Source: Tindallia sp. MSAO_Bac2 (GTDB lineage Bacteria > Bacillota > Clostridia > Peptostreptococcales > Tindalliaceae). From it: a DNA stretch of 64,000 nt. The notes beneath the pieces are model-generated. The model was not told the DNA's origin. It was given only the letters and a program-made list of their open reading frames with translations, and made no database searches. Both the position numbers and the translations under genes were made by a program. The stretch's first letter is position 1, and each line of letters begins with the position of its first letter. Below are positions 1 to 64,000 of the stretch, one piece after another. The stretch spans positions 30,355-94,354 of the forward strand of contig QYZZ01000033.1 in assembly GCA_003838145.1 (NCBI GenBank), given 5' to 3'.

Positions 1-531
1 TGTACTGTTAAAATCAATTCGGCGGACATTCTGAAGAAATTCATAGGCAACAGAATCTCGTTGAACCGCCACCAGTTTTTCTGCCAGGTCTGCAATGTTC
101 TCAACTTCATCAGCAGACTCTTTTGGAACAGCCAAGGCAATACTGGAAGAAAAATACGGTTCCGTAAATTCCATTTCCTGAGCATAACGAGCCTGATATG
201 TCATGCCAAGGATCATGTCAATGCGATTGTCTCTAAGCTGTGTCGCAGCCTCTTCATTGGACATGGGCAGCCAATGAATGGTGAAAAAGTTCCTTTCAGC
301 AATGTGCTCCAGCAGATTAACTGCAAAACCATCGTATCCGTCTCCATCACTGCTTTCAAGCTGAAAAGGAGGCATTTCCGGGTCAAAGGCAACACGAAAA
401 ACCGGTTGCTGTCGCCGGTCATAGAGGCTTCCCATACCTGCTTCAGCTTCATGGAAAGGTGTATAAATAAAAAGAAGTGTTATAGCCGCTAAAATCCACA
501 CAGCCAGCAGCCTTTCAACAAATTTCCTCAC
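1..531 (-). CDS. Extracellular solute-binding protein (family 3), C-terminal part outside window
   Basis: This reading frame is missing from the ORF track because it runs off the left edge of the window; 177 residues are present. It begins with a basic N-terminus and one hydrophobic segment (VWILAAITLLFIYT), a signal peptide or membrane anchor. It continues with a typical SBP_bac_3 start: 'VFRVAFDPEMPPFQ', 'GYDGFAVNLLEHIA', 'DMILGMTYQARYAQEMEFTEPYF'. This fold binds amino acids or similar small ligands outside the membrane, either for an ABC importer or as the sensor of a histidine kinase or GGDEF protein. The missing C-terminus decides which. The start is GTG at 531 with GGGAG eight bases upstream; an in-frame GTG at 540 is too close to that site. 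Confidence 0.85.
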   Translation of the reverse strand, partial: MRKFVERLLAVWILAAITLLFIYTPFHEAEAGMGSLYDRRQQPVFRVAFDPEMPPFQLESSDGDGYDGFAVNLLEHIAERNFFTIHWLPMSNEEAATQLRDNRIDMILGMTYQARYAQEMEFTEPYFSSSIALAVPKESADEVENIADLAEKLVAVQRDSVAYEFLQNVRRIDFNST

Positions 532-566
532 ATAATTCACTCCCGGTCTGTTTTTTCCTCTCAATT

Positions 567-613
567 ATTATATATCAACCAAATCTCCGTGAACAGTCAT
601 CCTTCACAGAGAT
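567..613 (-). promoter_or_regulatory. -10-like TATAAT with adjacent 11-bp inverted repeat, upstream of the solute-binding gene
   Basis: On the minus strand a TATAAT (567-572) lies about 36 bases before the GTG start. Just upstream, 582-592 and 603-613 form an 11-bp inverted repeat (ATCTCCGTGAA/TTCACAGAGAT, one wobble) with a 10-base spacer, overlapping where the -35 would be. It could be an operator or an RNA hairpin. The rest of 532-776 shows no gene. Confidence 0.35.
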
Positions 614-776
614 ATTTATCACCATAATTAGAAAAACCGGTTTTCATTAGCCCTTTTTCGGGTAAATGCATGATGATGGTGTACCCATATTGATGTTATT
701 GTTTCTTTTTTTCGTCTAAATAAAGGATTTTTACGCTCTGCAACGAATATATCATTGAGAGGAGGTTGTGTACAGC

Positions 777-2042
777 ATGCCGCCGGAAAAAATGATAAAC
801 AACCAGTATTTAATTAAAGAGACCCTTCACCATGATGCCTTCCAAAAAATCTACCTGGCATCCGACGAGTTTACCGAATCCAAAACACCGGTATATATAA
901 CCGTTTTCAAAGATATGGATGCCGGCTCTCCTATCACCAATGCCTTTCTGGAGTATGAAAATGAGCTTAAAGAAATATTTGCCGATTTCTTTCTGCTGGA
1001 GGACGTTTTGTATACCGTTTCCCGTTGCTGTCCCGGAAAACCATTGACCAATTTTATTACCAATACTTATCTCAATACCTACGAAAAAGGGATGATCGTC
1101 AGCAGCTTTTTGAATCAGATCAACACACTTGAAACCTTACCTCTGATGCTGCGCTATGTTCTTTGCTCCTTTGGCAATATTTCTATCGTTGATCGCAGAA
1201 TGGTATGCTTCAACCATATACCATTCTTCTCACCTCAGGATTTAATTGTGACACACAAAGATTACCTGGAACGAATTGGCGATTTCATTCTGACGGTTTA
1301 CGGAAATTCCATCACTGCGGAACTGACTGCGGAAATATATGAGATGGAACCAGCCGTCGATTCCATTATCCGCAATTGCTACGACGGATCCTATGAATCT
1401 GTTGAAGATATTCAGAAAGATTTTAATCCGGTATACTTTCGGTCCCGCATGAGCCAGGATGAAGCGAGGCCATCAAAACAAGTCGGCCCCGTTGATGACA
1501 CACCGCTAAAAATGCCGGATCATCCTGATGCTCCCAGACGTTCCTTTTTATATTCCCGGGAAAAGAAAGAAGGCCGAAGATCGAGAAAGGCCAGAAAGAT
1601 TCAGCGCCTCGCCATATCCCTGGCCCTTATTCTCGTAGTCTTTTTTGTCGGTGTCTTTGGCATCAGCCGAATACTGACCCGTCCTCCAGCAGATCCTGAT
1701 CTACTGGGAGAAGAAGAGGTAACTCATGAGGAAAACGGAGATACGGATACGCCGGGAGATGCGGATGAAGAGTGGACTGATGAGTTGACTGAGGATCCCT
1801 CCGATCCGGATGAAATGCCGGATACCGTGCCGACAGAAGATCCTGTCTCCGAAGAGGAAGTTTCTGACCCGCCGGCTGCAGACGATCCGCCGGACCAATA
1901 TACCGTCCAGTCAGGAGATACTCTTTATAGCATCAGCCAGCGTATGTACGGTGACGGAAATCGCTATCCTGAAATCATGGAAGCCAACAACATCACTGAC
2001 CCAGCCAGCTTACGAGTGGGACAGGTGCTGCAAATACCCTAG
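777..2042 (+). CDS. Pseudokinase-like / transmembrane / LysM protein
   Basis: The predicted product has 421 residues. Residues about 8-225 resemble a highly degenerate Ser/Thr kinase: an N-lobe-like '[23 protein letters not shown]', a possible 'VYITVFKD' lysine strand, and a C-lobe-like 'GDFILTVYG...[26 protein letters not shown]'. HRD and DFG motifs are not recognisable. A basic stretch and one membrane helix (about 280-302, [18 protein letters not shown]) follow, then a very acidic Asp/Glu/Pro linker, then a C-terminal LysM domain ('[18 protein letters not shown]...[10 protein letters not shown]'). The layout places the kinase-like part in the cytoplasm and LysM in the wall, which suggests a cell-wall sensing or scaffold role (inference). 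ATG at 777 is preferred over GTG at 768: AGGAGG at 760-765 is 11 bases from the ATG but only 2 from the GTG. Confidence 0.8.
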
Positions 2043-2066
2043 AGACTGCAAGACCCTTTGCACTTT

Positions 2067-2101
2067 AAAAAACCGCCGAATATAATCCTTCGGCGGTTTT
2101 G
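2067..2101. terminator. Bidirectional intrinsic terminator between the LysM gene and tkt
   Basis: A perfect stem AAAACCGCCGAA / TTCGGCGGTTTT with an 8-base loop is flanked by A and T runs. It can end both convergent transcripts. Confidence 0.9.
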
Positions 2102-2111
2102 TTTCAGACCT

Positions 2112-4097
2112 CTATTTCAGCAATTCAAGTGCTGTCTGTGTTACTTTATCTACCGTAAGCCCAAATTTTTCGAATAAGACATTTCCCGGAGCTGAAGCAC
2201 CGAAGTGGTCCAGTCCAATAATTTTCCCATCCAGTCCTGTATACTTATACCACCCAAGAGTTGCACCTGCTTCCACAGCAACTCTTTTTCGAAGCTCCGG
2301 CGGCATTATTTTTTCCTTATATTCCTGCGGTTGTTTTTCAAACAGTTCCCAGGAGGGCATACTGATGACACGCGGATTGTATCCTTTATTCCTCAGCTCT
2401 TCAGCTGCACCCACAATCAGCTCCACTTCTGATCCGGTCGCCATCAGCAGGATATCCGGAGTACCACTTTCTGCCTCTTCAAGAATATATGCACCTTTCA
2501 AAGCTTCTTCACCAGTGTTTTCAAAAAGAGGTAATTTTTGCCTGGTCAGCACCAACGAAACCGGTGTTTCCTGGCTGCTCAGAGCCAGTTTCCAGCCCAT
2601 GGCGGTTTCCTTGCCGTCGGCAGGTCGGAAAACGATCATATTCGGCACACTTCTAAGGGCCATCAAATGCTCTATTGGCTGATGAGTAGGTCCATCCTCC
2701 CCTACTCCAATACTGTCATGGGTCAAAACATAGGTGAGGGGCACTCTCATTAATGAAGACAGACGCATTGCCGCCTTCATGTAGTCCGTAAAAACAAAGA
2801 AGGTCGCCACATAAGGCACCAGACCGCCATGGAGAGCCATACCATTACCTATTGCTGCCATAGCATGTTCACGGACACCAAATCGAAGATTGGATCCCTG
2901 TCGGTTTTCAGGCTGATAATCCTTCCGTTCCTTCATCAGAGTTTTATTAGAAGGAGCCAGATCTGCCGATCCACCCATCAGATTAGGAATTACTGCAGCC
3001 AACCGGTTAATGATTTCGCCGGATGCGCTGCGGGTTGCGTCCGGCTTGTCAAAGGTCCAGATGCTGTCATCTTCTAGAGCCTCAGCCACACCGGTATTTC
3101 CAAACCACTGATCCCACTCTTTTTCTTTGTCGGGATATTTGGAGAAGTACTCTTCCAGCATTATTTCCCAGGCAGCTTCACTTCTCAGACCTTTTGTTTC
3201 AGCAGCTTCCCTTATTTGCTCCATTTCAGGCGGCAGTACAAAGGGCTCTTCCTGCCAGTTGAGGAATTGTTTTGCTTCTGCCAGATTTTCAGCACCCAGT
3301 GGTTCACCGTGGGCAGATGCGGTTCCCTGCTTTGCCGGAGATCCGTAGCCGATTTCTGTCACCACTTCTATAAGAGAAGGTCGATTTTGATCATCCTTTG
3401 CTGTTTCCAGAGCTTCCTGAACGGCTCCGATGTCATTGCCATCTTTCACCTGAATTACCTGCCATCCATAGGCTTCATATCTTTTCTTTACATCTTCCCG
3501 AAAGGCCAGAGACGTATTACCTTCGATGGATATCTCATTGGAATCATAAAGGACAATCAGCTTTCCAAGACCCAGTGTCCCCGCAAGGGAAGAAGCTTCT
3601 GCAGATATACCTTCCATCATGCAGCCATCCCCAGCAAGAACGTAGGTATAATGATCCACTACCGGATAGTTTTCTTTGTTGAACTGTTCAGCAAGTCTGG
3701 ATTCTGCTATTGCCATACCAACTCCATTGGCTATCCCCTGTCCAAGAGGTCCGGTGGTGGTTTCTACTCCTGTGGTATGACCATACTCCGGATGACCCGG
3801 GGTTTGGCTGTCCCATTGCCGAAACTGTTTTATTTCTTCAATGTTCAGGCTGTATCCGAAAAGATGAAGCAATGAATACAGCAACATACTGCCATGACCG
3901 GCAGACAGAATAAATCGGTCTCTGTTTTTCCATACCGGATTTTTGGGGTTATGCTTCATTACCCGGCTCCACAGCGTATAGGCCATTGGAGCAGCACCCA
4001 TTGGCAGTCCGGGATGCCCGGACTTTGCTTTCTCAACGGCTTCAGCCGACAACATTCTGATTGAGTTTACCGCCAGCTGATCCATATTTTTTTCCAT
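2112..4097 (-). CDS. tkt: Transketolase
   Basis: The 661-residue product is full length for a bacterial transketolase, which moves two-carbon ketol units in the non-oxidative pentose phosphate pathway using thiamine diphosphate. The N-terminus has '[18 protein letters not shown]' and the cofactor-binding '[20 protein letters not shown]'. The middle domain has '[19 protein letters not shown]' and '[20 protein letters not shown]'. The C-terminal regulatory domain ends in '[22 protein letters not shown]'. GAGGAGG lies nine bases before the ATG. The gene follows the P1 peptidase gene in the same direction with a 72-bp gap. Confidence 0.97.
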
Positions 4098-4169
4098 TGA
4101 ATAATGCCTCCTCTGTTTTCCCTGTCCTCGATCCTGTTACGTCGCTTCATTGTACCATGTTTTAGCAGA

Positions 4170-5144
4170 TCATAAAAGTCCGTCCACTATATCACTGTAA
4201 CCTGGAATTCCTGCCAAACCCTCAGAATGCGCTATCGCATTCATGATGGCTTTTTCCACTGCCTGCATCCCCAGCAATCCAACCAGATTTATATCGGCTT
4301 CAACTTCATTTGAACACATTGCAAAAATTGTATCCCCGTCCACCATGGTGTGACTCGGTCTGATGACCCGTGCCAGTCCGTCCTGAGCCATAGAGGCAAT
4401 TTTAGTGGCCTGGTTTTTATTAAGGTCAGCATTGGTCATCACAACACCAATAGTAGTATTACCATCAAAAGATATTTTACCTTGTATGCCATCTTTTATC
4501 ATTGTCGCCTCAGTTCCGACGCAGGATTTTCCATCCTCTGAACGCAATCCGGCCATTATTTTTCCGGTCTCCGGATTAACAACATCGCCCATTGCATTAA
4601 CAACCATCAGAGCACTCACCTTAAGCTCTCCTACTTCGATTGTGCAATAGCCTGCTCCACCCTTCATCGCACGGTCATATCCTTTAAGCTTGCCTACAGT
4701 AGCTCCGGCACCGGCACCCACGCTGCCTGTGATCAGGTTAACCTTCTTTGCATTTATGCACGCATTATATCCCATTTCTGCATCAGGTCTGATATCAGCA
4801 CTTCCCACAGGGAGGTCAAACAACACGGCACTGCTTACGATTGGCACCCTGGCAACTTTTACATCAAATCCAAATCCTTTTTCTTCCAGGTATTTCATCA
4901 CGCCGCCAGCTGCATCCAGCCCAAAAGCACTTCCGCCAGCCAGGATCACTGCATGGGCTTTTTCCACCAGATTAACCGGATTCAGCAAGTCAGTTTCACG
5001 GGTTCCAGGAGCACCTCCCCGAACATCCACCCCGGTGACGGCACCTTCCGGAAACATGACTACGGTGCAACCCGTCGCTGCATGAACATCTTCACAATGA
5101 CCAATTTGAAATCCGTCAATAATTTTCATAGATATTTCTCTCAT
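4170..5144 (-). CDS. P1 (DmpA/BapA-type) Ntn-hydrolase family peptidase
   Basis: The 324-residue product matches the P1 family of self-processing aminopeptidases/D-esterases. Visible family landmarks are 'GVDVRGGAPGTRETDLL', 'ILAGGSAFGLDAAGGVMKYLEE', 'GSVGAGAGATVGKL', and 'GNTTIGVVMTNADLNKNQATKIA', which spans the expected autocleavage and nucleophile region, then 'RPSHTMVDGDTIFAM'. Family members release N-terminal residues from peptides or amides; the substrate cannot be read from the sequence. The chosen ATG has AAGAGGG about seven bases upstream; a second Met five codons in has a weaker site. No signal peptide is visible, so it is probably cytoplasmic. Confidence 0.88.
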   Translation of the reverse strand: MREISMKIIDGFQIGHCEDVHAATGCTVVMFPEGAVTGVDVRGGAPGTRETDLLNPVNLVEKAHAVILAGGSAFGLDAAGGVMKYLEEKGFGFDVKVARVPIVSSAVLFDLPVGSADIRPDAEMGYNACINAKKVNLITGSVGAGAGATVGKLKGYDRAMKGGAGYCTIEVGELKVSALMVVNAMGDVVNPETGKIMAGLRSEDGKSCVGTEATMIKDGIQGKISFDGNTTIGVVMTNADLNKNQATKIASMAQDGLARVIRPSHTMVDGDTIFAMCSNEVEADINLVGLLGMQAVEKAIMNAIAHSEGLAGIPGYSDIVDGLL

Positions 5145-5216
5145 AGCAGACCCTCTTTTTTATGGTATAGGAAATAGCAAGAACTTCGTTATCTGTTATC
5201 AGTCATCAATTCTTAC

Positions 5217-5244
5217 TTACAATAGACGCGTAGCGTCTTTGTTC
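5217..5244 (+). repeat. 28-bp palindromic element, copy 1 (upstream of panC)
   Basis: The element has a core AGACGC-GTA-GCGTCT palindrome with TTACAAT and TTTGTTC flanks. A near-identical copy lies at 60926-60953 on the other strand. In both places it directly precedes an extended -10 promoter in the same orientation, so it may be a regulator site or a dispersed repeat. Confidence 0.6.
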
Positions 5245-5250
5245 ATATCG

Positions 5251-5259
5251 TGGTACAAT
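5251..5259 (+). promoter_or_regulatory. Extended -10 promoter for panC
   Basis: TGGTACAAT fits an extended -10 (TGnTATAAT-like), 54 bases before the TTG start. No good -35 is visible; the palindromic element occupies that position. Confidence 0.55.
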
Positions 5260-5312
5260 GATTCTTTAGAAGCTAAATTAAACGATAGAACAATGCAGTG
5301 GAGGGGTTTAAA

Positions 5313-6158
5313 TTGAAAACAATTCACAGTCTGAAGGAAATGCAGGAATATACCGCACTTCAACGGGCCGAAGGCAAAACCGTGGGGCTGGTGCCAACTA
5401 TGGGTGCATTGCACGAAGGTCACCTGTCTTTAATCCACGCCGCCCGTAAAGAAAACGACCGGGTCGTTGTCAGTATCTTTGTTAATCCCACTCAGTTTGG
5501 TGTCAACGAAGATTTTGATCAATATCCAAGAGACCTGGAAACCGATTCAAAGTTGGCTGAAAAAGCGGGGGCAGATATAATATTTAATCCTGAAGCCAAG
5601 GATATGTATCCTACTGATATAAGTACTTCCATAAAGATGGGATCCATTGCCGAAGGTTTGTGCGGCCGTTACCGGCCCGGACACTTTGATGGCGTGGCCA
5701 TTGTGGTGAACAAGTTGTTTAACCTGGTCAATCCCCACCGTGCCTACTTTGGCCAGAAGGATGCACAGCAGGTTCAGGTGATCCGACAAATGGTTCAAGA
5801 CCTTAATATGGAAGTCGAGATTGTTTCCTGCCCTATCATCCGTGAGTCAGACGGTCTTGCCATGAGCTCCAGAAATATATATCTCAGCGAAGATGAACGA
5901 GATTCCGCCAGACTGCTGAACCAGGCTCTGGAGGAGGGAAGAACTTTTATTGAAAAAGGTCACCGGGATCCTGAGGAGCTTCGTCAGCTTATTCAAAAAC
6001 TGCTCCAGTCTGATCCAAGGCTTCAGGTTCAATATATCGAGATTGTTCACCCCTCCACACTTCAGCCACTTCAGTTTCTGCAAAAGCCGGTAATGATCGC
6101 CCTGGCTGTTCATATTGGCAAAACACGGTTAATTGATAACATTATCATTGAAGAATAA
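5313..6158 (+). CDS. panC: Pantothenate synthetase
   Basis: PanC joins pantoate and beta-alanine with ATP to make pantothenate, the CoA precursor. The product shows the HIGH-type nucleotide site 'PTMGALHEGHLSLI', 'VNPTQFGVNEDFDQYPRD', 'GHFDGVAIVVNKLFNLV', 'YFGQKDAQQVQVIRQM' and 'RESDGLAMSSRNIYL'. The ORF track starts at GTG 5298, but that codon overlaps the ribosome binding site. GGAGGGG sits six bases before TTG 5313, giving 281 residues, close to the usual length. panB and panD are not nearby. It converges on purD with only nine bases between stop codons and no clear terminator. Confidence 0.95.
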   Translation: MKTIHSLKEMQEYTALQRAEGKTVGLVPTMGALHEGHLSLIHAARKENDRVVVSIFVNPTQFGVNEDFDQYPRDLETDSKLAEKAGADIIFNPEAKDMYPTDISTSIKMGSIAEGLCGRYRPGHFDGVAIVVNKLFNLVNPHRAYFGQKDAQQVQVIRQMVQDLNMEVEIVSCPIIRESDGLAMSSRNIYLSEDERDSARLLNQALEEGRTFIEKGHRDPEELRQLIQKLLQSDPRLQVQYIEIVHPSTLQPLQFLQKPVMIALAVHIGKTRLIDNIIIEE

Positions 6159-6167
6159 AGCCGCTCT

Positions 6168-7421
6168 TTACCTCAGACCGATATCCCTGCGGTAGGTTTT
6201 ACCTTCAAAGCGGATCCGATCCACTACTGCGTAGGCTTTGTCACGTGCTTCGTGGACGTCTTTTCCCATGGCTGTAACGCCCAGAACCCGGCCGCCGGCC
6301 GTCACTGTTTCATTATTTTTCTTAGCTGTGCCGGCATGAAAAACAATAACTCCTTCAGGAATTCCTTCCAGCCCATGGATAGGGATTCCTTTTTCGTAAG
6401 AACCGGGGTAACCACCGGATGCCAGCACTACGCACACAACGGTTTCTTCTTTCCATTCCAGTTTCAGCTTTGCCAGATTTCTATTCAACAGATGGTTAAA
6501 AACCATGCACAAATCGTTCTTCATTCGAGGCAATACCACCTGGGTTTCCGGGTCCCCAAAGCGTACATTGTATTCCAGTACCTTAGCGCTCTCTTCCGTA
6601 ATCATCAGTCCGATAAAAAGAATCCCGCGAAAGTCCATTTTTTCTTTCTGAATACCCCTTAAGGTTGGCTGCAGGATTTTTTTCTCGACTTCCTTCGCCA
6701 TGGACTCCGTGTAAACCCTGTTGGGAGAGTAGGTTCCCATGCCACCTGTATTGGGCCCGGTGTCATTATCGCCAATCTGCTTATGGTCCTGAGAGCTTGC
6801 CATCGGCAAAATTGTTTCGCCATCCACAAAGCAAAGCACAGAGGTTTCTGTTCCTTCCAGAAACTCTTCCAATACCAGATGATTTCCGGCATCACCAAAC
6901 ACTTTATGCTCCAGAATATCGTCAATGGCCTGTAATGCTTCTTCTTCCTTCTGACATATCAATACGCCTTTTCCAGCTGCCAGACCATCTGCCTTTATCA
7001 CCACCGGATAGGAAAAATCCTTCAACTTTTCCCTGGCTTCCTCTCCGTCGTAAGCAACCTCGTATCGTCCGGTTGGAATCTCATATTTTTCCATAAATGC
7101 CTTGGCAAAGGATTTGCTGCCTTCCAGGCGTGCAGCGGCTTTATCCGGTCCTACAATTTGCAGCCCCGCTTCCCGGAACTCATCAACAATTCCTGCTACC
7201 AATGGCACTTCCGGGCCCACTATTGTTAGTTCTATCTGCTTGTCCAGGGCAAAATCTTTTAGCTTTCCGATTTCATCCGGCTGAATATGAACGCATTCCG
7301 CCAGCTCTCCAATGCCCGGATTTCCCGGAGCGCAGTAAATTCGGCCTGCTGCAGAACATTGCTTCAGTTTCCAGACAAGGGTATGTTCCCGGCCGCCATT
7401 TCCTATTACCAGTATTTTCAT
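6168..7421 (-). CDS. purD: Phosphoribosylamine-glycine ligase (GAR synthetase)
   Basis: PurD performs the second step of purine synthesis, ATP-dependent joining of phosphoribosylamine and glycine. The 417-residue product starts with 'MKILVIGNGGREHTLVWKL' and has the ATP-grasp signatures 'PVVIKADGLAAGKGVLI', 'LVLEEFLEGTETSVLCFVDG' and 'YNVRFGDPETQVVLPRM'. It is the last gene of the pur operon, 12 bp after purH. TAGGAG lies nine bases upstream of the ATG. Confidence 0.97.
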   Translation of the reverse strand: MKILVIGNGGREHTLVWKLKQCSAAGRIYCAPGNPGIGELAECVHIQPDEIGKLKDFALDKQIELTIVGPEVPLVAGIVDEFREAGLQIVGPDKAAARLEGSKSFAKAFMEKYEIPTGRYEVAYDGEEAREKLKDFSYPVVIKADGLAAGKGVLICQKEEEALQAIDDILEHKVFGDAGNHLVLEEFLEGTETSVLCFVDGETILPMASSQDHKQIGDNDTGPNTGGMGTYSPNRVYTESMAKEVEKKILQPTLRGIQKEKMDFRGILFIGLMITEESAKVLEYNVRFGDPETQVVLPRMKNDLCMVFNHLLNRNLAKLKLEWKEETVVCVVLASGGYPGSYEKGIPIHGLEGIPEGVIVFHAGTAKKNNETVTAGGRVLGVTAMGKDVHEARDKAYAVVDRIRFEGKTYRRDIGLR

Positions 7422-7433
7422 CCCAATCAGCTC

Positions 7434-8966
7434 CTAATGTTTGAAATGTCTCATTCCTGTAAAAACCATACTGACACCGGCCTGGTTGCAAGCGTCTACT
7501 GAATCCTGATCCCGATTGGATCCTCCGGGCTGAATAATAGCGGTAATTCCCGCTTTATAAGCTTCTTCAACGCAGTCAGGAAACGGGAAGAAAGCATCGG
7601 ATGCCATAACGGCTCCTTCTACATTATGAGAGGTGTTTTTCAACGCATTTTGCAATGCCCAGATTCGGCTTGTCTGACCAGGTCCCACTGCCAGGGATTG
7701 CTGGTCTTTAACAATAACGATGGCGTTGGACTTTACATGCTTTACAATTTTCCAGGCAAACAAAAGATCCTTTTCTTCTCTATCAGTAGGTTTTTTATCT
7801 GTCTTAACTTCCATTTTATCCAGTAGTTTTTCATCCGAATCCTGAATAAGCAGTCCACCGGCAACCCGTTTCATATCCATGGACTCTTTTGGCAAGTCTT
7901 CGATTTCCGGAATTTCAAGCAATCGGATGTTCGGTTTTTGAGCCAGTATTTCCAGCGCCTCCGGTGAAAATGAAGGTGCGATAATGACTTCCAGAAATAT
8001 TTCTGCCATTTTCGCCGCCGCAGCCCCGTTCAGGCAACGGTTTACCGCCACTATTCCACCAAAAATCGATAATGGGTCTGATTCAAAGGCTTTTTGATAT
8101 GCCTCATCAATGGTTTCTGCCGATGCTACTCCACAGGGGTTTGTGTGCTTCACCGCTACTGCTGTTGGCGCTTCAAATTCCTGTAATAAACTCAGGGTTT
8201 CCGCAGCATCATTGATATTGTTAAAAGACAACTCTTTTCCCTGCAGCTGTCTGGATGCCGGTAATGTTCCTGCTGCCGGGTCAACTTCCCGGTAAAAAGC
8301 AGCCTGCTGATGCGGGTTTTCTCCATAACGAAGGTCCTGCACTTTTTCAAAGGTCATTGTCCTGGTTTTTGCGAATTTTTCAGGATCATCCTTTGACAGA
8401 TATCCGGCAATCAACGTATCATAATGGCTTGTCAGTTGAAAAACCTTGGCTGCCAGCTTTTTTCGCGTGTTCAGTGTGGTGTTCCCTGTTTCATTAATTT
8501 CTGCAAGGATTTTTTCGTAATCTTCCGGATCCACTACAACCGTAACATCTTCATGGTTTTTAGCTGCTGAACGCAGCATGGCAGGGCCACCAATGTCAAT
8601 TTGCTCCACTACATCCTGAAAGGATGTGTCTTTCTTAAGCATGGTTTCTTTGAATGGGTAAAGATTGATGATCACCAGATCTATGGCTTCAATTTTCTGT
8701 TCCTCCAAAGTCTGCATATGTTCAGGTATGGCTCTCCTTGCCAGCAGCCCTCCATGAATGGAAGGATGCAGGGTTTTAACCCGGCCATCAAGACACTCGG
8801 GAAAGCCTGTTATTTCCGATACTTCTTTTACAGGAATTCCATGGTCCGCCAGGATTTTTGCTGTTCCACCTGTGGAAACAATTTCTATTCCCAGCTGGTG
8901 AAGTTCCAACCCCAGCTCTTTAATTCCATTTTTATCTGAAACACTAATCAGCGCTCTCTTTATCAT
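7434..8966 (-). CDS. purH: Bifunctional AICAR formyltransferase / IMP cyclohydrolase
   Basis: PurH catalyses the last two steps to IMP. The 510-residue product has the N-terminal cyclohydrolase part (MGS-like, '[15 protein letters not shown]', '[16 protein letters not shown]') and the C-terminal formyltransferase with '[18 protein letters not shown]', '[18 protein letters not shown]' and the closing '[30 protein letters not shown]'. The ATG is one base beyond the purN stop, and its AGAGGTG ribosome site lies inside the last codons of purN, consistent with translational coupling. Confidence 0.97.
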
Positions 8967-8967
8967 T

Positions 8968-9600
8968 TTACATCACCTCTTCCTTTATGATTACCCGTCC
9001 ATTTTCAACGGAAAGCTGGCGGCGGACAAATAGGTCCACTGCCTTCGGCAGTATTTGATGCTCGATTTTTAAAACTTTTTTGCTTATTTCCTCCGGGCTT
9101 TCTTTACCCGTCAGTTTAACTGCCTCCTGCATAATGATGGGCCCTTCATCCATCCCTTCGTTAACAAAATGAACCGTCGCACCCGTCAGTTTAACGCCCC
9201 GCCGATATACAGCCTGATGCACTTTTTCACCGTAATAACCAGCGCCGGCAAAAGCCGGAATCAAAGAAGGATGCACGTTAATAATCCTGTTTTCATAAGC
9301 TTTTACAACAGCTTCGGGTATTTTTCTGATGAAACCGGCCAATACGACCAAAGATATTTTTTCCTCAGCCAGCCATTCCAGCATTATTTCTTCCTCCGAT
9401 TTTTTCTGTCCATGAATTTCTGAAAGACATTTTACCGGGATCCCGGCATTTTCAGCTCTTTTAATGCCATAAGCATCCTTTCGGCTTGAAATCACCAGGC
9501 ATATATCAATTTTAAGTTTGTCAGCATCAACCGCATCCATTAATGCCTGAAGATTAGTGCCGCCTCCTGAAATCAATACTGCTACTCTGACAGGCTGCAT
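8968..9600 (-). CDS. purN: Phosphoribosylglycinamide formyltransferase (folate-dependent)
   Basis: PurN formylates GAR using 10-formyltetrahydrofolate. The 210-residue product shows '[19 protein letters not shown]', '[33 protein letters not shown]' with the catalytic Asn-His-Asp set, and '[23 protein letters not shown]'. Its start lies 19 bp inside purM and is preceded by AGGTGA in the purM coding sequence, so the two are probably coupled. Confidence 0.97.
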
Positions 9601-10625
9601 AGCTTCACCTGTCCATTTCCTTCTGTAACTTCACCAATTTCCCAGGCTGACTGTTGATGATCCGAAAGTATCTTTAATGCTTTTTCCTTTTCATCCGGCG
9701 ATACGATCATCATCATACCAATTCCCATGTTAAAGGTTCCAAATAAAACATCTTCTTCCAAGGGTCCTTCTTCTTCCAACAACTTAAAAATCGGCGGAAC
9801 AGTCCAGCTCTCCAGCCAGATGGATGCAGCGGTACCTTCAGGCAGTGTTCTGGGAAGATTTTCATAAAATCCGCCACCGGTTATATGCGCCAATCCTTTG
9901 ATGGTAACCTGATTCATCAGATCCATCACCGGTTTTACGTAGAGTGCTGTCGGTGTCAGCAATTCTTCTCCCAGGCTTTTTCCATCATCGCCAAAGGCTT
10001 CCTGAAGATCCATCTTTTCTTTTTCCAGTAAAATTTTCCGAACCAGAGAAAATCCGTTGCTGTGCAATCCGGAAGAAGCCATACCGATGATCGCATCCCC
10101 GGGTTTTATAGCATCTCCGTTTATTAACTTTTTCCGGTCTACCATTCCCACTGCAAAACCAGCCAAATCATATTCACCTTCACTGTAAAAACCTGGCATT
10201 TCTGCTGTTTCACCACCTACCAGGGCACAACCGGAAGCCTGGCAGGCCCGGGCAATACCTTCCACAATATTGGCAGCTTTTTCCGCTTCAAGCTTACCCG
10301 TTGCCAGATAATCAAGGAAAAAAAGCGGCTTTGCACCATGACAGAGTATATCGTTGATGCACATGGCTACACAATCCTGTCCGATGGTATCATGACGGTC
10401 CATCAGAAAAGCCAGTTTTAGTTTTGTACCAACTCCATCTGTTCCGGAAACCAGAACTGGTTGGTCTACATTGGTTAAGTCCGGCTGAACCATGGACCCA
10501 AAGCTGCCAAGTCCCTGCAGCACTTCCGGCGTCATGGTTTTTTGCACCGCCTTTTTCATCAGCTCCACGCTGCGCTGTCCTTCCTGAACATCCACACCCG
10601 CGGATTCATAGGTCATTTTTTCCAT
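9582..10625 (-). CDS. purM: Phosphoribosylformylglycinamidine cyclo-ligase (AIR synthetase)
   Basis: PurM closes the imidazole ring of AIR with ATP. The 347-residue product carries 'YESAGVDVQEGQRSVELMK', 'LVSGTDGVGTKLKLAF', 'DCVAMCINDILCHGAKPLFFLDYLATG', 'LVGGETAEMPGFYSEGEYDLAGF' and 'HITGGGFYENLPR', all typical. Its ATG overlaps the purF stop in a TGATG junction, the classic sign of coupled translation. Confidence 0.97.
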   Translation of the reverse strand: MEKMTYESAGVDVQEGQRSVELMKKAVQKTMTPEVLQGLGSFGSMVQPDLTNVDQPVLVSGTDGVGTKLKLAFLMDRHDTIGQDCVAMCINDILCHGAKPLFFLDYLATGKLEAEKAANIVEGIARACQASGCALVGGETAEMPGFYSEGEYDLAGFAVGMVDRKKLINGDAIKPGDAIIGMASSGLHSNGFSLVRKILLEKEKMDLQEAFGDDGKSLGEELLTPTALYVKPVMDLMNQVTIKGLAHITGGGFYENLPRTLPEGTAASIWLESWTVPPIFKLLEEEGPLEEDVLFGTFNMGIGMMMIVSPDEKEKALKILSDHQQSAWEIGEVTEGNGQVKLCSLSE

Positions 10626-12067
10626 CAGGAACCCTCCTCATCCAGTCGTTGAAATACTCGATGGCCATTTTGCTTTTGTGCTTTTTCCGGAAGATCCATG
10701 GGGTATTCACCATCAAAGCATGCCAGACAAAACTGTCGGCGAGGCTTTCCAACAGCCTTTACCAGTCCTTCAGGACTCAGGTAATTGAGACTGTCCGCTC
10801 CAATTACCTTTCGGATCTGTTCCACGGTTTTAACGGCACCAATTAACTGATTCCGGTCCGGGGTGTCAATGCCAAAGTAGCAGCTATAAGCTACCGGCGG
10901 TGAGCTGACCCTTACATGTACCTCTTTGGCTCCAGCCTGTTTCAGGGTTTCCACAATTCGTTTACTGGTGGTTCCACGGACGATGGAATCATCGATCAGT
11001 ATCAACCTTTTCCCTTCAATATTAGCTGCCATAGGGGAAAGCTTAAGCTTAACAGCCAGTTCCCTTATAGCCTGCGTCGGCTGAATAAAGGTTCTGCCGA
11101 TATATCGGTTTTTAATCAACCCTTCTCCGTAAGGAATTCCGGATTCCTCTGCGTAACCCAAAGCTACAGGAATGGAAGAATCCGGTACCGCCATAACCAT
11201 ATCTGCATCAACAGGGCTTTCTTTAGACAGGATCCGTCCTGAATTTTTCCTTGCCTGATAAACATTGATACCATCAATCACGCTGTCTGGTCTGGCAAAA
11301 TAGATATATTCAAATATGCAACTGGCTCTCCTGGGTGATGACATGAAAAATTCAGATTCGATTCCTTCCGGCGTTATGGTCACCATTTCACCTGGCTCAA
11401 CATCCCGTACCATGGTTGCACCCATCACATCAAAGGCGCTGCTTTCCGATGACAACACATAGCCTTTTTCCGTTTTTCCGATGCAAAGCGGTCTTAATCC
11501 CAAAGGATCCCTCACACCTATGAGGCATTCTTCATTCATAATCACCAGAGCATAGGCTCCCTTTATTAATTCCATGGACCGGCGGATGGCACCGTGAATG
11601 CCTTCGTTGCTGTAACGGGCAATTAGATTAACAATCACTTCCGAATCAATGGTGGTTTGAAAAACAACACCTGAATCCTCCAGCCGATCCCTTAATAGTT
11701 TGGCGTTTACCAGATTTCCATTATGTGCCAGAGCAATGGTTCCGCCTCTGTACCGCACCACCAGCGGTTGCGCATTTTCCACATCGGATTCTCCGGAGGT
11801 GGAGTAACGAACATGACCTACCCCTATGTGCCCCTTCAGCTTTTCCAGATCAGCATTGGAAAAAACTTCGGAAACCAGGCCCATGTCTTTATGCCATCTT
11901 GTTTTTTCTCCGTCATTAACTGCAATACCAGCGCTTTCCTGACCTCTGTGCTGCAAGGCATACAACCCAAAATAAAGCAGTTCCGACGTATGGTCGTCCT
12001 CTGTCTGGATAAGACCGGCAACACCACACTCTTCCCTTAAATCATCCCACATCATTTCATTCGACAC
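10625..12067 (-). CDS. purF: Amidophosphoribosyltransferase (Fe-S type, with propeptide)
   Basis: PurF commits PRPP to purine synthesis. The ORF track extends the frame to 12229, which would overlap purC. The supported start is GTG at 12065-12067, with TGGAGGG six bases upstream and just after the purC stop, giving 480 residues. The N-terminal Cys nucleophile then sits at residue 14 ('REECGVAGLI') behind a short propeptide, as in the Bacillus-type enzyme. Cysteines in 'RASCIFEYIYFARPDS', 'SCYFGIDTPDR' and 'FCLACFDGEYPM' match the [4Fe-4S]-ligand pattern of that type. The PRPP loop 'RLILIDDSIVRGTTS' is intact. Confidence 0.96.
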   Translation of the reverse strand: MSNEMMWDDLREECGVAGLIQTEDDHTSELLYFGLYALQHRGQESAGIAVNDGEKTRWHKDMGLVSEVFSNADLEKLKGHIGVGHVRYSTSGESDVENAQPLVVRYRGGTIALAHNGNLVNAKLLRDRLEDSGVVFQTTIDSEVIVNLIARYSNEGIHGAIRRSMELIKGAYALVIMNEECLIGVRDPLGLRPLCIGKTEKGYVLSSESSAFDVMGATMVRDVEPGEMVTITPEGIESEFFMSSPRRASCIFEYIYFARPDSVIDGINVYQARKNSGRILSKESPVDADMVMAVPDSSIPVALGYAEESGIPYGEGLIKNRYIGRTFIQPTQAIRELAVKLKLSPMAANIEGKRLILIDDSIVRGTTSKRIVETLKQAGAKEVHVRVSSPPVAYSCYFGIDTPDRNQLIGAVKTVEQIRKVIGADSLNYLSPEGLVKAVGKPRRQFCLACFDGEYPMDLPEKAQKQNGHRVFQRLDEEGS

Positions 12068-12083
12068 AGCAAACCCTCCATTT

Positions 12084-12818
12084 TCAGGCATTAAGCGCCT
12101 TTTTAACCCGATCCAGTACTTCCTGATAGTGTTCTGCCACTTGTCCAAGATCTTTCCGAAACCTGTCTTTATCCATGACTTCACCTGTTTTGATGTCCCA
12201 TAACCGGCAGGTATCCGGTGATATTTCATCCGCCAGCAGTACTTCAGCTTCTTTCAGTCCAAATTCAAGTTTAAAATCCACTAGGGTAAGTCCGGCTTTT
12301 TCCATCAGCTCCACCAGCACCTGGTTCACTTTCAGGGCAGCTGCTCTTATACTGGATACCTGTTCCTCCGTGGCCCACTCCAAAGCAATGATATGATCTT
12401 CACTAACCATCGGATCTCCCAGTTCATCCTTTTTAAATGAATATTCCACAATTGGCTTTTTCATTATCTTTCCTTCTTCAATTCCCATATTTCGGGCCAT
12501 TGATCCGGCAGCAACGTTACGCACAATCACTTCCAACGGTATGATATCCACAGCATAAACCAGCATTTCCCTATCGGATAACTGCCTCAGAAAGTGAGTT
12601 TTTACTCCCTTTTCTTCCAGATACGGATAAAGTAGTGATGACAACGTATTATTAATAATTCCTTTGCCGTGGATCTGACTTTTCTTTTTGCCATTGAAGG
12701 CGGTGGCATCATCCTTAAAGTACACGATCACAGTCGATGGGTCCTGAGTTGCATATACCTGCTTTGCCTTTCCTTCATAAAGCATTTCTTTTTTTTCCGG
12801 CGTTAACATGTCTGTCAT
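12084..12818 (-). CDS. purC: SAICAR synthetase
   Basis: PurC couples CAIR and aspartate using ATP. The 244-residue product begins 'LTPEKKEMLYEGKAKQVYAT' and has 'KDDATAFNGKKKSQIHGKGIINN', 'PLEVIVRNVAAGSMARNMG', 'LVDFKLEFGL' and 'VLLADEISPDTCRLWD'. It lies four bases after purE, with AGGGAG eight bases before its ATG. purB, the next enzyme, is not in this window. Confidence 0.97.
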   Translation of the reverse strand: MTDMLTPEKKEMLYEGKAKQVYATQDPSTVIVYFKDDATAFNGKKKSQIHGKGIINNTLSSLLYPYLEEKGVKTHFLRQLSDREMLVYAVDIIPLEVIVRNVAAGSMARNMGIEEGKIMKKPIVEYSFKKDELGDPMVSEDHIIALEWATEEQVSSIRAAALKVNQVLVELMEKAGLTLVDFKLEFGLKEAEVLLADEISPDTCRLWDIKTGEVMDKDRFRKDLGQVAEHYQEVLDRVKKALNA

Positions 12819-12822
12819 CCCC

Positions 12823-13341
12823 CTATCTCCCTTCTAAAAAACCATCAATTCCTGTTTTTTCAAGGGTTTCTGCTTTTTTTAGCACCTGATCACTTTGCTG
12901 ATTGCGAAAAGCTTCCAGCTTTTCTGTTATATCCGGGTTAGAAATACTTAAAATCTGCGCTGCCAGCAGCCCGGCATTTTTTGCGCCATTAATGGCAACC
13001 GTGGCCACAGGAATTCCTGCCGGCATCTGAACGATGGATAAAAGAGAATCCCAGCCACTTAAAGATCTGCTTTTTACCGGCACTCCTATTACCGGAAGAG
13101 TGGTCATGGATGCCACCATACCCGGTAAGTGGGCAGCACCACCTGCTCCGGCAATAATAACTCTAATTCCCCGTTCCCTGGCTTTTTGTGCGTAATCAAC
13201 CATCCGCTCCGGTGTTCTGTGAGCCGACACAATCGTTGTTTCACACGCAATGTCCAAGTCCTCCAGTGCCTGTGCAGCCTCTTTCATCACCGGCAGATCA
13301 GAATCACTGCCCATAATGATGCCAACTTCCGGTCTATTCAT
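12823..13341 (-). CDS. purE: N5-carboxyaminoimidazole ribonucleotide mutase
   Basis: PurE moves the carboxyl group of N5-CAIR to carbon 4. The 172-residue product has the class I signature: '[18 protein letters not shown]', '[16 protein letters not shown]', '[29 protein letters not shown]' and '[19 protein letters not shown]'. Being paired with purK supports the N5-CAIR route rather than the single-enzyme class II route. It lies 17 bp after purK. Confidence 0.97.
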
Positions 13342-13358
13342 AAAATCAGCCTCCTCTA

Positions 13359-14522
13359 TTACATCAATTTTTCTTCAGCCACTTTTACCTTTAAAATCCG
13401 GCGTACTTCCTCAACTTTTTCCAGGGCTTCCTCCCTGCTCTCTCCCAAAATGGTTACATGCCCCATTTTCCTGCCAGGCCTGCTTTCTGTTTTCCCATAT
13501 AGATGCGGGTAAACATCTCCCAGTTGCATTGCTTCCGAAATACCTTCCAGAACCGGTGCTCCTGTGTTGGCAGGATCACCCAGTAAATTCAGCATCACTG
13601 CCGGCTTAAACAGCTTCGGCTTTTCCAGGGGCCAGCCCATAATGGCCCGGATTTGCTGACCGAATTGCGAAATATTACATGCTTCTATGGTGTAATGTCC
13701 GGAATTATGAGTTCTGGGGGCAATTTCATTAATTAACAGATTTTCAGCTTCATCCACAAACATTTCTATGCAAAAAATCCCAATGCCTTTCAGCTGTTTC
13801 ATAGCATCACTTGCCAGATCCTGAGCCTGCCTAAGCACTGTATCCGGAAGCGGTGCCGGCACTATGCTCATATCCAGGATATTTTCTTTATGAATGTTCT
13901 GACCCACCGGGAATGTTTCCGTGTTTCCGTTGTGGTCTCTTGCCACAATAACTGAAATCTCCATCTGATAATTCACAAATTTTTCTGCCATCAGCGATGC
14001 TCCATCTCCTCCAAGAGCAAAAAAGGCGTCTTTCAGATCTTCCGGTCCATCAACTTTGGCATTTCCTTTCCCATCATAACCACCCTTGCGGGATTTCAGA
14101 AGAAAGGGGTATCCGAACAGATCCGCTGCTCTGTTCATATCAGCGGGTTCCAGAATTTTTATGTATGGAGACACAGGTAATCCACAGGCATCCAATCTTT
14201 GATTCTGACGATATTTATCCTGAATCATGTAGAGGGTTTCCGCAGAAGGCATAACCTTACAGCCACCTTCTTCCAGTTTCATCAGGGTTTCTGCATTGAT
14301 ATGTTCAAACTCATAGGTAAGTCGAAGACTTTTTTCAGCCAGCCTATTAATACTTGCCTCATCAAAAAAACGGCCATGAATCATTTCATGAGCCATTACT
14401 CCTGCCGGGCAATTGTCTGAAGGGTCCAAAACGGCAAAAGTCAAGCCCATTCGGTGTCCTTCCATCAGCAGCATTTTTCCTAATTGTCCTCCGCCAACGA
14501 CTCCAATGTCACAGCGTTTCAC
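13359..14522 (-). CDS. purK: N5-carboxyaminoimidazole ribonucleotide synthase
   Basis: PurK carboxylates AIR with bicarbonate and ATP. The 387-residue ATP-grasp product has '[21 protein letters not shown]', '[20 protein letters not shown]'-type glycine-rich lid sequence, '[32 protein letters not shown]' and '[25 protein letters not shown]'. It starts at GTG with AAAGGAGG eight bases upstream. It is the first biosynthetic gene of the run, 99 bp after the permease and behind a terminator hairpin, so it may be reached by read-through or have its own weak promoter. Confidence 0.96.
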
Positions 14523-14576
14523 TGGTTGTGCCTCCTTTAAATAAAGATGAACTAAAAGTGTTTATCCTAAAAAGCA

Positions 14577-14613
14577 ACGGCAGAAAGATCTGTAAGTCTT
14601 CCTGCCGTCATGT
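14577..14613 (-). terminator. Intrinsic terminator between pbuG and purK
   Basis: A 12-bp stem (ACGGCAG[G/A]AAGA / TCTT[T/C]CTGCCGT) with an 8-base loop is followed on the minus strand by TGCTTTTT; the opposite strand has T8. Its place between the permease and pur genes could make it a partial terminator setting the ratio of the two. Confidence 0.75.
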
Positions 14614-14621
14614 TTTTTTTA

Positions 14622-15950
14622 TTAATGCGGCAGTATGGTGAATCGCAGGATAAATAGTAAAGCCAACACATATATTGCCGGATGAACGTCTTTTCCTTCT
14701 CCTACAGCCACTTTAGTAATTGGGTAAAAGATCAGGCCGGCAGCAATGCCATTTGCAATACTGAAAGTAAAGGGCATTATAGCAATAGTCAGGAATGCCG
14801 GCATTGCTTCGGTAAAGTTGTCAAAATTGATATTTTTCACTGTGCTCATCATAAGAACGCCCACAACAATCAAAGCCGGAGCCGTTGCCTGAGGCGGAAC
14901 AACCAGGGCAATAGGCGCCAGTGCTATGGCGAACAAAAACAACACACCCGTTGTCACAGCAGTAAGTCCTGTCTTGCCGCCTTCCGAAACCCCTGCAGCA
15001 GACTCTACATAAGTGGTTACCGTAGATGTACCCAGAACCGCACCGGCAGAAGTGGCAATTGCATCTGACCACAGCGCCTGCTTCATATTGGGAAGTTTTC
15101 CCTCTTCATCCAGCATACCAGCTTTATTACCGGTCCCGATAAGGGTTCCGATGGTATCAAACATATCCACCAAACTGAAGGATACCACTACAAAAAGTAC
15201 GCTGGTCAGTGCACCTGTAATTCCAGCTTCGCCAATGGCAAGCAGCCCAGCCAGATCCATCTTCATAAAGGTTGGGGATATATCAGGTCTTGCAAAAGCA
15301 GCAATATCAGTGCTGGTAACACCCATGGGAATTCCGATGGCTGTTGTCAGCAAAATACCAATCAAAATAGCGCCCTTCATTCCCTTTGCCATTAAAATTC
15401 CTGTAATAACAAGGCCGATTACTGATAAAATAACTTTAGGATCAGTAAAACTGCCAAAATCCACCAAAGTGGCTTCATAAGGTATGACAATGCCTCCATT
15501 TTTCAGACCAATCAGTGCAATAAAAAGACCAATACCACCGCCAATAGCATGTTTTAGCGAGTTGGGAATAGCGTTCACAATCGCTTCTCTGGTGCCCGTT
15601 GCAGTTAACAGCATAAATACAAGTCCTGAAATAAAAACAGCTGCCAATGCCTGTTCCCAGGTGTAATTCATACCCAGTACGACACTAAAAGCAAAAAACG
15701 CGTTCAGTCCCATGCCCGGTGCCTGCGCAAAAGGCAGATTGGCATAAAATCCCATGATAAAGGTTCCAATGGCCGCCGAAATACAGGTAGCCAGAAAAAC
15801 TGCGTTAAAATCCATTCCGGCTGCGGATAATATATCCGGATTAACAAAAAGTATGTACGCCATTGTGATAAAAGTAGTGAACCCCGCCAAAATTTCTGTT
15901 TTGACATTTGTGCCCCGTTCCGTTAACTTAAAATAACTGTCCATGATCAA
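14622..15950 (-). CDS. pbuG: NCS2/AzgA-family guanine-hypoxanthine permease
   Basis: The 442-residue membrane protein has about 12-13 hydrophobic segments. It starts with the AzgA-family pattern 'FKLTERGTNVKTEILAGFTTFITMAYILFVNPDIL' and has 'PGMGLNAFFAFSVV', 'GGGIGLFIALIGLKNGGIV', 'VSFSLVDMFDTIGTLIGTGNKAGMLDEEG' and 'GTSTVTTYVESAAGVSEGGKTGLTAV'. The length is as in B. subtilis PbuG. The guanine-class purine riboswitch in its leader strongly supports purine-base uptake. AGGAGG precedes the ATG. Confidence 0.92.
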   Translation of the reverse strand: MIMDSYFKLTERGTNVKTEILAGFTTFITMAYILFVNPDILSAAGMDFNAVFLATCISAAIGTFIMGFYANLPFAQAPGMGLNAFFAFSVVLGMNYTWEQALAAVFISGLVFMLLTATGTREAIVNAIPNSLKHAIGGGIGLFIALIGLKNGGIVIPYEATLVDFGSFTDPKVILSVIGLVITGILMAKGMKGAILIGILLTTAIGIPMGVTSTDIAAFARPDISPTFMKMDLAGLLAIGEAGITGALTSVLFVVVSFSLVDMFDTIGTLIGTGNKAGMLDEEGKLPNMKQALWSDAIATSAGAVLGTSTVTTYVESAAGVSEGGKTGLTAVTTGVLFLFAIALAPIALVVPPQATAPALIVVGVLMMSTVKNINFDNFTEAMPAFLTIAIMPFTFSIANGIAAGLIFYPITKVAVGEGKDVHPAIYVLALLFILRFTILPH

Positions 15951-15991
15951 AATGCCTCCTTAGTATAATTCGTTTTTTTGAAAGCGATGCA

Positions 15992-16047
15992 GAAATAAGA
16001 AAAGTCCTGTTGCCGATTCCATAGAGTGAATCAAGCCCAGGACTTTC
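15992..16047 (-). terminator. Expression-platform terminator of the purine riboswitch
   Basis: On the minus strand AAAGTCCTG pairs with CAGGACTTT across a loop of about 28 bases and is followed by TTTTCTTATTTCT. It lies between the aptamer and pbuG, as expected for a transcription-OFF switch when purine is bound. Confidence 0.8.
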
Positions 16048-16103
16048 ATTGATCAGTAAACCCTTCTCATTAAGAAGAGCCAACATCGCCTTTCGGCACA
16101 GGC

Positions 16104-16178
16104 CTCACTCGTAGTAGAGCCATTTACGGTGACTCTGTAGAAACTGCCGAACCATATTATCGGCATTATAAGGTTGAG
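16104..16178 (-). promoter_or_regulatory. Purine riboswitch aptamer (guanine/hypoxanthine class)
   Basis: The RNA reads TATAATGCCGATAATATGG, then a P2 closing strand, GTTTCTAC, then P3 AGAG..CTCT around CACCGTAAATG, then ACTACGAG. These match the purine-aptamer P2/L2, J2/3 and P3/L3 consensus. The C in 'ACTA' is the specificity position (C74), pointing to guanine or hypoxanthine rather than adenine. P1 is extended but has three internal mismatches. Confidence 0.93.
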
Positions 16179-16188
16179 TTCTTTCTTT

Positions 16189-16216
16189 ATCATAGCAAAA
16201 ACGAAACAAAAAGCAA
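16189..16216 (-). promoter_or_regulatory. Sigma-A promoter for pbuG (and perhaps the pur genes)
   Basis: TTGCTT (-35, 16211-16216) and TATGAT (-10, 16189-16194) are 16 bases apart, just upstream of the aptamer. Confidence 0.7.
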
Positions 16217-16291
16217 AGCATTTTTCGAATCTTTTTATCCATTATTTTGCAAATAAACCTTCTCACCCTGAACATTTATCCATTCACCCTG

Positions 16292-18694
16292 TTAAATGTT
16301 CGGATTTTCTGCCTCCAGCTGAAATCCATCCTCCCGAAACAAACTTAAGCAGGCATCCGCCACCGCTTCATCATACCAGTAACCCCGGTATACTTCTATT
16401 TCCTTGAGGGCATAGTCCAATCCCAATGCCGGTCGTTGAGGGCGGTGCGAAGAGATGGCCTCCACCACATCTGATACCATTAAAATTTTTGCTCCCAGCA
16501 GAATTTCTTCCCTTTTCAGTCCATTAGGGTAGCCGGAACCATCTATTTTTTCATGATGCTGTAAAATCATGTCAGCAACAGGCCAGTCAAAATCAATATC
16601 TGCCAGTACATCATAAGCATTCTGAGGGTGGGTTTTAATGAACTCGAATTCCAGCGGTGTCAGCCGGGAAGGCTTGCTGAGAATTTCCGAAGGAATGATG
16701 ATCTTCCCTATGTCATGCAAGGCAGCCGCAATCCAAAGGCCCTGGATCTGACTTTCGTGCATGTTCATTTTCCTCCCAATAGCTACAGCTAACTGAGCTA
16801 CTCGCTGCTGGTGTCCAAAAATATATAAGTCCCGCTTTTCCGATAGTTTAGCAAAACTGTTAACGGTTTCTGTCAATGCTCTTTTCAATTGCTCTTCTAT
16901 CCGTTTTTGACCGGAAATATCAGTGTAAGTAGCCTGATGACCGGCAATTTTGCCGTCCACCATAATTGGGCCTCCACGAATGATCACTGGTATCTCTTTA
17001 CCGTGTTTGGAGTATCTCAGGGTTTCAACCTCCAGGTTCTGAAGGCGGCCGGCGAGTCTTTCGATTCTTTTGGCTTCCTCCAGCTGATGAGGTGCCACTA
17101 TTAAATCGTCAATTCTTTGACCCCGACACTCTTTAGCAGTATATTCAAAAGTATCTGCAAATTTCCGATTCACATTTTTAATGATCATGTCTTTCGTCAT
17201 ATGAACAATGGCGTCAGGTGATTGCTGGAAAAATGAAGACAAAATCTGTTCCTGATAGCTCATGGCTTTTTCCAGTTCTTTTTCTTCTGAAATATCAGTA
17301 ATGATTCCGCTGAATTGTTGTAATTTGCCATTGTCATTCCAACGCACCGGCCTGCCGCTGATTCTTGCCCAGAAAGAGCCGCCGTCTTTACGTCGCATCA
17401 GAATCTCTTTCTGATAGTTTTTTTCTTCCCGTATTGTTTCTTCATCACTTTTCAGTACTTCTGACCGAACAGAAGGGTCGATTCGCTCATTCCATTCTTC
17501 CGTCGTAATGATTTCATCTGAGAGCCCCAATATTCTTCGACTTCCCGCATCAAGGTAGATGGTTTTATTTTCCAGATCCCATTCCCATATCCCGGAACCG
17601 CTGCCTTCCAGCACAAAAGTAAGCTGTCGCCTGTTCTCTATCAGACGGTTCATTTTTTCACGCCATCCGCTTATGTCTGTGTGGGTTCCGGTGATTCGGA
17701 GAGGTTGCCCATTTTCATCCCACGCCACCACCTTCCCCCTTGAGAGTATCCAGCAGTAACTGCCGTCTTTTTTTCTCATTCGGAACTCATAACGATGAAA
17801 AAGATACTCCCCGTTACGAAACTGTTGAAGGATTTTATGTATTCGCTGATGGTCCTCCGGATGAATATGGTCAGCGAAAAAATCAATGCTGTTTTCAATT
17901 TCTTCCTTCGTATATCCCAGCATACCGGCCCACTGTTCCGTTATTGTGTTTTTGCCTTCCGTCAGATCCCAGTCCCACACTCCGTCCTGGCTACCTTCTA
18001 TGGCAAAGCTCCAGCGCTCCTTGCTGCTTTTAATCTGGCTTTCCTGCCGCTTCAATTGCTTATAGTGCTCCTGAAGTTCCTGTTCAGTGGCCCGAAGCTG
18101 TTGAATGGAAACTTCCCGCTGCTGATTTACTGCACTCAACTCAGCACGAACAGACTGCCGATCCTGAGTTCCCTGTATCATTTCAGCAAAATACTCCGTC
18201 AGCATTTGCAAAAACGATAAGTGCTGATTCAGTTCCATAATAGACAGTACCGGAACTTCCTGTAGGCTTTTAAGATAATTTTCTTCATCAAATCCGAATT
18301 TTTTTGCCTGTTGGCGGAACCTTTCCTGATTAGGAGGTTCAAGGAAAAATTCTCCAAGAATCAATGTGGCTACTTTCCTCTCTCCAGCCATAATGGGCAC
18401 CGCAACATTTATCAGACCATTTGCGCAGGTTTGCCGGTAACTCGTCTGACTGGACTTATCCGTGATCAGACGAACCATTTTTTTATTGCTAAATCGGCAG
18501 CATTCTTTTGCCTCCGGATTTTTTTGATGAAACTCCCTGCAGAGCCTTTGATGAGACGCCTCTGTCACCGAGTTTCCTTCCATATCCATCAACAAAGCAG
18601 TTAAACCTGTAGATTTTTGAAAGTCTGTTAGTATTTCCCTGAATCGTTGAAATTCATCATTTTTTTCCAGCTGCAACGGTTTTTCGAGAGACAC
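16292..18694 (-). CDS. PocR-PAS-PAS-PAS-HD-GYP signalling protein (second of tandem pair)
   Basis: The predicted 800-residue soluble protein opens with a PocR sensory domain (cysteine-rich 'CREFHQKNPEAKECCRFSNKKM', 'ANGLINVAVPIMAGERKVATLILGEFFLEPP'). A short coiled coil and three PAS/PAC units follow: 'GVWDWDLTEGKNT', 'GIWEWDLENKTIYLD', 'SFFQQSPDAIVHM'. The C-terminal HD-GYP domain is intact at the motif level ('AALHDIGKIIIP', 'LQHHEKIDGSGYPNG', 'ISSHRPQRPAL'), so cyclic-di-GMP hydrolysis is likely. The ORF track starts at TTG 18727. GTG at 18694, nine bases after AAAGGAG, is preferred; ATG at 18703 is an alternative. It directly follows its paralogue. Confidence 0.88.
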   Translation of the reverse strand: MSLEKPLQLEKNDEFQRFREILTDFQKSTGLTALLMDMEGNSVTEASHQRLCREFHQKNPEAKECCRFSNKKMVRLITDKSSQTSYRQTCANGLINVAVPIMAGERKVATLILGEFFLEPPNQERFRQQAKKFGFDEENYLKSLQEVPVLSIMELNQHLSFLQMLTEYFAEMIQGTQDRQSVRAELSAVNQQREVSIQQLRATEQELQEHYKQLKRQESQIKSSKERWSFAIEGSQDGVWDWDLTEGKNTITEQWAGMLGYTKEEIENSIDFFADHIHPEDHQRIHKILQQFRNGEYLFHRYEFRMRKKDGSYCWILSRGKVVAWDENGQPLRITGTHTDISGWREKMNRLIENRRQLTFVLEGSGSGIWEWDLENKTIYLDAGSRRILGLSDEIITTEEWNERIDPSVRSEVLKSDEETIREEKNYQKEILMRRKDGGSFWARISGRPVRWNDNGKLQQFSGIITDISEEKELEKAMSYQEQILSSFFQQSPDAIVHMTKDMIIKNVNRKFADTFEYTAKECRGQRIDDLIVAPHQLEEAKRIERLAGRLQNLEVETLRYSKHGKEIPVIIRGGPIMVDGKIAGHQATYTDISGQKRIEEQLKRALTETVNSFAKLSEKRDLYIFGHQQRVAQLAVAIGRKMNMHESQIQGLWIAAALHDIGKIIIPSEILSKPSRLTPLEFEFIKTHPQNAYDVLADIDFDWPVADMILQHHEKIDGSGYPNGLKREEILLGAKILMVSDVVEAISSHRPQRPALGLDYALKEIEVYRGYWYDEAVADACLSLFREDGFQLEAENPNI

Positions 18695-18727
18695 AGTTCT
18701 CATCTCCTTTCCCTGGACTCTCAACAA

Positions 18728-21100
18728 TTACTCAAAGTCGAAAGACCCATCTTGAAATAATGCAAGACATATTTCAGCCATTTCATCATCATACCAGCTG
18801 TCTTTTCTATTCTGAATTTCTTTCAAAGCCACATCAATACCCAGAGCCGGCCGGTAGGGACGATGAGAAGAGATAGCTTCTACCACATCAGCAATAATTA
18901 AAATTCTGGCCTCAGGAAGTATATCATTTTTTTGCAATCCCTGCGGGTAGCCACTGCCATCAATACGTTCATGGTGTTGCAGAACCATATCTGCTACCGG
19001 CCATTCAAACTCAATGTTTTTCAGGATATCATACGCATTCTGCGGGTGGGTTTTAATGTATTCAAACTCCAGTTTTGTCAGACGGGATGGCTTGCTAAGA
19101 ATCTCTGACGGGATCATTATTTTTCCTATATCATGAAGCAAAGCTGCAGTTCTCAGTCCTTCGACGCGGTGTTCTCCCCATCCAAGGGCCTTACCAATAG
19201 CCGACGCCAAACCAGCCACTCTTTTCTGGTGATCAGCGGTATATAAATCTCTTTTTTCTGATATTCTGGAAAGACTCCGGACTGTATCCTTCAGGGTTTT
19301 TCTCAGTTGATTTTCCGTTTGGATCAATTTGCTGATATCTGTATAGCTACCCTGGGCACCAACTACCTTTTTATCCACCACGGCAGGTCCTACCCGGATA
19401 ATAACCGGCACTGTTTCCCCATTCTTTTTCTTTCGAAGACCACGGCCTTCGAAGTGCTGATTATGATAGGGAGCAGCCGATATCTGGCGTCCTTCAGTCA
19501 TGTTCTTTTCCGGCACAACCAGCTGATCGAGGTCCTTTCCATATGCTTCTTCTTCCGAATAACCAAAAATTTCTTCAAAACGACGGTTAATCATTCTAAT
19601 TATATTTTTTCCATTCTGAAAGGAAGAATATACCAACGCATCCGGCGAATAATCAAACAGGGCTTCCAGTTCTTTTTGCTGCCTTTCAAATTCTGAACTT
19701 TTTTTAATTTTTTCCGTTATATCTGTCAGCATCCCACTGACACGAAGAATGTTCCCGTCATCGTCATAATCGACAGCTCTTCCTCTATCCAGTACCCATC
19801 GGATGGTTCCGTCCGGTCTCAGAATCCGATATTGATGATTGAAGCTCTGTTTTTTACTGAATTTTTCTTTTTCTTCCTCAACAATTCTATCCCGGTCTTC
19901 TGGATGAATTAGCTGCTTCCAGGTATCTGGCGATACATTGTTGCTTTCTATTCCCCATATTTCCTTTGTATTGTCCGATATAACCGCCTTACCAGTCTCA
20001 TAGTTGGTGTCCCACCATCCGTCACCACTGGCATCCAGTGCCACTTCTATTCGACGCTGGCTTTCTTCCAGCTTTTGTTCCAATTGCCTGTTTTCCGTCA
20101 CATCTGTCTGAGTTCCCACAACTCTCTGAGGCTTTCCGTCAGCATCCCATTCAAATACTTTTCCACGACTTCGAATCCAACGGTAGCTTCCATTCGCAGC
20201 TTTCATCCGAAATTCATATTCCCATTGTTCGTACTCTCCATTCATAAACCCATCCAGTGTTTTGTCCACCAGGCTTATGTCCTCCGGATGAATGAGTGAC
20301 TTAAAGAAGCTGAAAGTGTTTTTAGCCTGGGAAGGCTCATAACCCAACATTTCCGACCAACGGTGAGAGACGTAATTTTTGCCCGTAGGAATATGCCAGT
20401 CCCAGACACCATCCCGGCTGCCTTCCACAGCGAAAGCATATCGCTCCTCTGTCTCGCGCAACATCCTCTCTTTGACCAGCAGTTCTTCATATTGATTCCT
20501 CAGTTGTTGCTCAGAATCCTGTAGCAACTGAAAAGTTTTTTCCAGTTCCTCATTGGACTTTATCAGTTCTTGTTCTTCTTCAGCCTGAAGATCTTTAGTT
20601 AATTCCACAGAGATGGCAAAGGCAGCCAGCCGGTGAACCATTCGCAGATGTAATAAAAGTTTTTCCTTGCTGATGACCGGCACTTTTTTGATTTTTTCAA
20701 GGTATATTTTTTTATCAAAACCGTACAACTCTGCCTGTTTCGCAAAAAAATCCAGATCCGGCGGCTCCAGAAAGAACTGGCCACCAAAAACACAGCCAAT
20801 TTTCTGCCCGTTTTGAGTTATATTCATCACTGCATTCCCAATCCCCAAAGGACAGGTATACAGAACGTATTCTTCCTGATCCTGATGCTTCATTCTACAG
20901 TGGGTCTTTTCACTCTCAACACATTGCCGGTATGTATCTTCATTGACTCGATGAAATTCCCGGCAAACAGGCTGGGGGTCCGAAGAAGCAAGAAGCTGGC
21001 CACTTTGATCCATTAAGGCTGCCGTTAATCCGGTCATTATCTTAAGACTTTCAAAGAGTCGGGTAATTTTTTCCTGGGATTCAAGCGCTAAAGTCATCAT
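18728..21100 (-). CDS. PocR-PAS-PAS-PAS-HD-GYP signalling protein (first of tandem pair)
   Basis: This 790-residue protein has the same domain order as the gene after it: PocR ('LLASSDPQPVCREFHRVNEDTYRQCVESEKTHCRMKH', 'GCVFGGQFFLEPPD'), a coiled coil with many Glu/Gln, three PAS units ('GVWDWHIPTGKNYVSHRWSEMLGYE', 'GDGWWDTNYETGKAVIS', 'LFDYSPDALVY') and HD-GYP ('AALLHDIGKIMIPSEIL', 'HHERIDGSGYPQG'). No membrane segment is visible. The PocR regions keep Cys residues that could bind a ligand or metal. The start is the first of two adjacent ATGs, behind AAGGGTGA. The pair looks like a gene duplication that has diverged most in the PAS region. Confidence 0.88.
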   Translation of the reverse strand: MMTLALESQEKITRLFESLKIMTGLTAALMDQSGQLLASSDPQPVCREFHRVNEDTYRQCVESEKTHCRMKHQDQEEYVLYTCPLGIGNAVMNITQNGQKIGCVFGGQFFLEPPDLDFFAKQAELYGFDKKIYLEKIKKVPVISKEKLLLHLRMVHRLAAFAISVELTKDLQAEEEQELIKSNEELEKTFQLLQDSEQQLRNQYEELLVKERMLRETEERYAFAVEGSRDGVWDWHIPTGKNYVSHRWSEMLGYEPSQAKNTFSFFKSLIHPEDISLVDKTLDGFMNGEYEQWEYEFRMKAANGSYRWIRSRGKVFEWDADGKPQRVVGTQTDVTENRQLEQKLEESQRRIEVALDASGDGWWDTNYETGKAVISDNTKEIWGIESNNVSPDTWKQLIHPEDRDRIVEEEKEKFSKKQSFNHQYRILRPDGTIRWVLDRGRAVDYDDDGNILRVSGMLTDITEKIKKSSEFERQQKELEALFDYSPDALVYSSFQNGKNIIRMINRRFEEIFGYSEEEAYGKDLDQLVVPEKNMTEGRQISAAPYHNQHFEGRGLRKKKNGETVPVIIRVGPAVVDKKVVGAQGSYTDISKLIQTENQLRKTLKDTVRSLSRISEKRDLYTADHQKRVAGLASAIGKALGWGEHRVEGLRTAALLHDIGKIMIPSEILSKPSRLTKLEFEYIKTHPQNAYDILKNIEFEWPVADMVLQHHERIDGSGYPQGLQKNDILPEARILIIADVVEAISSHRPYRPALGIDVALKEIQNRKDSWYDDEMAEICLALFQDGSFDFE

Positions 21101-21213
21101 TCGTCACCCTTTTTTCTGTCTCGGAAACTCAAGTCCGGTTGAGCTATTGCTCTTATATATAGTATACGACATTGAAGCCAAATTTCCTTTCCTTTTTTAC
21201 AAAATTCAACACA

Positions 21214-21242
21214 GAAAAAGCGAGTCCCGCCCAGAGACTCAC
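21214..21242 (-). terminator. Intrinsic terminator after the TetR gene
   Basis: GTGAGTC pairs with GACTCGC across an 8-base loop, followed by TTTTTC on the minus strand. It separates the TetR gene from the PocR pair. Confidence 0.8.
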
Positions 21243-21259
21243 TTTTTTCTAAGGTGTTT

Positions 21260-21844
21260 CTATTTAATTCCGTTCCAGAAAAATTCCCAGGATGCTTCCG
21301 CATGCTTTTCCGAAAGCTCCAGTTGTCCGCTGATTAGCTGCAAAACATATCCTGTCACAAATCGGTGAAATGCTTCCAAAATATCTTTTATATCAGATTT
21401 TGGCATTTTCTTTTTCTGGCTTCCTGCAACAAATTCACTTATTTTTTCTGCATACTGCTTGCGCCACGTCATGTGCATTTCCTGAATTCTCTCCCTCATA
21501 GAGGCCACCGGAAAAAGGACATTTCTCAGTAAAAAAGTGTATTCTTCCTTCTGATTTCGATAATAATCCAGCAATGCTTTATAAATATATTGCAGACGTT
21601 CTTCAGCAATCTGGCTGGGGCAGCTTTCTATAGCTTCATCAATAACTTGCTGGTGAAGCGCTTCCGACTCTTTGATCATTTGCATGTACAGGAGTTCTTT
21701 GGAATCGAAATAGTAATAAAAGGATGGTGCGGTGATACCAATTTCGTTACAGATGTCGCGGATAGTCGTAGCTTCATATCCTTTTTCATTGAAGAGTCTC
21801 ATAGAGATTCTCTTAATTCTCTCTGCTGATTCGTGTTCTCTCAC
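21260..21844 (-). CDS. TetR/AcrR-family transcriptional regulator
   Basis: The 194-residue product has an N-terminal TetR helix-turn-helix ('RIKRISMRLFNEKGYEATTIRDICNEIGITAPSFYYYFDSKELLYMQMI'), then an all-helical ligand-binding and dimerisation part without recognisable specificity. It begins at GTG with AGAGGTG six bases upstream and has its own promoter and terminator. No transporter lies beside it, so its target is unknown; it may control the downstream HD-GYP pair or only itself. Confidence 0.92.
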   Translation of the reverse strand: MREHESAERIKRISMRLFNEKGYEATTIRDICNEIGITAPSFYYYFDSKELLYMQMIKESEALHQQVIDEAIESCPSQIAEERLQYIYKALLDYYRNQKEEYTFLLRNVLFPVASMRERIQEMHMTWRKQYAEKISEFVAGSQKKKMPKSDIKDILEAFHRFVTGYVLQLISGQLELSEKHAEASWEFFWNGIK

Positions 21845-21881
21845 GTTTTACACCTCTTTCTACCTATCGTTAGTTGATTCC

Positions 21882-21910
21882 ATTGTATACGTTATAATGA
21901 AAGAAATCAA
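21882..21910 (-). promoter_or_regulatory. Sigma-A promoter for the TetR gene
   Basis: TTGATT (21905-21910) and TACAAT (21882-21887) are spaced by 17 bases, about 37 bases before the GTG start. CTAACGATAG just downstream is partly palindromic and may be an operator. Confidence 0.65.
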
Positions 21911-21947
21911 GTAATTTTCATTCAAATTGACCGATATAAATTCATTT

Positions 21948-23486
21948 CTACTCCCACTCCACTGTTGCCGGCGGCTTCGAGGTTATATCGTATACAATTC
22001 GGTTAACATGATCCACCTCATTAACAATGCGGTTTGAGATTATTTCCAGCACATCATGAGGTATCCTTGCCCAGTCAGCTGTCATGGCATCGGAACTGGT
22101 GATGGCCCGGACGGCTACAGTATGGGCATAAGTACGCTCATCACCCATAACGCCAACAGTCTGTACATCAGGAAGAACAGCGAAATATTGCCAGATACTG
22201 CGGTCCATTCCGGCTTTTTTGATTTCTTCTCTGACAATGGCATCGGCTTCACGGACAATTTCCAGTTTCTCTGCAGTGATCTCTCCCAGCACACGAACAG
22301 CTAAACCCGGTCCGGGGAATGGCTGTCGCCATACTATTTCGTCCGGCAGACCCAGGGCTGTTCCAACAGCTCTCACTTCGTCTTTAAACAGATATTTAAA
22401 AGGTTCAATCAGTTGGAATGTCATATCTTCCGGCAAGCCACCCACATTGTGATGGCTTTTTATAACAGAAGCTGTTTCCGTTCCGCTTTCAATAATATCC
22501 GGATACAACGTCCCCTGCACCAGAAAATCCATTTGTCCCAATTTTCCAGCCTCTTCTTCAAAAAGGCGGATAAAGGATTCTCCAATAAATTTACGTTTCA
22601 TTTCCGGATCCGTAACACCTGACAACCCTTTCAGAAAACGTTCCTGACCGTTTACTCGAATGAAGTTCATCTTAAACTGCTTTCGGAAAAGATTTTCAAC
22701 CTGCTCCGGTTCATCCTTTCGCAGGAGTCCATGATCCACGAAAACGCAGGTCAGCTGATCACCCACAGCCTGATGAACCAATACCGCCGCAACAGAAGAA
22801 TCCACTCCGCCGGAAAGAGCACATAGTACTTTCTTGTCCCCGACCTGCCGTCGGATTTCTTCAATGGTTTCTTCAATAAAATTACCGGTGGTCCATTGAC
22901 CTTCACAGCCGCAACCCTCATAGAGGAAGTTACGAAGGATTTCCGTGCCCAGCTCCGTGTGTTCCACTTCCGGATGAAACTGAAGCGCATAACATTTTTT
23001 CGCTGTGTTTTCCATAGCTGCCACCGGACAGTCTTTTGTGGAAGCCGTTACACGAAAACCTTCCGGTTCCTGTTGAATCGAATCCGTATGACTCATCCAG
23101 CATACCAGTTCACTGCCAATGTTAGAAAACAGAATCGAATCATTTTCCAGTGACAATTTTGTCTTCCCATACTCACGTTTATCCGCTCTGGCCACAGCAC
23201 CGCCAAAATGTGCTGCCATCAGCTGACCTCCATAGCAAATTCCCAGTATCGGAATGTCCAGATCGAAAAGACCCGGGTCACATTTCGGCGCATTCTCCTG
23301 ATAAACACTGGCCGGTCCACCCGTCAGAATGATGCCCGTTGGTTGTTTTTTCCTGACTTCTTCCACACTGATGCGATATGGCACCACTTCACAATATACC
23401 TGGCATTCTCTTACCCGGCGGGCAATCAGCTGATTATACTGGCCGCCAAAATCAAGTATGAGAATATTTTCTTTCGCTAGCTCCAT
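21948..23486 (-). CDS. guaA: GMP synthase (glutamine-hydrolysing)
   Basis: GuaA aminates XMP to GMP. The N-terminal class I glutamine amidotransferase has the Cys loop '[17 protein letters not shown]' and '[15 protein letters not shown]'. The ATP-pyrophosphatase part has '[20 protein letters not shown]', and the C-terminus ends '[15 protein letters not shown]'. The ORF track begins at 23510 and would overlap guaB. ATG at 23486 has AGGGAG seven bases upstream and yields 512 residues, the usual size. It is 23 bp after guaB, so the two form an IMP-to-GMP operon. Confidence 0.97.
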
Positions 23487-23509
23487 TTTCCGACTCCCTT
23501 TCATTCCCA

Positions 23510-25077
<1,568 letters not shown>

Positions 25078-25078
25078 A

Positions 25079-25483
25079 TTAGGTTTGTCTCTCTTTTTTT
25101 TCTTCAGTTTTCTTCATAAACGATTCTTTGTTGACAATAAATCGTTCATGAATTCCTTCACCGATTCGTTCTTCATCATCATAGGCTGCCACTTCAAAAA
25201 CAAGGCGCTTCCCTTTTGTTTCAACCAGCCTGGCCTCCGCATAAACACGCATGCCCTTTGGGGTTGCCGCCATATGCCGCACATCCAGCCGGGTTCCAAC
25301 AGTACTCCACCCTGCAGGCAAGTGAGCATCAACAGCCGTCAAAGCAGCATTTTCCATCAGACCAATCATAGCTGGTGTGGCGAATACCTCAATTCCACCA
25401 CTGCCGTAAGCTACAGCTGTTTTATCCTCAGCCACAGTCACCGCCGCTCTTCCAATCAAACCTTGTTCCAGATTAAATTCCAT
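25079..25483 (-). CDS. Hotdog-fold thioesterase, FlK-like
   Basis: The 134-residue product matches the fluoroacetyl-CoA-thioesterase-like hotdog family: 'EVFATPAMIGLMENAALTAVDAHLPAGWSTVGTRLDVRHMAATPKGMRVYAEARL' followed by 'VFEVAAYDDEERIGEGIHERFIV'. Members hydrolyse acyl-CoA thioesters, usually unknown ones; fluoroacetate resistance should not be assumed. The C-terminus is a charged tail (KKTEEKKERQ). It has a good GGAGG site and sits between the zinc-ribbon gene and guaB in the same direction. Confidence 0.85.
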   Translation of the reverse strand: MEFNLEQGLIGRAAVTVAEDKTAVAYGSGGIEVFATPAMIGLMENAALTAVDAHLPAGWSTVGTRLDVRHMAATPKGMRVYAEARLVETKGKRLVFEVAAYDDEERIGEGIHERFIVNKESFMKKTEEKKERQT

Positions 25484-25517
25484 GCCTCACCCTCCATTCT
25501 TCGGTTTTGTTGTTCCG

Positions 25518-25715
25518 TTATTTTATAAACCAGTAGACATAGCCACAGTAATCACACACGTAATTTTGAGCCGGTTTATTGGCCCAGTCAAAGCCAAGAA
25601 AAGTTGCACCAGCTGTGTTCATTAGTGTTTCCCTTTCCCAGAATTCTTCTCTTTCACAAACAGGGCAAATCAATTGATTTCCCCTGATCTCTATTTTGCT
25701 CGCTTTTCTTTTCAT
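25518..25715 (-). CDS. Small zinc-ribbon protein
   Basis: The 65-residue product has two Cys pairs, 'ICPVCEREEF' and 'VCDYCGYVYWF', spaced as in a zinc ribbon, with a basic N-terminus. Its function is unknown; nucleic-acid or protein binding is common for such ribbons. Its ATG overlaps the stop of the aldo/keto reductase gene (ATGA), so they are translated together. Confidence 0.75.
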   Translation of the reverse strand: MKRKASKIEIRGNQLICPVCEREEFWERETLMNTAGATFLGFDWANKPAQNYVCDYCGYVYWFIK

Positions 25716-26830
25716 TCAGACCACCACCTTCGATTCGCCATCATGCTGTTCATTTCCTGCAGGCGGTCAATAATGGGCAGTTTTTGTGTGCATAGTGACT
25801 CACAGATACCACAGGCCGTACAGTCACCGGGCAGCAAGTCTTTTTCTTTCAAGTCCTTTTTGTCCCGGTACCACTGCAACTGCTGAAACATTTCTTCTTC
25901 ACCCATTAAAAGATAAAGGTTGTAGGCTTCCATATAATAATTCATCTTTATTTTTAAGGGGCATTTACGGCAATATTGACAGTTGGTACAAAGTTGATCC
26001 ATAAATGAGGTTACTTTCCCCCTGATTTCTTCAACTTTTGCATCCGATACCTGGAGGGGCCGGTCAATCACCTTAATGTTTTCATCCACTTCCTCCAGAC
26101 TGCCCATCCCTGCCAGGGCTACGGTTATTCCTTCCTGTGCAGCATTAAAGCGAAGGGCTGCCTGGGGAACGGTTTCATCCCAGTGCTCACGGATAAAGTC
26201 AAAGTAATCCTGATGCCTGGGGATCAGGCCACCGCCCAGAGGGTTCATCGTTACAACACCGATCTGGTGTCTGCGGGCTGCGTCCACTCCCTGCTGCCTA
26301 AAGGGATGGTTAATTACATTATAACCCAGCAAAACACCTTCAAAAACATCGTCCTTTATAATGGCTTCAATGTCTTCCCCTTTGCAATGGGTCGAAAAGC
26401 AAAGATGTTCGATGAGTCCTTCTTCCTTTGCCTTCAGCGCTCCTTCGTAGGGTCCTCCGGGAACCATTATGCGCTGATATTGGTCCAAGTCCATAATGCA
26501 CCACATATGATAAAAGTTTATTTTCTCCAGATTCATTCGCTTAAGAGAGGTTTCAATTCGATGCCGCACATCAGCGGCTGTTTCATCACTGTTAATACTG
26601 CTTTTTGTGGAAACATAAAAGGGTGCCGGCATTTTCTGAAAGGCCTTACCAAAAATATCTTCGCTTCTATCGTCATTATAGAAAGGAGCCGTATCAAAAT
26701 AGTTGATGCCATTGCTGCTGGCATACCTCACCACTTCAGCGCCATAATCGTCGTCCTCGCCGAAACGCATTCCTCCCATACCGATGACAGAAACATGCTT
26801 TCCAGTTTTTCCATAAGGTCTGTAAATCAA
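25712..26830 (-). CDS. Aldo/keto reductase with C-terminal [4Fe-4S] motifs
   Basis: The 372-residue product joins an aldo/keto reductase barrel ('MIYRPYGKTGKHVSVIGMGGMRFGEDD', 'GINYFDTAPFYNDDRSEDIFGKAF', 'VSTKSSI', 'FYHMWCIMD', 'GVVTMNPLGGG') with a C-terminal ferredoxin-like part. The latter carries 'CTNCQYCRKCPLKI' and 'CTACGICESLCTQKLPI', enough Cys for two clusters. Such fusions are common in anaerobes and probably link reduction of a carbonyl to an electron carrier; the substrate is unknown. The start is TTG behind GAGGTGAG. A long repeat-containing leader with a terminator-like hairpin lies upstream. Confidence 0.88.
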   Translation of the reverse strand: MIYRPYGKTGKHVSVIGMGGMRFGEDDDYGAEVVRYASSNGINYFDTAPFYNDDRSEDIFGKAFQKMPAPFYVSTKSSINSDETAADVRHRIETSLKRMNLEKINFYHMWCIMDLDQYQRIMVPGGPYEGALKAKEEGLIEHLCFSTHCKGEDIEAIIKDDVFEGVLLGYNVINHPFRQQGVDAARRHQIGVVTMNPLGGGLIPRHQDYFDFIREHWDETVPQAALRFNAAQEGITVALAGMGSLEEVDENIKVIDRPLQVSDAKVEEIRGKVTSFMDQLCTNCQYCRKCPLKIKMNYYMEAYNLYLLMGEEEMFQQLQWYRDKKDLKEKDLLPGDCTACGICESLCTQKLPIIDRLQEMNSMMANRRWWSE

Positions 26831-26939
26831 TTATCTCACCTCGGGCCTGCTGAATTTTATGGATTGTAAAATTTGTTCATAATATACCAATTATACTGTA
26901 TTTCATTCTTTACGTCCACACCGATATTTAAGCAAAATA

Positions 26940-26982
26940 ATAACCGGACCTCTCAATTACCGCTTAAGAAAGGTCCGGTTAT
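26940..26982 (-). terminator. Terminator-like hairpin upstream of the aldo/keto reductase gene
   Basis: A perfect 12-bp stem ATAACCGGACCT / AGGTCCGGTTAT with a 19-base loop is followed on the minus strand by TATTTTGC. It is about 110 bases before the reductase start and could end the upstream non-coding transcript or act as an attenuator. Confidence 0.55.
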
Positions 26983-27129
26983 ACAAAATAGAATCCTCTT
27001 ACTTCAGACAGACTATGCAGTTCTTTCACTCCTTCGGTACTTACTTGCATTGCATTCCTTCTTTCGCTGGTCTAATTGTCGTAACATCAACGACAACTGT
27101 TCCTTCGATGTGAGAAACAAACCATTTTT

Positions 27130-27249
27130 ACTTCTTTACTTCTTTACTTCTTTACTTCTTTACTTCTTTACTTCTTTACTTCTTTACTTCTTTACTTCTT
27201 TACTTCTTTACTTCTTTACTTCTTTACTTCTTTACTTCTTTACTTCTTT
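27130..27249. repeat. Perfect 8-bp tandem repeat, 15 copies (ACTTCTTT)
   Basis: Fifteen uninterrupted copies of ACTTCTTT (AAAGAAGT on the other strand) fill 120 bp. The unit is not a multiple of three, so a frame through it cycles and gives the artificial LLYFFTS peptide of the ORF track. Perfect identity points to recent expansion by slippage. Confidence 0.97.
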
Positions 27250-27429
27250 TAAAGCTATATTTCAGGTGTTGCTGTACTACTGGTACTGCCTTTCTGCTTT
27301 TGAAGCGGTCTTACTTTTTGGAAATCCTTCTCTTCCAAACTTTTCATTCACACTTCCAAACTCAGTTCCCTGCATAATCTTTGCGTCTTACAGAGGATTC
27401 AAGGAAGGAGTTTCTCTTCCTGTAACCAT

Positions 27430-27458
27430 ATTATAGCAAAAGTGTGAATATTATGCAA
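27430..27458 (-). promoter_or_regulatory. Strong sigma-A promoter in the groEL-AKR intergenic region
   Basis: TTGCAT (27453-27458) and TATAAT (27430-27435) are separated by exactly 17 bases, reading towards the repeat tract and the aldo/keto reductase gene. Confidence 0.7.
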
Positions 27459-27479
27459 GTTTATTTTGAAATTTTTTTC

Positions 27480-27515
27480 AAAAAAATAACAGGCAGCCAC
27501 TTGTATGGCTGCCTG
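27480..27515 (-). terminator. Intrinsic terminator of groESL
   Basis: CAGGCAGCCA pairs with TGGCTGCCTG over a 6-base loop and is followed by TTATTTTTTT on the minus strand. Confidence 0.92.
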
Positions 27516-27537
27516 CCTGTATCACATTTACTGATTT

Positions 27538-29211
<1,674 letters not shown>

Positions 29212-29225
29212 TTAGTTTTCTATAA

Positions 29226-29510
29226 TTACTCTACAATTGCCAGTACTTCACTTTGACGAAGAATGGTTACTTCTTCTCCATCCAGCTTAACTTCAGTACC
29301 GGAATATTTGGAAAAGATTACTTTGTCGCCTTTTTTCAGCTCCATTTTAACTTCTTTACCGTCTACCATGCCGCCTGGTCCCACCGCCAGCACTTCTGCC
29401 ATTTGCGGTTGTTCCTTAGCAGTTCCCGGCAAAACAATCCCACTCTTTGTTTTTTCTTCTGCTTCCAACTTTTTGATTACTACTCGGTCACCCAATGGTT
29501 TGATTTCCAT
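29226..29510 (-). CDS. groES: Co-chaperonin GroES (10 kDa)
   Basis: The 94-residue product has the usual '[45 protein letters not shown]' mobile-loop region and '[34 protein letters not shown]' end. It caps GroEL. Its promoter overlaps a perfect CIRCE operator, so HrcA repression and heat induction are expected. Confidence 0.98.
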
Positions 29511-29564
29511 ACCTTATACTTCCTCCTTTTCCTATCTTAATAATATTATTAGCTTTTCATTTTG

Positions 29565-29591
29565 TTAGCACTCACCTTAGTCGAGTGCTAA
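29565..29591. promoter_or_regulatory. CIRCE operator (HrcA site)
   Basis: TTAGCACTC-N9-GAGTGCTAA is the exact CIRCE consensus, located between the groES promoter and start codon. Confidence 0.98.
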
Positions 29592-29600
29592 CACACTAAT

Positions 29601-29629
29601 ATCATATAGAAAAGCGAATGATGATGCAA
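29601..29629 (-). promoter_or_regulatory. Sigma-A promoter of groESL
   Basis: TTGCAT (29624-29629) and TATGAT (29601-29606) are 17 bases apart, directly upstream of CIRCE. Confidence 0.85.
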
Positions 29630-29761
29630 GGTTATTTATGAGGAAATAGGTCGTTATTGTGGTTGTTTATTAAAATTGTGTTTTGTTTTCTTTGTTTTAC
29701 TTCTAATTACTCCTATTTTCATCTTTTTTCGTTATTCAGACGTGTAGCAAGAATTTTAGAC

Positions 29762-29807
29762 ATAAAAAAACCTCTTATTCTGTACTGATTCCGTCAGATA
29801 AGAGGTT
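29762..29807 (-). terminator. Intrinsic terminator after the DUF554 gene
   Basis: AACCTCTTAT pairs with ATAAGAGGTT over a 19-base loop, followed by TTTTTTTATG on the minus strand. Confidence 0.88.
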
Positions 29808-29816
29808 CCGGATATA

Positions 29817-30533
29817 TTACATAAAAGCTTGAAGCACTCGGGCCACTTGCTGTACTAAGGGTTCAACAACGGGATAAAAAGCCGGTAAAAATACTGCAGG
29901 CAACAGATTACCCACCGGTACCTTCTTAATTTCAAGGATGTTCATAGAAATCCCCACAATCAATAGACCTCCAATAGCGGACATTTCCAGAACCACCGCC
30001 TCCGTCAACAGCATTGCCAGACTTCCCGCCGCCATAGCAATCAGGCCCTGATATACAAAAACTGTAAAGGCAGATAGCAGCACTCCAACACCCAGAGTGG
30101 AGGCAAAAATGACAGAAGAAACCCCATCCAGTAAAGATTTTGCGTATAGTGTCTGATGATTCCCTGTCAGGCCACTTTCCAAAGCCCCAACAATAGCCAT
30201 AGCACCAACGCAGTAAATAAGACTGGTGGTAACAAATCCCTTGGCTACCAATCCTTCACCCTGTCCCATTCTACCTTCAAGCCATTTTCCGAGAGATGCC
30301 AGTTTTTCTTCTATTTCCAGAGCTTCACCAATAATCCCTCCCAGAACAATGGAAAAAATCATCAGCAGCACATTTTCCGTTTTCAGTGCGCCTGAAAGGC
30401 CTATAACAAAAACAGCCAGGCCCAATCCCTGCATCACAGTCTGTTTAAACCGGTCAGATATCCCTTTCCTCAGCAGTAGCCCCATGGTGCCTCCAATAAT
30501 AATGGCTATACTGTTTATAATCGTCCCCAGCAT
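29817..30533 (-). CDS. DUF554 family membrane protein (YqgA/YdfK-like)
   Basis: The 238-residue product has about seven hydrophobic segments and the family's start 'MLGTIINSIAIIIGGTMGLLLRKGISDRFKQTVMQGLGLAVFVIGLSGAL'. The conserved 'GFVTTSLIYCVGAMAIVGALESGLTGNHQTLYAKSLLDGVSSVIFASTLGVGV' block is also present. Family function is unknown; a transport role is often guessed. GGGGACAG precedes its ATG. It has its own terminator and is transcribed separately from groES. Confidence 0.9.
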   Translation of the reverse strand: MLGTIINSIAIIIGGTMGLLLRKGISDRFKQTVMQGLGLAVFVIGLSGALKTENVLLMIFSIVLGGIIGEALEIEEKLASLGKWLEGRMGQGEGLVAKGFVTTSLIYCVGAMAIVGALESGLTGNHQTLYAKSLLDGVSSVIFASTLGVGVLLSAFTVFVYQGLIAMAAGSLAMLLTEAVVLEMSAIGGLLIVGISMNILEIKKVPVGNLLPAVFLPAFYPVVEPLVQQVARVLQAFM

Positions 30534-30588
30534 CTATGTCTGTCCCCTTTCAGCAATGTCTTTTCGTAACGGTGAGGACAGCTTTTTT

Positions 30589-30627
30589 CCCCCTCACCCT
30601 GACCCTCTCCCGCCAGGGGAGAGGGGG
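30589..30627. repeat. GC-rich dispersed hairpin repeat, copy 1
   Basis: CCCTCTCCCGCCAGGGGAGAGGG forms a compact hairpin and is preceded by CCCCCTCACCCTGA. Near-identical copies lie at 54159-54195 and 56021-56058. It sits between the DUF554 and YpeB-like genes. Confidence 0.9.
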
Positions 30628-30647
30628 TTGTTGCCTTCCATCTGTCT

Positions 30648-31937
30648 TTAAAGTATTGGTTCATAAATATGAAATGCTTCGTGAATCAGGTTACCCGTCG
30701 TGACATCAAAATATACCATTGTCTGCTGCCCACTTTTCATAATACGAAAGCTATGGACCAGTTTTGGTTCATAGTGGGTATCAAAGGATCTTACCACACT
30801 AAGGCCATTATACGTCATGCTTCCCAGTTCGTCCCTCCATTGACGCATTATGTCCTGGCGGGAGTAAACAACCGGCGAGTCCGGAACTTCCGTACTGCAG
30901 TAACCATTTTGCAGCTGCAGCAGCCTGCCGTCGACAGCGGATATTTGTACCCGGTATGCATCACTGACAATTTCTATTTCCGAATTCATTGGCGCAAATA
31001 AAAAGGCATAAAACGGCTCTTCCGTTGCTCCGTTAATCGGTTGAAAAAAGACTTCCTTTTTCATATTGTTATTTTCATCAATATGGCGGAGCGCCTTTTT
31101 CAGGGCCTCCTCCATGGTCAGTTGCACTTCCCCCGGATTAGAGCTCAGCGCCTGATATTCCCGAATTCTGCCATTCTGAGCATCCACTTCAATTCGACTT
31201 TCAGATTCATCCTGCAGTACAACTCGCATAGAATAAGTATGGATCCCATTACGAATTCTGACCCTTTCCATTTCCGGCTCTATTTGCTTCGGATCCAAAA
31301 ATCCCATTTTTTCCCAGGCAATGGCTTCACTCTCATCAATACTCAAGTATTCCGGGTGTTCGTTGGGTATTGAACTGTGGCGGTATAACAGGGCAATCTC
31401 CTGAATTTGATCCGAAACCTGCCCTAAACCTCCATCTGAATTCTCAGGGTCGATTAGTTCATCCAAACGGCCCTCAATGTTATGATAAATCAGAAGAAAC
31501 CGCTCCATCTGGTCATGCATTTTCAGAAGCATTTCCCGGTCGTATTCGCTTAATTGCTTTTCCTGATTTTCATACTGCCGCCCCAGATGGTTTACAATAA
31601 CGTTCCGAAGGGTTTCCATTCCCGTTAACCCATCCTGCAGTCTTTTATTGGGCTGCTCTTCGGTTTCGTTAAGCATTACCCACTGCTGAAATACGGATGC
31701 CAGTTCCTCCAGGGACCACTGAAGGCGCATCAAAGCTTCCTGGGATTCAGTTTCCAGCAACAGGTTCATTTGTCTGATACTGTGCCTGGTATTTCGTTCA
31801 ATACCCTCAGACACCATTTGACGCACCGTATTCAGGTGCTGATCATGCTGTTGTATTTCACGATATAAAAATCCATTTACCAGCATACTGGCAAACAGTA
31901 CTACTGCAATTATTGCTGTTATTTTGTTTGGCTTCAA
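30648..31937 (-). CDS. Membrane-anchored PepSY-like / YpeB-like protein
   Basis: The 429-residue product starts at TTG behind GGAGGG. It has an N-terminal membrane helix (ITAIIAVVLFASMLVNGFLY), a long helical extracellular part (about 25-190) and C-terminal PepSY-like repeats ('EVQLTMEEALKKALRHIDENNNMKKEVFFQP', 'VQISAVDGRLLQLQNGY', 'SGQQTMVYFDVTTGNLIHEAFHIYE'). The order helix, coiled domain, PepSY repeats resembles the spore germination protein YpeB, but no sleB neighbour is present and the match is by layout only. If it is YpeB, the organism sporulates; this is not proven. Confidence 0.6.
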   Translation of the reverse strand: MKPNKITAIIAVVLFASMLVNGFLYREIQQHDQHLNTVRQMVSEGIERNTRHSIRQMNLLLETESQEALMRLQWSLEELASVFQQWVMLNETEEQPNKRLQDGLTGMETLRNVIVNHLGRQYENQEKQLSEYDREMLLKMHDQMERFLLIYHNIEGRLDELIDPENSDGGLGQVSDQIQEIALLYRHSSIPNEHPEYLSIDESEAIAWEKMGFLDPKQIEPEMERVRIRNGIHTYSMRVVLQDESESRIEVDAQNGRIREYQALSSNPGEVQLTMEEALKKALRHIDENNNMKKEVFFQPINGATEEPFYAFLFAPMNSEIEIVSDAYRVQISAVDGRLLQLQNGYCSTEVPDSPVVYSRQDIMRQWRDELGSMTYNGLSVVRSFDTHYEPKLVHSFRIMKSGQQTMVYFDVTTGNLIHEAFHIYEPIL

Positions 31938-32057
31938 GTGATTTTCCCTCCTTTTTTAAGCCTGCATTTTTATTATATGAGAATTTGCCGCAACTGACAA
32001 CTTTATTTCTTTTTCAGCTACTATAACAGTCCAAATAGTCCATTTGCGCCCTTATGA

Positions 32058-32063
32058 TATAAT
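32058..32063 (+). promoter_or_regulatory. Extended -10 promoter for the amidohydrolase gene
   Basis: TGATATAAT is an extended -10, about 67 bases before the start codon; no clear -35 is seen. The remainder of 31938-32129 shows no gene. Confidence 0.5.
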
Positions 32064-32129
32064 GTATTAAAAGATTTTTGACGAAGCAACAATTCCAATC
32101 TAACATTATTATTTAAGGAGGTTCTTTTG

Positions 32130-33497
32130 ATGGATCTGATCATCAGGAACGGAACAATTGTAACTGCCAAAGACACTTATGAAGCTGATGTGGGTGTTAA
32201 GGATGGCAAAGTGGTTCTTATTGGCAAAGAACTGAACCATCCGGATGCCAGGGTTGTCGATGCCACCAACCACCTGGTTTTGCCGGGTGCTATTGATGCC
32301 AACACCCATCTGGGTATGCCGCTGAACAACATTCAGTCCGCTGACGACTATGAGTCCGGTACCCGGGCAGCTGCCTGCGGTGGCACCACCACTATATTTG
32401 ACTATGTGATCCAGCGGCCCGGCGAAAAAATCATGGACACCGTTCGCAAAAGGAAGGATCTTTGTGAAAAGGAAGCCTGCATTGATTATTCCTTCCATGC
32501 AACGCTGACAGACGTCACACCTGAAATTCTGAAAGAATTTGAAGAAGCCGTGGATTTCGGCATCAATCAGTTTAAGGTTTTCATGATTTACAGCAAGGAA
32601 AACATGATGACCGATGACGGAACCCTGGTAAAAGCCATGATCCGTGCCAAGGAGCTGGGAGCGCGCATGGCGGTTCATGCCGAAAATCCGTATATTATTA
32701 ATATGCATACCGAGGCATTTCTTGCAGAAGGCAAAGGCCATCCCTGGTATCATTACCAAAGCCGGCAGGAATACGTGGAAACGGAAGCTGTTAAACGGGC
32801 GGTATATTGGGCCACATCCTTCAACACTCCACTCTACGTTACCCACCTGGCCTGCAAGGAAGGTCTTGACGAAATATCAAGAGCCCGTAACGAAGGCTAT
32901 GATATTCTGGCAGAAACCTGCCCTCATTACCTGTATTTCACCAACGAAGTCTATAAATACGAAGGTGCTCAGAACTATGTATGCTCACCACCCATTAAGG
33001 CTCCGGAAAGTCAGGACGCTTTATGGGACGGAATTAAGCGGGGAGACGTATCCATTGTATCCACAGATCACTGTCCTTTCCAGTCTCATGAAAAAGAAGC
33101 AGGCCTGGAGAATTATACCAAAATCCCCAATGGTGTCATGGGTATTGAAAATATGTATCCTTACATGTTAAGTGAAGCCAACAAAGGCCGCCTGTCCTTC
33201 AACAAAGTGGTTGAGGTCTGCTCCAGTAACCCGGCCCAGCTCTTTGGGTGTTCACCGCAAAAGGGAACCATAGCCATCGGCAGCGATGCGGATCTGGTTA
33301 TATACGACCCGGAAAAAACCTTTGTTGTCCGACAGGAAAATATGCATTCCAATGTGGATCACACAATCTGGGATGGTGTGGAATTCTCCGGGTACCCGGT
33401 TAAAACCTTTTCACGCGGTAAGCTGGTTTATGACAACGAAACATTCCTGGGCGAAAAAGGCTGGGGCCGATTCATTAAGCGTAATGCCCTGGGTTAA
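32130..33497 (+). CDS. Dihydropyrimidinase/hydantoinase-like amidohydrolase with altered metal motif
   Basis: The 455-residue product has the cyclic amidohydrolase fold: 'LIIRNGTIVTAKDTYEADVGVKDGKVV', 'SGTRAAACGGTTTIFDY', 'MAVHAENPYII', 'PLYVTHLACKEGL', 'ILAETCPHYLYF', 'VSTDHCPF', 'KIPNGVMGIENMYP' and 'GSDADLVIYDPEKT'. The family normally opens its metal site with His-x-His after Asp ('DxHTH'); here it reads 'DANTHLGMP', with Asn58 replacing the first His. The usual carboxylated-Lys motif (FMAYKG) is 'FMIYSKE', with Ser first and Lys one place later. It may act on another cyclic amide or hold one metal. ATG 32130 has AAGGAGG eight bases upstream and is preferred to TTG 32127. Confidence 0.85.
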   Translation: MDLIIRNGTIVTAKDTYEADVGVKDGKVVLIGKELNHPDARVVDATNHLVLPGAIDANTHLGMPLNNIQSADDYESGTRAAACGGTTTIFDYVIQRPGEKIMDTVRKRKDLCEKEACIDYSFHATLTDVTPEILKEFEEAVDFGINQFKVFMIYSKENMMTDDGTLVKAMIRAKELGARMAVHAENPYIINMHTEAFLAEGKGHPWYHYQSRQEYVETEAVKRAVYWATSFNTPLYVTHLACKEGLDEISRARNEGYDILAETCPHYLYFTNEVYKYEGAQNYVCSPPIKAPESQDALWDGIKRGDVSIVSTDHCPFQSHEKEAGLENYTKIPNGVMGIENMYPYMLSEANKGRLSFNKVVEVCSSNPAQLFGCSPQKGTIAIGSDADLVIYDPEKTFVVRQENMHSNVDHTIWDGVEFSGYPVKTFSRGKLVYDNETFLGEKGWGRFIKRNALG

Positions 33498-33524
33498 ATA
33501 ACATTGATCATTCGGGGGTAAGCC

Positions 33525-33707
33525 ATGAAACGAATCAATTGCCTGAACTGTCGATATTTTAAAATCACCTGGAACCCAAAGCACCCCAGAGCCTGCACCT
33601 TTTTTGGCTTTAAAACTGCTAAAATGCCGTCTCAGCTTGTTTTTGAATCAACAGGTGAACCCTGCCAGCAGTTTACCCCTCGAAAAAAAGTGCAGTCAGG
33701 GCCATAA
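33525..33707 (+). CDS. Small conserved Cys-rich protein
   Basis: The 60-residue product has the pattern 'CLNCRYFKITWNPKHPRACTFFGFKTAKMPSQLVFESTGEPCQQF', with four Cys likely to bind a metal. I recognise this as a small conserved but uncharacterised type seen in various bacteria. GGGGG is seven bases before its ATG. It follows the amidohydrolase by 27 bp and is probably co-transcribed with it. Confidence 0.75.
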   Translation: MKRINCLNCRYFKITWNPKHPRACTFFGFKTAKMPSQLVFESTGEPCQQFTPRKKVQSGP

Positions 33708-33709
33708 AC

Positions 33710-34519
33710 TTAGCGGAATTTACGAACCTGTATCTGTACTTCTTCCACATGGAGAGAGGTCATTTTCTCCACTTCATCTACGATGTTTTTCTGCAGCTTT
33801 TGAAGTGTTTTGGGGATAGATACGCCATACTGTATCCGGACCTCCAGTTGAATCTGCAACCCGGCGGTCGTATTTTGAACAAAGGTTCTGCCAACCGGGG
33901 TAGCCTCCGGGTATTTTTGAAAACTATAATGCACCAGACTTCTGATAACACCATCAGATATGGTGTAATGACCTTTATAGCTGAAGGTGGGCCTGACAAC
34001 AGATTTATCGTGTTCCGCAAAGCCTTTATCTTTCCCAAGACTTCGGAGGGCTTTAAGCGGGTTCAGAAAATATCCTGAAAAATCTTTCTTCAACTGCAGG
34101 GCAGGAACAGGGATAACATGCTTCCCTTCCTGCCTTCTTATTCTTTGTGCCAGCTTCAGGTCATCGCCACTTACCAGATCCTGAATCCACAGAACCTCAG
34201 CCGGTTCCCCCAAAGCCAGGTTTTCACTGATGGTGTCCACCATCTTTCTGGAAGTACCCAGCACCATAAGAGCCTCCGGTTTTTCTTTTTCCAGAATTTC
34301 CATCACTTCTTTCCGGTGTGTGGAGTACATAAATAGTGCCCGCCGAACAGCTCCTAACCTGGAAGCTTCTCTTTTAGCCGACTTTCCGCCAAGAATTCTA
34401 TTCTCCTTTATTAAAAGACCATCATCGATAAGGTATCGGATACCACGCTGACTGGCCAGATTCATAGCCTGATAACTTTTCCCGGTACCACTGGTTCCAA
34501 TTAAAAAAATAACCTTCAT
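33710..34519 (-). CDS. P-loop NTPase fused to Asp23/Gls24-like domain
   Basis: The 269-residue product opens with a Walker A motif ('MKVIFLIGTSGTGKSYQAMNLA') and continues as a kinase-like P-loop domain to about residue 165 ('KPEALMVLGTSRKMVDTISENLA'). The C-terminal about 95 residues look like the Asp23/Gls24 alkaline-shock family ('FSYKGHYTISDGVIRSLVHYSFQKYPEATPVGRTFV...LQIQLEVRIQYGVSIPKTLQKLQKNIVDEVEKMTSLHVEEVQIQV'). Asp23 proteins are normally stand-alone envelope-stress proteins; the ATP-binding partner here suggests a regulated form. The stop codons of this gene and the Cys-rich gene are convergent and nearly touch. GGAGG precedes the ATG. Confidence 0.8.
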   Translation of the reverse strand: MKVIFLIGTSGTGKSYQAMNLASQRGIRYLIDDGLLIKENRILGGKSAKREASRLGAVRRALFMYSTHRKEVMEILEKEKPEALMVLGTSRKMVDTISENLALGEPAEVLWIQDLVSGDDLKLAQRIRRQEGKHVIPVPALQLKKDFSGYFLNPLKALRSLGKDKGFAEHDKSVVRPTFSYKGHYTISDGVIRSLVHYSFQKYPEATPVGRTFVQNTTAGLQIQLEVRIQYGVSIPKTLQKLQKNIVDEVEKMTSLHVEEVQIQVRKFR

Positions 34520-34588
34520 ATCAAACCTCCATTAAAAATGATTCTCATTATATAACGTTGCTTTTGCGTGAAAATATGGCCTTTCGAC

Positions 34589-34618
34589 TTGCTCTGAGAA
34601 AAATAACACTGCTATAAT
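34589..34618 (+). promoter_or_regulatory. Sigma-A promoter for the ferredoxin gene
   Basis: TTGCTC (34589-34594) and TATAAT (34613-34618) are 18 bases apart, 42 bases before the ATG. Confidence 0.65.
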
Positions 34619-34660
34619 GCTTATAGACACAAAATATAATTAAATAAGGAGGAACCACCT

Positions 34661-34831
34661 ATGGCTTATGTAATTCATGATTCCTGTATCAATTGCGGAG
34701 CTTGTGAACCAGAGTGCCCGGTTGATTGCATTACAGCCGGTGACGATATTTATGTAATTGATGGTGAAGCCTGCATTGACTGTGGTGCCTGCGCTAACGT
34801 TTGCCCGGTAGACGCACCTCAGCCTGAATAA
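34661..34831 (+). CDS. 2[4Fe-4S] ferredoxin
   Basis: This gene is too short for the ORF track. The 56-residue product is a clostridial-type ferredoxin: 'MAYVIHDSCINCGACEPECPVDCITAG' and 'GEACIDCGACANVCPVDAPQPE' give two CxxCxxCxxxCP motifs, binding two [4Fe-4S] clusters. It is a low-potential electron carrier for anaerobic metabolism. AAGGAGG lies nine bases upstream. It is monocistronic with its own promoter and terminator. Confidence 0.97.
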   Translation: MAYVIHDSCINCGACEPECPVDCITAGDDIYVIDGEACIDCGACANVCPVDAPQPE

Positions 34832-34841
34832 GATTGACCGG

Positions 34842-34874
34842 CCGTGTACAGATTACTCTGTACACGGTTTTTTT
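34842..34874 (+). terminator. Intrinsic terminator of the ferredoxin gene
   Basis: CCGTGTACAGA pairs with TCTGTACACGG over a 4-base loop, followed by TTTTTTT. Confidence 0.95.
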
Positions 34875-35316
34875 ATTGCTTGCCGGCTTCACGGTATTTC
34901 ATCTCTATTTTGACGAGAAACTTTAAAATAGCTTTTTCTTCATTAAATGTAAATTCATTCAGCAATTCAAAGAGTCTGTTCTGCTCCTCTTCTCTGAATT
35001 GCAGCAAAATATTCTTTCCCCGTTCTGTCAGACTTAGTTCCTTCACCCTTCTGTCAGTGCCGTCGTTTTCTTTGTGAAGCATTTTTTTTGCTGTCAATCG
35101 ATTCACCATGGAAGAAATATCATTTCGTTTTAAACCGGTTTCAGCAACCAGCTTTTGTATACTTATTTCCTTTTCGCTGTCAATAAGCCTCAACAACAGC
35201 AGATCCATTAACTGAAGGGATTCACCAAAGGAAAAGCCACCTCTTTTATCCTCTGCAATAAGCATATAGGTCAGTTTTTCTATATAATCATATATCTGAT
35301 GATAGTAATTTCTCAT
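34873..35316 (-). CDS. MarR-family transcriptional regulator
   Basis: The product is a winged-helix MarR type: 'LQLMDLLLLRLIDSEKEISIQKLVAETGLKRNDISSMVNRLTAKKMLHKENDGTDRRVKELSLTERGKNIL', where the last part is the typical DxR wing. ATG at 35316, eight bases after GGGAG, gives 147 residues; the ORF track start at 35352 lacks a good ribosome site. Its targets are unknown. It converges on the ferredoxin gene. Confidence 0.9.
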   Translation of the reverse strand: MRNYYHQIYDYIEKLTYMLIAEDKRGGFSFGESLQLMDLLLLRLIDSEKEISIQKLVAETGLKRNDISSMVNRLTAKKMLHKENDGTDRRVKELSLTERGKNILLQFREEEQNRLFELLNEFTFNEEKAILKFLVKIEMKYREAGKQ

Positions 35317-35469
35317 TTCTAACGCTCCCATTAAAATCATTCCACCAATCATTATACCACGAAAAAAAGGCCGCGCCTTTATAAAAGTTGATAATTGAAG
35401 ATTGACAATTGATAATTAAGATCAAATGCTGAATAGGGCAGAACATAACGACCTTCAATTTCAACCAAA

Positions 35470-35501
35470 AGAAAAACCCGAATACAGTGATAGTATCCGG
35501 G
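35470..35501 (-). terminator. Intrinsic terminator of rex
   Basis: CCCGGATAC pairs with GTATTCGGG over a 7-base loop, followed by TTTTTCTTTT on the minus strand. Between it and the MarR gene (35317-35469) there is only AT-rich filler of the GATAATTGA type. Confidence 0.88.
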
Positions 35502-35517
35502 AGTGAAAAAGTATAGC

Positions 35518-36171
35518 TTATGATTCTTCAGCTTCTTCTTTCTGAAGCTTAAGCAGGTAGGAAATAACAAAAAGGCTGTCACTCAGGTGGACATTTTCCT
35601 GGATAATATGTTCCGGCAGTTGAATATCCACCGGCGCAAAGTTCCAAATTGCCCTGACAGGCAGCTTAACCAGCAGATCCGCCACGTCCTGAGCATTTTC
35701 GGAATTGGTACAGATGACGCCAATTTCTATGTCTTTGTCCTTGGCGAAATCTTCCAGTTCATCAATGTCCAGGACCGGAATATCTCTGATCTTCAGCCCG
35801 ATCAGTCTTGGGTTTTTCTCAAACAATGCCATGACATGAAATCCTTTTTTCTCGAAGTTTGAGTAGTTGGCAATCGCCTGACCCAAGTTTCCCGCACCGA
35901 CAATCACCGTGTTGTAATGTTCTGTCAAACCCAGTATCCGGCTTATTTCCGTATACAGCTCTGCCACATCATAACCATAACCCTGCTGCCCGAATCCACC
36001 AAAACAGTTGAGATCCTGACGGATCTGGGAAGCCGTAAAGCCAATCATGACACTGAGCTCCTTAGATGAGATTCTCGTTACATCTTTTTCCATGAGTTCT
36101 TTCAGACGCCTGTGATACTTCGGCAGTCTTCGAATTACGGCCATTGATACGTTTTTCTGATCTTTTTTCAA
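35518..36171 (-). CDS. rex: Redox-sensing transcriptional repressor Rex
   Basis: Rex senses the NADH/NAD ratio and represses fermentation and respiration genes when NAD is high. The N-terminal winged helix reads 'AVIRRLPKYHRRLKELMEKDVTRISSKELSVMIGFTASQIRQDLNCFGGFGQQGYGYDV'. The Rossmann part has 'NTVIVGAGNLGQAIANY' and ends in the swapped helix 'LSDSLFVISYLLKLQKEEAEES'. TTG at 36171 with TGAGGTG six bases upstream gives 217 residues, typical of Rex; the ORF track adds 13 doubtful residues. Confidence 0.95.
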   Translation of the reverse strand: MKKDQKNVSMAVIRRLPKYHRRLKELMEKDVTRISSKELSVMIGFTASQIRQDLNCFGGFGQQGYGYDVAELYTEISRILGLTEHYNTVIVGAGNLGQAIANYSNFEKKGFHVMALFEKNPRLIGLKIRDIPVLDIDELEDFAKDKDIEIGVICTNSENAQDVADLLVKLPVRAIWNFAPVDIQLPEHIIQENVHLSDSLFVISYLLKLQKEEAEES

Positions 36172-36313
36172 TGTTTTCACCTCATTATCTCGGGATGACA
36201 GGATGTTCATTGTACATTATAATATAAAATGACGAATAAAAAAACGTTTTTTATTTAACAAATACAAAAAAATGCGTTTTTTGCAAATTTCGAGTCCCTG
36301 AAGGAGCATATAC

Positions 36314-38248
36314 ATGATTGTCTTATCTGTCAGTAACCTTAGCAAAAGTTTTGGTACCGATATACTCTTGGAGCAAATTTCCTTTTCTGTCCGGCACAAA
36401 GAAAAAGTCGGATTAGTGGGCGCCAATGGTGCTGGAAAATCAACACTTTTTCAGATCATCGCCGGCCAGCTCCCCTTTGACAGCGGTTCCATTCAAATCC
36501 CAAACAATATTAAGCTGGGCCGTCAGGATCAGCTGCTTCATTTTGATCCTGAAGAAACAGTATACGATCATTTAATGTCTATTTTCACTCCCTTAATCAG
36601 AATGGAGGAAAAACTTCGGAAAATGGAGTCCCTTATGAGTGAGCTGGGATCCCAGACTGGCCAGGAAGAAGAACTCCAGAAACTGATGCAGGAATACAGC
36701 CTGCTGACAGAACAGTTTGAAAGCCAGAACGGCTATGGATTCCGAAGCGAAGTTCGCGGTGTTTTAAACGGGCTTGGATTTTACGGCGAAGATTTTCATC
36801 GACAGGCATCCGTATTGAGCGGTGGCCAAAAAACCCGTCTGGCTCTGGCCCGCCTTCTTCTTAGCAAACCGGATTTGATCCTTTTAGACGAACCCACCAA
36901 CCACTTGGACATCAGCTCAGTAGAATGGCTGGAAGGCTTTCTAAAGAGTTATCCCTCAACATTGTTAATCATTTCACACGATCGCTTCTTTCTGGACCAG
37001 GTGACAGACCGCACTTTGGAACTGGATCAAACACGGCTAATGGACTTTGCCGGCAGCTACAGCACGGCTTTGAAAAAAAAGGAGGCTCTGCTGGAGGCAC
37101 GGGAACGCAGCCGAGTCCGGCAGGAAAAGGAAATTCGTCAACAGGAAGATCTTGTCCGGCGCTTCAAACAGCACGGGACTGAAAAACTGGCCAAACGGGC
37201 AGCCAGCCGGGAAAAAAAACTGGCTAAAATGGATGCGGGAGAAAAAAGACGTAAAACGCCGGTCCTTTCATCTTTACAGTTTCAGATTCAAAACACCAGC
37301 GGCCGCCATGTGCTGACTGCAGAGAATCTAAGCAAGCAATGGCCTCATCAGCCGCCGCTTTTTCAAAATATCAGTTTTACCCTGGAACGGGGAGACAGGA
37401 TGGCCCTGGTGGGTCCCAATGGTATTGGTAAGACAACACTGTTTAAAATAGCCATGGGCCTATTGGATGCAGAACAAGGCTCCATCCAGATGGGACATCA
37501 GGTGGCACCGGCATATTATCATCAGGAGCTGACACAGCTTAATGAAAAGCTAACGGTTTTAGAGGAACTGCAGGAAAATTTTCCTCAAAAGAAAGATTCC
37601 TTCCTGCGTACCTGTCTGGGGTCCTTCCTCTTTTTCGGAGATGAGGTTTTCAAGTCCGTCAGTCTGCTCAGCGGGGGTGAAAAGGCCCGCCTGTCACTGC
37701 TGAAAATCATGCTGTCGCCACATAATCTGCTTCTGCTGGATGAACCCACTAACCACTTGGATATCCCCGCCAGAGAAAACCTGGAAGCCTCCCTGCAGGA
37801 GTATGACGGTACCATCTTCTTTATTTCACACGACCGTTATTTTATTAACCGAATTGCCAATAAAGTGTTGGAACTGTCTCCGGAGGGCACAACCACCTAT
37901 CTTGGTAATTACAGTGATTATATCGCCAAGAAAAAAATGTTGGAGCTGGAAAGTGAACCAGAGACAACAACCACTGTCACAAAAACCCAGTCAAAGCTGG
38001 ACCGCAAAAAAGAACGGGAACTGCGATTGCAGGAAAAGGCTCAGCGAAAAGCCATCGAAGAGCTGGAGCAGGAGCTGGAAAGAACGGAATTGCTGATTCA
38101 GGAGGCGGAAGAAAACATGTGCCTGCCGGAGGTTTTTCTGGATCCGGTCAAAAGTAAAGAACTGCATCAGAAAACCCAGGAATTAAAAAACAGGCTGGAC
38201 AGCCTGTTTGAAAAGTGGGAAGAACTGATGGAAAATGAAGAATCTTAA
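36314..38248 (+). CDS. ABC-F family ATPase (YdiF/Uup-like)
   Basis: The 644-residue product has two ABC domains in one chain and no membrane segments. Walker A motifs are 'GANGAGKSTLF' and 'GPNGIGKTTLF'. Signatures are 'LSGGQKTRLALARLLL' and 'LSGGEKARLSLLKIML'; Walker B motifs are 'LILLDEPTNHLDI' and 'LLLLDEPTNHLDI'. The charged linker between them and the C-terminal coiled coil are typical of ABC-F proteins, which act on ribosomes. It could be housekeeping or antibiotic protection; no known resistance subtype is recognised. GAAGGAG lies seven bases before the ATG. It diverges from rex. Confidence 0.93.
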   Translation: MIVLSVSNLSKSFGTDILLEQISFSVRHKEKVGLVGANGAGKSTLFQIIAGQLPFDSGSIQIPNNIKLGRQDQLLHFDPEETVYDHLMSIFTPLIRMEEKLRKMESLMSELGSQTGQEEELQKLMQEYSLLTEQFESQNGYGFRSEVRGVLNGLGFYGEDFHRQASVLSGGQKTRLALARLLLSKPDLILLDEPTNHLDISSVEWLEGFLKSYPSTLLIISHDRFFLDQVTDRTLELDQTRLMDFAGSYSTALKKKEALLEARERSRVRQEKEIRQQEDLVRRFKQHGTEKLAKRAASREKKLAKMDAGEKRRKTPVLSSLQFQIQNTSGRHVLTAENLSKQWPHQPPLFQNISFTLERGDRMALVGPNGIGKTTLFKIAMGLLDAEQGSIQMGHQVAPAYYHQELTQLNEKLTVLEELQENFPQKKDSFLRTCLGSFLFFGDEVFKSVSLLSGGEKARLSLLKIMLSPHNLLLLDEPTNHLDIPARENLEASLQEYDGTIFFISHDRYFINRIANKVLELSPEGTTTYLGNYSDYIAKKKMLELESEPETTTTVTKTQSKLDRKKERELRLQEKAQRKAIEELEQELERTELLIQEAEENMCLPEVFLDPVKSKELHQKTQELKNRLDSLFEKWEELMENEES

Positions 38249-39306
38249 GGCCGCTGACCTATGGGAACACTGGCCGCTGCATTTAGATTCCAGCCGGAGC
38301 GGTAACCCAGGCAGTAATCGTAGTATCCTGCACAGGCAATCATGGCTGCATTGTCTGTGCACAAATACATTTCCGGAACAAAGAAAGAAATCTCTTCTTT
38401 CCGGCAGGCTTCTTCCAACCGTTTTCTCAGCAGTGAATTAGCTGCCACCCCACCGGATAGAACCACCTGTGAAAGCTGATGATCCCGGGCGCAGGACACG
38501 GTTTTTTCCACCAGCACTTCCACTACTGCCTGCTGAAAGCTGGCAGCAACATCCGGTACAGAGATGTTTTCTCCTTTCATCCGGCTGCTGTTCAGGTAGT
38601 TCAGCACTGCAGATTTTAAACCACTGAAGCTGAAATCATAATGGTCCACTTCCATAAAAGCCCGCGGGAAACTGACGGCTTCCGGATTTCCCATCCGTGC
38701 CTGTTCGTCAATCAAGGGGCCTCCCGGATATCCCAGTCCCAGTGCCCGGGCAATTTTATCAAAGGCCTCTCCCGCCGCATCATCCCGGGTTTTTCCAAGA
38801 ATCTCATATTTACCATAATCCGCCATCTTCACCAGATGGGTATGTCCGCCGGAGACGATTAAAGCCAGCAGTGGCGGCTCCAGCTCCGGATACTGAATAA
38901 AGTTAGCCTGTAAATGGCCTTCAATATGATGCACTCCGTTCAGTGGTACGTCCATGGCATAGGCCATGGCTTTTCCATAGGCAACACCCACCAGCAAAGC
39001 ACCCACCAGGCCCGGTCCATAGGTAACAGCAATCTGATTAACATCTTCCAGGTCTTTGCCTGCCTGCTGCAATGCTTCTTCCACTACCTGATGAATACAC
39101 TCCAAATGCTGCCTCGATGCCACTTCCGGTACAACACCTCCAAATTTTCGGTGCTCCGGTATTTGCGAGGCAATAATGCTGGATAAAACCTTTCGGCCAT
39201 CTTCCATCAGGCTTACTGCCGTTTCATCACAGCTGGTTTCAATCCCCATGGTAATCCATCCCCCGGGAGGATATGTCAATGATTTTTCTTCAGTTAGACT
39301 CTGCAT
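38245..39306 (-). CDS. tsaD: tRNA N6-threonylcarbamoyladenosine (t6A) transferase subunit
   Basis: TsaD transfers threonylcarbamoyl to A37 of ANN-decoding tRNAs with TsaB and TsaE. The 353-residue product shows 'GIETSCDETAVSLMEDGRKVLSSIIASQIPEHRKFGGVVPEVASRQHLE', the metal ligands 'NGVHHIEGHLQAN', 'LLALIVSGGHTHLV' and 'VVLSGGVAANSLLR'. GGAGGAGG lies five bases before the ATG, so the slightly long N-terminus is accepted. It overlaps the upstream gene by 17 bp and the end of the ABC-F gene by 4 bp (convergent). Confidence 0.96.
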   Translation of the reverse strand: MQSLTEEKSLTYPPGGWITMGIETSCDETAVSLMEDGRKVLSSIIASQIPEHRKFGGVVPEVASRQHLECIHQVVEEALQQAGKDLEDVNQIAVTYGPGLVGALLVGVAYGKAMAYAMDVPLNGVHHIEGHLQANFIQYPELEPPLLALIVSGGHTHLVKMADYGKYEILGKTRDDAAGEAFDKIARALGLGYPGGPLIDEQARMGNPEAVSFPRAFMEVDHYDFSFSGLKSAVLNYLNSSRMKGENISVPDVAASFQQAVVEVLVEKTVSCARDHQLSQVVLSGGVAANSLLRKRLEEACRKEEISFFVPEMYLCTDNAAMIACAGYYDYCLGYRSGWNLNAAASVPIGQRP

Positions 39307-40276
39307 AGTTTCCTCCTCCGGATTCAGTCAGGGTCATATCACCGAATCTTGAATCCACGATCTGACCAAGTCCCATCAGCTTAAACAGAAAGGTAAATAC
39401 TTTTCCTACAACGGTTATTTCCAACAGAATAAACAGCATGGTTCCAAGAAAAAGTTCAACGATGCTGCCCCAGTTTCTTCCAAAACCGCTGGCTATTTTA
39501 CGGCCAAAGGCCATTTTTATGGTGGTATTGGCTCCGAATTCCAACAGCATATAGGTGGGAATCAGTACAGAAATCAGCGGCGCTCCCACGACAGACACCG
39601 CCAGTATGATCAGCAGAATCCAGGCGCCTCCGTTTACCAGCAGACCAATCAGGGTTTTTCTTCCAACGTCTTCAAAAGATGCTTTTGCCATGCGTTCAAA
39701 TCGTTCCGGAAAAACAACGATGGCAATAACACCCAAAACAAAGGCCAGAATCTGCTTCAGAACAAAGAATACTGCCAACAGTGCAGCCAGGAGTCCAAAG
39801 CCACTAAGGTTAAAGGGAATGCCTCCCAGCACATCGATGTGACTGCCCATCACCACGGTCTGATCCAGGTTGAGTCCCTGACCCATAATGCCTACTGCGT
39901 CTCCGTCAATTCTGGAGTCGCCGCTGCCGTAAACACCACCCAGCACAGAAATCACATCACCCTGTATGCGCGAATTATGGATGGACGCAGTCTGCAGTAT
40001 TGTGACAACATCCCCCTGAACGTGAGCCTCCTGAACATCCACAGAGCTTAAAATCCCAATCACATCACCATTGATTTCCCCTTCGATATGGGCACTGCCA
40101 AAAAAGGAAACCACATCACCGTTGACGGTTTCATTGGCTTCTACTCTGACAGGACTGAAAAACTGAACCTGCTGACCTCTGATGATATGCTCTCCGGTAG
40201 CACCGGCAGGTACAGTCAATAGGATTAAAAATATGAAAATCATTATAAACTTAAATGCTCTGCTCATATTTTTCAT
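39290..40276 (-). CDS. Membrane protein with polymer-forming (bactofilin-like) repeat domain
   Basis: The 328-residue product has a signal peptide (FIMIFIFLILLTVPAGA). A beta-helix-like repeat region (about 28-155) follows, with phrases such as 'VNGDVVSFFGSAHIEGEINGDVIGI' and 'HVQGDVVTILQTASIHNSRIQGDVISVLGG'. Three to four membrane helices come next, then a short tail. The repeats resemble bactofilin/polymer-forming domains, here exported rather than cytoplasmic. It starts in an ATGA overlap with the anti-sigma gene, so it probably belongs to the sigma-factor unit. Confidence 0.75.
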   Translation of the reverse strand: MKNMSRAFKFIMIFIFLILLTVPAGATGEHIIRGQQVQFFSPVRVEANETVNGDVVSFFGSAHIEGEINGDVIGILSSVDVQEAHVQGDVVTILQTASIHNSRIQGDVISVLGGVYGSGDSRIDGDAVGIMGQGLNLDQTVVMGSHIDVLGGIPFNLSGFGLLAALLAVFFVLKQILAFVLGVIAIVVFPERFERMAKASFEDVGRKTLIGLLVNGGAWILLIILAVSVVGAPLISVLIPTYMLLEFGANTTIKMAFGRKIASGFGRNWGSIVELFLGTMLFILLEITVVGKVFTFLFKLMGLGQIVDSRFGDMTLTESGGGNYAESN

Positions 40277-40776
40277 TGTTCTCCCCTCCTGGAACTGCGG
40301 ATGATCCGTCTGACTGAAAAATGTACCAGTAAAAGAAGCAGTAGCAAATTAATAATACTTATAGCATACCATAACTGGTTACCCTGACTCATTCGTACAG
40401 ATATATCCACCAGCAGCCGATAAGGAACGAAAACGTAGTATACCATTCGGTATACTACCGCATGATAGAGAGTGTTCATGGATTCCAGCAGGGGAATACG
40501 TGCCAGCAGTTCAACCGTACTGCCTAAAAGCCACTGCAAAATGCCAGTCATTAAATAATGAATCATCGCCAGTACACCGAAAAACACCAGCATATGACCG
40601 GCATAGTGTTTCCGGATACTCTTTTCAGGGTTGCCATAGAGGCCGGCATCAATCCTGCTCATTACCTTATGATTAAAATCTGTTGAAGGCTCCAGTAATG
40701 GAAGCTGACGGATCAGTTCATCCAGCTCTTCCCATGATTCATTTATGGTGTTTTTCCGGGGCTTTTGGCTGTCCAT
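40273..40776 (-). CDS. Putative membrane anti-sigma factor
   Basis: The 167-residue product has a soluble N-terminal part (about 1-58, 'WEELDELIRQLPLLEPSTDFNHKVMSRID') and then two or three membrane helices ('MLVFFGVLAMIHYLMTGILQWLL', 'ISIINLLLLLLLVHFSV'). Placed directly after, and overlapping, an ECF sigma gene, it is most likely the cognate anti-sigma factor. No zinc-binding HxxxCxxC motif is visible. GGAGG lies seven bases before the ATG. Confidence 0.7.
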   Translation of the reverse strand: MDSQKPRKNTINESWEELDELIRQLPLLEPSTDFNHKVMSRIDAGLYGNPEKSIRKHYAGHMLVFFGVLAMIHYLMTGILQWLLGSTVELLARIPLLESMNTLYHAVVYRMVYYVFVPYRLLVDISVRMSQGNQLWYAISIINLLLLLLLVHFSVRRIIRSSRRGEQ

Positions 40777-41324
40777 AGCATTTCCTCCTTCAGGTTTTTA
40801 AGTTCTGCTTTCAGAATTTTTCTCGCTCTGAACAAGCGGTTCTTTACCATTGAAAGCGGTATTTCAAGAATGTCAGCTATATCCTGGTAAGATTTTCCCT
40901 GTTGATGGTATAGCAAAACCACCATCCGGTATTCCTGCGGAAGCCTGCCAATGGCGGTTTCAATTTCCTGCCTGGCTTCTTCCTGCAAAAATGATTTTTC
41001 CGCACTGACATCTTCCCGGTGAGTCTCAATCTCTTCTTCCAGTGGCATGGTGTCCAGTTTCTTTTTACGCAAGGCATCGATGGTGGTGTTGGTGGCAATC
41101 TTTAAAATCCAGGAGGAAAATTTATGCTCCGGATTAAACTGCCTAAGGTTTCTGTATGCCTTGATAAAAACCTCCTGTGCCAGATCCTCCGCTTCCTCCC
41201 GTTGCCTTATCATGCGGTAACAGATGGAAAAAACCGGTTTTCGATACCGTGACACCAATTCTTCGAAGAAATCCGTTTCACCCTGTATGATTTTTTTTAC
41301 CAACTGATCATCTGGCAGTGTCAC
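40743..41324 (-). CDS. ECF-type RNA polymerase sigma factor
   Basis: The 193-residue product has region 2 ('FFEELVSRYRKPVFSICYRMIRQREEAEDLAQEVFIKAYRNLRQFNPEHKFSSWILKIATNTTIDALRKKK') and region 4 ('IGRLPQEYRMVVLLYHQQGKSYQDIADILEIPLSMVKNRLFRARKIL'), as in group IV sigma factors. GTG at 41324 with GAGGTG seven bases upstream is preferred to the upstream TTG. It overlaps the anti-sigma gene by 34 bp and follows rimI by 42 bp, so it sits inside the tsa transcript. Confidence 0.93.
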   Translation of the reverse strand: MTLPDDQLVKKIIQGETDFFEELVSRYRKPVFSICYRMIRQREEAEDLAQEVFIKAYRNLRQFNPEHKFSSWILKIATNTTIDALRKKKLDTMPLEEEIETHREDVSAEKSFLQEEARQEIETAIGRLPQEYRMVVLLYHQQGKSYQDIADILEIPLSMVKNRLFRARKILKAELKNLKEEMLWTAKSPGKTP

Positions 41325-41366
41325 AGGGATACACCTCAACTTCGCTCTTATCTTCTTTTACGCAGT

Positions 41367-41837
41367 TTAGATAAAAAAGTCTGATCCAATTAAGTTTTTC
41401 CACATAATGATGGCATCTTCTCCATTATCATGATAATATCCGGGCCGGATACCAGATACAAGAAAATCCATGCTTTTATATAAACCAAGGGCTGTCTCGT
41501 TGCTTTTCCTGACCTCCAGGGTCATGCGCTGCATATGACGCTGACGGGCCTCTTCCATCAGGGCTTCCATAATTTTTCGTCCCAGTCCCTGTCCCTGAAA
41601 TTTCGGATGTACCGCAACATTCGTGATATGCGCTTCATCCATAATCAGCCACATACCACCATAGGCTGCTATTTTCTTATTTATATCCGCTACCTGATAC
41701 ACTGCCAGCTTATTTCTCAGTTCCATCCGAAAAGCATGGTGGGTCCAGGGGGTGGGAAAACACTGTACTTCAATATCAATAATCCCGGGAATATCCTCCA
41801 CCTTCATTGGCCGGATGACAGCTTCCTCATTTTTCAT
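41367..41837 (-). CDS. rimI: Ribosomal-protein-S18-alanine N-acetyltransferase
   Basis: The 156-residue GNAT protein has 'IRPMKVEDIPGIIDIEVQCFPTPWTHHAFRMEL', the acetyl-CoA loop 'NVAVHPKFQGQGLGRKIMEALMEEA' and 'RKSNETALGLYKSMDFLVSGIRPGYYHDNGEDAIIMWK', typical of RimI. The ORF track's 43-residue extension lies inside tsaB. ATG at 41837 forms an ATGA overlap with the tsaB stop and has GGAAGGA upstream. RimI commonly sits next to tsaB. Confidence 0.95.
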   Translation of the reverse strand: MKNEEAVIRPMKVEDIPGIIDIEVQCFPTPWTHHAFRMELRNKLAVYQVADINKKIAAYGGMWLIMDEAHITNVAVHPKFQGQGLGRKIMEALMEEARQRHMQRMTLEVRKSNETALGLYKSMDFLVSGIRPGYYHDNGEDAIIMWKNLIGSDFFI

Positions 41838-42556
41838 GAATGAGTTCCTTCCTTTTCCATTTGTTTTTGTTTCCAGGCTCTTTCTGCCTGTGAAGTCCGC
41901 AGGTATAGGGGAATCATTTCTTCCGGAGAAATCAGCTCCTGTTTTTTTGCTTTTTGTATTCCACACATGGCAACAGCAGAGGCAGAAGGCATCCGATGCA
42001 GGACATCTGCAAAAATAGCCTGCTCTCCCAGAAATTCTTTGATCCGCTGCTGATGCATTTCCGCCGCATCCCCGGAAAACAGCACCGGCTTATCAATTTT
42101 TTTCAGCTTTTCCAGCCATTCCAGTATATGAAAAACATCCGGTGACTGACGAACAATCATTTCACCATGATGCATCTCGTAAGCGGCTGTGTAAATCAGA
42201 TTTTTCTGCGCATCAATAATTGGACTGCACCAGCCCTTAAAACTTTGGTTTTGTATCGCCAATGCCTCCAGACTGTTTACCGATACAACCGGTTTTTTAA
42301 GGGCATGAGCCAGCCCTTTTACGGTTCCTGTGCCAATTCTCACCCCTGTAAAAGATCCGGGCCCCACGTTGGCAGCAAAAAAATCAACCTCCTTAAGCTT
42401 GCATTCGCAGGAGGTTAACAGTTGATCCATCATCGGTAAGAGTCTTTCAGAGTGATTTTTTTTGTAATGGGTACGGATTTCTCCCACCAACCGATTTTCT
42501 TCCATAAGTGCAGCTCCAGCAACCATTGAGCTGCTTTCCAATGCCAGGCATTTCAT
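41834..42556 (-). CDS. tsaB: t6A biosynthesis protein TsaB
   Basis: The 240-residue product has the ASKHA-fold start 'MKCLALESSSMVAGAALMEENRLVGEIRTHYKKNHSERLLPMMDQLL' and 'DFFAANVGPGSFTGVRIGTGTVKGLAHALKKPVVSVNSLEALA', the signature of TsaB/YeaZ. It is the regulatory partner of TsaD. It is joined to tsaE upstream and rimI downstream by ATGA overlaps. Confidence 0.95.
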   Translation of the reverse strand: MKCLALESSSMVAGAALMEENRLVGEIRTHYKKNHSERLLPMMDQLLTSCECKLKEVDFFAANVGPGSFTGVRIGTGTVKGLAHALKKPVVSVNSLEALAIQNQSFKGWCSPIIDAQKNLIYTAAYEMHHGEMIVRQSPDVFHILEWLEKLKKIDKPVLFSGDAAEMHQQRIKEFLGEQAIFADVLHRMPSASAVAMCGIQKAKKQELISPEEMIPLYLRTSQAERAWKQKQMEKEGTHS

Positions 42557-43011
42557 CCTTCCGCCAGCTCCTTTAATAATGTATCGTCAAAATCGCCCTT
42601 TGCCGTCAGGCAAATCCTTCTTTTTTCTGTATCCAGCCATTTAATCTCAATCCACAGGTGGCTGTCCGGCAGATAATCTTCCACCAGGTTAGCCCATTCC
42701 ACTATGGATATACCTTCGCTGTAAAAGTACTCCTCCGCTCCCAAATCATTAAATTCCCCAGGGTGGTTAATGCGGTACACATCGAAATGATATACCGGAA
42801 AATTCCCTTCATATTCCTGGACCAGTGTAAAAGTGGGGCTGGATATATCTTCCTTCACTCCCAGACCTGCTCCAAGCGCTTTCGTAAAGGTAGTCTTGCC
42901 GGCGCCCAGATCCCCGGTCAGACAAAGGATATCGCCTGACTTCAGTCTGGATGCCAGTTTTTTGGCAAGCGCTTCTGTTTCTTTCTGATTGTTTACTTCA
43001 ATGCATATCAT
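42553..43011 (-). CDS. tsaE: t6A biosynthesis ATPase TsaE
   Basis: The 152-residue product has Walker A 'LTGDLGAGKTTFTKALGAGLGV', 'ISSPTFTLVQEYEGNFPVYHFDVYRI' and 'GISIVEWANLVEDYLP', typical of TsaE/YjeE. It powers turnover of the TsaBD complex. It begins the tight run tsaE-tsaB-rimI and ends with the ATGA overlap to tsaB. Confidence 0.96.
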   Translation of the reverse strand: MICIEVNNQKETEALAKKLASRLKSGDILCLTGDLGAGKTTFTKALGAGLGVKEDISSPTFTLVQEYEGNFPVYHFDVYRINHPGEFNDLGAEEYFYSEGISIVEWANLVEDYLPDSHLWIEIKWLDTEKRRICLTAKGDFDDTLLKELAEG

Positions 43012-43045
43012 CAGAAGATTTTCTTCCTTTCATGATGGGATGTTT

Positions 43046-43672
43046 CTATGGTTTCAGTAATGGTGATATTTTTTTGTAAAGCAGTAGCGTCAATACGGCA
43101 ATCATCGTTCCTTTAAAAAGATTAAAAGGAGTAACGCCATATATTACCAGAGTTCGGACGTCTACGATTCGGCTGTTTGCTACATTGCCCATTTCAACAA
43201 TAGCGTCAATAGGCATAAACTGGGAATACATGGGAATCAAAACAAAGTAGTTGGCTACCGCTCCCAGCACAGCCATAATAACAGTTCCAACAGCCACACC
43301 AATAATGGCATGCTTTCTGTCTTTTCGGTAATGGTAAATGAGAGCTGCCGGAACCACATAAAATACGCCGATAATGAAGTTGGCCAGCTCCCCTACCCCG
43401 CCGGACCAGCTTTTCGTAATAAAGTGGAGCGCCGCTTTAACAAACTGGATCATCACCCCCGCCATGGGTCCCATGGCAAAAGCACCGATCAGTGCTGGCA
43501 GATCACTAAAATCCAGCATTAAAAAACCGGGAAATATGGGCAGGCCAAACTCCAGAAACATGAGTATATAAGCAATCACTGACAGAATCGCAATCCGGGT
43601 CAGATGCTTTGTGGTCATTCGTTTTTTGGTTCTTTGGCTGCTGCTACCCACAATTTCAATTGTTTTATCCAT
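43046..43672 (-). CDS. ribU: ECF transporter riboflavin-binding S component
   Basis: The 208-residue product has about six membrane helices and RibU-type sequences: 'TRIAILSVIAYILMFLEFGLPIFPGFLMLDFSDLPALIGAFAMGPMAGVMIQFVKAALHF', 'GELANFIIGVFYVVPAALIYH' and 'VIYGVTPFNLFKGTMIAVLTLLLYKKI'. It captures riboflavin for a shared energising module encoded elsewhere. The FMN riboswitch directly upstream confirms the substrate class. GGAGG precedes the ATG. Confidence 0.95.
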   Translation of the reverse strand: MDKTIEIVGSSSQRTKKRMTTKHLTRIAILSVIAYILMFLEFGLPIFPGFLMLDFSDLPALIGAFAMGPMAGVMIQFVKAALHFITKSWSGGVGELANFIIGVFYVVPAALIYHYRKDRKHAIIGVAVGTVIMAVLGAVANYFVLIPMYSQFMPIDAIVEMGNVANSRIVDVRTLVIYGVTPFNLFKGTMIAVLTLLLYKKISPLLKP

Positions 43673-43795
43673 AAAATACCTCCAAATGATAATTGATAGT
43701 TGATAATTGATGATGGATAATTGATAAATGATAATGGATAATTAAGATCAAGGTCTTAAGTTCAAGTTCATTAAGATCTGCTGAATGAACGGGCA

Positions 43796-43826
43796 TAAAA
43801 ATGCGCCTGAATTTCTTCAGGCGCAG
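43796..43826 (-). terminator. Expression-platform terminator of the FMN riboswitch
   Basis: TGCGCCTGAA pairs with TTCAGGCGCA over a short loop, followed by TTTTTATG on the minus strand. FMN binding should favour it and stop ribU transcription. The 100 bases between it and ribU are GATAATTGA-type filler. Confidence 0.9.
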
Positions 43827-43845
43827 GCTTACTACGTAAAGCAAG

Positions 43846-43958
43846 AACCTTCTCTCATCCAGACTGTACTGTCGGTTCCGGATTTGCACCGGATCCATCG
43901 GCTAAAACCGATTCGCGGACTGTCACCGCCGGTCGGGAATTTCACCCTGCCCTGAAGA
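43846..43958 (-). promoter_or_regulatory. FMN riboswitch (RFN element)
   Basis: The RNA reads AGGGCAGGGTGAAATTCCC, then GACCGGCGGTGACAGTCCGC, then GATCCGGTGCAAATCCGGA ACCGACAGTACAGTCTGGATG, a full match to the RFN core, closed by CTTC/GAAG. Confidence 0.98.
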
Positions 43959-43968
43959 TTACATTTTT

Positions 43969-43997
43969 ATTATACGGTATTCACAACAAATTGACAA
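43969..43997 (-). promoter_or_regulatory. Sigma-A promoter of the ribU leader
   Basis: TTGTCA (43992-43997) and TATAAT (43969-43974) are 17 bases apart, just upstream of the RFN element and just past the tex stop. Confidence 0.85.
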
Positions 43998-44000
43998 GGA

Positions 44001-46163
44001 TTAATCCTGGGAGACGCCCTTCATGGTAAGACCAATACGCTGCTTTTTAACGTCAACATTCAGTACCTTTACCCGTACCACGTCTCCGACGGAAACCACG
44101 TCCAGGGGATGCTTTACAAATCCGTTTCGAAGCTGGGAAATGTGTACCAGCCCGTCTTGTTTTACGCCAATATCTACAAAGGCTCCGAAGTCTATAACGT
44201 TTCGAACCGTACCCGTTAATTCCATATCCGGCTCCAAATCCTCCATTTTCATTACATCCGTTCGAAAAACAGGCTTTGGTAGTTCTTCCCTGGGGTCTCT
44301 GCCCGGCTTTTTCAGTTCCTTCACCATGTCCTGCAGTGTCGGAAGACCAATCTCCAGTTCATCAGACAAAGATTTAAGATTAAGACCGGTAAGTTTTTCT
44401 TCCAGAAGTGTGTGCCCTTCCCCGGTAAGGTCTTTCAGTGACAACCCGGTTTTTTCCAGCAGGCTCCCGGCAGCTTCATAAGACTCAGGATGAACGCCGG
44501 TCTGCTCCAAGGGATTTTTCCCGTCACGAATCCGCATAAAACCGGCACATTGCTGGTACGCCGCCGGACCCAGCCTGGGAACCTTAAGGAGCTGTTTTCG
44601 CTGCTGAAAGCCGCCAATTTCATTTCGGTAAGCCACCATATTTTCAGCCACAGCCTTACTGATGCCCGCTACATACTGCAGCAAGGAAGGCGAAGCCGTA
44701 TTCACATCCACCCCTACCCGGTTTACGCAATCCTCCACAACGCCGGATAAGCGTTCCCCCAGCTGCTTCTGATTCACGTCATGCTGATACTGGCCCACAC
44801 CTATGGCCTTCGGTTCTATTTTCACCAGTTCCGCCAGAGGATCCTGCAGCCTCCTGGCAATGGAAACCGCTCCCCGGAGAGACACATCCAGCTCCGGAAA
44901 TTCTTTTGTTGCCAGTTTGGAAGCAGAGTAAACGGAAGCTCCGGCTTCACTGACGATCACATAAGCCACCTGGTGAGGAAAGTCCGGTATCAGAGAGGCT
45001 ATAAACTGCTCTGTTTCCCGGGATCCGGTGCCATTTCCAATAGCTACCGCTGTTACATGATGTTTTTTTACAAATTCCCTGATAACCTCTGCAGATTTAA
45101 CAAATTCATTTTGTGGCGGTACCGGAAAAATAGTGGCTGTATCCAGCAGTTTTCCGGTTTCGTCCACCACCGCCAGCTTGCAACCGGTCCGGTAAGCCGG
45201 ATCGATCCCCAGCACCCGCTGGCCTGTCACCGGAGGCTGCATCAGGAGGCCATTTAAGTTCTTCCCAAAAAGCTGAATAGCGGCCGTTTCTGCCCGTTCC
45301 GTCAGTTCAGATCTTATTTCCCGCTCCAGAGACGGCTGCAAAAGTCGTTTCCAGGTATCGGAGGCAATGGCTTCAAAAGTCGCATTTCTTGGATCCTTTT
45401 CTGAATGATGGAGGCTTTTTTCCAGTTGGACCACCATTTCCTGCTCCGGTGCTGTCAACTGCACCTTTAAGATTTCTTCTTTTTCTCCCCGGTTGGCGGC
45501 CAGAATCCGATGATCCGGAATCTTTTTAGCCGGTTCCGAATAATCATAGTACATTTCGTAAACCGTTTCCGCCTCCGGATCTTTGGCCTTGGTTACAAAG
45601 TCAGCATTCTGCCAGAGCAGGCGCCGCAATTTTTTCCTAAGATCCGCATCGTCAGATAAATCTTCTGCCACAATATCCATAGCACCCTGCAGGGCTTCTT
45701 CTGCTGTATTTATTTCCTGCTCCGGATTCAGATGCTTCTCCGCTTCCTCCAAGGGTGCAATGCCAGGAATAGTTTCCGACACCAGCCATTCCGCCAAAGG
45801 TTCCAGTCCTTTTTCCCGGGCAACGGTAGCTCTGGTTCTCCTTTTAGGCCGGAAAGGCCGGTAAATATCCTCGATATCCTGAAGGGTTTTAGCCTTTGCC
45901 AGTTTTTCTTCCAGCTCCGGCGTCATTTCCTCCAGTCCGGTAATCAGCCGGTGAACCTCTTCCCGACGCTGTTCCAGATTCTGCAGGTAGGTCAGTCGTT
46001 CATAAAAATCCCTTAGTACCTCATCACTGAGGCCTCCCGTCATTTCCTTCCGGTAACGGGCAATAAAGGGAATGGTATTCCCTTCCTCCAATAACGCCAG
46101 GATCTGAGAAACCTGACCCGTTTTAAGATTAAATTCTCCTGATAATTGTTTTGTTAAATCCAT
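44001..46163 (-). CDS. tex: Tex-like RNA-binding protein with S1 domain
   Basis: The 720-residue product has the Tex layout: N-terminal helical part ('TIPFIARYRKEMTGGLSDEVLRDFYERLTYLQNLEQRREEV'), YqgF/RNase H-like core ('VLGIDPAYRTGCKLAVVDETGKLLDT', 'AIGNGTGSRETEQFI'), helix-hairpin-helix region ('DVNTASPSLLQYVAGISKAVAENMVAYRNEIGGF') and a C-terminal S1 domain ('ELTGTVRNVIDFGAFVDIGVKQDGLVHISQL'). ATG 46163 with AAAGGGG upstream matches the length of B. subtilis YdcI; the ORF track start adds 24 doubtful residues. Confidence 0.95.
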   Translation of the reverse strand: MDLTKQLSGEFNLKTGQVSQILALLEEGNTIPFIARYRKEMTGGLSDEVLRDFYERLTYLQNLEQRREEVHRLITGLEEMTPELEEKLAKAKTLQDIEDIYRPFRPKRRTRATVAREKGLEPLAEWLVSETIPGIAPLEEAEKHLNPEQEINTAEEALQGAMDIVAEDLSDDADLRKKLRRLLWQNADFVTKAKDPEAETVYEMYYDYSEPAKKIPDHRILAANRGEKEEILKVQLTAPEQEMVVQLEKSLHHSEKDPRNATFEAIASDTWKRLLQPSLEREIRSELTERAETAAIQLFGKNLNGLLMQPPVTGQRVLGIDPAYRTGCKLAVVDETGKLLDTATIFPVPPQNEFVKSAEVIREFVKKHHVTAVAIGNGTGSRETEQFIASLIPDFPHQVAYVIVSEAGASVYSASKLATKEFPELDVSLRGAVSIARRLQDPLAELVKIEPKAIGVGQYQHDVNQKQLGERLSGVVEDCVNRVGVDVNTASPSLLQYVAGISKAVAENMVAYRNEIGGFQQRKQLLKVPRLGPAAYQQCAGFMRIRDGKNPLEQTGVHPESYEAAGSLLEKTGLSLKDLTGEGHTLLEEKLTGLNLKSLSDELEIGLPTLQDMVKELKKPGRDPREELPKPVFRTDVMKMEDLEPDMELTGTVRNVIDFGAFVDIGVKQDGLVHISQLRNGFVKHPLDVVSVGDVVRVKVLNVDVKKQRIGLTMKGVSQD

Positions 46164-46230
46164 GGAAAAACCCCTTTGTCTTTGAAGTCGGTATGTATCT
46201 ACTTCCCTTAGTATACCATGAAACTCTGGA

Positions 46231-46280
46231 GTCACGGTGCGAAAATCACGGAGTAAATTACCTCCCCCCCAAGTGCCTCA
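46231..46280. repeat. 70-bp dispersed palindromic element, truncated copy A
   Basis: GAGTCACGGTG is joined directly to AAAATCACGGAGTAAATTACC and CCCCCCAAGTGCCTC. Compared with copies B-D it lacks the GGGGACGGAGCTnATTTCCCC section, an internal deletion. Confidence 0.8.
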
Positions 46281-46357
46281 TCTATGCCAGCCATCGATCA
46301 TTAACCATGGAGTCAATCTCTTTGGTCTTTTAATCCACAGGGTCAGTCCCTGCGGTA

Positions 46358-46395
46358 ACGTAAAAAGGAGCAGCAGTCTCTCCGCCACTCCTTTT
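46358..46395 (-). terminator. Intrinsic terminator downstream of fliS
   Basis: On the minus strand AAAAGGAGTGGCGG pairs (with wobbles) with CTGCTGCTCCTTTT across AGAGA, ending in TTTTTAC on the minus strand. Confidence 0.75.
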
Positions 46396-46400
46396 AGCTC

Positions 46401-46472
46401 AGTCACGGTGGGGACGGAGCTAATTTCCCCCCAAAATCACGGAGTAAATTACCTCGCATCCCCCCAGTGCCT
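46401..46472. repeat. 70-bp dispersed palindromic element, copy B
   Basis: AGTCACGGTGGGGACGGAGC at one end and CCCCCCAGTGCCT at the other are partly inverted; the middle has TTTCCCC and ACGGAGTAAATTACC. It resembles REP-type elements moved by IS200-like (RAYT) transposases in other bacteria; no transposase is in this window. Confidence 0.85.
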
Positions 46473-46513
46473 TTTCCCTGTACCCTATAACCTATTCCCT
46501 ATACCCTGCTCTT

Positions 46514-46993
46514 CTAGCCTTTCCCCAAACGCTCATCGCCATCCATCACGCTTTCATTCAGGGTTCCTTTTCCGTAAGTCATCCCGGCCACCACAGATGG
46601 TCCTTTCTGGGCTGCCGGCGCATCTGCAAGAGAAGGATTGTTTGCAAGATGCTGCCAACCTTCCAGTACCGGCTTCAGCACCTGTTTGGCTTCTTCAAGA
46701 GGCTCTTTTACACTGCGGTTTCCGGCATCCGTTACCAGTTTGTTGATATAGATATACAACTGCCGGGAAGAAATAGCCACCTCTGAGTCTCCCCAAAGAG
46801 TTGCCAATAATTCCGTCAGAATAGCCCTGGCTTTATCAACAGCCGCCTTAAGAGTTTCTTCATCCTTGGCTTCCACTGCCTTCATGCCCCGGTCAAACTC
46901 ACCCTCCAGCCCTTCCAGCATCATCGCTACCAATTCAGCTGCACTTGCATTTTCAACTTTTTCCGCTAATACTTCCTGTTCCGTCATACGCAA
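46514..46993 (-). CDS. fliS: Flagellar export chaperone FliS (long C-terminal tail)
   Basis: The 159-residue product has the FliS-like helical pattern: 'ENASAAELVAMMLEGLEGEFDRGMKAVEAKDEETLKAAVDKARAILTELLATLWGDSEVAISSRQLYIYINKLVTDAG'. FliS binds flagellin C-termini before export. About 45 residues after the usual end are polar and Gly/Ala-rich ('SLADAPAAQKGPSVVAGMTYGKGTLN'), which is unusual. Its position just downstream of the flagellin gene supports the call. GGGGG is seven bases before the ATG region. Confidence 0.8.
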   Translation of the reverse strand: MRMTEQEVLAEKVENASAAELVAMMLEGLEGEFDRGMKAVEAKDEETLKAAVDKARAILTELLATLWGDSEVAISSRQLYIYINKLVTDAGNRSVKEPLEEAKQVLKPVLEGWQHLANNPSLADAPAAQKGPSVVAGMTYGKGTLNESVMDGDERLGKG

Positions 46994-47072
46994 CCCCCTA
47001 TAAAAATCAATTATGAATGATGGATTATGAATTAAGAATTATTTTCCCAACTGAAGCTTCAATGATATCGCG

Positions 47073-47143
47073 GCACAGTGGGGACGGAGCTGATTTGCCC
47101 CGAAAATCCTGGGGCAAATCACCTCACGTCCCCCCAAGTGCCT
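47073..47143. repeat. 70-bp dispersed palindromic element, copy C
   Basis: GGCACAGTGGGGACGGAGC ... TTTGCCCC, then GGGGCAAATCACC and ACGTCCCCCCAAGTGCC. In this copy both arms are compensated (TTTGCCCC/GGGGCAAA), so the palindrome is kept although the sequence changed. The rest of 46994-47307 is low-complexity filler (ATAACCTGTTC-type and GAATTATG-type). Confidence 0.85.
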
Positions 47144-47307
47144 CCCAACCTTCTTCTATCACCTATTCACTTTTAACTTATAACCTGCTTTTCTATAACC
47201 TGTTCACCTATAACCTATTACCTGCTTTTCAACTCTTAACTCTTAACTTTTAGCACCCTATAGGGTGCAGGCTGCCTTTCCAACTGCTTCTCCAACTGTT
47301 TTTAACC

Positions 47308-49551
47308 CTATCCTTGCAACAACTGCAGCACCATCTGCGGCTGCTGATTCGCCTGTGCCAGCATGGATGTGCCAGCCTGAAGCATAATATTCATCTTCGT
47401 GAATTCGCTCATTTCCAGCGCCATATCTGCGTCTTCAATTCTGGATAATGCCGCTGTCATATTTTCCTGAGTGTTGTCAAGATTCGCCGATGTATATTCC
47501 AGGCGATTCTGAATCGCTCCCAACTCACCACGCATCTGAGCTACCTGAACAATGGCATTATTATACACGGTGATGGCTGCTGTTGCTCTTTCTTCATTGG
47601 AAACATCCACTGCATACTGGATCTTCTGTTCTGACATCCCATCCGTTACTTCCATATACTGACTGAACGCTGCTCCAGTTACACCTGTATTTCCATCAGG
47701 AGAAGTAGAGCTGATCATCAATCGATCCGCACGGATATCTCCAACTGACAATCGGAAACCCTGCCCCTGATTCGGACCAATTTGCAAGTTAGCAACAAAC
47801 TGCTTGGGCGTTCCTTCGATATATACAGCCTGTCCTGCAAAGCCTTCAGCCTCTGCTGTAAATCTTATCCTGTTAACTAATGAATTTCCATCTACTGTTG
47901 GATGATCAATGGTGTCACCCGTCACGATTGCTTCTGTTAGGGTAATGTTTCCATCACCATCAACCTCTATCGAACCACTTTCAAACTGGTCATCATAACT
48001 GGCTATAGCAGCTGCGAGATTTTGAGCCTGTACGTTGATGGTATCTCCACTAAAATCCGTACCGAACTCATAAGTCACTCCATTAAAGACAATCGTATCA
48101 CCAGATTCAAAAAGTTGTGTGATTGATAATTGATATACTCCCGCTGAAGTTTCTACTCCAGCTGTCAGCTCTTCTACTTCTCCTATAACACCATCACCAC
48201 TAACGTTTGCAACCAATACCTCTGCTGAAGCCTGACCTGTTCTTTCAATAAATGTCAATTTGTTCGTGCCAGAATCATAGCTGGCCTCATATTTTTCCCC
48301 TATCTGCCCACTCGCACCTAAATTATCGTTTATGTGGGTCGCAATGGCACTTCCTTGAGCATCAATTCCTGATTCAACTATGTTCTGACCACTTCCAAAG
48401 GTTATTCCTGAAAATCCGTCAATCGTTAGAACATCACCGCTGACAAATTCCTCATCGATTGAAAATGAGTACTCCCCTGGAACCTCTAAGACACTGGGCG
48501 AGCTCTGTTGAAAAATAACAGCGCCAGCCCCTGTTGTATCCTGAACTATACTTTCGATTCCCGGAAACTCCATATCTGTAATCGTGTCGATAATGTCTTG
48601 CTCACTAATATAGTCTCCAGTCGCCTGATCAAAGATATCTATTGGTCTGTTTGATCCAGTATAAGGCGCAACACTGCTATCATAAAATTCTATTTTAGTA
48701 TTTCCGATAGTAATCGTTGAACCCCTTTCAGGAAGACCATCGAAATAAACTGTTCCCTCTGCATTGCCGGCATCTACTTCAGCTTTTCCAGTAATTATTC
48801 CCTGGTAGAGTCCATATGCCTGCAATGCCGCAGAAGACCCTTCTATAGTTATATTACTCAGACCTCCAATACTTTCCGTTCTAATTTCAAACTTATTTCC
48901 AGTTAAGCTTACAGCAGTTCCCAGGTCTCCAAGTGCACTGCTGATAACATCAAGTCGAGATTCCAAGCTAGCATTTTCATCAATGCTATTTAGCCGCACT
49001 GTTCTTTCATTTCCATCTACTGTAATTGTCAGGAATTCAGACCTCAAATCAACATCCGTATCAATGACACCCTCTACAACAGCTGGAGCTCCTGTGCTTA
49101 AGCGATGAACAACCGTGTTGCTGTTCGGTGCTTCATTTCCTCTTAGCAACTGCCGTGTATTAAATTCGGTTCCATTGGCTATTCTGTTAACTTCTGAAGT
49201 CAGCTGATTAACTTCTTCCTGAATGGCAAAGCGGTCATCGTCCGTGGTGGTTCCATTGGCTGACTGCACAGCAAGCTCGCGCATCCGCTGCAACATGGAA
49301 TGCACTTCGTTCATGGCTCCTTCTGCTGTCTGGATTAATGAAATACCATCCAGCGTATTCTGGCTGGCTTTTCTGAGGCCGCGAATCTGGGTTTTCATTT
49401 TTTCACTGATGGCCATACCGGCTGCATCGTCTTTTGCTCGGTTAATCCGTCGTCCAGATGACAATCTTTCCATTACTCCACTTGACTTTACATTGTTTCG
49501 GTTCAAAATTCGATGGGCATTTAATGCCGGGATATTGTGGTTAATTCTCAT
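47308..49551 (-). CDS. hag: Flagellin, very large (747 residues)
   Basis: The ends are classical flagellin: N-terminal 'MRINHNIPALNAHRILNRNNVKSSGVMERLSSGRRINRAKDDAAGMAISEKMKTQIRGL' and C-terminal 'YTSANLDNTQENMTAALSRIEDADMALEMSEFTKMNIMLQAGTSMLAQANQQPQMVLQLLQG'. About 470 residues between them form a surface-exposed insert rich in Thr, Ser, Gly, Asp and beta-type repeats ('FESGDTIVFNGVTYEFGTDF', 'FVSGDVLTIDGFSGITFGSG', 'GSTITIGNTKIEFYDSS'). Typical flagellins are 270-500 residues. GGAGGG lies eight bases before the ATG. A sigma-28-type promoter lies about 130 bases upstream. Confidence 0.96.
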   Translation of the reverse strand: MRINHNIPALNAHRILNRNNVKSSGVMERLSSGRRINRAKDDAAGMAISEKMKTQIRGLRKASQNTLDGISLIQTAEGAMNEVHSMLQRMRELAVQSANGTTTDDDRFAIQEEVNQLTSEVNRIANGTEFNTRQLLRGNEAPNSNTVVHRLSTGAPAVVEGVIDTDVDLRSEFLTITVDGNERTVRLNSIDENASLESRLDVISSALGDLGTAVSLTGNKFEIRTESIGGLSNITIEGSSAALQAYGLYQGIITGKAEVDAGNAEGTVYFDGLPERGSTITIGNTKIEFYDSSVAPYTGSNRPIDIFDQATGDYISEQDIIDTITDMEFPGIESIVQDTTGAGAVIFQQSSPSVLEVPGEYSFSIDEEFVSGDVLTIDGFSGITFGSGQNIVESGIDAQGSAIATHINDNLGASGQIGEKYEASYDSGTNKLTFIERTGQASAEVLVANVSGDGVIGEVEELTAGVETSAGVYQLSITQLFESGDTIVFNGVTYEFGTDFSGDTINVQAQNLAAAIASYDDQFESGSIEVDGDGNITLTEAIVTGDTIDHPTVDGNSLVNRIRFTAEAEGFAGQAVYIEGTPKQFVANLQIGPNQGQGFRLSVGDIRADRLMISSTSPDGNTGVTGAAFSQYMEVTDGMSEQKIQYAVDVSNEERATAAITVYNNAIVQVAQMRGELGAIQNRLEYTSANLDNTQENMTAALSRIEDADMALEMSEFTKMNIMLQAGTSMLAQANQQPQMVLQLLQG

Positions 49552-49680
49552 GGGTGATTCCCTCCACTCTCGTATTTTTTATTGTCCGAACCCTCCATGG
49601 TTTTGACTGCGGCACAATGCCCTCCCTGGCTTGTTGCCGATTTTTTCTGCTTCACTTTGATGTTTTGTCTTTCATGATTG

Positions 49681-49708
49681 TTATCGTCTGTTTAGGGGTT
49701 ATACTTTA
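49681..49708 (-). promoter_or_regulatory. Sigma-28 (sigma-D) type promoter of the flagellin gene
   Basis: TAAA (49705-49708), 16 bases, then GACGATAA (49681-49688), one mismatch from GCCGATAA. The leader to the ATG is about 120 nt. Confidence 0.75.
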
Positions 49709-49718
49709 GAGGTTTTTG

Positions 49719-49790
49719 AGTCACAGTGGGGACGGAGCTCATTTTCCCCAAAAACCACGGAGTAAATGACCTCACGTCCCCCCAGTGCCT
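49719..49790. repeat. 70-bp dispersed palindromic element, copy D
   Basis: GAGTCACAGTGGGGACGGAGC ... TTTTCCCC, ACGGAGTAAATGACC, ACGTCCCCCCAGTGCCT. It abuts the flagellin promoter on its upstream side. The remainder of 49791-49958 is filler including a TTCGCGTCCTTTGCGGTT motif repeated elsewhere. Confidence 0.88.
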
Positions 49791-49958
49791 CTGTCAGCTA
49801 TTCCCCCCTCAGCCTGGTCTCTCCCTTCGAGGGTGAGGGAAATTTTCTGTAACCTGTTCACTTATTCCCTGTAACCTGCCTTTAATGTTTTCTTCGCGCC
49901 CCTTCGCGTCCTTTGCGGTTCATGCTTTATTCTTTTGAACTTGTGTTTTGTCTGTTTC

Positions 49959-50252
49959 TTACTTTTTCAGGTCGCTGAATTTCCCTTTTTCCTGATCCAC
50001 CGACTCAACAAACACCAGCACCTGAGCCACAATTTCATACAGTTCCTCCGGTATCTCCGTACCTATTTCAAACTGAAGCAATTCCTTCACCAGCCTTTCA
50101 TCCTCATACACTACCACATCATGGTCCTGGGCCTTTTTCACCATAGTTTCCGCTACCAGGCCCTGGCCTTTCGCCATAATTTTTGGAGCAAAATCTTTTT
50201 GAAGGTCATAGCCCAGGGCTACGGCTCGTTTTCGTTTTATTTTTTCATCCAA
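49959..50252 (-). CDS. FlhB C-terminal-domain-like protein
   Basis: The 97-residue product resembles the cytoplasmic C-terminal domain of FlhB/EscU without membrane part: 'KRAVALGYDLQKDFAPKIMAKGQGLVAETMVKKAQDHDVVVYEDERLVKELLQFEIGTEIPEELYEIVAQVLVFV'. The FlhB autocleavage motif NPTH is absent. Such short proteins occur beside flagellar genes and may assist export switching. It begins at TTG with a GGGGG ribosome site. It lies 262 bp after the FliK-like gene in the same direction. Confidence 0.88.
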   Translation of the reverse strand: MDEKIKRKRAVALGYDLQKDFAPKIMAKGQGLVAETMVKKAQDHDVVVYEDERLVKELLQFEIGTEIPEELYEIVAQVLVFVESVDQEKGKFSDLKK

Positions 50253-50514
50253 GGCTATTCCCCCTTTTTTTGAATTATGAATTGAGAATTATGAATTATG
50301 AATTAGAAGACCACAAACCATTCGCCTTCAGTGTCTCCGCGTCCATTTCTGGTTTAATCTTTTGAACTTAATTATCCATTATCAATTATCCACTATCAAT
50401 TGCCTTAATGTTTTCCTTCGTGTCCTTCGCGGTTAATAGCTTTTCACTTTCTCTTTTGAACTTACTCTTTTGAACTAAGTTATCCATTATCAATTATCCA
50501 CTATCAATTGCTCT

Positions 50515-53500
50515 CTAGATTTGCAAATCCAAAATTCCGCTTCTTAGTCCCCGGAATTTCTGCACTTCCTCTGCTAACGTCAGGGTATGCTGCTCTTCCT
50601 CCACACGGAAGGAAAAATCTTTGATCTCATATCCCAGCTCTTCCATGGTATCGTGCAACTGTTCCGTGAATCGTTCCATCCATTGCCGGTCGTCTTCTCT
50701 TTCCACGCCCATCTTCATTACTATCTTCCTATACTTGACGCCAACAAATATGTTCAGATTTCCCAGATTAGACGTTTCAAAGTTAAAGAGTACAGACATA
50801 TCATCCGGATCGATCTTCTTTCCTTTTTGGTCATTCATAAAAAACATTTGCAGATTTTTAGCTTCACCATTCATCATAAAAGGAAGCTGGTAAACAGCAT
50901 CTTCCCGGTTCAGCTGACTTTGCAGCTGCAGAGCGTTCATCAGCTGTTCTGCAGATCTGCCAAAGCTTTCCCGATCACCGGAGCTCATTTGAGCCATTTC
51001 TTGTTCCGCTCCCTGCAGTACGGTCCCTATCTGCCGATATAGATCCGGCGCCGGCGGCTGTCCTTTCCGGATAGCGTCACCTGCCTGTTGCATTAACTCC
51101 TGCAGCTGAACAGCTGCCTGTCTCACCGGGTTCTCCGGCTTATCCGAATACTGCAACAGTCTTTCTGTTAATTCTCCCAGCAGCTGGCCAATTTGATCCC
51201 TGTTTTGCAGGAATAAGCCTGTTTGTCTCACTTCTTCCAAATTTACCGGCATGGCATTCTTTACCATTAGCGACAATATACTGTCCTGTCGGCTCTCATC
51301 CGATGCCAGGGCTTTCATGACTGCCATATTCTGGTTAAGCCGTTCCATTTGTTCCGGTGAAATATTCTTAGACAAAGCTTCAGTACTCTGCATATTATTT
51401 TGCATGTCGTTGCTGATTACGGGACTTCCGCTTGTCTTTGGTTCGGCTTGTGTTGGAATCTGACGGATCATCTGCATCAACTGGTTCATACTTGTCTGCC
51501 GGGTGATTTCTTCCGGTGCTTCCCTGGTCAGTTGCTGGCTGCTGGTCTGTATTGCTTCCTGCTGTTTCATTATTTGCATCATCTGCTGAATGTTTTCGCG
51601 GTTCAGTGGCATTTCGTTAGCTGCCAAAGCCCGGGCTGCCTGTTTTGCCAGGACCATTTCTTCGCTGTCACGACCCAACTGCGGCATCATCTCCTGCAGG
51701 TGCCGGCTTATGAGCAGATCCATCCCTGCCGGTACTTCCCGGGGCTTGGAGATCCCTTCCGGCAGCTTGTCAGGCATTTGTTCCGTTTTCTGATTCACAG
51801 TTGTCAGAATCTCGTTCATTTCTTTCCTATAGGTTTCTTCCGTTAATTCTCCAGCAATCCATTTCTGGGTCAATTCCAGAGCTTCGGCGGTCATAGGCAG
51901 GTTCTGCTTTTCATGAAAGGCCAGGGTTTCCGGCTGGATCTGCTGCAGGGTATTCATGATTTCCATTCGCTCCATTACCTGCCCCAAAGTTGTCGGAGCT
52001 TCACCGCTGGTTTCTTGAGAAACTGCCTGATTTAGAATGACCTGATTCAGAGCTAGCGGGTCCATTCGTCGAACATCTTCCACCGTCATATTTTGCTGCA
52101 AATTTTCCACCGCGCCCCGAAGTTCGTAAAGCTGGGTGATCCGTTCTTCCGTCAGAGGCAGCTGCTGCATACTCAGGGCACGGGCTGCATCAAACTCAGC
52201 ATGCTGCTGTAATGCATGGGAACTGGCACCCCGTTGCACCAGGTAAGCCTCCATGGCTTGTCGGGCGGTTTCCACACCTTCCGGTGTTCGGCTTTCCGGC
52301 GGCAGGGCCTTCTCCGGATTTTCCGTAACCAGCTGCTGACTCTGCGCCAGGCTTTCCAGCGTCATAGGCGCCTGCTGCCGCTGATGATGAGCTGCCGCTT
52401 CCAGACTGAAGTCACTGAGCCTGCTGAGAATTTCCGCCATTTTCAGCACCTGCTGATCTTCCTGGCTTAAATTGGTGATGGTCACCTTTTCCGCCATCGG
52501 AGCCAACTGGCTTAGTTTCAAATCCCCGCCCTGTCGAACCAGTTTCAGGAGTTGCTTTTCATCAAGTTTACCCAGTTTTTCCATCTGCTGTTGCAAACTT
52601 CGTAAAATGGCTTCCTTTTCTTTTCCTGACAGTTCACTTTCTTTACCAGCTGTCTCACGGGATATTTCTTCACTCTGAAGTGTTTCCCGGTTTTCATATT
52701 CCTGCAACCATCTGGCTATTTCTGTTACATCGGTCTTTTCTGCGTTAATACCGGCTTTTTGCATGGCAGCCACTTTCTCCGGATCCAGTTTGTCAGCCAC
52801 AATCTTAACGGCTTCCTTCAGCGCTTCCATTCGCTGAACATTTTCCGCCGTCACTGGAATATTGTTTTTAATAAAGGTTTTTGCTGTATCCATGCGTTCT
52901 TCTGTAACCTTCAGTCCTTCGGATTTCAGCTGCTGTGCAATGTTTTCCTCCATCCGCTTCAGGTCAGCCTCCGACAAAGGCGCTGATCCTGCGTTGTCCT
53001 GCTGATAATGGCCGTAGGAAGCAGCTGCAGTTTTTGTCTCTCCTGCTCCAGTCTCCGCATCCACCTTTCCTGATACCACGGACCGGTTCAGCTTGTATAT
53101 ATTATCCAGCGTAGGGTCTATTTTTCCTTTCATCGGCTCCAGCAGGGCTTCCTCCCGGACATTTCGAAGCTCATGTGCTTTGTTCAGCACCTGCTGCACC
53201 GCTTCAATATTTTTTTTTGTGGGCTTTATGTCCATACGATCCAGGGCTTTAATGGTATCAGTTATATCCTTTCCCATTTTACTTCCGTAAATCTTTTCAG
53301 CCAGTTTTTCTGCCTGCTCAGTGGTCATTTCCTTTTTTAGCCCAATCCACCTTAAAAAAGAAAAGTCCTCAGACTTTTCCGGAGCTTCCTTTAACATCTG
53401 AGCCAGTTCCTGCAATGATGTACGCTCCAGATCCACATTTTTTTCCATCAATGCCAGAGCCTTTTGAGGATTAAGGTCTTCAACCACCTGGTTTAAGAGG

Positions 53501-53916
53501 TTTCGGGAAGTGATAAAAGTCATTATGTTTCCCCGGTTAATTTCCACACCATGTTTTTGTAACGTTTCCAGGGCTTCCCTGGATTCTTTGCCTGGTGTTA
53601 TCTGAAGCCGTTCCAGCAATTTATCCACGTCCTGCTTTCCCTGTTGTCGATCCGATTCCAGGGTTTGCTGTCCTGAGAACTTTTTCACTTCCATTTTCTC
53701 AATATTTTTGCGGTCTATACTGACGGTTTCGCCGGGTTTTTCGGGAATTTCATGTCGCAACATGGCATTAACTACCCGGCTGTCAGAAATTCGCACCTGC
53801 ACCTCTCTGCCATGTTTTTGTAAAAGCTCACCGGTTACATTTTGATGGGTTTGAGGTTTTTCGTATGTCAGGCTTTTTACTGGAACTGAAATTTTATCAT
53901 AAAAGGATGAAATCAT
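50515..53916 (-). CDS. Giant FliK-like flagellar protein with helical repeats (DUF6240-like)
   Basis: The 1133-residue product is soluble, very rich in Gln, Glu, Met and Leu, and mostly helical. At least nine copies of a degenerate motif of the form P-(L/M/V)-(T/N)-x-E-x-(I/V/L) are visible, for example near residues 353, 516, 586, 673, 769 and 889 ('NNIPVTAENVQRM', 'QQAPMTLESLAQS', 'MQQLPLTEERITQL', 'QNLPMTAEALELT', 'ANEMPLNRENIQQM', 'KNAMPVNLEEVRQT'). The last about 130 residues look like a FliK hook-length C-terminal domain ('NLGNLNIFVGVKYRKIVMKMGVEREDDRQWMERFTEQLHDTMEELGYEIKDFSFRV'). A ruler or export-switch role is inferred. A sigma-28-type promoter precedes it. Confidence 0.75.
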   Translation of the reverse strand: MISSFYDKISVPVKSLTYEKPQTHQNVTGELLQKHGREVQVRISDSRVVNAMLRHEIPEKPGETVSIDRKNIEKMEVKKFSGQQTLESDRQQGKQDVDKLLERLQITPGKESREALETLQKHGVEINRGNIMTFITSRNLLNQVVEDLNPQKALALMEKNVDLERTSLQELAQMLKEAPEKSEDFSFLRWIGLKKEMTTEQAEKLAEKIYGSKMGKDITDTIKALDRMDIKPTKKNIEAVQQVLNKAHELRNVREEALLEPMKGKIDPTLDNIYKLNRSVVSGKVDAETGAGETKTAAASYGHYQQDNAGSAPLSEADLKRMEENIAQQLKSEGLKVTEERMDTAKTFIKNNIPVTAENVQRMEALKEAVKIVADKLDPEKVAAMQKAGINAEKTDVTEIARWLQEYENRETLQSEEISRETAGKESELSGKEKEAILRSLQQQMEKLGKLDEKQLLKLVRQGGDLKLSQLAPMAEKVTITNLSQEDQQVLKMAEILSRLSDFSLEAAAHHQRQQAPMTLESLAQSQQLVTENPEKALPPESRTPEGVETARQAMEAYLVQRGASSHALQQHAEFDAARALSMQQLPLTEERITQLYELRGAVENLQQNMTVEDVRRMDPLALNQVILNQAVSQETSGEAPTTLGQVMERMEIMNTLQQIQPETLAFHEKQNLPMTAEALELTQKWIAGELTEETYRKEMNEILTTVNQKTEQMPDKLPEGISKPREVPAGMDLLISRHLQEMMPQLGRDSEEMVLAKQAARALAANEMPLNRENIQQMMQIMKQQEAIQTSSQQLTREAPEEITRQTSMNQLMQMIRQIPTQAEPKTSGSPVISNDMQNNMQSTEALSKNISPEQMERLNQNMAVMKALASDESRQDSILSLMVKNAMPVNLEEVRQTGLFLQNRDQIGQLLGELTERLLQYSDKPENPVRQAAVQLQELMQQAGDAIRKGQPPAPDLYRQIGTVLQGAEQEMAQMSSGDRESFGRSAEQLMNALQLQSQLNREDAVYQLPFMMNGEAKNLQMFFMNDQKGKKIDPDDMSVLFNFETSNLGNLNIFVGVKYRKIVMKMGVEREDDRQWMERFTEQLHDTMEELGYEIKDFSFRVEEEQHTLTLAEEVQKFRGLRSGILDLQI

Positions 53917-53958
53917 CTTTTAAGTACTCCTTCCTGTGCATCATAGCTTTCTGATATA

Positions 53959-53986
53959 ATTATCGACTTAAAAGCCTTAATGCTTT
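53959..53986 (-). promoter_or_regulatory. Sigma-28 type promoter of the FliK-like gene
   Basis: TAAA (53983-53986), 16 bases, GTCGATAA (53959-53966), one mismatch from consensus, 43 bases before the ATG. The spacing equals that of the flagellin promoter. Confidence 0.7.
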
Positions 53987-54099
53987 AGGAGTCACAGCAG
54001 AAAGCGACGGATTGCTCCGCCGCTTCATTCAGTTTTGACCGTTAGCGATAGTTTGCAATGTAATCCTTCAAGCCTTTTTTCAGATTTTGCAGTATAACT

Positions 54100-54126
54100 T
54101 CAAGATCTTTCCATAAATGCCGATAT
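54100..54126 (+). promoter_or_regulatory. Sigma-28 type promoter of yaaR
   Basis: GCCGATAT (54119-54126) is an exact sigma-28 -10; TCAA (54100-54103) lies 15 bases upstream as a weak -35. The yaaR start follows about 100 bases later. Confidence 0.6.
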
Positions 54127-54158
54127 TAATACTAGGGAAGGCATGTAGATGAATATCC

Positions 54159-54195
54159 CCCTCTCCCTAACCCTCTCCCGCCAGGGGAGAGGGAA
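54159..54195. repeat. GC-rich dispersed hairpin repeat, copy 2
   Basis: CCCTCTCCCGCCAGGGGAGAGGG preceded by CCCCCTCTCCCTAA, in the yaaR leader between its promoter and start codon. It will form a stable hairpin in that mRNA. Confidence 0.9.
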
Positions 54196-54223
54196 GTAAA
54201 TAACTGCTACCGGAGTGATGATA

Positions 54224-54673
54224 ATGGTTAACCGAGTTGAAGGAGCTTTGTCTCCAGAACCGGCACAAAAACAAAAACCCGCCTCCCAGGCGTTAAAACC
54301 TGAGCAGGCGAATTTTATGGAAAAACTTAATAATGTAAAGTCTGATGAAGTTCGCGAACATCTTCAGGGGCTTTATGGAAAAATAGCTGAGCAGGCGGAA
54401 AAAATCTCCGAACGGCTGTACCTTGATGATGTGCTGCATTATAAAAGGCTGGTTCGGGAATTTTTAGATGTTGCCGCCAAAAATTCCCATCATTTCTCCA
54501 AGCAGAATTTTCTGGACCGCAGAGGACGCCACCGGGTTTATGCCATTGTCAAAAATGTAGACCGGGAGCTGGACCACCTGACAAAGGAGTTTATCAATCA
54601 GGAAGCGGACCGGATTTCCGTTCTGAAGCGCCTGGATGATATACGGGGAATGTTGATGGATATCATGATGTGA
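54224..54673 (+). CDS. yaaR: YaaR family (DUF327) flagellum-associated protein
   Basis: The 149-residue helical product matches the YaaR/DUF327 type: 'FMEKLNNVKSDEVREHLQGLYGKIAEQAEKISERLYLDDVLHYKRLVREFLDVAAKNSHHFSKQNFLDRRGRHRVYAIVKNVDRELDHLTKEFINQEADRISVLKRLDDIRGMLMDIMM'. Family function is uncertain, but it is regularly found with flagellar genes. ATG at 54224 is eight bases after GGAG; the GTG/ATG codons of the ORF track overlap that site. It diverges from the FliK-like gene. Confidence 0.88.
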   Translation: MVNRVEGALSPEPAQKQKPASQALKPEQANFMEKLNNVKSDEVREHLQGLYGKIAEQAEKISERLYLDDVLHYKRLVREFLDVAAKNSHHFSKQNFLDRRGRHRVYAIVKNVDRELDHLTKEFINQEADRISVLKRLDDIRGMLMDIMM

Positions 54674-54751
54674 TAACCAAGACGCGAAGGCCTTGGTTAA
54701 TTGATAATTGAAAATGGATAATGGATAATTAAGTTCAAAACATCACCTCAT

Positions 54752-54793
54752 AAAAAGGGTGCTGATGATTTGTTAGTCATCAGCACCCTTTTT
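54752..54793. terminator. Bidirectional terminator between yaaR and prfB
   Basis: AAAAAGGGTGCTGATGA pairs perfectly with TCATCAGCACCCTTTTT over an 8-base loop, serving both convergent genes. Between it and yaaR is GATAATTGA-type filler. Confidence 0.95.
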
Positions 54794-54838
54794 CACTTTC
54801 CAACTATTACTTTTTAACTTTTAACTTTCACCTGCTTT

Positions 54839-55949
54839 TCATCTGTTTTTCAACGCTTTTTGCTGTAAATATCCATAGATAAAGGGATCCAAATCTCCGT
54901 CCATGACACCCTGCACATTTCCCACTTCCACATTCGTTCGATGATCCTTCACCATATTATAAGGGTGAAATACATAGGAGCGAATCTGGCTGCCCCAGGC
55001 GATCTGGTTGTATTCGCCCTGCAATTCATCAATTTTCTCCTTGTTTTCCTCTCTTTTCAGCTCCAGCAGCTTTCCCTTAAGCACTTTCATAGCCGTCTCC
55101 CGATTACTGTGCTGAGAACGCTGGTTCTGGCACTGCACCACAACTCCTGTGGGGAGGTGTGTGATACGCACTGCCGAATCCGTTTTATTTACATGCTGTC
55201 CTCCGGCACCACTGGATCTGTAGGTGTCAATGCGAAGATCCGTTGCTTTAATATCCACTTCCACGGAATCATCTATCTCCGGTGTAACATCCACAGAAGC
55301 AAAGGAAGTATGACGTTTTCCGGAAGAATCAAAGGGAGAGATTCTTACCAGTCGGTGAACGCCTTTTTCCGCTTTTAAATATCCATAAGCATTTTCACCC
55401 TTCACCAGGAAAGTAACGCTTTTAATGCCGCCTTCCGTGTCTGCCTGCTGATCATATATTTCCAGCCCGAAGCCGTTGGATTCCGCCCAGCGGGTATACA
55501 TGCGGTATAGCATTTCTGCCCAGTCCTGAGCATCCAGGCCGCCGGTTCCGGCATGAATAGCCACCACGCAGTTTAAATGATCGTATTCTTCATTCAGCAA
55601 TGTGCGCAGCTCCATCATTTCCAGCTTATGCTTCACTTCTTCCAGGCTTTTGATAAAGTCCTTCTCAAATTCATTTTCGCCTTCTTCCAGAAAGTACATC
55701 ATGGTGGTCAGTTCTTCATGCTGACTTTCCAGAGAGCGGTATTCCTCCACCTTATCTTTTAGCTGCTTGCTCTTTTTCAGCATTTCCTGGGCTCTTTCCT
55801 GATCATCCCAAAACCCGGGTTCGCTCATCTTAAGCTCCAGTTCTTCAATCTGGTTCTCCAGACCAGCTACGTCAAAGAGAAGTCCCCATTTCATTTATTT
55901 TTTCTTCCAGCTCCAGCACTTCCTGCCGGTAGTTGTCTAAATTAAGCAT
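54839..55949 (-). CDS. prfB: Peptide chain release factor 2, with programmed +1 frameshift
   Basis: RF2 ends translation at UGA and UAA. The ORF track shows only the downstream part (54839-55894). Upstream, ATG at 55949 opens 25 codons ending '..EMGTSL' at CTT TGA C; the in-frame TGA is at 55872-55874. Slipping one base at CTTTGAC joins it to 'DVAGLENQIEEL', giving 369 residues. This is the conserved autoregulatory frameshift of prfB at codon 26, with a GGGGA stimulator a few bases before it. The stop-recognition 'SPF' lies in 'RISPFDSSGKRHTSF' and the catalytic GGQ in 'SSGAGGQHVNKTDSAVR'. Confidence 0.96.
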
Positions 55950-56020
55950 CTGTCTTTCAGCCCTTTCATATCGTCCTACGCTCCATCAGGCACAGTGGGG
56001 ACGGAGCTCATTTTCCTTAT

Positions 56021-56058
56021 CCCCCTCACCCTAACCCTCTCCCGCCAGGGGAGAGGGG
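56021..56058. repeat. GC-rich dispersed hairpin repeat, copy 3
   Basis: CCCCCTCACCCTAACCCTCT followed by CCCGCCAGGGGAGAGGGG; near-identical to the copies at 30.6 and 54.2 kb and in the same orientation. Confidence 0.92.
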
Positions 56059-56149
56059 ACGCAACCTGTAACTTTTTCCCTTTAGGTATGCTTGCTGCTC
56101 AGAGGGGACGCAACCTGTAACTTTTTCCCTTTAGGTATGCTTGCTGCTC
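56052..56149. repeat. 49-bp perfect tandem duplication
   Basis: Two identical 49-bp units beginning AGAGGGGACGCAACCTGTAA, followed by eight bases of a third. Perfect identity indicates a recent duplication. The rest of 56173-56325 is filler (TCCTTCGCGGTT- and CAACTTTCTA-type); no gene is seen. Confidence 0.97.
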
Positions 56150-56325
56150 AGAGGGGATTCTCCACTGTGCCTTTTTCTTGTTTACCGTCCCTGCCTGTGC
56201 TTCTTTCCGTTTTTCTTCGTGCCCTTTGCGTCCTTCGCGGTTATATCATTTTATCCTTTGTTTTTACTGTCTCTGTTTACTTTGTTTTTCCTTTCCAACT
56301 TTCTACTTTCCAACTTTCTACTATT

Positions 56326-59010
56326 TTACGCTCCATGGCACTTCTTATATTTTTTCCCACTGCCGCAGGGGCAGGGATCATTTCGTCCAGGTGTTTTTTC
56401 GCTTTTTACCGGTTGTGGTTTTCCGCCGCCGGCAGCGCCGGGTGCGCCGGCAGGCGGGTTCACCCTGGCCACAGCCTTACGTTCTACCTGAGTGTTTTTT
56501 TCAAGAAGGAACAGGTATTTCACTGTGTCTTCCTGGATATTCTGAATCATTTCCTGGAACATGTCGAAGCCTTCCATCTGGTATGCTCTTACCGGATCCA
56601 CCTGACCAATGGCTCTCAGGGAAATACCCTGCTTCAGTTGATCCATGGCGTCGATATGATCCATCCATTTGGTGTCCACTACCCGAAGCATGATGACCCG
56701 TTCCACTTCCCGCAAACGCTCTTCTCCGATTTCCGCTTCTTTTTCTGCATAGAAGGCCTTGCATTTTTCGAATATTTCTTCTTTCAGACCCTCTTTGGTG
56801 ATGCTTTCGATATCATCCTTACTGAAAAAGTCTGACAGGCCAAATTTCTGCTGCAGCAACTTTTCCAGGGCCTCCAAGTCCCATTCTTCCGGGTACTGGC
56901 TGTTGGCTGTATACAGTTCGATGCTGGTATCAATAATGGTTTCCACCATGGCCATAACCTGGTCTTTCAGGTCTTCACCATCCAGCACCTTTCGACGCTC
57001 ATTATAAATTACTTCACGCTGCTTATTCATAACATCGTCATACTGCAGTACATGCTTCCGGATACCAAAGTTTCGGCCTTCCACTTTTTTCTGGGCATTT
57101 TCAATGGATTTTGACAGCATGCTGTGTTCAATAGCCACGTCTTCTTCCATACCCAGCTTTTCCACCATGTTCTGCATCCGCTCGCCGCCGAAAAGCCGCA
57201 TCAAATCGTCTTCCAGGGAAATAAAGAAGCGACTGGAGCCCGGATCTCCCTGACGACCGGCACGACCCCGCAGCTGGTTGTCAATCCGGCGGGATTCATG
57301 ACGTTCTGTACCAATAATGTGGAGTCCTCCGGCATCAATGACCTGGCGCTGCTCTGCATCTGTCTCCTGCTTATATTTTTCATGCAGCCGCTCATATTCT
57401 CTGACGGCTTCCTGAATTTCTTCATCATCCGGAATGGTCAGTGCTGTTACCATGCTCAGCACATCGTCATCATAACCTCTGGCTTTCAGGTCTTTTTTCG
57501 CCATAAACTCCGGGTTACCACCCAGCAGGATGTCCGTTCCACGACCAGCCATATTGGTGGCAATGGTAACCGCACCTTTTCGTCCTGCCTGTGCAACAAT
57601 ATCCGCCTCCCGTTCATGCTGTTTGGCGTTTAGCACTTCATGAGCGATTCCTTTTTTCTTCAAAAGGCTGGAAAACAGTTCCGAGTGTTCAATGGAAATA
57701 GTACCCACCAGAATCGGTTGTCCCATCTGATGTTTTTCTTCGATTTCCTGAGCCACGGCACTGTATTTTCCGTTTACGGTTTTGTAGATGGCATCCGGAT
57801 GGTCTTCCCGGATCACCGGTTCGTTGGTGGGAATTTCAACAACATCCATGCCATAAATCGCCTTAAATTCCTCTTCTTCTGTTTTGGCAGTACCCGTCAT
57901 CCCGGAGATTTTTTCGTACATACGGAAATAATTCTGGAAGGTGATGGTGGCCAGGGTTTTGGATTCCCGCTGTACCTCAATGCCTTCCTTGGCTTCAATG
58001 GCCTGATGCAACCCATCGCTGTAACGGCGGCCAAACATCAGACGGCCGGTAAAGTCGTCAACAATAATGACTTCGCCGTCTTTCACCACATAGTCTTTGT
58101 CCCGTTTCATCAGGGCATTGGCTTTAAGCGCCTGGTTGATATGATGGGAAAGTTCCATGTTTTCCGGATCCGACAGGTTGTCCACGGAAAAGTGTTTTTC
58201 TGCCCGTTCCACCCCTTCTTCCGTCAGGGCCACAGAATTGGCTTTTTCATCCACACTGTAATGATCTTCGTTCTTCAGAGTTCTGACAAACTGATTTACC
58301 AGCGCATACATCTGAGTGGACTTTTCTCCCTGACCGGAAATAATCAGCGGTGTTCTGGCTTCATCAATGAGGATGGAGTCCACCTCATCCACGATGACAT
58401 AGTTCAGTTCCCGCTGAACCATGTTTTCTTTTCGGATTACCATATTGTCCCGCAGGTAGTCAAAACCAAATTCATTATTGGTTCCGTAGGTTATATCTGC
58501 GGCATAAATTTCTTTTTTCTCCTCCGGCTTCAGTCCGTGTACATTAACACCGGTGGTGAGCCCCAGAAATTCGTATACTTTACCCATCCATTCCCGGTCA
58601 CGCTTTGCCAGGTAATCATTGACAGTAACCACATGTACGCCTTTGCCTGACAGGGCGTTTAAGTATACCGGCAGTGTTGCCACCAGGGTTTTACCTTCCC
58701 CGGTTTTCATCTCGGCAATACGGCCCTGATGCAGTACAATACCTCCGTAAAGCTGTACCCGGTAATGCTTCATACCCAGCACCCGATAAGCCGCCTCTCG
58801 CACCGTGGCAAAGGCTTCCGGTAAAATATCATCCAGACTTTGCCCTTCTTCCAGCCGCTCCCGAAAGATCCGGGTCTGGTTTTTCAACTCTTCATTGGTC
58901 AACTTGCTGTAAGTGTCTTCCAAAGCTTCAATAGATTTTACCTGCTTGTCCAAACGTTTTATTTCACGTTCACTGTAACTTCCAAATACCTTTTCAAATA
59001 ATGCTTTCAA
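56326..59010 (-). CDS. secA: Protein translocase ATPase SecA
   Basis: The 894-residue product is full length. It has Walker A '[23 protein letters not shown]', '[15 protein letters not shown]', DEAD box '[23 protein letters not shown]', '[15 protein letters not shown]', '[17 protein letters not shown]', '[38 protein letters not shown]' and the C-terminal zinc motif '[17 protein letters not shown]'. It drives preproteins through SecYEG. The start is TTG behind GAGGTGA. It follows DUF5317 by 32 bp. Confidence 0.98.
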
Positions 59011-59042
59011 CTAAGTCACCTCATTAATTATTTACCTACGTT

Positions 59043-59651
59043 TTATCTTTTAAGTATTTTTCCATGATGGTCAATTCGCAGCATCCGCGCCCGCTGGTAA
59101 TGACCGGTTCCCAAAAACAAAGCCTGAATCCAGAAAAATAATCCCAGAGAAATCAACAGATCTCCCGGCGAAAAAACCTGAGAAACAGGATAAAAAGACG
59201 GAGGGGTGAAGCGTTTTGCGAAGAAGGTCATCACACCCGACGCATCTTCCATCAGCAGATAATGCGGCAGGCGTCCGGCTTCGATCAGCGACAGTCGGTT
59301 TAAAAACCCGGCTTCCTGTAAAGCTTCCGCCGAAACAAGGATACTGCCGCCGTTCAAAAAAATAACCGCAAAATTCATGATGCTGCCGGCCAGTATCAGC
59401 CAGACAACTTTATGTCCCAGGTTAAAGAAAAGGGATATAAATAGCAATCCGTAGCTGATGGCATACAATAGCATACGCTGGTTAATAAACCAGGTGCTGC
59501 CAGCCAGCATCATAAACGAAAGCACTGCCTGCAGCAAAAAAGCAACAACCAGCAAAGCCGGCATCCGGATCTGAGCCAGCCTCATATTTTTCATCGTGCC
59601 TCCTCTAAAGAAAGCAACAACCGTTCCCAGCAGTAATGCTTCAATGAACAC
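59043..59651 (-). CDS. DUF5317 family membrane protein
   Basis: The 202-residue product has about five membrane helices and family-like features: 'FIEALLLGTVVAFFRGGTMKNMRLAQIRMPALLVVAFLLQAVLSFM', 'AGSIMNFAVIFLNGGSILVSAEALQEAG', 'LIEAGRLPHYLLMEDASGVMTFFAKRFTPPSFYPVSQVFSPGDLLISLGLFFWIQ'. Function is unknown. It starts at GTG behind AAGGATG. An extended -10 (TGATATAAT) lies about 90 bases upstream and may drive DUF5317-secA. Confidence 0.82.
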   Translation of the reverse strand: MFIEALLLGTVVAFFRGGTMKNMRLAQIRMPALLVVAFLLQAVLSFMMLAGSTWFINQRMLLYAISYGLLFISLFFNLGHKVVWLILAGSIMNFAVIFLNGGSILVSAEALQEAGFLNRLSLIEAGRLPHYLLMEDASGVMTFFAKRFTPPSFYPVSQVFSPGDLLISLGLFFWIQALFLGTGHYQRARMLRIDHHGKILKR

Positions 59652-59754
59652 AGGATCACATCCTTACGATTAGCTACCAGTGGCTTATTTGCAAATTTTA
59701 CAGCTCAAAACAAAGATGTTTCGTATTCCATGAACATCATTATATCAGAAATAA

Positions 59755-59806
59755 CACAAAAAAAAACCGCCTCCCGCATAGTAATCCGGCGGGAGGCCAT
59801 GTTTTT
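59755..59806 (-). terminator. Intrinsic terminator of hpf
   Basis: CCTCCCGC pairs with GCGGGAGG over an 11-base loop, with long A/T runs on both sides; on the minus strand it ends CGGTTTTTTTTTG. Confidence 0.93.
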
Positions 59807-59814
59807 TTGTATTT

Positions 59815-60354
59815 TTATTCAAATTCCGGTTCAATTAATCCGTAATTACCGTCTTTTCGCTTATATACCACGTTAACTTCATTGGTTTCATCATTGGCAT
59901 ATACATAAAAGTTGTGGCCCACCAACTCCATTTGAAGCACTGCTTCTTCGTGACTCATGGGTTTAACGGCAAAACGTTTGGTTTTTACGATTTGAGCTTC
60001 TTCCTCTTCTTCAACTTTTTCATAGGTGGGAATATTTTCAAACCGGATGGTTTCATAGTTGTTGATTCGGTTCTTTTCCAGCCTGGTCTTGTGCTTTCTC
60101 AGCTGACTGTCCAGCTTGTCCACTACCCGGTCAATACTTGTGTACATATCCTTGGTAGCTTCCTCAGCCCGCAGCACTGAACCACTCAGGGGAATGGTCA
60201 CCTCCATGATCTGTCTTTCCTTCTCTACTGAGAGTGTAACCTGTGCTTCAGCCTCCTTGTTGAAATACTTTTCCAGTTTGTCCAGTTTGGATTCAATGGT
60301 GTCGCGCAGAGAATCTGTTATGTTGACATTTCTGCCTGTCACGATCACTTTCAT
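59815..60354 (-). CDS. hpf: Long-form ribosome hibernation promoting factor
   Basis: The 179-residue product has an N-terminal RaiA/HPF fold ('MKVIVTGRNVNITDSLRDTIESKLDKLEKYFNKEAEAQVTLSVEKERQIMEVTIPLSGSVLRAEEATKDMYTSIDRVVDKLDSQLRKHKTRL') and the C-terminal dimerisation domain ('VVKTKRF-like AVKPMSHEEAVLQMELVGHNFYVYANDETNEVNVVYKRKDGNYGLIEPEF'). Long HPF pairs 70S ribosomes into inactive 100S dimers. It lies downstream of a structured RNA and a DnaA-box-like cluster. Confidence 0.97.
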   Translation of the reverse strand: MKVIVTGRNVNITDSLRDTIESKLDKLEKYFNKEAEAQVTLSVEKERQIMEVTIPLSGSVLRAEEATKDMYTSIDRVVDKLDSQLRKHKTRLEKNRINNYETIRFENIPTYEKVEEEEEAQIVKTKRFAVKPMSHEEAVLQMELVGHNFYVYANDETNEVNVVYKRKDGNYGLIEPEFE

Positions 60355-60524
60355 ATCTCCAACCCCTTTCCCTCTTGTTTTCTTTCTGATGTCAATGTCC
60401 TTGATGCCACTTCACTGTAGTAGCTGTGAAGGTTGTATGTTTTAATATACCCTAATCTCATCAGCTAAACCAGTCAATTATTGATCGTTTTTCCCCATCA
60501 GGTGCTAATCTTTCGTCACTAACC

Positions 60525-60657
60525 TGTGGATAACTCTGTGAATTGTGGATAAAAAAAGGTATTTTCTGTGGATAATGTGGGTAACTCTGTTGATAACTTG
60601 GAATGAGCGGCTTTTTTTATGTGGATGAAAGAGCACCAATAAAAAAAGTTATTCACA
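60525..60657. promoter_or_regulatory. Cluster of DnaA-box-like sites
   Basis: TGTGGATAA, the reverse complement of the DnaA box TTATCCACA, occurs exactly at 60525, 60544 and 60567. One-mismatch forms are at 60576 (TGTGGGTAA), 60588 (TGTTGATAA), 60620 (TGTGGATGA) and, in the opposite direction, 60649 (TTATTCACA). Seven sites in 133 AT-rich bases is far above chance. Confidence 0.75.
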
Positions 60658-60659
60658 AA

Positions 60660-60690
60660 ATAAAAAGCCTGATGGTTTCCATCAGACTTT
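60660..60690 (-). terminator. Intrinsic terminator of the raiA-like RNA
   Basis: GTCTGATGG pairs with CCATCAGGC across AAA, followed by TTTTTATTTT on the minus strand. Confidence 0.92.
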
Positions 60691-60910
60691 TGGCCTAAAC
60701 AAGAATAGAAGCTGACCTGGTCTTTGCCCCCACACTCGCCTGCCGGGAGGTTCGCTCCGGGGTTGCCGTCACTACTAGTCCTCTCGGGCATTCTTGCCCG
60801 GCAGGGCTTACTCCTAAGCCGCACCATGCTCCACAGTACTTTTGACTGTGTTACGTGGGTCCCTTTGCCTGCGACTGGCATGGACTTTCAACCACAGACC
60901 TTCTATTCGG
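60660..60910 (-). ncRNA. Structured RNA upstream of hpf, probable raiA-motif RNA
   Basis: About 250 nt lie between an extended -10 promoter and a terminator. The ends pair (GAATAGAAG near the 5' end with CTTCTATTC near the 3' end), enclosing many GC-rich helices: TGCC..GGCA, CAGT..ACTG, CGGGC..GCCCG, CTGCCGGG..CCCGGCAG, GGAG..CTCC. No reading frame is convincing. Size, complexity and position before a raiA/hpf gene in Clostridia fit the published raiA motif; I could not run a covariance search. RNase P, 6S and tmRNA signatures are not seen. Confidence 0.7.
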
Positions 60911-60914
60911 TTCT

Positions 60915-60923
60915 ATTATAACA
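60915..60923 (-). promoter_or_regulatory. Extended -10 promoter of the raiA-like RNA
   Basis: TGTTATAAT is a perfect extended -10. The palindromic element at 60926-60953 occupies the -35 region. Confidence 0.75.
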
Positions 60924-60925
60924 TA

Positions 60926-60953
60926 GAACAATGACGCTGCGCGTCTATTGTAA
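60926..60953 (-). repeat. 28-bp palindromic element, copy 2 (upstream of raiA-like RNA)
   Basis: Read on the minus strand, TTACAATAGACGCGCAGCGT followed by CATTGTTC; 26 of 28 bases match copy 1 before panC. It ends two bases before the extended -10. Confidence 0.65.
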
Positions 60954-60960
60954 TTATGAA

Positions 60961-61467
60961 TTATGATTGTCCTTTTTCTTTTTTGTCCAAAAAGATAGAT
61001 GGTTGCTGCTGCTTGGTATTGGCATAGCCATGGATAGCTTTTTTACCTTTTTGAAGCTGATCTATTTCACTTTTCAGGTTTCCCATCAAAGCCTTCATTT
61101 TTTCTCTATTTTCCTGGTCCAACTGAGCTGTTTTCTTTAAAGTCTCCTGAATTTCTTCTGTCAGATTCTGAAGTGATATCACTTCTTCTTTATCGAAGGT
61201 TCCGACAGCAGCCTGATCCAATTGCTGAAAACCGGATTCCCTTTTAATCTGATCCAGTTGCTCAAGAAACTGTTTGTCCAGAGCATCTACTACTTCCAAC
61301 ATGCGTCCACGTTCTTCAACGCACGTCAAAAAAGCCTCCTGATTCATTTCACCGGAAGCCTCTAACATTTCTTTTTGCTTTTCTGTTAAGTCAAGGAGAT
61401 CCCGCAGGATCTCCTTTTTTTCCTGAAGTAAAGCTGTAAGCGGCTTTAATGAAAGTGTTTTTTTCAT
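60961..61467 (-). CDS. FlgN-like flagellar export chaperone (putative)
   Basis: The 168-residue product is almost entirely helical and charged: 'PLTALLQEKKEILRDLLDLTEKQKEMLEASGEMNQEAFLTCVEERGRMLEVVDALDKQFLEQL' and 'ENREKMKALMGNLKSEIDQLQKGKKAIHGYANTKQQQPSIFLDKKEKG'. The helical pattern and the 'GY' near the end resemble FlgN/FliT-type chaperones for hook-associated proteins. Its place nine bases after fliD supports a chaperone for FliD or its partners. AGGAGG precedes the ATG. Confidence 0.65.
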   Translation of the reverse strand: MKKTLSLKPLTALLQEKKEILRDLLDLTEKQKEMLEASGEMNQEAFLTCVEERGRMLEVVDALDKQFLEQLDQIKRESGFQQLDQAAVGTFDKEEVISLQNLTEEIQETLKKTAQLDQENREKMKALMGNLKSEIDQLQKGKKAIHGYANTKQQQPSIFLDKKEKGQS

Positions 61468-61476
61468 ATAAACCTC

Positions 61477-63408
61477 CTATAGCTGCATTAACTGTTGTTG
61501 CAAAGAGTCTGCCTGGCTGTTCATCTCGGCCATGGCTTTTTCCATAGCGGTAAATTGGGCCCAGAGCTGTTCTTCTCGCCGCATCAGCATTTGTTCTTGC
61601 CGGTTAATTTGCTGATCAATAGACATAATATCCCGATCAGATACACTTAATCCACTATTTCGCGTAACAAATTCCACCAGCATATTCCCCTGAACTGAAC
61701 GCAACTTGTCGGCGTGCTCACCAACTCCCAGCCGTCTGACACTGTCCTGCATGCCAGAAACCATTTCATCACTCATTCGCTGGAATAATCCGCTTTCTGA
61801 ACGACGCGCTGCAGGATCATCCTCGCTGGATGTTTTAAATAGAAGGTTCACAACACCTTCGGCATCTTCGTTTATGGCGTCTCTCAGCCTGTCTTCATCA
61901 ATTACCAGTTTGCCGCCATCCTGATAGTTCCCAGTGGTAATACCAAGCTGAGTAATCTGATTAAATGCTCCGGTAGCACCTTCCACCTTTTCGTACATAC
62001 CTACACGGAGGTTTTGAAGCATGCGAGACAAGGAGTCATCGTTTCTAAGGAGCCCGCTTTTTGCTCTTTCCTCCCACATTTCTACTTCATTGTCACTCAT
62101 TGCCTGTCTTTGTTCATCCGTTAAAGGTTTATAGTCCCGGTATTCCTCCGCCTTTAGTTGCTCGTTGACATCGTCAATCAGCTTGTTGTAATCTTCTACA
62201 AAGCCACGAATTTTTTCTACCATACCATCTGTGTCCGTGGCAACGTTTATATTAATCACATCTTCAGCTTGAGCTCCAGCTTCGAGATTTAAATTAATTC
62301 CAAATATTGAAATATCGTTGCTGTGGTGAGTGATAGTTTCTCCGTTAAAGTCAATTGAAGCATCCTGACCGGATCTGTTAATAACGTCCATCTCGTCAGA
62401 AGTTATAGTGGTTATAACGCCATCATTTATTTCTTCATGATTTAACTCCACATCAAAAGCACCACTGCCATCTTCTTCCCGGCTCAGCATCAGCACTCCA
62501 TTTCCATAGGCAGCCGTAAAGCCTTCCGTCTTGTTAATCTGATCCATTATTTCCTGTAAAGATGAATATTCTCCATCACCATTTCCAATGGTGTACTCAT
62601 CTCCATTTATACGAAGCATGGTACCTTCCATCAATTTTCCATTTTCATCTATATAGTCATCCAAGCCAATGCTTGCCTGATGTACAGTAGTTAACCCCTC
62701 TACCTCATTATCATTATCGAAGCTAAACATTTCCGATCCAAGGTCAGTATTCATTACCTGAAAATGTTGCTCTTTTCCAGTTTCCCGGGTAGTAATCATC
62801 ATACGGCCAAAGTTAGCATCATAGGAAGCATTCAATCCAAGACTATTACCACTATCGTCCGTTGCATTCCGTATCCGGGTGGCAAGACTCGATATGCTGC
62901 TGCCATTTTCAACCGTAAAGGTTTGCAGTGAATCGCCAACTCGAATCGTCAAGTCCCTTGTTTCGTCATCGCCAAAGTCAAAACTTCTTCCATCCTCCGA
63001 TGCAATCTTTTTTTCCTTTAAGCTTTGACTGGTGATACTCCCTACATTGGCTCTTTTATTCACTTTCACTTCGTGATTTCCCTCTATAGCATTGGCGTCC
63101 GCTCTTGCTCGAATTGCAGCTTCATTGGAGGACTGAGCCGATTTAATCCAGTCAAACCGGTTCACTTCGCTTGCCCTTAGCTGACCACTGTAGCTGACCT
63201 GGTTTAATCCAAAATTCTGCCGGCTGTCCAAAATAAATTGAGCAACCCGTTTATTCATATCATGAGCTGCTTCCTGGCGCCACTGTATTGTCTGGCTGCG
63301 CTGATGAAAACGATCCACCCGCATTCGTTCCACCCGCATCATCTGATCAACCATATCATGAGTATCAATACCGGAGCTTAAGCCTCCGAATCGCATTCTA
63401 TCCATCAT
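61477..63408 (-). CDS. fliD: Flagellar filament cap protein FliD
   Basis: The 643-residue product has the FliD N-terminal domain ('MRFGGLSSGIDTHDMVDQMMRVERMRVDRFHQRSQTIQWRQEAAHDMNKRVAQF') and C-terminal domain ('MVEKIRGFVEDYNKLIDDVNEQLKAEEYRDYKPLTDEQRQAMSDNEVEMWEERAKSGLLRNDDSLSRMLQNLR', 'GLSVSDRDIMSIDQQINRQEQMLMRREEQLWAQFTAMEKAMAEMNSQADSLQQQL'). It caps the filament and places flagellin subunits. GGAG lies nine bases before the ATG pair. It is 50 bp after flaG. Confidence 0.96.
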   Translation of the reverse strand: MMDRMRFGGLSSGIDTHDMVDQMMRVERMRVDRFHQRSQTIQWRQEAAHDMNKRVAQFILDSRQNFGLNQVSYSGQLRASEVNRFDWIKSAQSSNEAAIRARADANAIEGNHEVKVNKRANVGSITSQSLKEKKIASEDGRSFDFGDDETRDLTIRVGDSLQTFTVENGSSISSLATRIRNATDDSGNSLGLNASYDANFGRMMITTRETGKEQHFQVMNTDLGSEMFSFDNDNEVEGLTTVHQASIGLDDYIDENGKLMEGTMLRINGDEYTIGNGDGEYSSLQEIMDQINKTEGFTAAYGNGVLMLSREEDGSGAFDVELNHEEINDGVITTITSDEMDVINRSGQDASIDFNGETITHHSNDISIFGINLNLEAGAQAEDVININVATDTDGMVEKIRGFVEDYNKLIDDVNEQLKAEEYRDYKPLTDEQRQAMSDNEVEMWEERAKSGLLRNDDSLSRMLQNLRVGMYEKVEGATGAFNQITQLGITTGNYQDGGKLVIDEDRLRDAINEDAEGVVNLLFKTSSEDDPAARRSESGLFQRMSDEMVSGMQDSVRRLGVGEHADKLRSVQGNMLVEFVTRNSGLSVSDRDIMSIDQQINRQEQMLMRREEQLWAQFTAMEKAMAEMNSQADSLQQQLMQL

Positions 63409-63458
63409 TTTAACCTACTCCTTTCGGCTGCCATACCGCATTGCATACTAAGCGCATG

Positions 63459-63857
63459 TTAGCCTCTTTCGTCCACCAAAATACCGGCAACCTCCAGCAT
63501 ATTTGCTACCATGTCAACCAGTTTTTCCGGCGGTATTTCCCTGATCACTTCTTCCGTATTTGTATCAATTACTTTTACCATAACCCGATTCAGTTTATCA
63601 TGAGGCGAAAATTCAAAATGTCGGTTTAGCGGCTCAAAGCTTTTATTTGCCTGATCCAAGGCATCCTGAAAATCCTCTACATTATTTCCTTTTTCCATCG
63701 TTCGCTGCATTCTTTCCTGCTGTGTTTTTCCACTTTCCTTATTGTCTAAAGCTTGGTTTCTTTCCATTCCCGCAACTCGGCTTCCCTGCCTTTCAGACAC
63801 CCGCTCACTTGCTTGCGACGACTGTACGCGGTCCATTGTAATTCCATCCACTTTCAT
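63459..63857 (-). CDS. flaG: FlaG family protein
   Basis: The 132-residue product has a disordered polar N-terminal half and a C-terminal FlaG domain: 'LNRHFEFSPHDKLNRVMVKVIDTNTEEVIREIPPEKLVDMVANMLEVAGILVDERG'. FlaG affects filament length in other bacteria. It heads the flaG-fliD-flgN run. AAGGAGG lies upstream of the ATG. Confidence 0.95.
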   Translation of the reverse strand: MKVDGITMDRVQSSQASERVSERQGSRVAGMERNQALDNKESGKTQQERMQRTMEKGNNVEDFQDALDQANKSFEPLNRHFEFSPHDKLNRVMVKVIDTNTEEVIREIPPEKLVDMVANMLEVAGILVDERG

Positions 63858-63909
63858 TCAGGCTCCCTCCTTAAATAAATATAAGCTTCTCGGAAACCCG
63901 AGAGCATTG

Positions 63910-63950
63910 ATCACTCAACATTTGTTTGTTGGGTGATTTTTCTTTTTCCT
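63910..63950 (+). terminator. Terminator-like hairpin upstream of flaG
   Basis: ATCACTCAACA pairs with TGTTGGGTGAT and is followed by TTTTCTTTTT on the plus strand. No plus-strand gene ends here, so it may be a leader hairpin of the minus-strand flagellar run. A second small hairpin TCTCGG/CCGAGA lies at 63888-63903. The last 50 bases of the window show no assignable gene. Confidence 0.45.
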
Positions 63951-64000
63951 CCCATTTTCGCCTTTTTAAAGCAGATCGAAAATTGGGACTTGACATCGTA

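Follow-up and report, generated by a model that had tools for sequence, protein, structure and literature searches.

To our knowledge, the only well-studied extra-origin DnaA-box clusters (DBCs) in Bacillota are those of Bacillus subtilis. Deletion of six of these clusters leads to early initiation (PMC13220808; PMC5295017), and the six are described as restraining initiation jointly, which has been read as DnaA sequestration (PMC13220808; PMC5295017; PMC11019786). The cluster between gcp (tsaD) and ydiF is bound by DnaA with a Kd of 0.15 µM and a 16-fold preference for ATP at low DnaA. DnaA also binds upstream of ywlC, a gene that it appears to repress, and the genes adjoining some of the clusters are under DnaA regulation (PMC4447404). 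In Escherichia coli, datA works with IHF to promote DnaA-ATP hydrolysis and DARS reactivates DnaA; both are described as missing in B. subtilis, an organism that has no IHF and is not known to interconvert DnaA nucleotide states (PMC13220808).

The original prediction placed seven DnaA-box-like 9-mers at 60525-60657 of the window, a 64-kb stretch of the Tindallia sp. MSAO_Bac2 genome, and their coordinates, strands and mismatch classes (three exact, three with one mismatch, one opposite) were confirmed. Three of the boxes form a core module on the minus strand (60567..60596) with the arrangement TTATCAACA-GAG-TTACCCACA-TTATCCACA and box starts at +0, +12 and +21. By sequence match, box 1 (TTATCAACA, 60588..60596) and box 2 (TTACCCACA, 60576..60584) each contain one mismatch; box 3 (TTATCCACA, 60567..60575) is exact and abuts box 2. 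Two further exact copies of TTATCCACA are found on the same strand at 60544..60552 (+44 from the module start) and 60525..60533, and both are retained within the window's family. Approximately 32 bp ahead of the module is a DnaA-like box with one mismatch (TCATCCACA, 60620..60628, minus strand), and relatives also have a box at about -31. The remaining DnaA-like box, TTATTCACA, is on the plus strand at 60649..60657 and recurs within the genus as TTATGCACA or TTTTCCACA.

No 133-bp stretch of the 64-kb window holds more boxes than this one (seven, allowing up to one mismatch). Dinucleotide shuffles of the window (n=200) reached at most three boxes per 133 bp and shuffles of the local 800 bp (n=2000) at most two. 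A chance origin of the cluster is thus excluded. Across the genome, 47 exact boxes were counted against 23 matches to a reversed control pattern. When clusters were ranked genome-wide by exact boxes only, the only close pairs outside oriC and the hpf cluster were part of a dispersed repeat located where contigs end; the comparison of box density with oriC that had been proposed leaves the window's site as the sole exact-box cluster outside the origin, the dispersed repeat aside. The repeat carries copies of TTATTCACA and TTATCCACA at the ends of contigs C15, C36 and C58 (loci L006, L016 and L022), with similar sites on C64, C113, C121 and C126, and it explains several of the exact boxes in the genome.

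Like the DBCs of B. subtilis, the window's site is a clustering of boxes above chance outside oriC and is intergenic, with the raiA RNA and its terminator on one side and the start of hpf on the other. The order along the minus strand is raiA RNA, terminator, boxes, sigma-B-like motif, hpf, a DUF5317 gene, and secA with prfB. Both neighbors named in the original prediction proved to be real. The upstream one matches the raiA RNA family (RF03072, 60703..60908, minus strand) with 186 bits, and Hpf, the ribosome hibernation promoting factor (59815..60354, minus strand), contains two Pfam domains, PF02482 and PF16321. Since an intrinsic terminator with a 13-bp stem and a T-run follows the raiA RNA (60663..60691, minus strand), the cluster is separated from it. 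Between the boxes and hpf, a regular-expression match to a sigma-B-type promoter-like motif, GTTT-N14-GGGTAT (60447..60470, minus strand), suggests a stress-type expression of hpf. A putative motif of this type, GTTT-N13/14-GGGTAW, is shared upstream of hpf by several relatives. The DUF5317 gene between hpf and secA (59043-59651, minus strand) is likewise present in many relatives.

The module was searched for across the order as a 30-bp pattern with all boxes in the same direction, TTATCAACA-N3-TTAYNCACA-TTATCCACA. It was present in 99 of 297 genomes, mostly as a single copy, and the reversed-pattern control had no match in the same 297 genomes. From Hpf-position matching and reading of the loci, a position upstream of hpf was verified in 92 of the 99 carriers, Clostridioides difficile included; the remaining seven were unlinked, at a contig end, or outside the check. 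Of the 92 verified, 91 are close to hpf and one (G038) is farther off, at about 4 kb, beside the raiA RNA. The distance from module to hpf start ranges from ~150 to 810 bp among the close loci for which it was read. In C. difficile (L200) it is 215 bp, and within the C. difficile family it is near-constant, mostly ~204-245 bp. With a single exception, the loci of the order that were read have the module upstream of hpf and oriented as the gene is. Genomes of one family are kin, hence these counts are not of independent events.

An unbiased test of conservation was provided by 30 loci that were chosen by Hpf alone, where the sites had not been selected by the pattern. In 21 of the 30, a module with two or fewer mismatches was found within ~1.1 kb upstream. 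Neither 30 stretches made up of hpf and its downstream sequence nor 300 Markov resamples generated from the upstream sequences produced a site with fewer than seven module mismatches. The question of whether the cluster is kept before hpf in related Clostridia can be answered in the affirmative for the 92 of 99 carriers and for these 21 loci. Among loci chosen by the raiA RNA alone, most families of the order had the module on the downstream side of the RNA. Across an alignment of 50 hpf sites, conservation averages 1.7 bits in the 30 module columns and ~0.2 in the flanks; since these sites were chosen by the pattern, the column value is inflated, and the information lies solely in the fall at the module's edges.

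Conservation of the module is not universal. With up to two mismatches allowed, it is missing from approximately two thirds of the 297 genomes searched, among them every genome sampled from families f2 and f12, nearly all of f10, and several other families. The module is thus not essential. In one family of the order, second module copies (L258-L263) adjoin genes for an HD-domain protein and an efflux adaptor.

A scan of one genome per species, whose class proportions are not a census, identified at least 117 module loci. Of the 80 non-hpf loci among the matches listed, 43 carry it 24-810 bp past the 3' end of tsaD/gcp, in identical orientation in all 43. In this placement, it cannot serve tsaD as a promoter element. 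Six remaining non-hpf loci among the matches listed have comFC upstream and correspond to the comFC-hpf interval of other genomes, and in L228, L239 and L244 the module is found between prmC and tsaC/ywlC. It may be observed that tsaC/ywlC and tsaD are two t6A-synthesis genes, both adjoining module sites.

In the class to which a Desulfotomaculia genome belongs, the module occurs in 49 of 60 genomes, in 35 of them in exactly two copies. All 27 loci read from this class are at comFC-hpf (17) or at tsaD (10), and where both copies of a Desulfotomaculia-type genome were read, there is usually one at each place. Within Bacilli, the module was found in 39 of 151 genomes. The 29 loci read are at tsaD (10), hpf (2, inverted), fliS or fliD (7), and dnaA (2), with the rest elsewhere; the seven beside fliS or fliD probably represent the fliS-hpf interval. 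In Paenibacillus and other Bacilli (L151, L232, L402-L404 and L318), a module is found beside an isopropylmalate/homocitrate-synthase-like gene.

The module was also considered as an element belonging to the raiA RNA. This candidate was rejected since the module persists where the RNA is absent or displaced. Three genomes of family f5 (G010, G021 and G032) have no raiA match, yet have the module upstream of hpf, and in C. difficile the module is at hpf with no raiA RNA alongside. In G004, the RNA is 13 kb off and the module remains with hpf. The link between module and raiA RNA is one of shared position only. The block of raiA RNA, module, hpf and secA seems to be the ancestral arrangement of the order, with other sequence inserted to either side of the module.

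From these comparisons, the hpf site is likely a DBC whose role is to titrate DnaA, on the model of gcp-ydiF and ywlC in B. subtilis. The titration option of the original prediction gains support from a cluster that is real, kept in relatives, not randomly repeated, and similar to those of B. subtilis. The gcp-ydiF cluster likewise consists of extra-oriC boxes in an intergenic gap, and many Bacillota have relatives of the window's module at the 3' end of tsaD; the two are matched by place, not by B. subtilis sequence. The window's copy differs from gcp-ydiF in being upstream of hpf. Its own tsaD (38245..39306, minus strand), 21 kb from the cluster, has no boxes, and no gap divides it from the adjoining convergent ABC-F gene (36314-38248). 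The ywlC cluster of B. subtilis is in the same place as the prmC-tsaC/ywlC module of L228, L239 and L244 among the matches listed. The recurrence of the module at gcp and ywlC genes in relatives is the strongest sign that it is a DnaA-binding element. Since the three-box core recurs at hpf or one other gene across much of Bacillota, the cluster probably represents an old brake on replication that works by sequestering DnaA, and not a chance cluster. A search of the literature on DnaA boxes with hpf, yvyD or hibernation factors, or with gcp, ydiF or ywlC, found no description of the site or of the three-box module.

As a mechanism, the three-box module is predicted to load several DnaA molecules cooperatively, and we infer both the binding of DnaA and a preference for ATP-DnaA. 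In 25 near-complete relatives, the module is oriC-proximal, at 0.03-0.21 of the chromosome from dnaA with a median of 0.06; the window's genome itself is in 129 contigs. A locus that is usually origin-proximal would be duplicated soon after initiation; its two copies would then capture free DnaA, probably in the ATP-bound form, and so hold back re-initiation. Origin proximity suits such an early doubling in the cell cycle, or it may simply reflect the location of the hpf-secA block. Any effect on hpf would be secondary.

A different reading makes DnaA a transcriptional regulator of hpf, as it is of sda or ywlC in B. subtilis, which would let ribosome hibernation follow the state of replication. 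Direct control of hpf is possible, whereas for ywlC of B. subtilis there is apparent repression by DnaA. A position kept upstream of one gene can also signal its regulation, and here the read loci of the order, one excepted, have the module upstream in the orientation of hpf, at a near-constant distance in the C. difficile family; a sigma-B-like promoter motif separates the two. The regulation by DnaA of genes beside some B. subtilis clusters (PMC4447404) is also in its favor. The distance to hpf, however, varies from ~150 to 810 bp across loci, as does the gap to the promoter motif, the module is reversed in Bacilli, and the same module is found at the 3' end of tsaD. Furthermore, G038 and G014 keep the module beside the raiA RNA with hpf 5-10 kb off, which weakens the case for a strict hpf element. 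Taken together, a role centered on hpf control is unlikely. A further reading extends beyond sequestration, with the three-box geometry promoting DnaA ATP hydrolysis or ADP release in the manner of datA or DARS. The strict spacing (+0, +12, +21), the one to two copies per genome, and the deep conservation agree with it, and a fixed geometry exceeds what titration needs. The window's site resembles datA as a chromosomal, here predicted, DnaA-binding locus outside oriC and DARS1/DARS2 as a short non-coding locus with DnaA boxes. The core box arrangement of DARS1/DARS2 differs from that of the module. Against a datA/DARS-like function, both systems are described as absent from the IHF-less B. subtilis (PMC13220808), and it is held to be quite improbable. 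We regard as very doubtful that the module binds a protein other than DnaA, or is an old repeat resembling DnaA boxes by accident. Boxes 1 and 2 are non-canonical (TTATYAACA and TTAYNCACA) and the genome does have a dispersed repeat with DnaA-box-like sites; however, the variation across species is near the usual DnaA-box spectrum, the places of the module coincide with the DnaA-bound gcp and ywlC loci of B. subtilis, and, unlike a mobile repeat, the module is usually present once or twice per genome at a conserved position.

That the hpf cluster might be a second, weak replication origin is suggested by its many boxes within AT-rich DNA and by the two Bacilli loci, L399 and L400, where a module-like site is just upstream of dnaA. 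The bipartite oriC of C. difficile and its relatives has boxes of the same sequence (TTWTNCACA type; PMC7561715), but it flanks dnaA and has an unwinding region, whereas the window's site is at hpf. The dnaA gene of the Tindallia genome is on another contig (C59:29038-29520) between box clusters of its own at C59:28234-28465 and C59:30051-30255, and these two groups are a canonical bipartite oriC. The claim that neither dnaA nor dnaN is near the hpf cluster was thus borne out, dnaA-dnaN being on that other contig. Nor was there a GC-skew switch at the site or elsewhere in the 64-kb window, in a test that is one-sided as only ~3 kb extends beyond the site on one side. Of the loci queried by tblastn, none of the order or among the matches listed in the species scan had dnaA or dnaN beside the module. 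Just two of 29 Bacilli loci adjoin dnaA, and the module as a part of oriC in general was rejected. The second-origin option that had been raised did not hold up against these data, and an origin at hpf is scarcely credible.

Titration is the favored reading. An old shared control in which DnaA is held away from oriC across much of Bacillota is suggested by the retention of the module at hpf from Alkaliphilus to C. difficile and by its presence at both hpf and tsaD in genomes of the Desulfotomaculia type. A more elaborate proposal treats the module as an ancient element in its own right, which would regulate DnaA in Bacillota through a defined geometry that loads or switches the protein, and which would be kept at its two preferred places, hpf and tsaD, such that the control of initiation is coupled to the state of translation through hpf and the t6A genes; this is conceivable but rather doubtful. 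The module offers a short, well-defined DNA target in organisms where initiation control is little known, and makes it testable whether box geometry, and not box number alone, matters. Elsewhere in the window, two other RNAs were identified, both on the minus strand: an FMN riboswitch at 43843-43963 and a purine riboswitch at 16092-16193.
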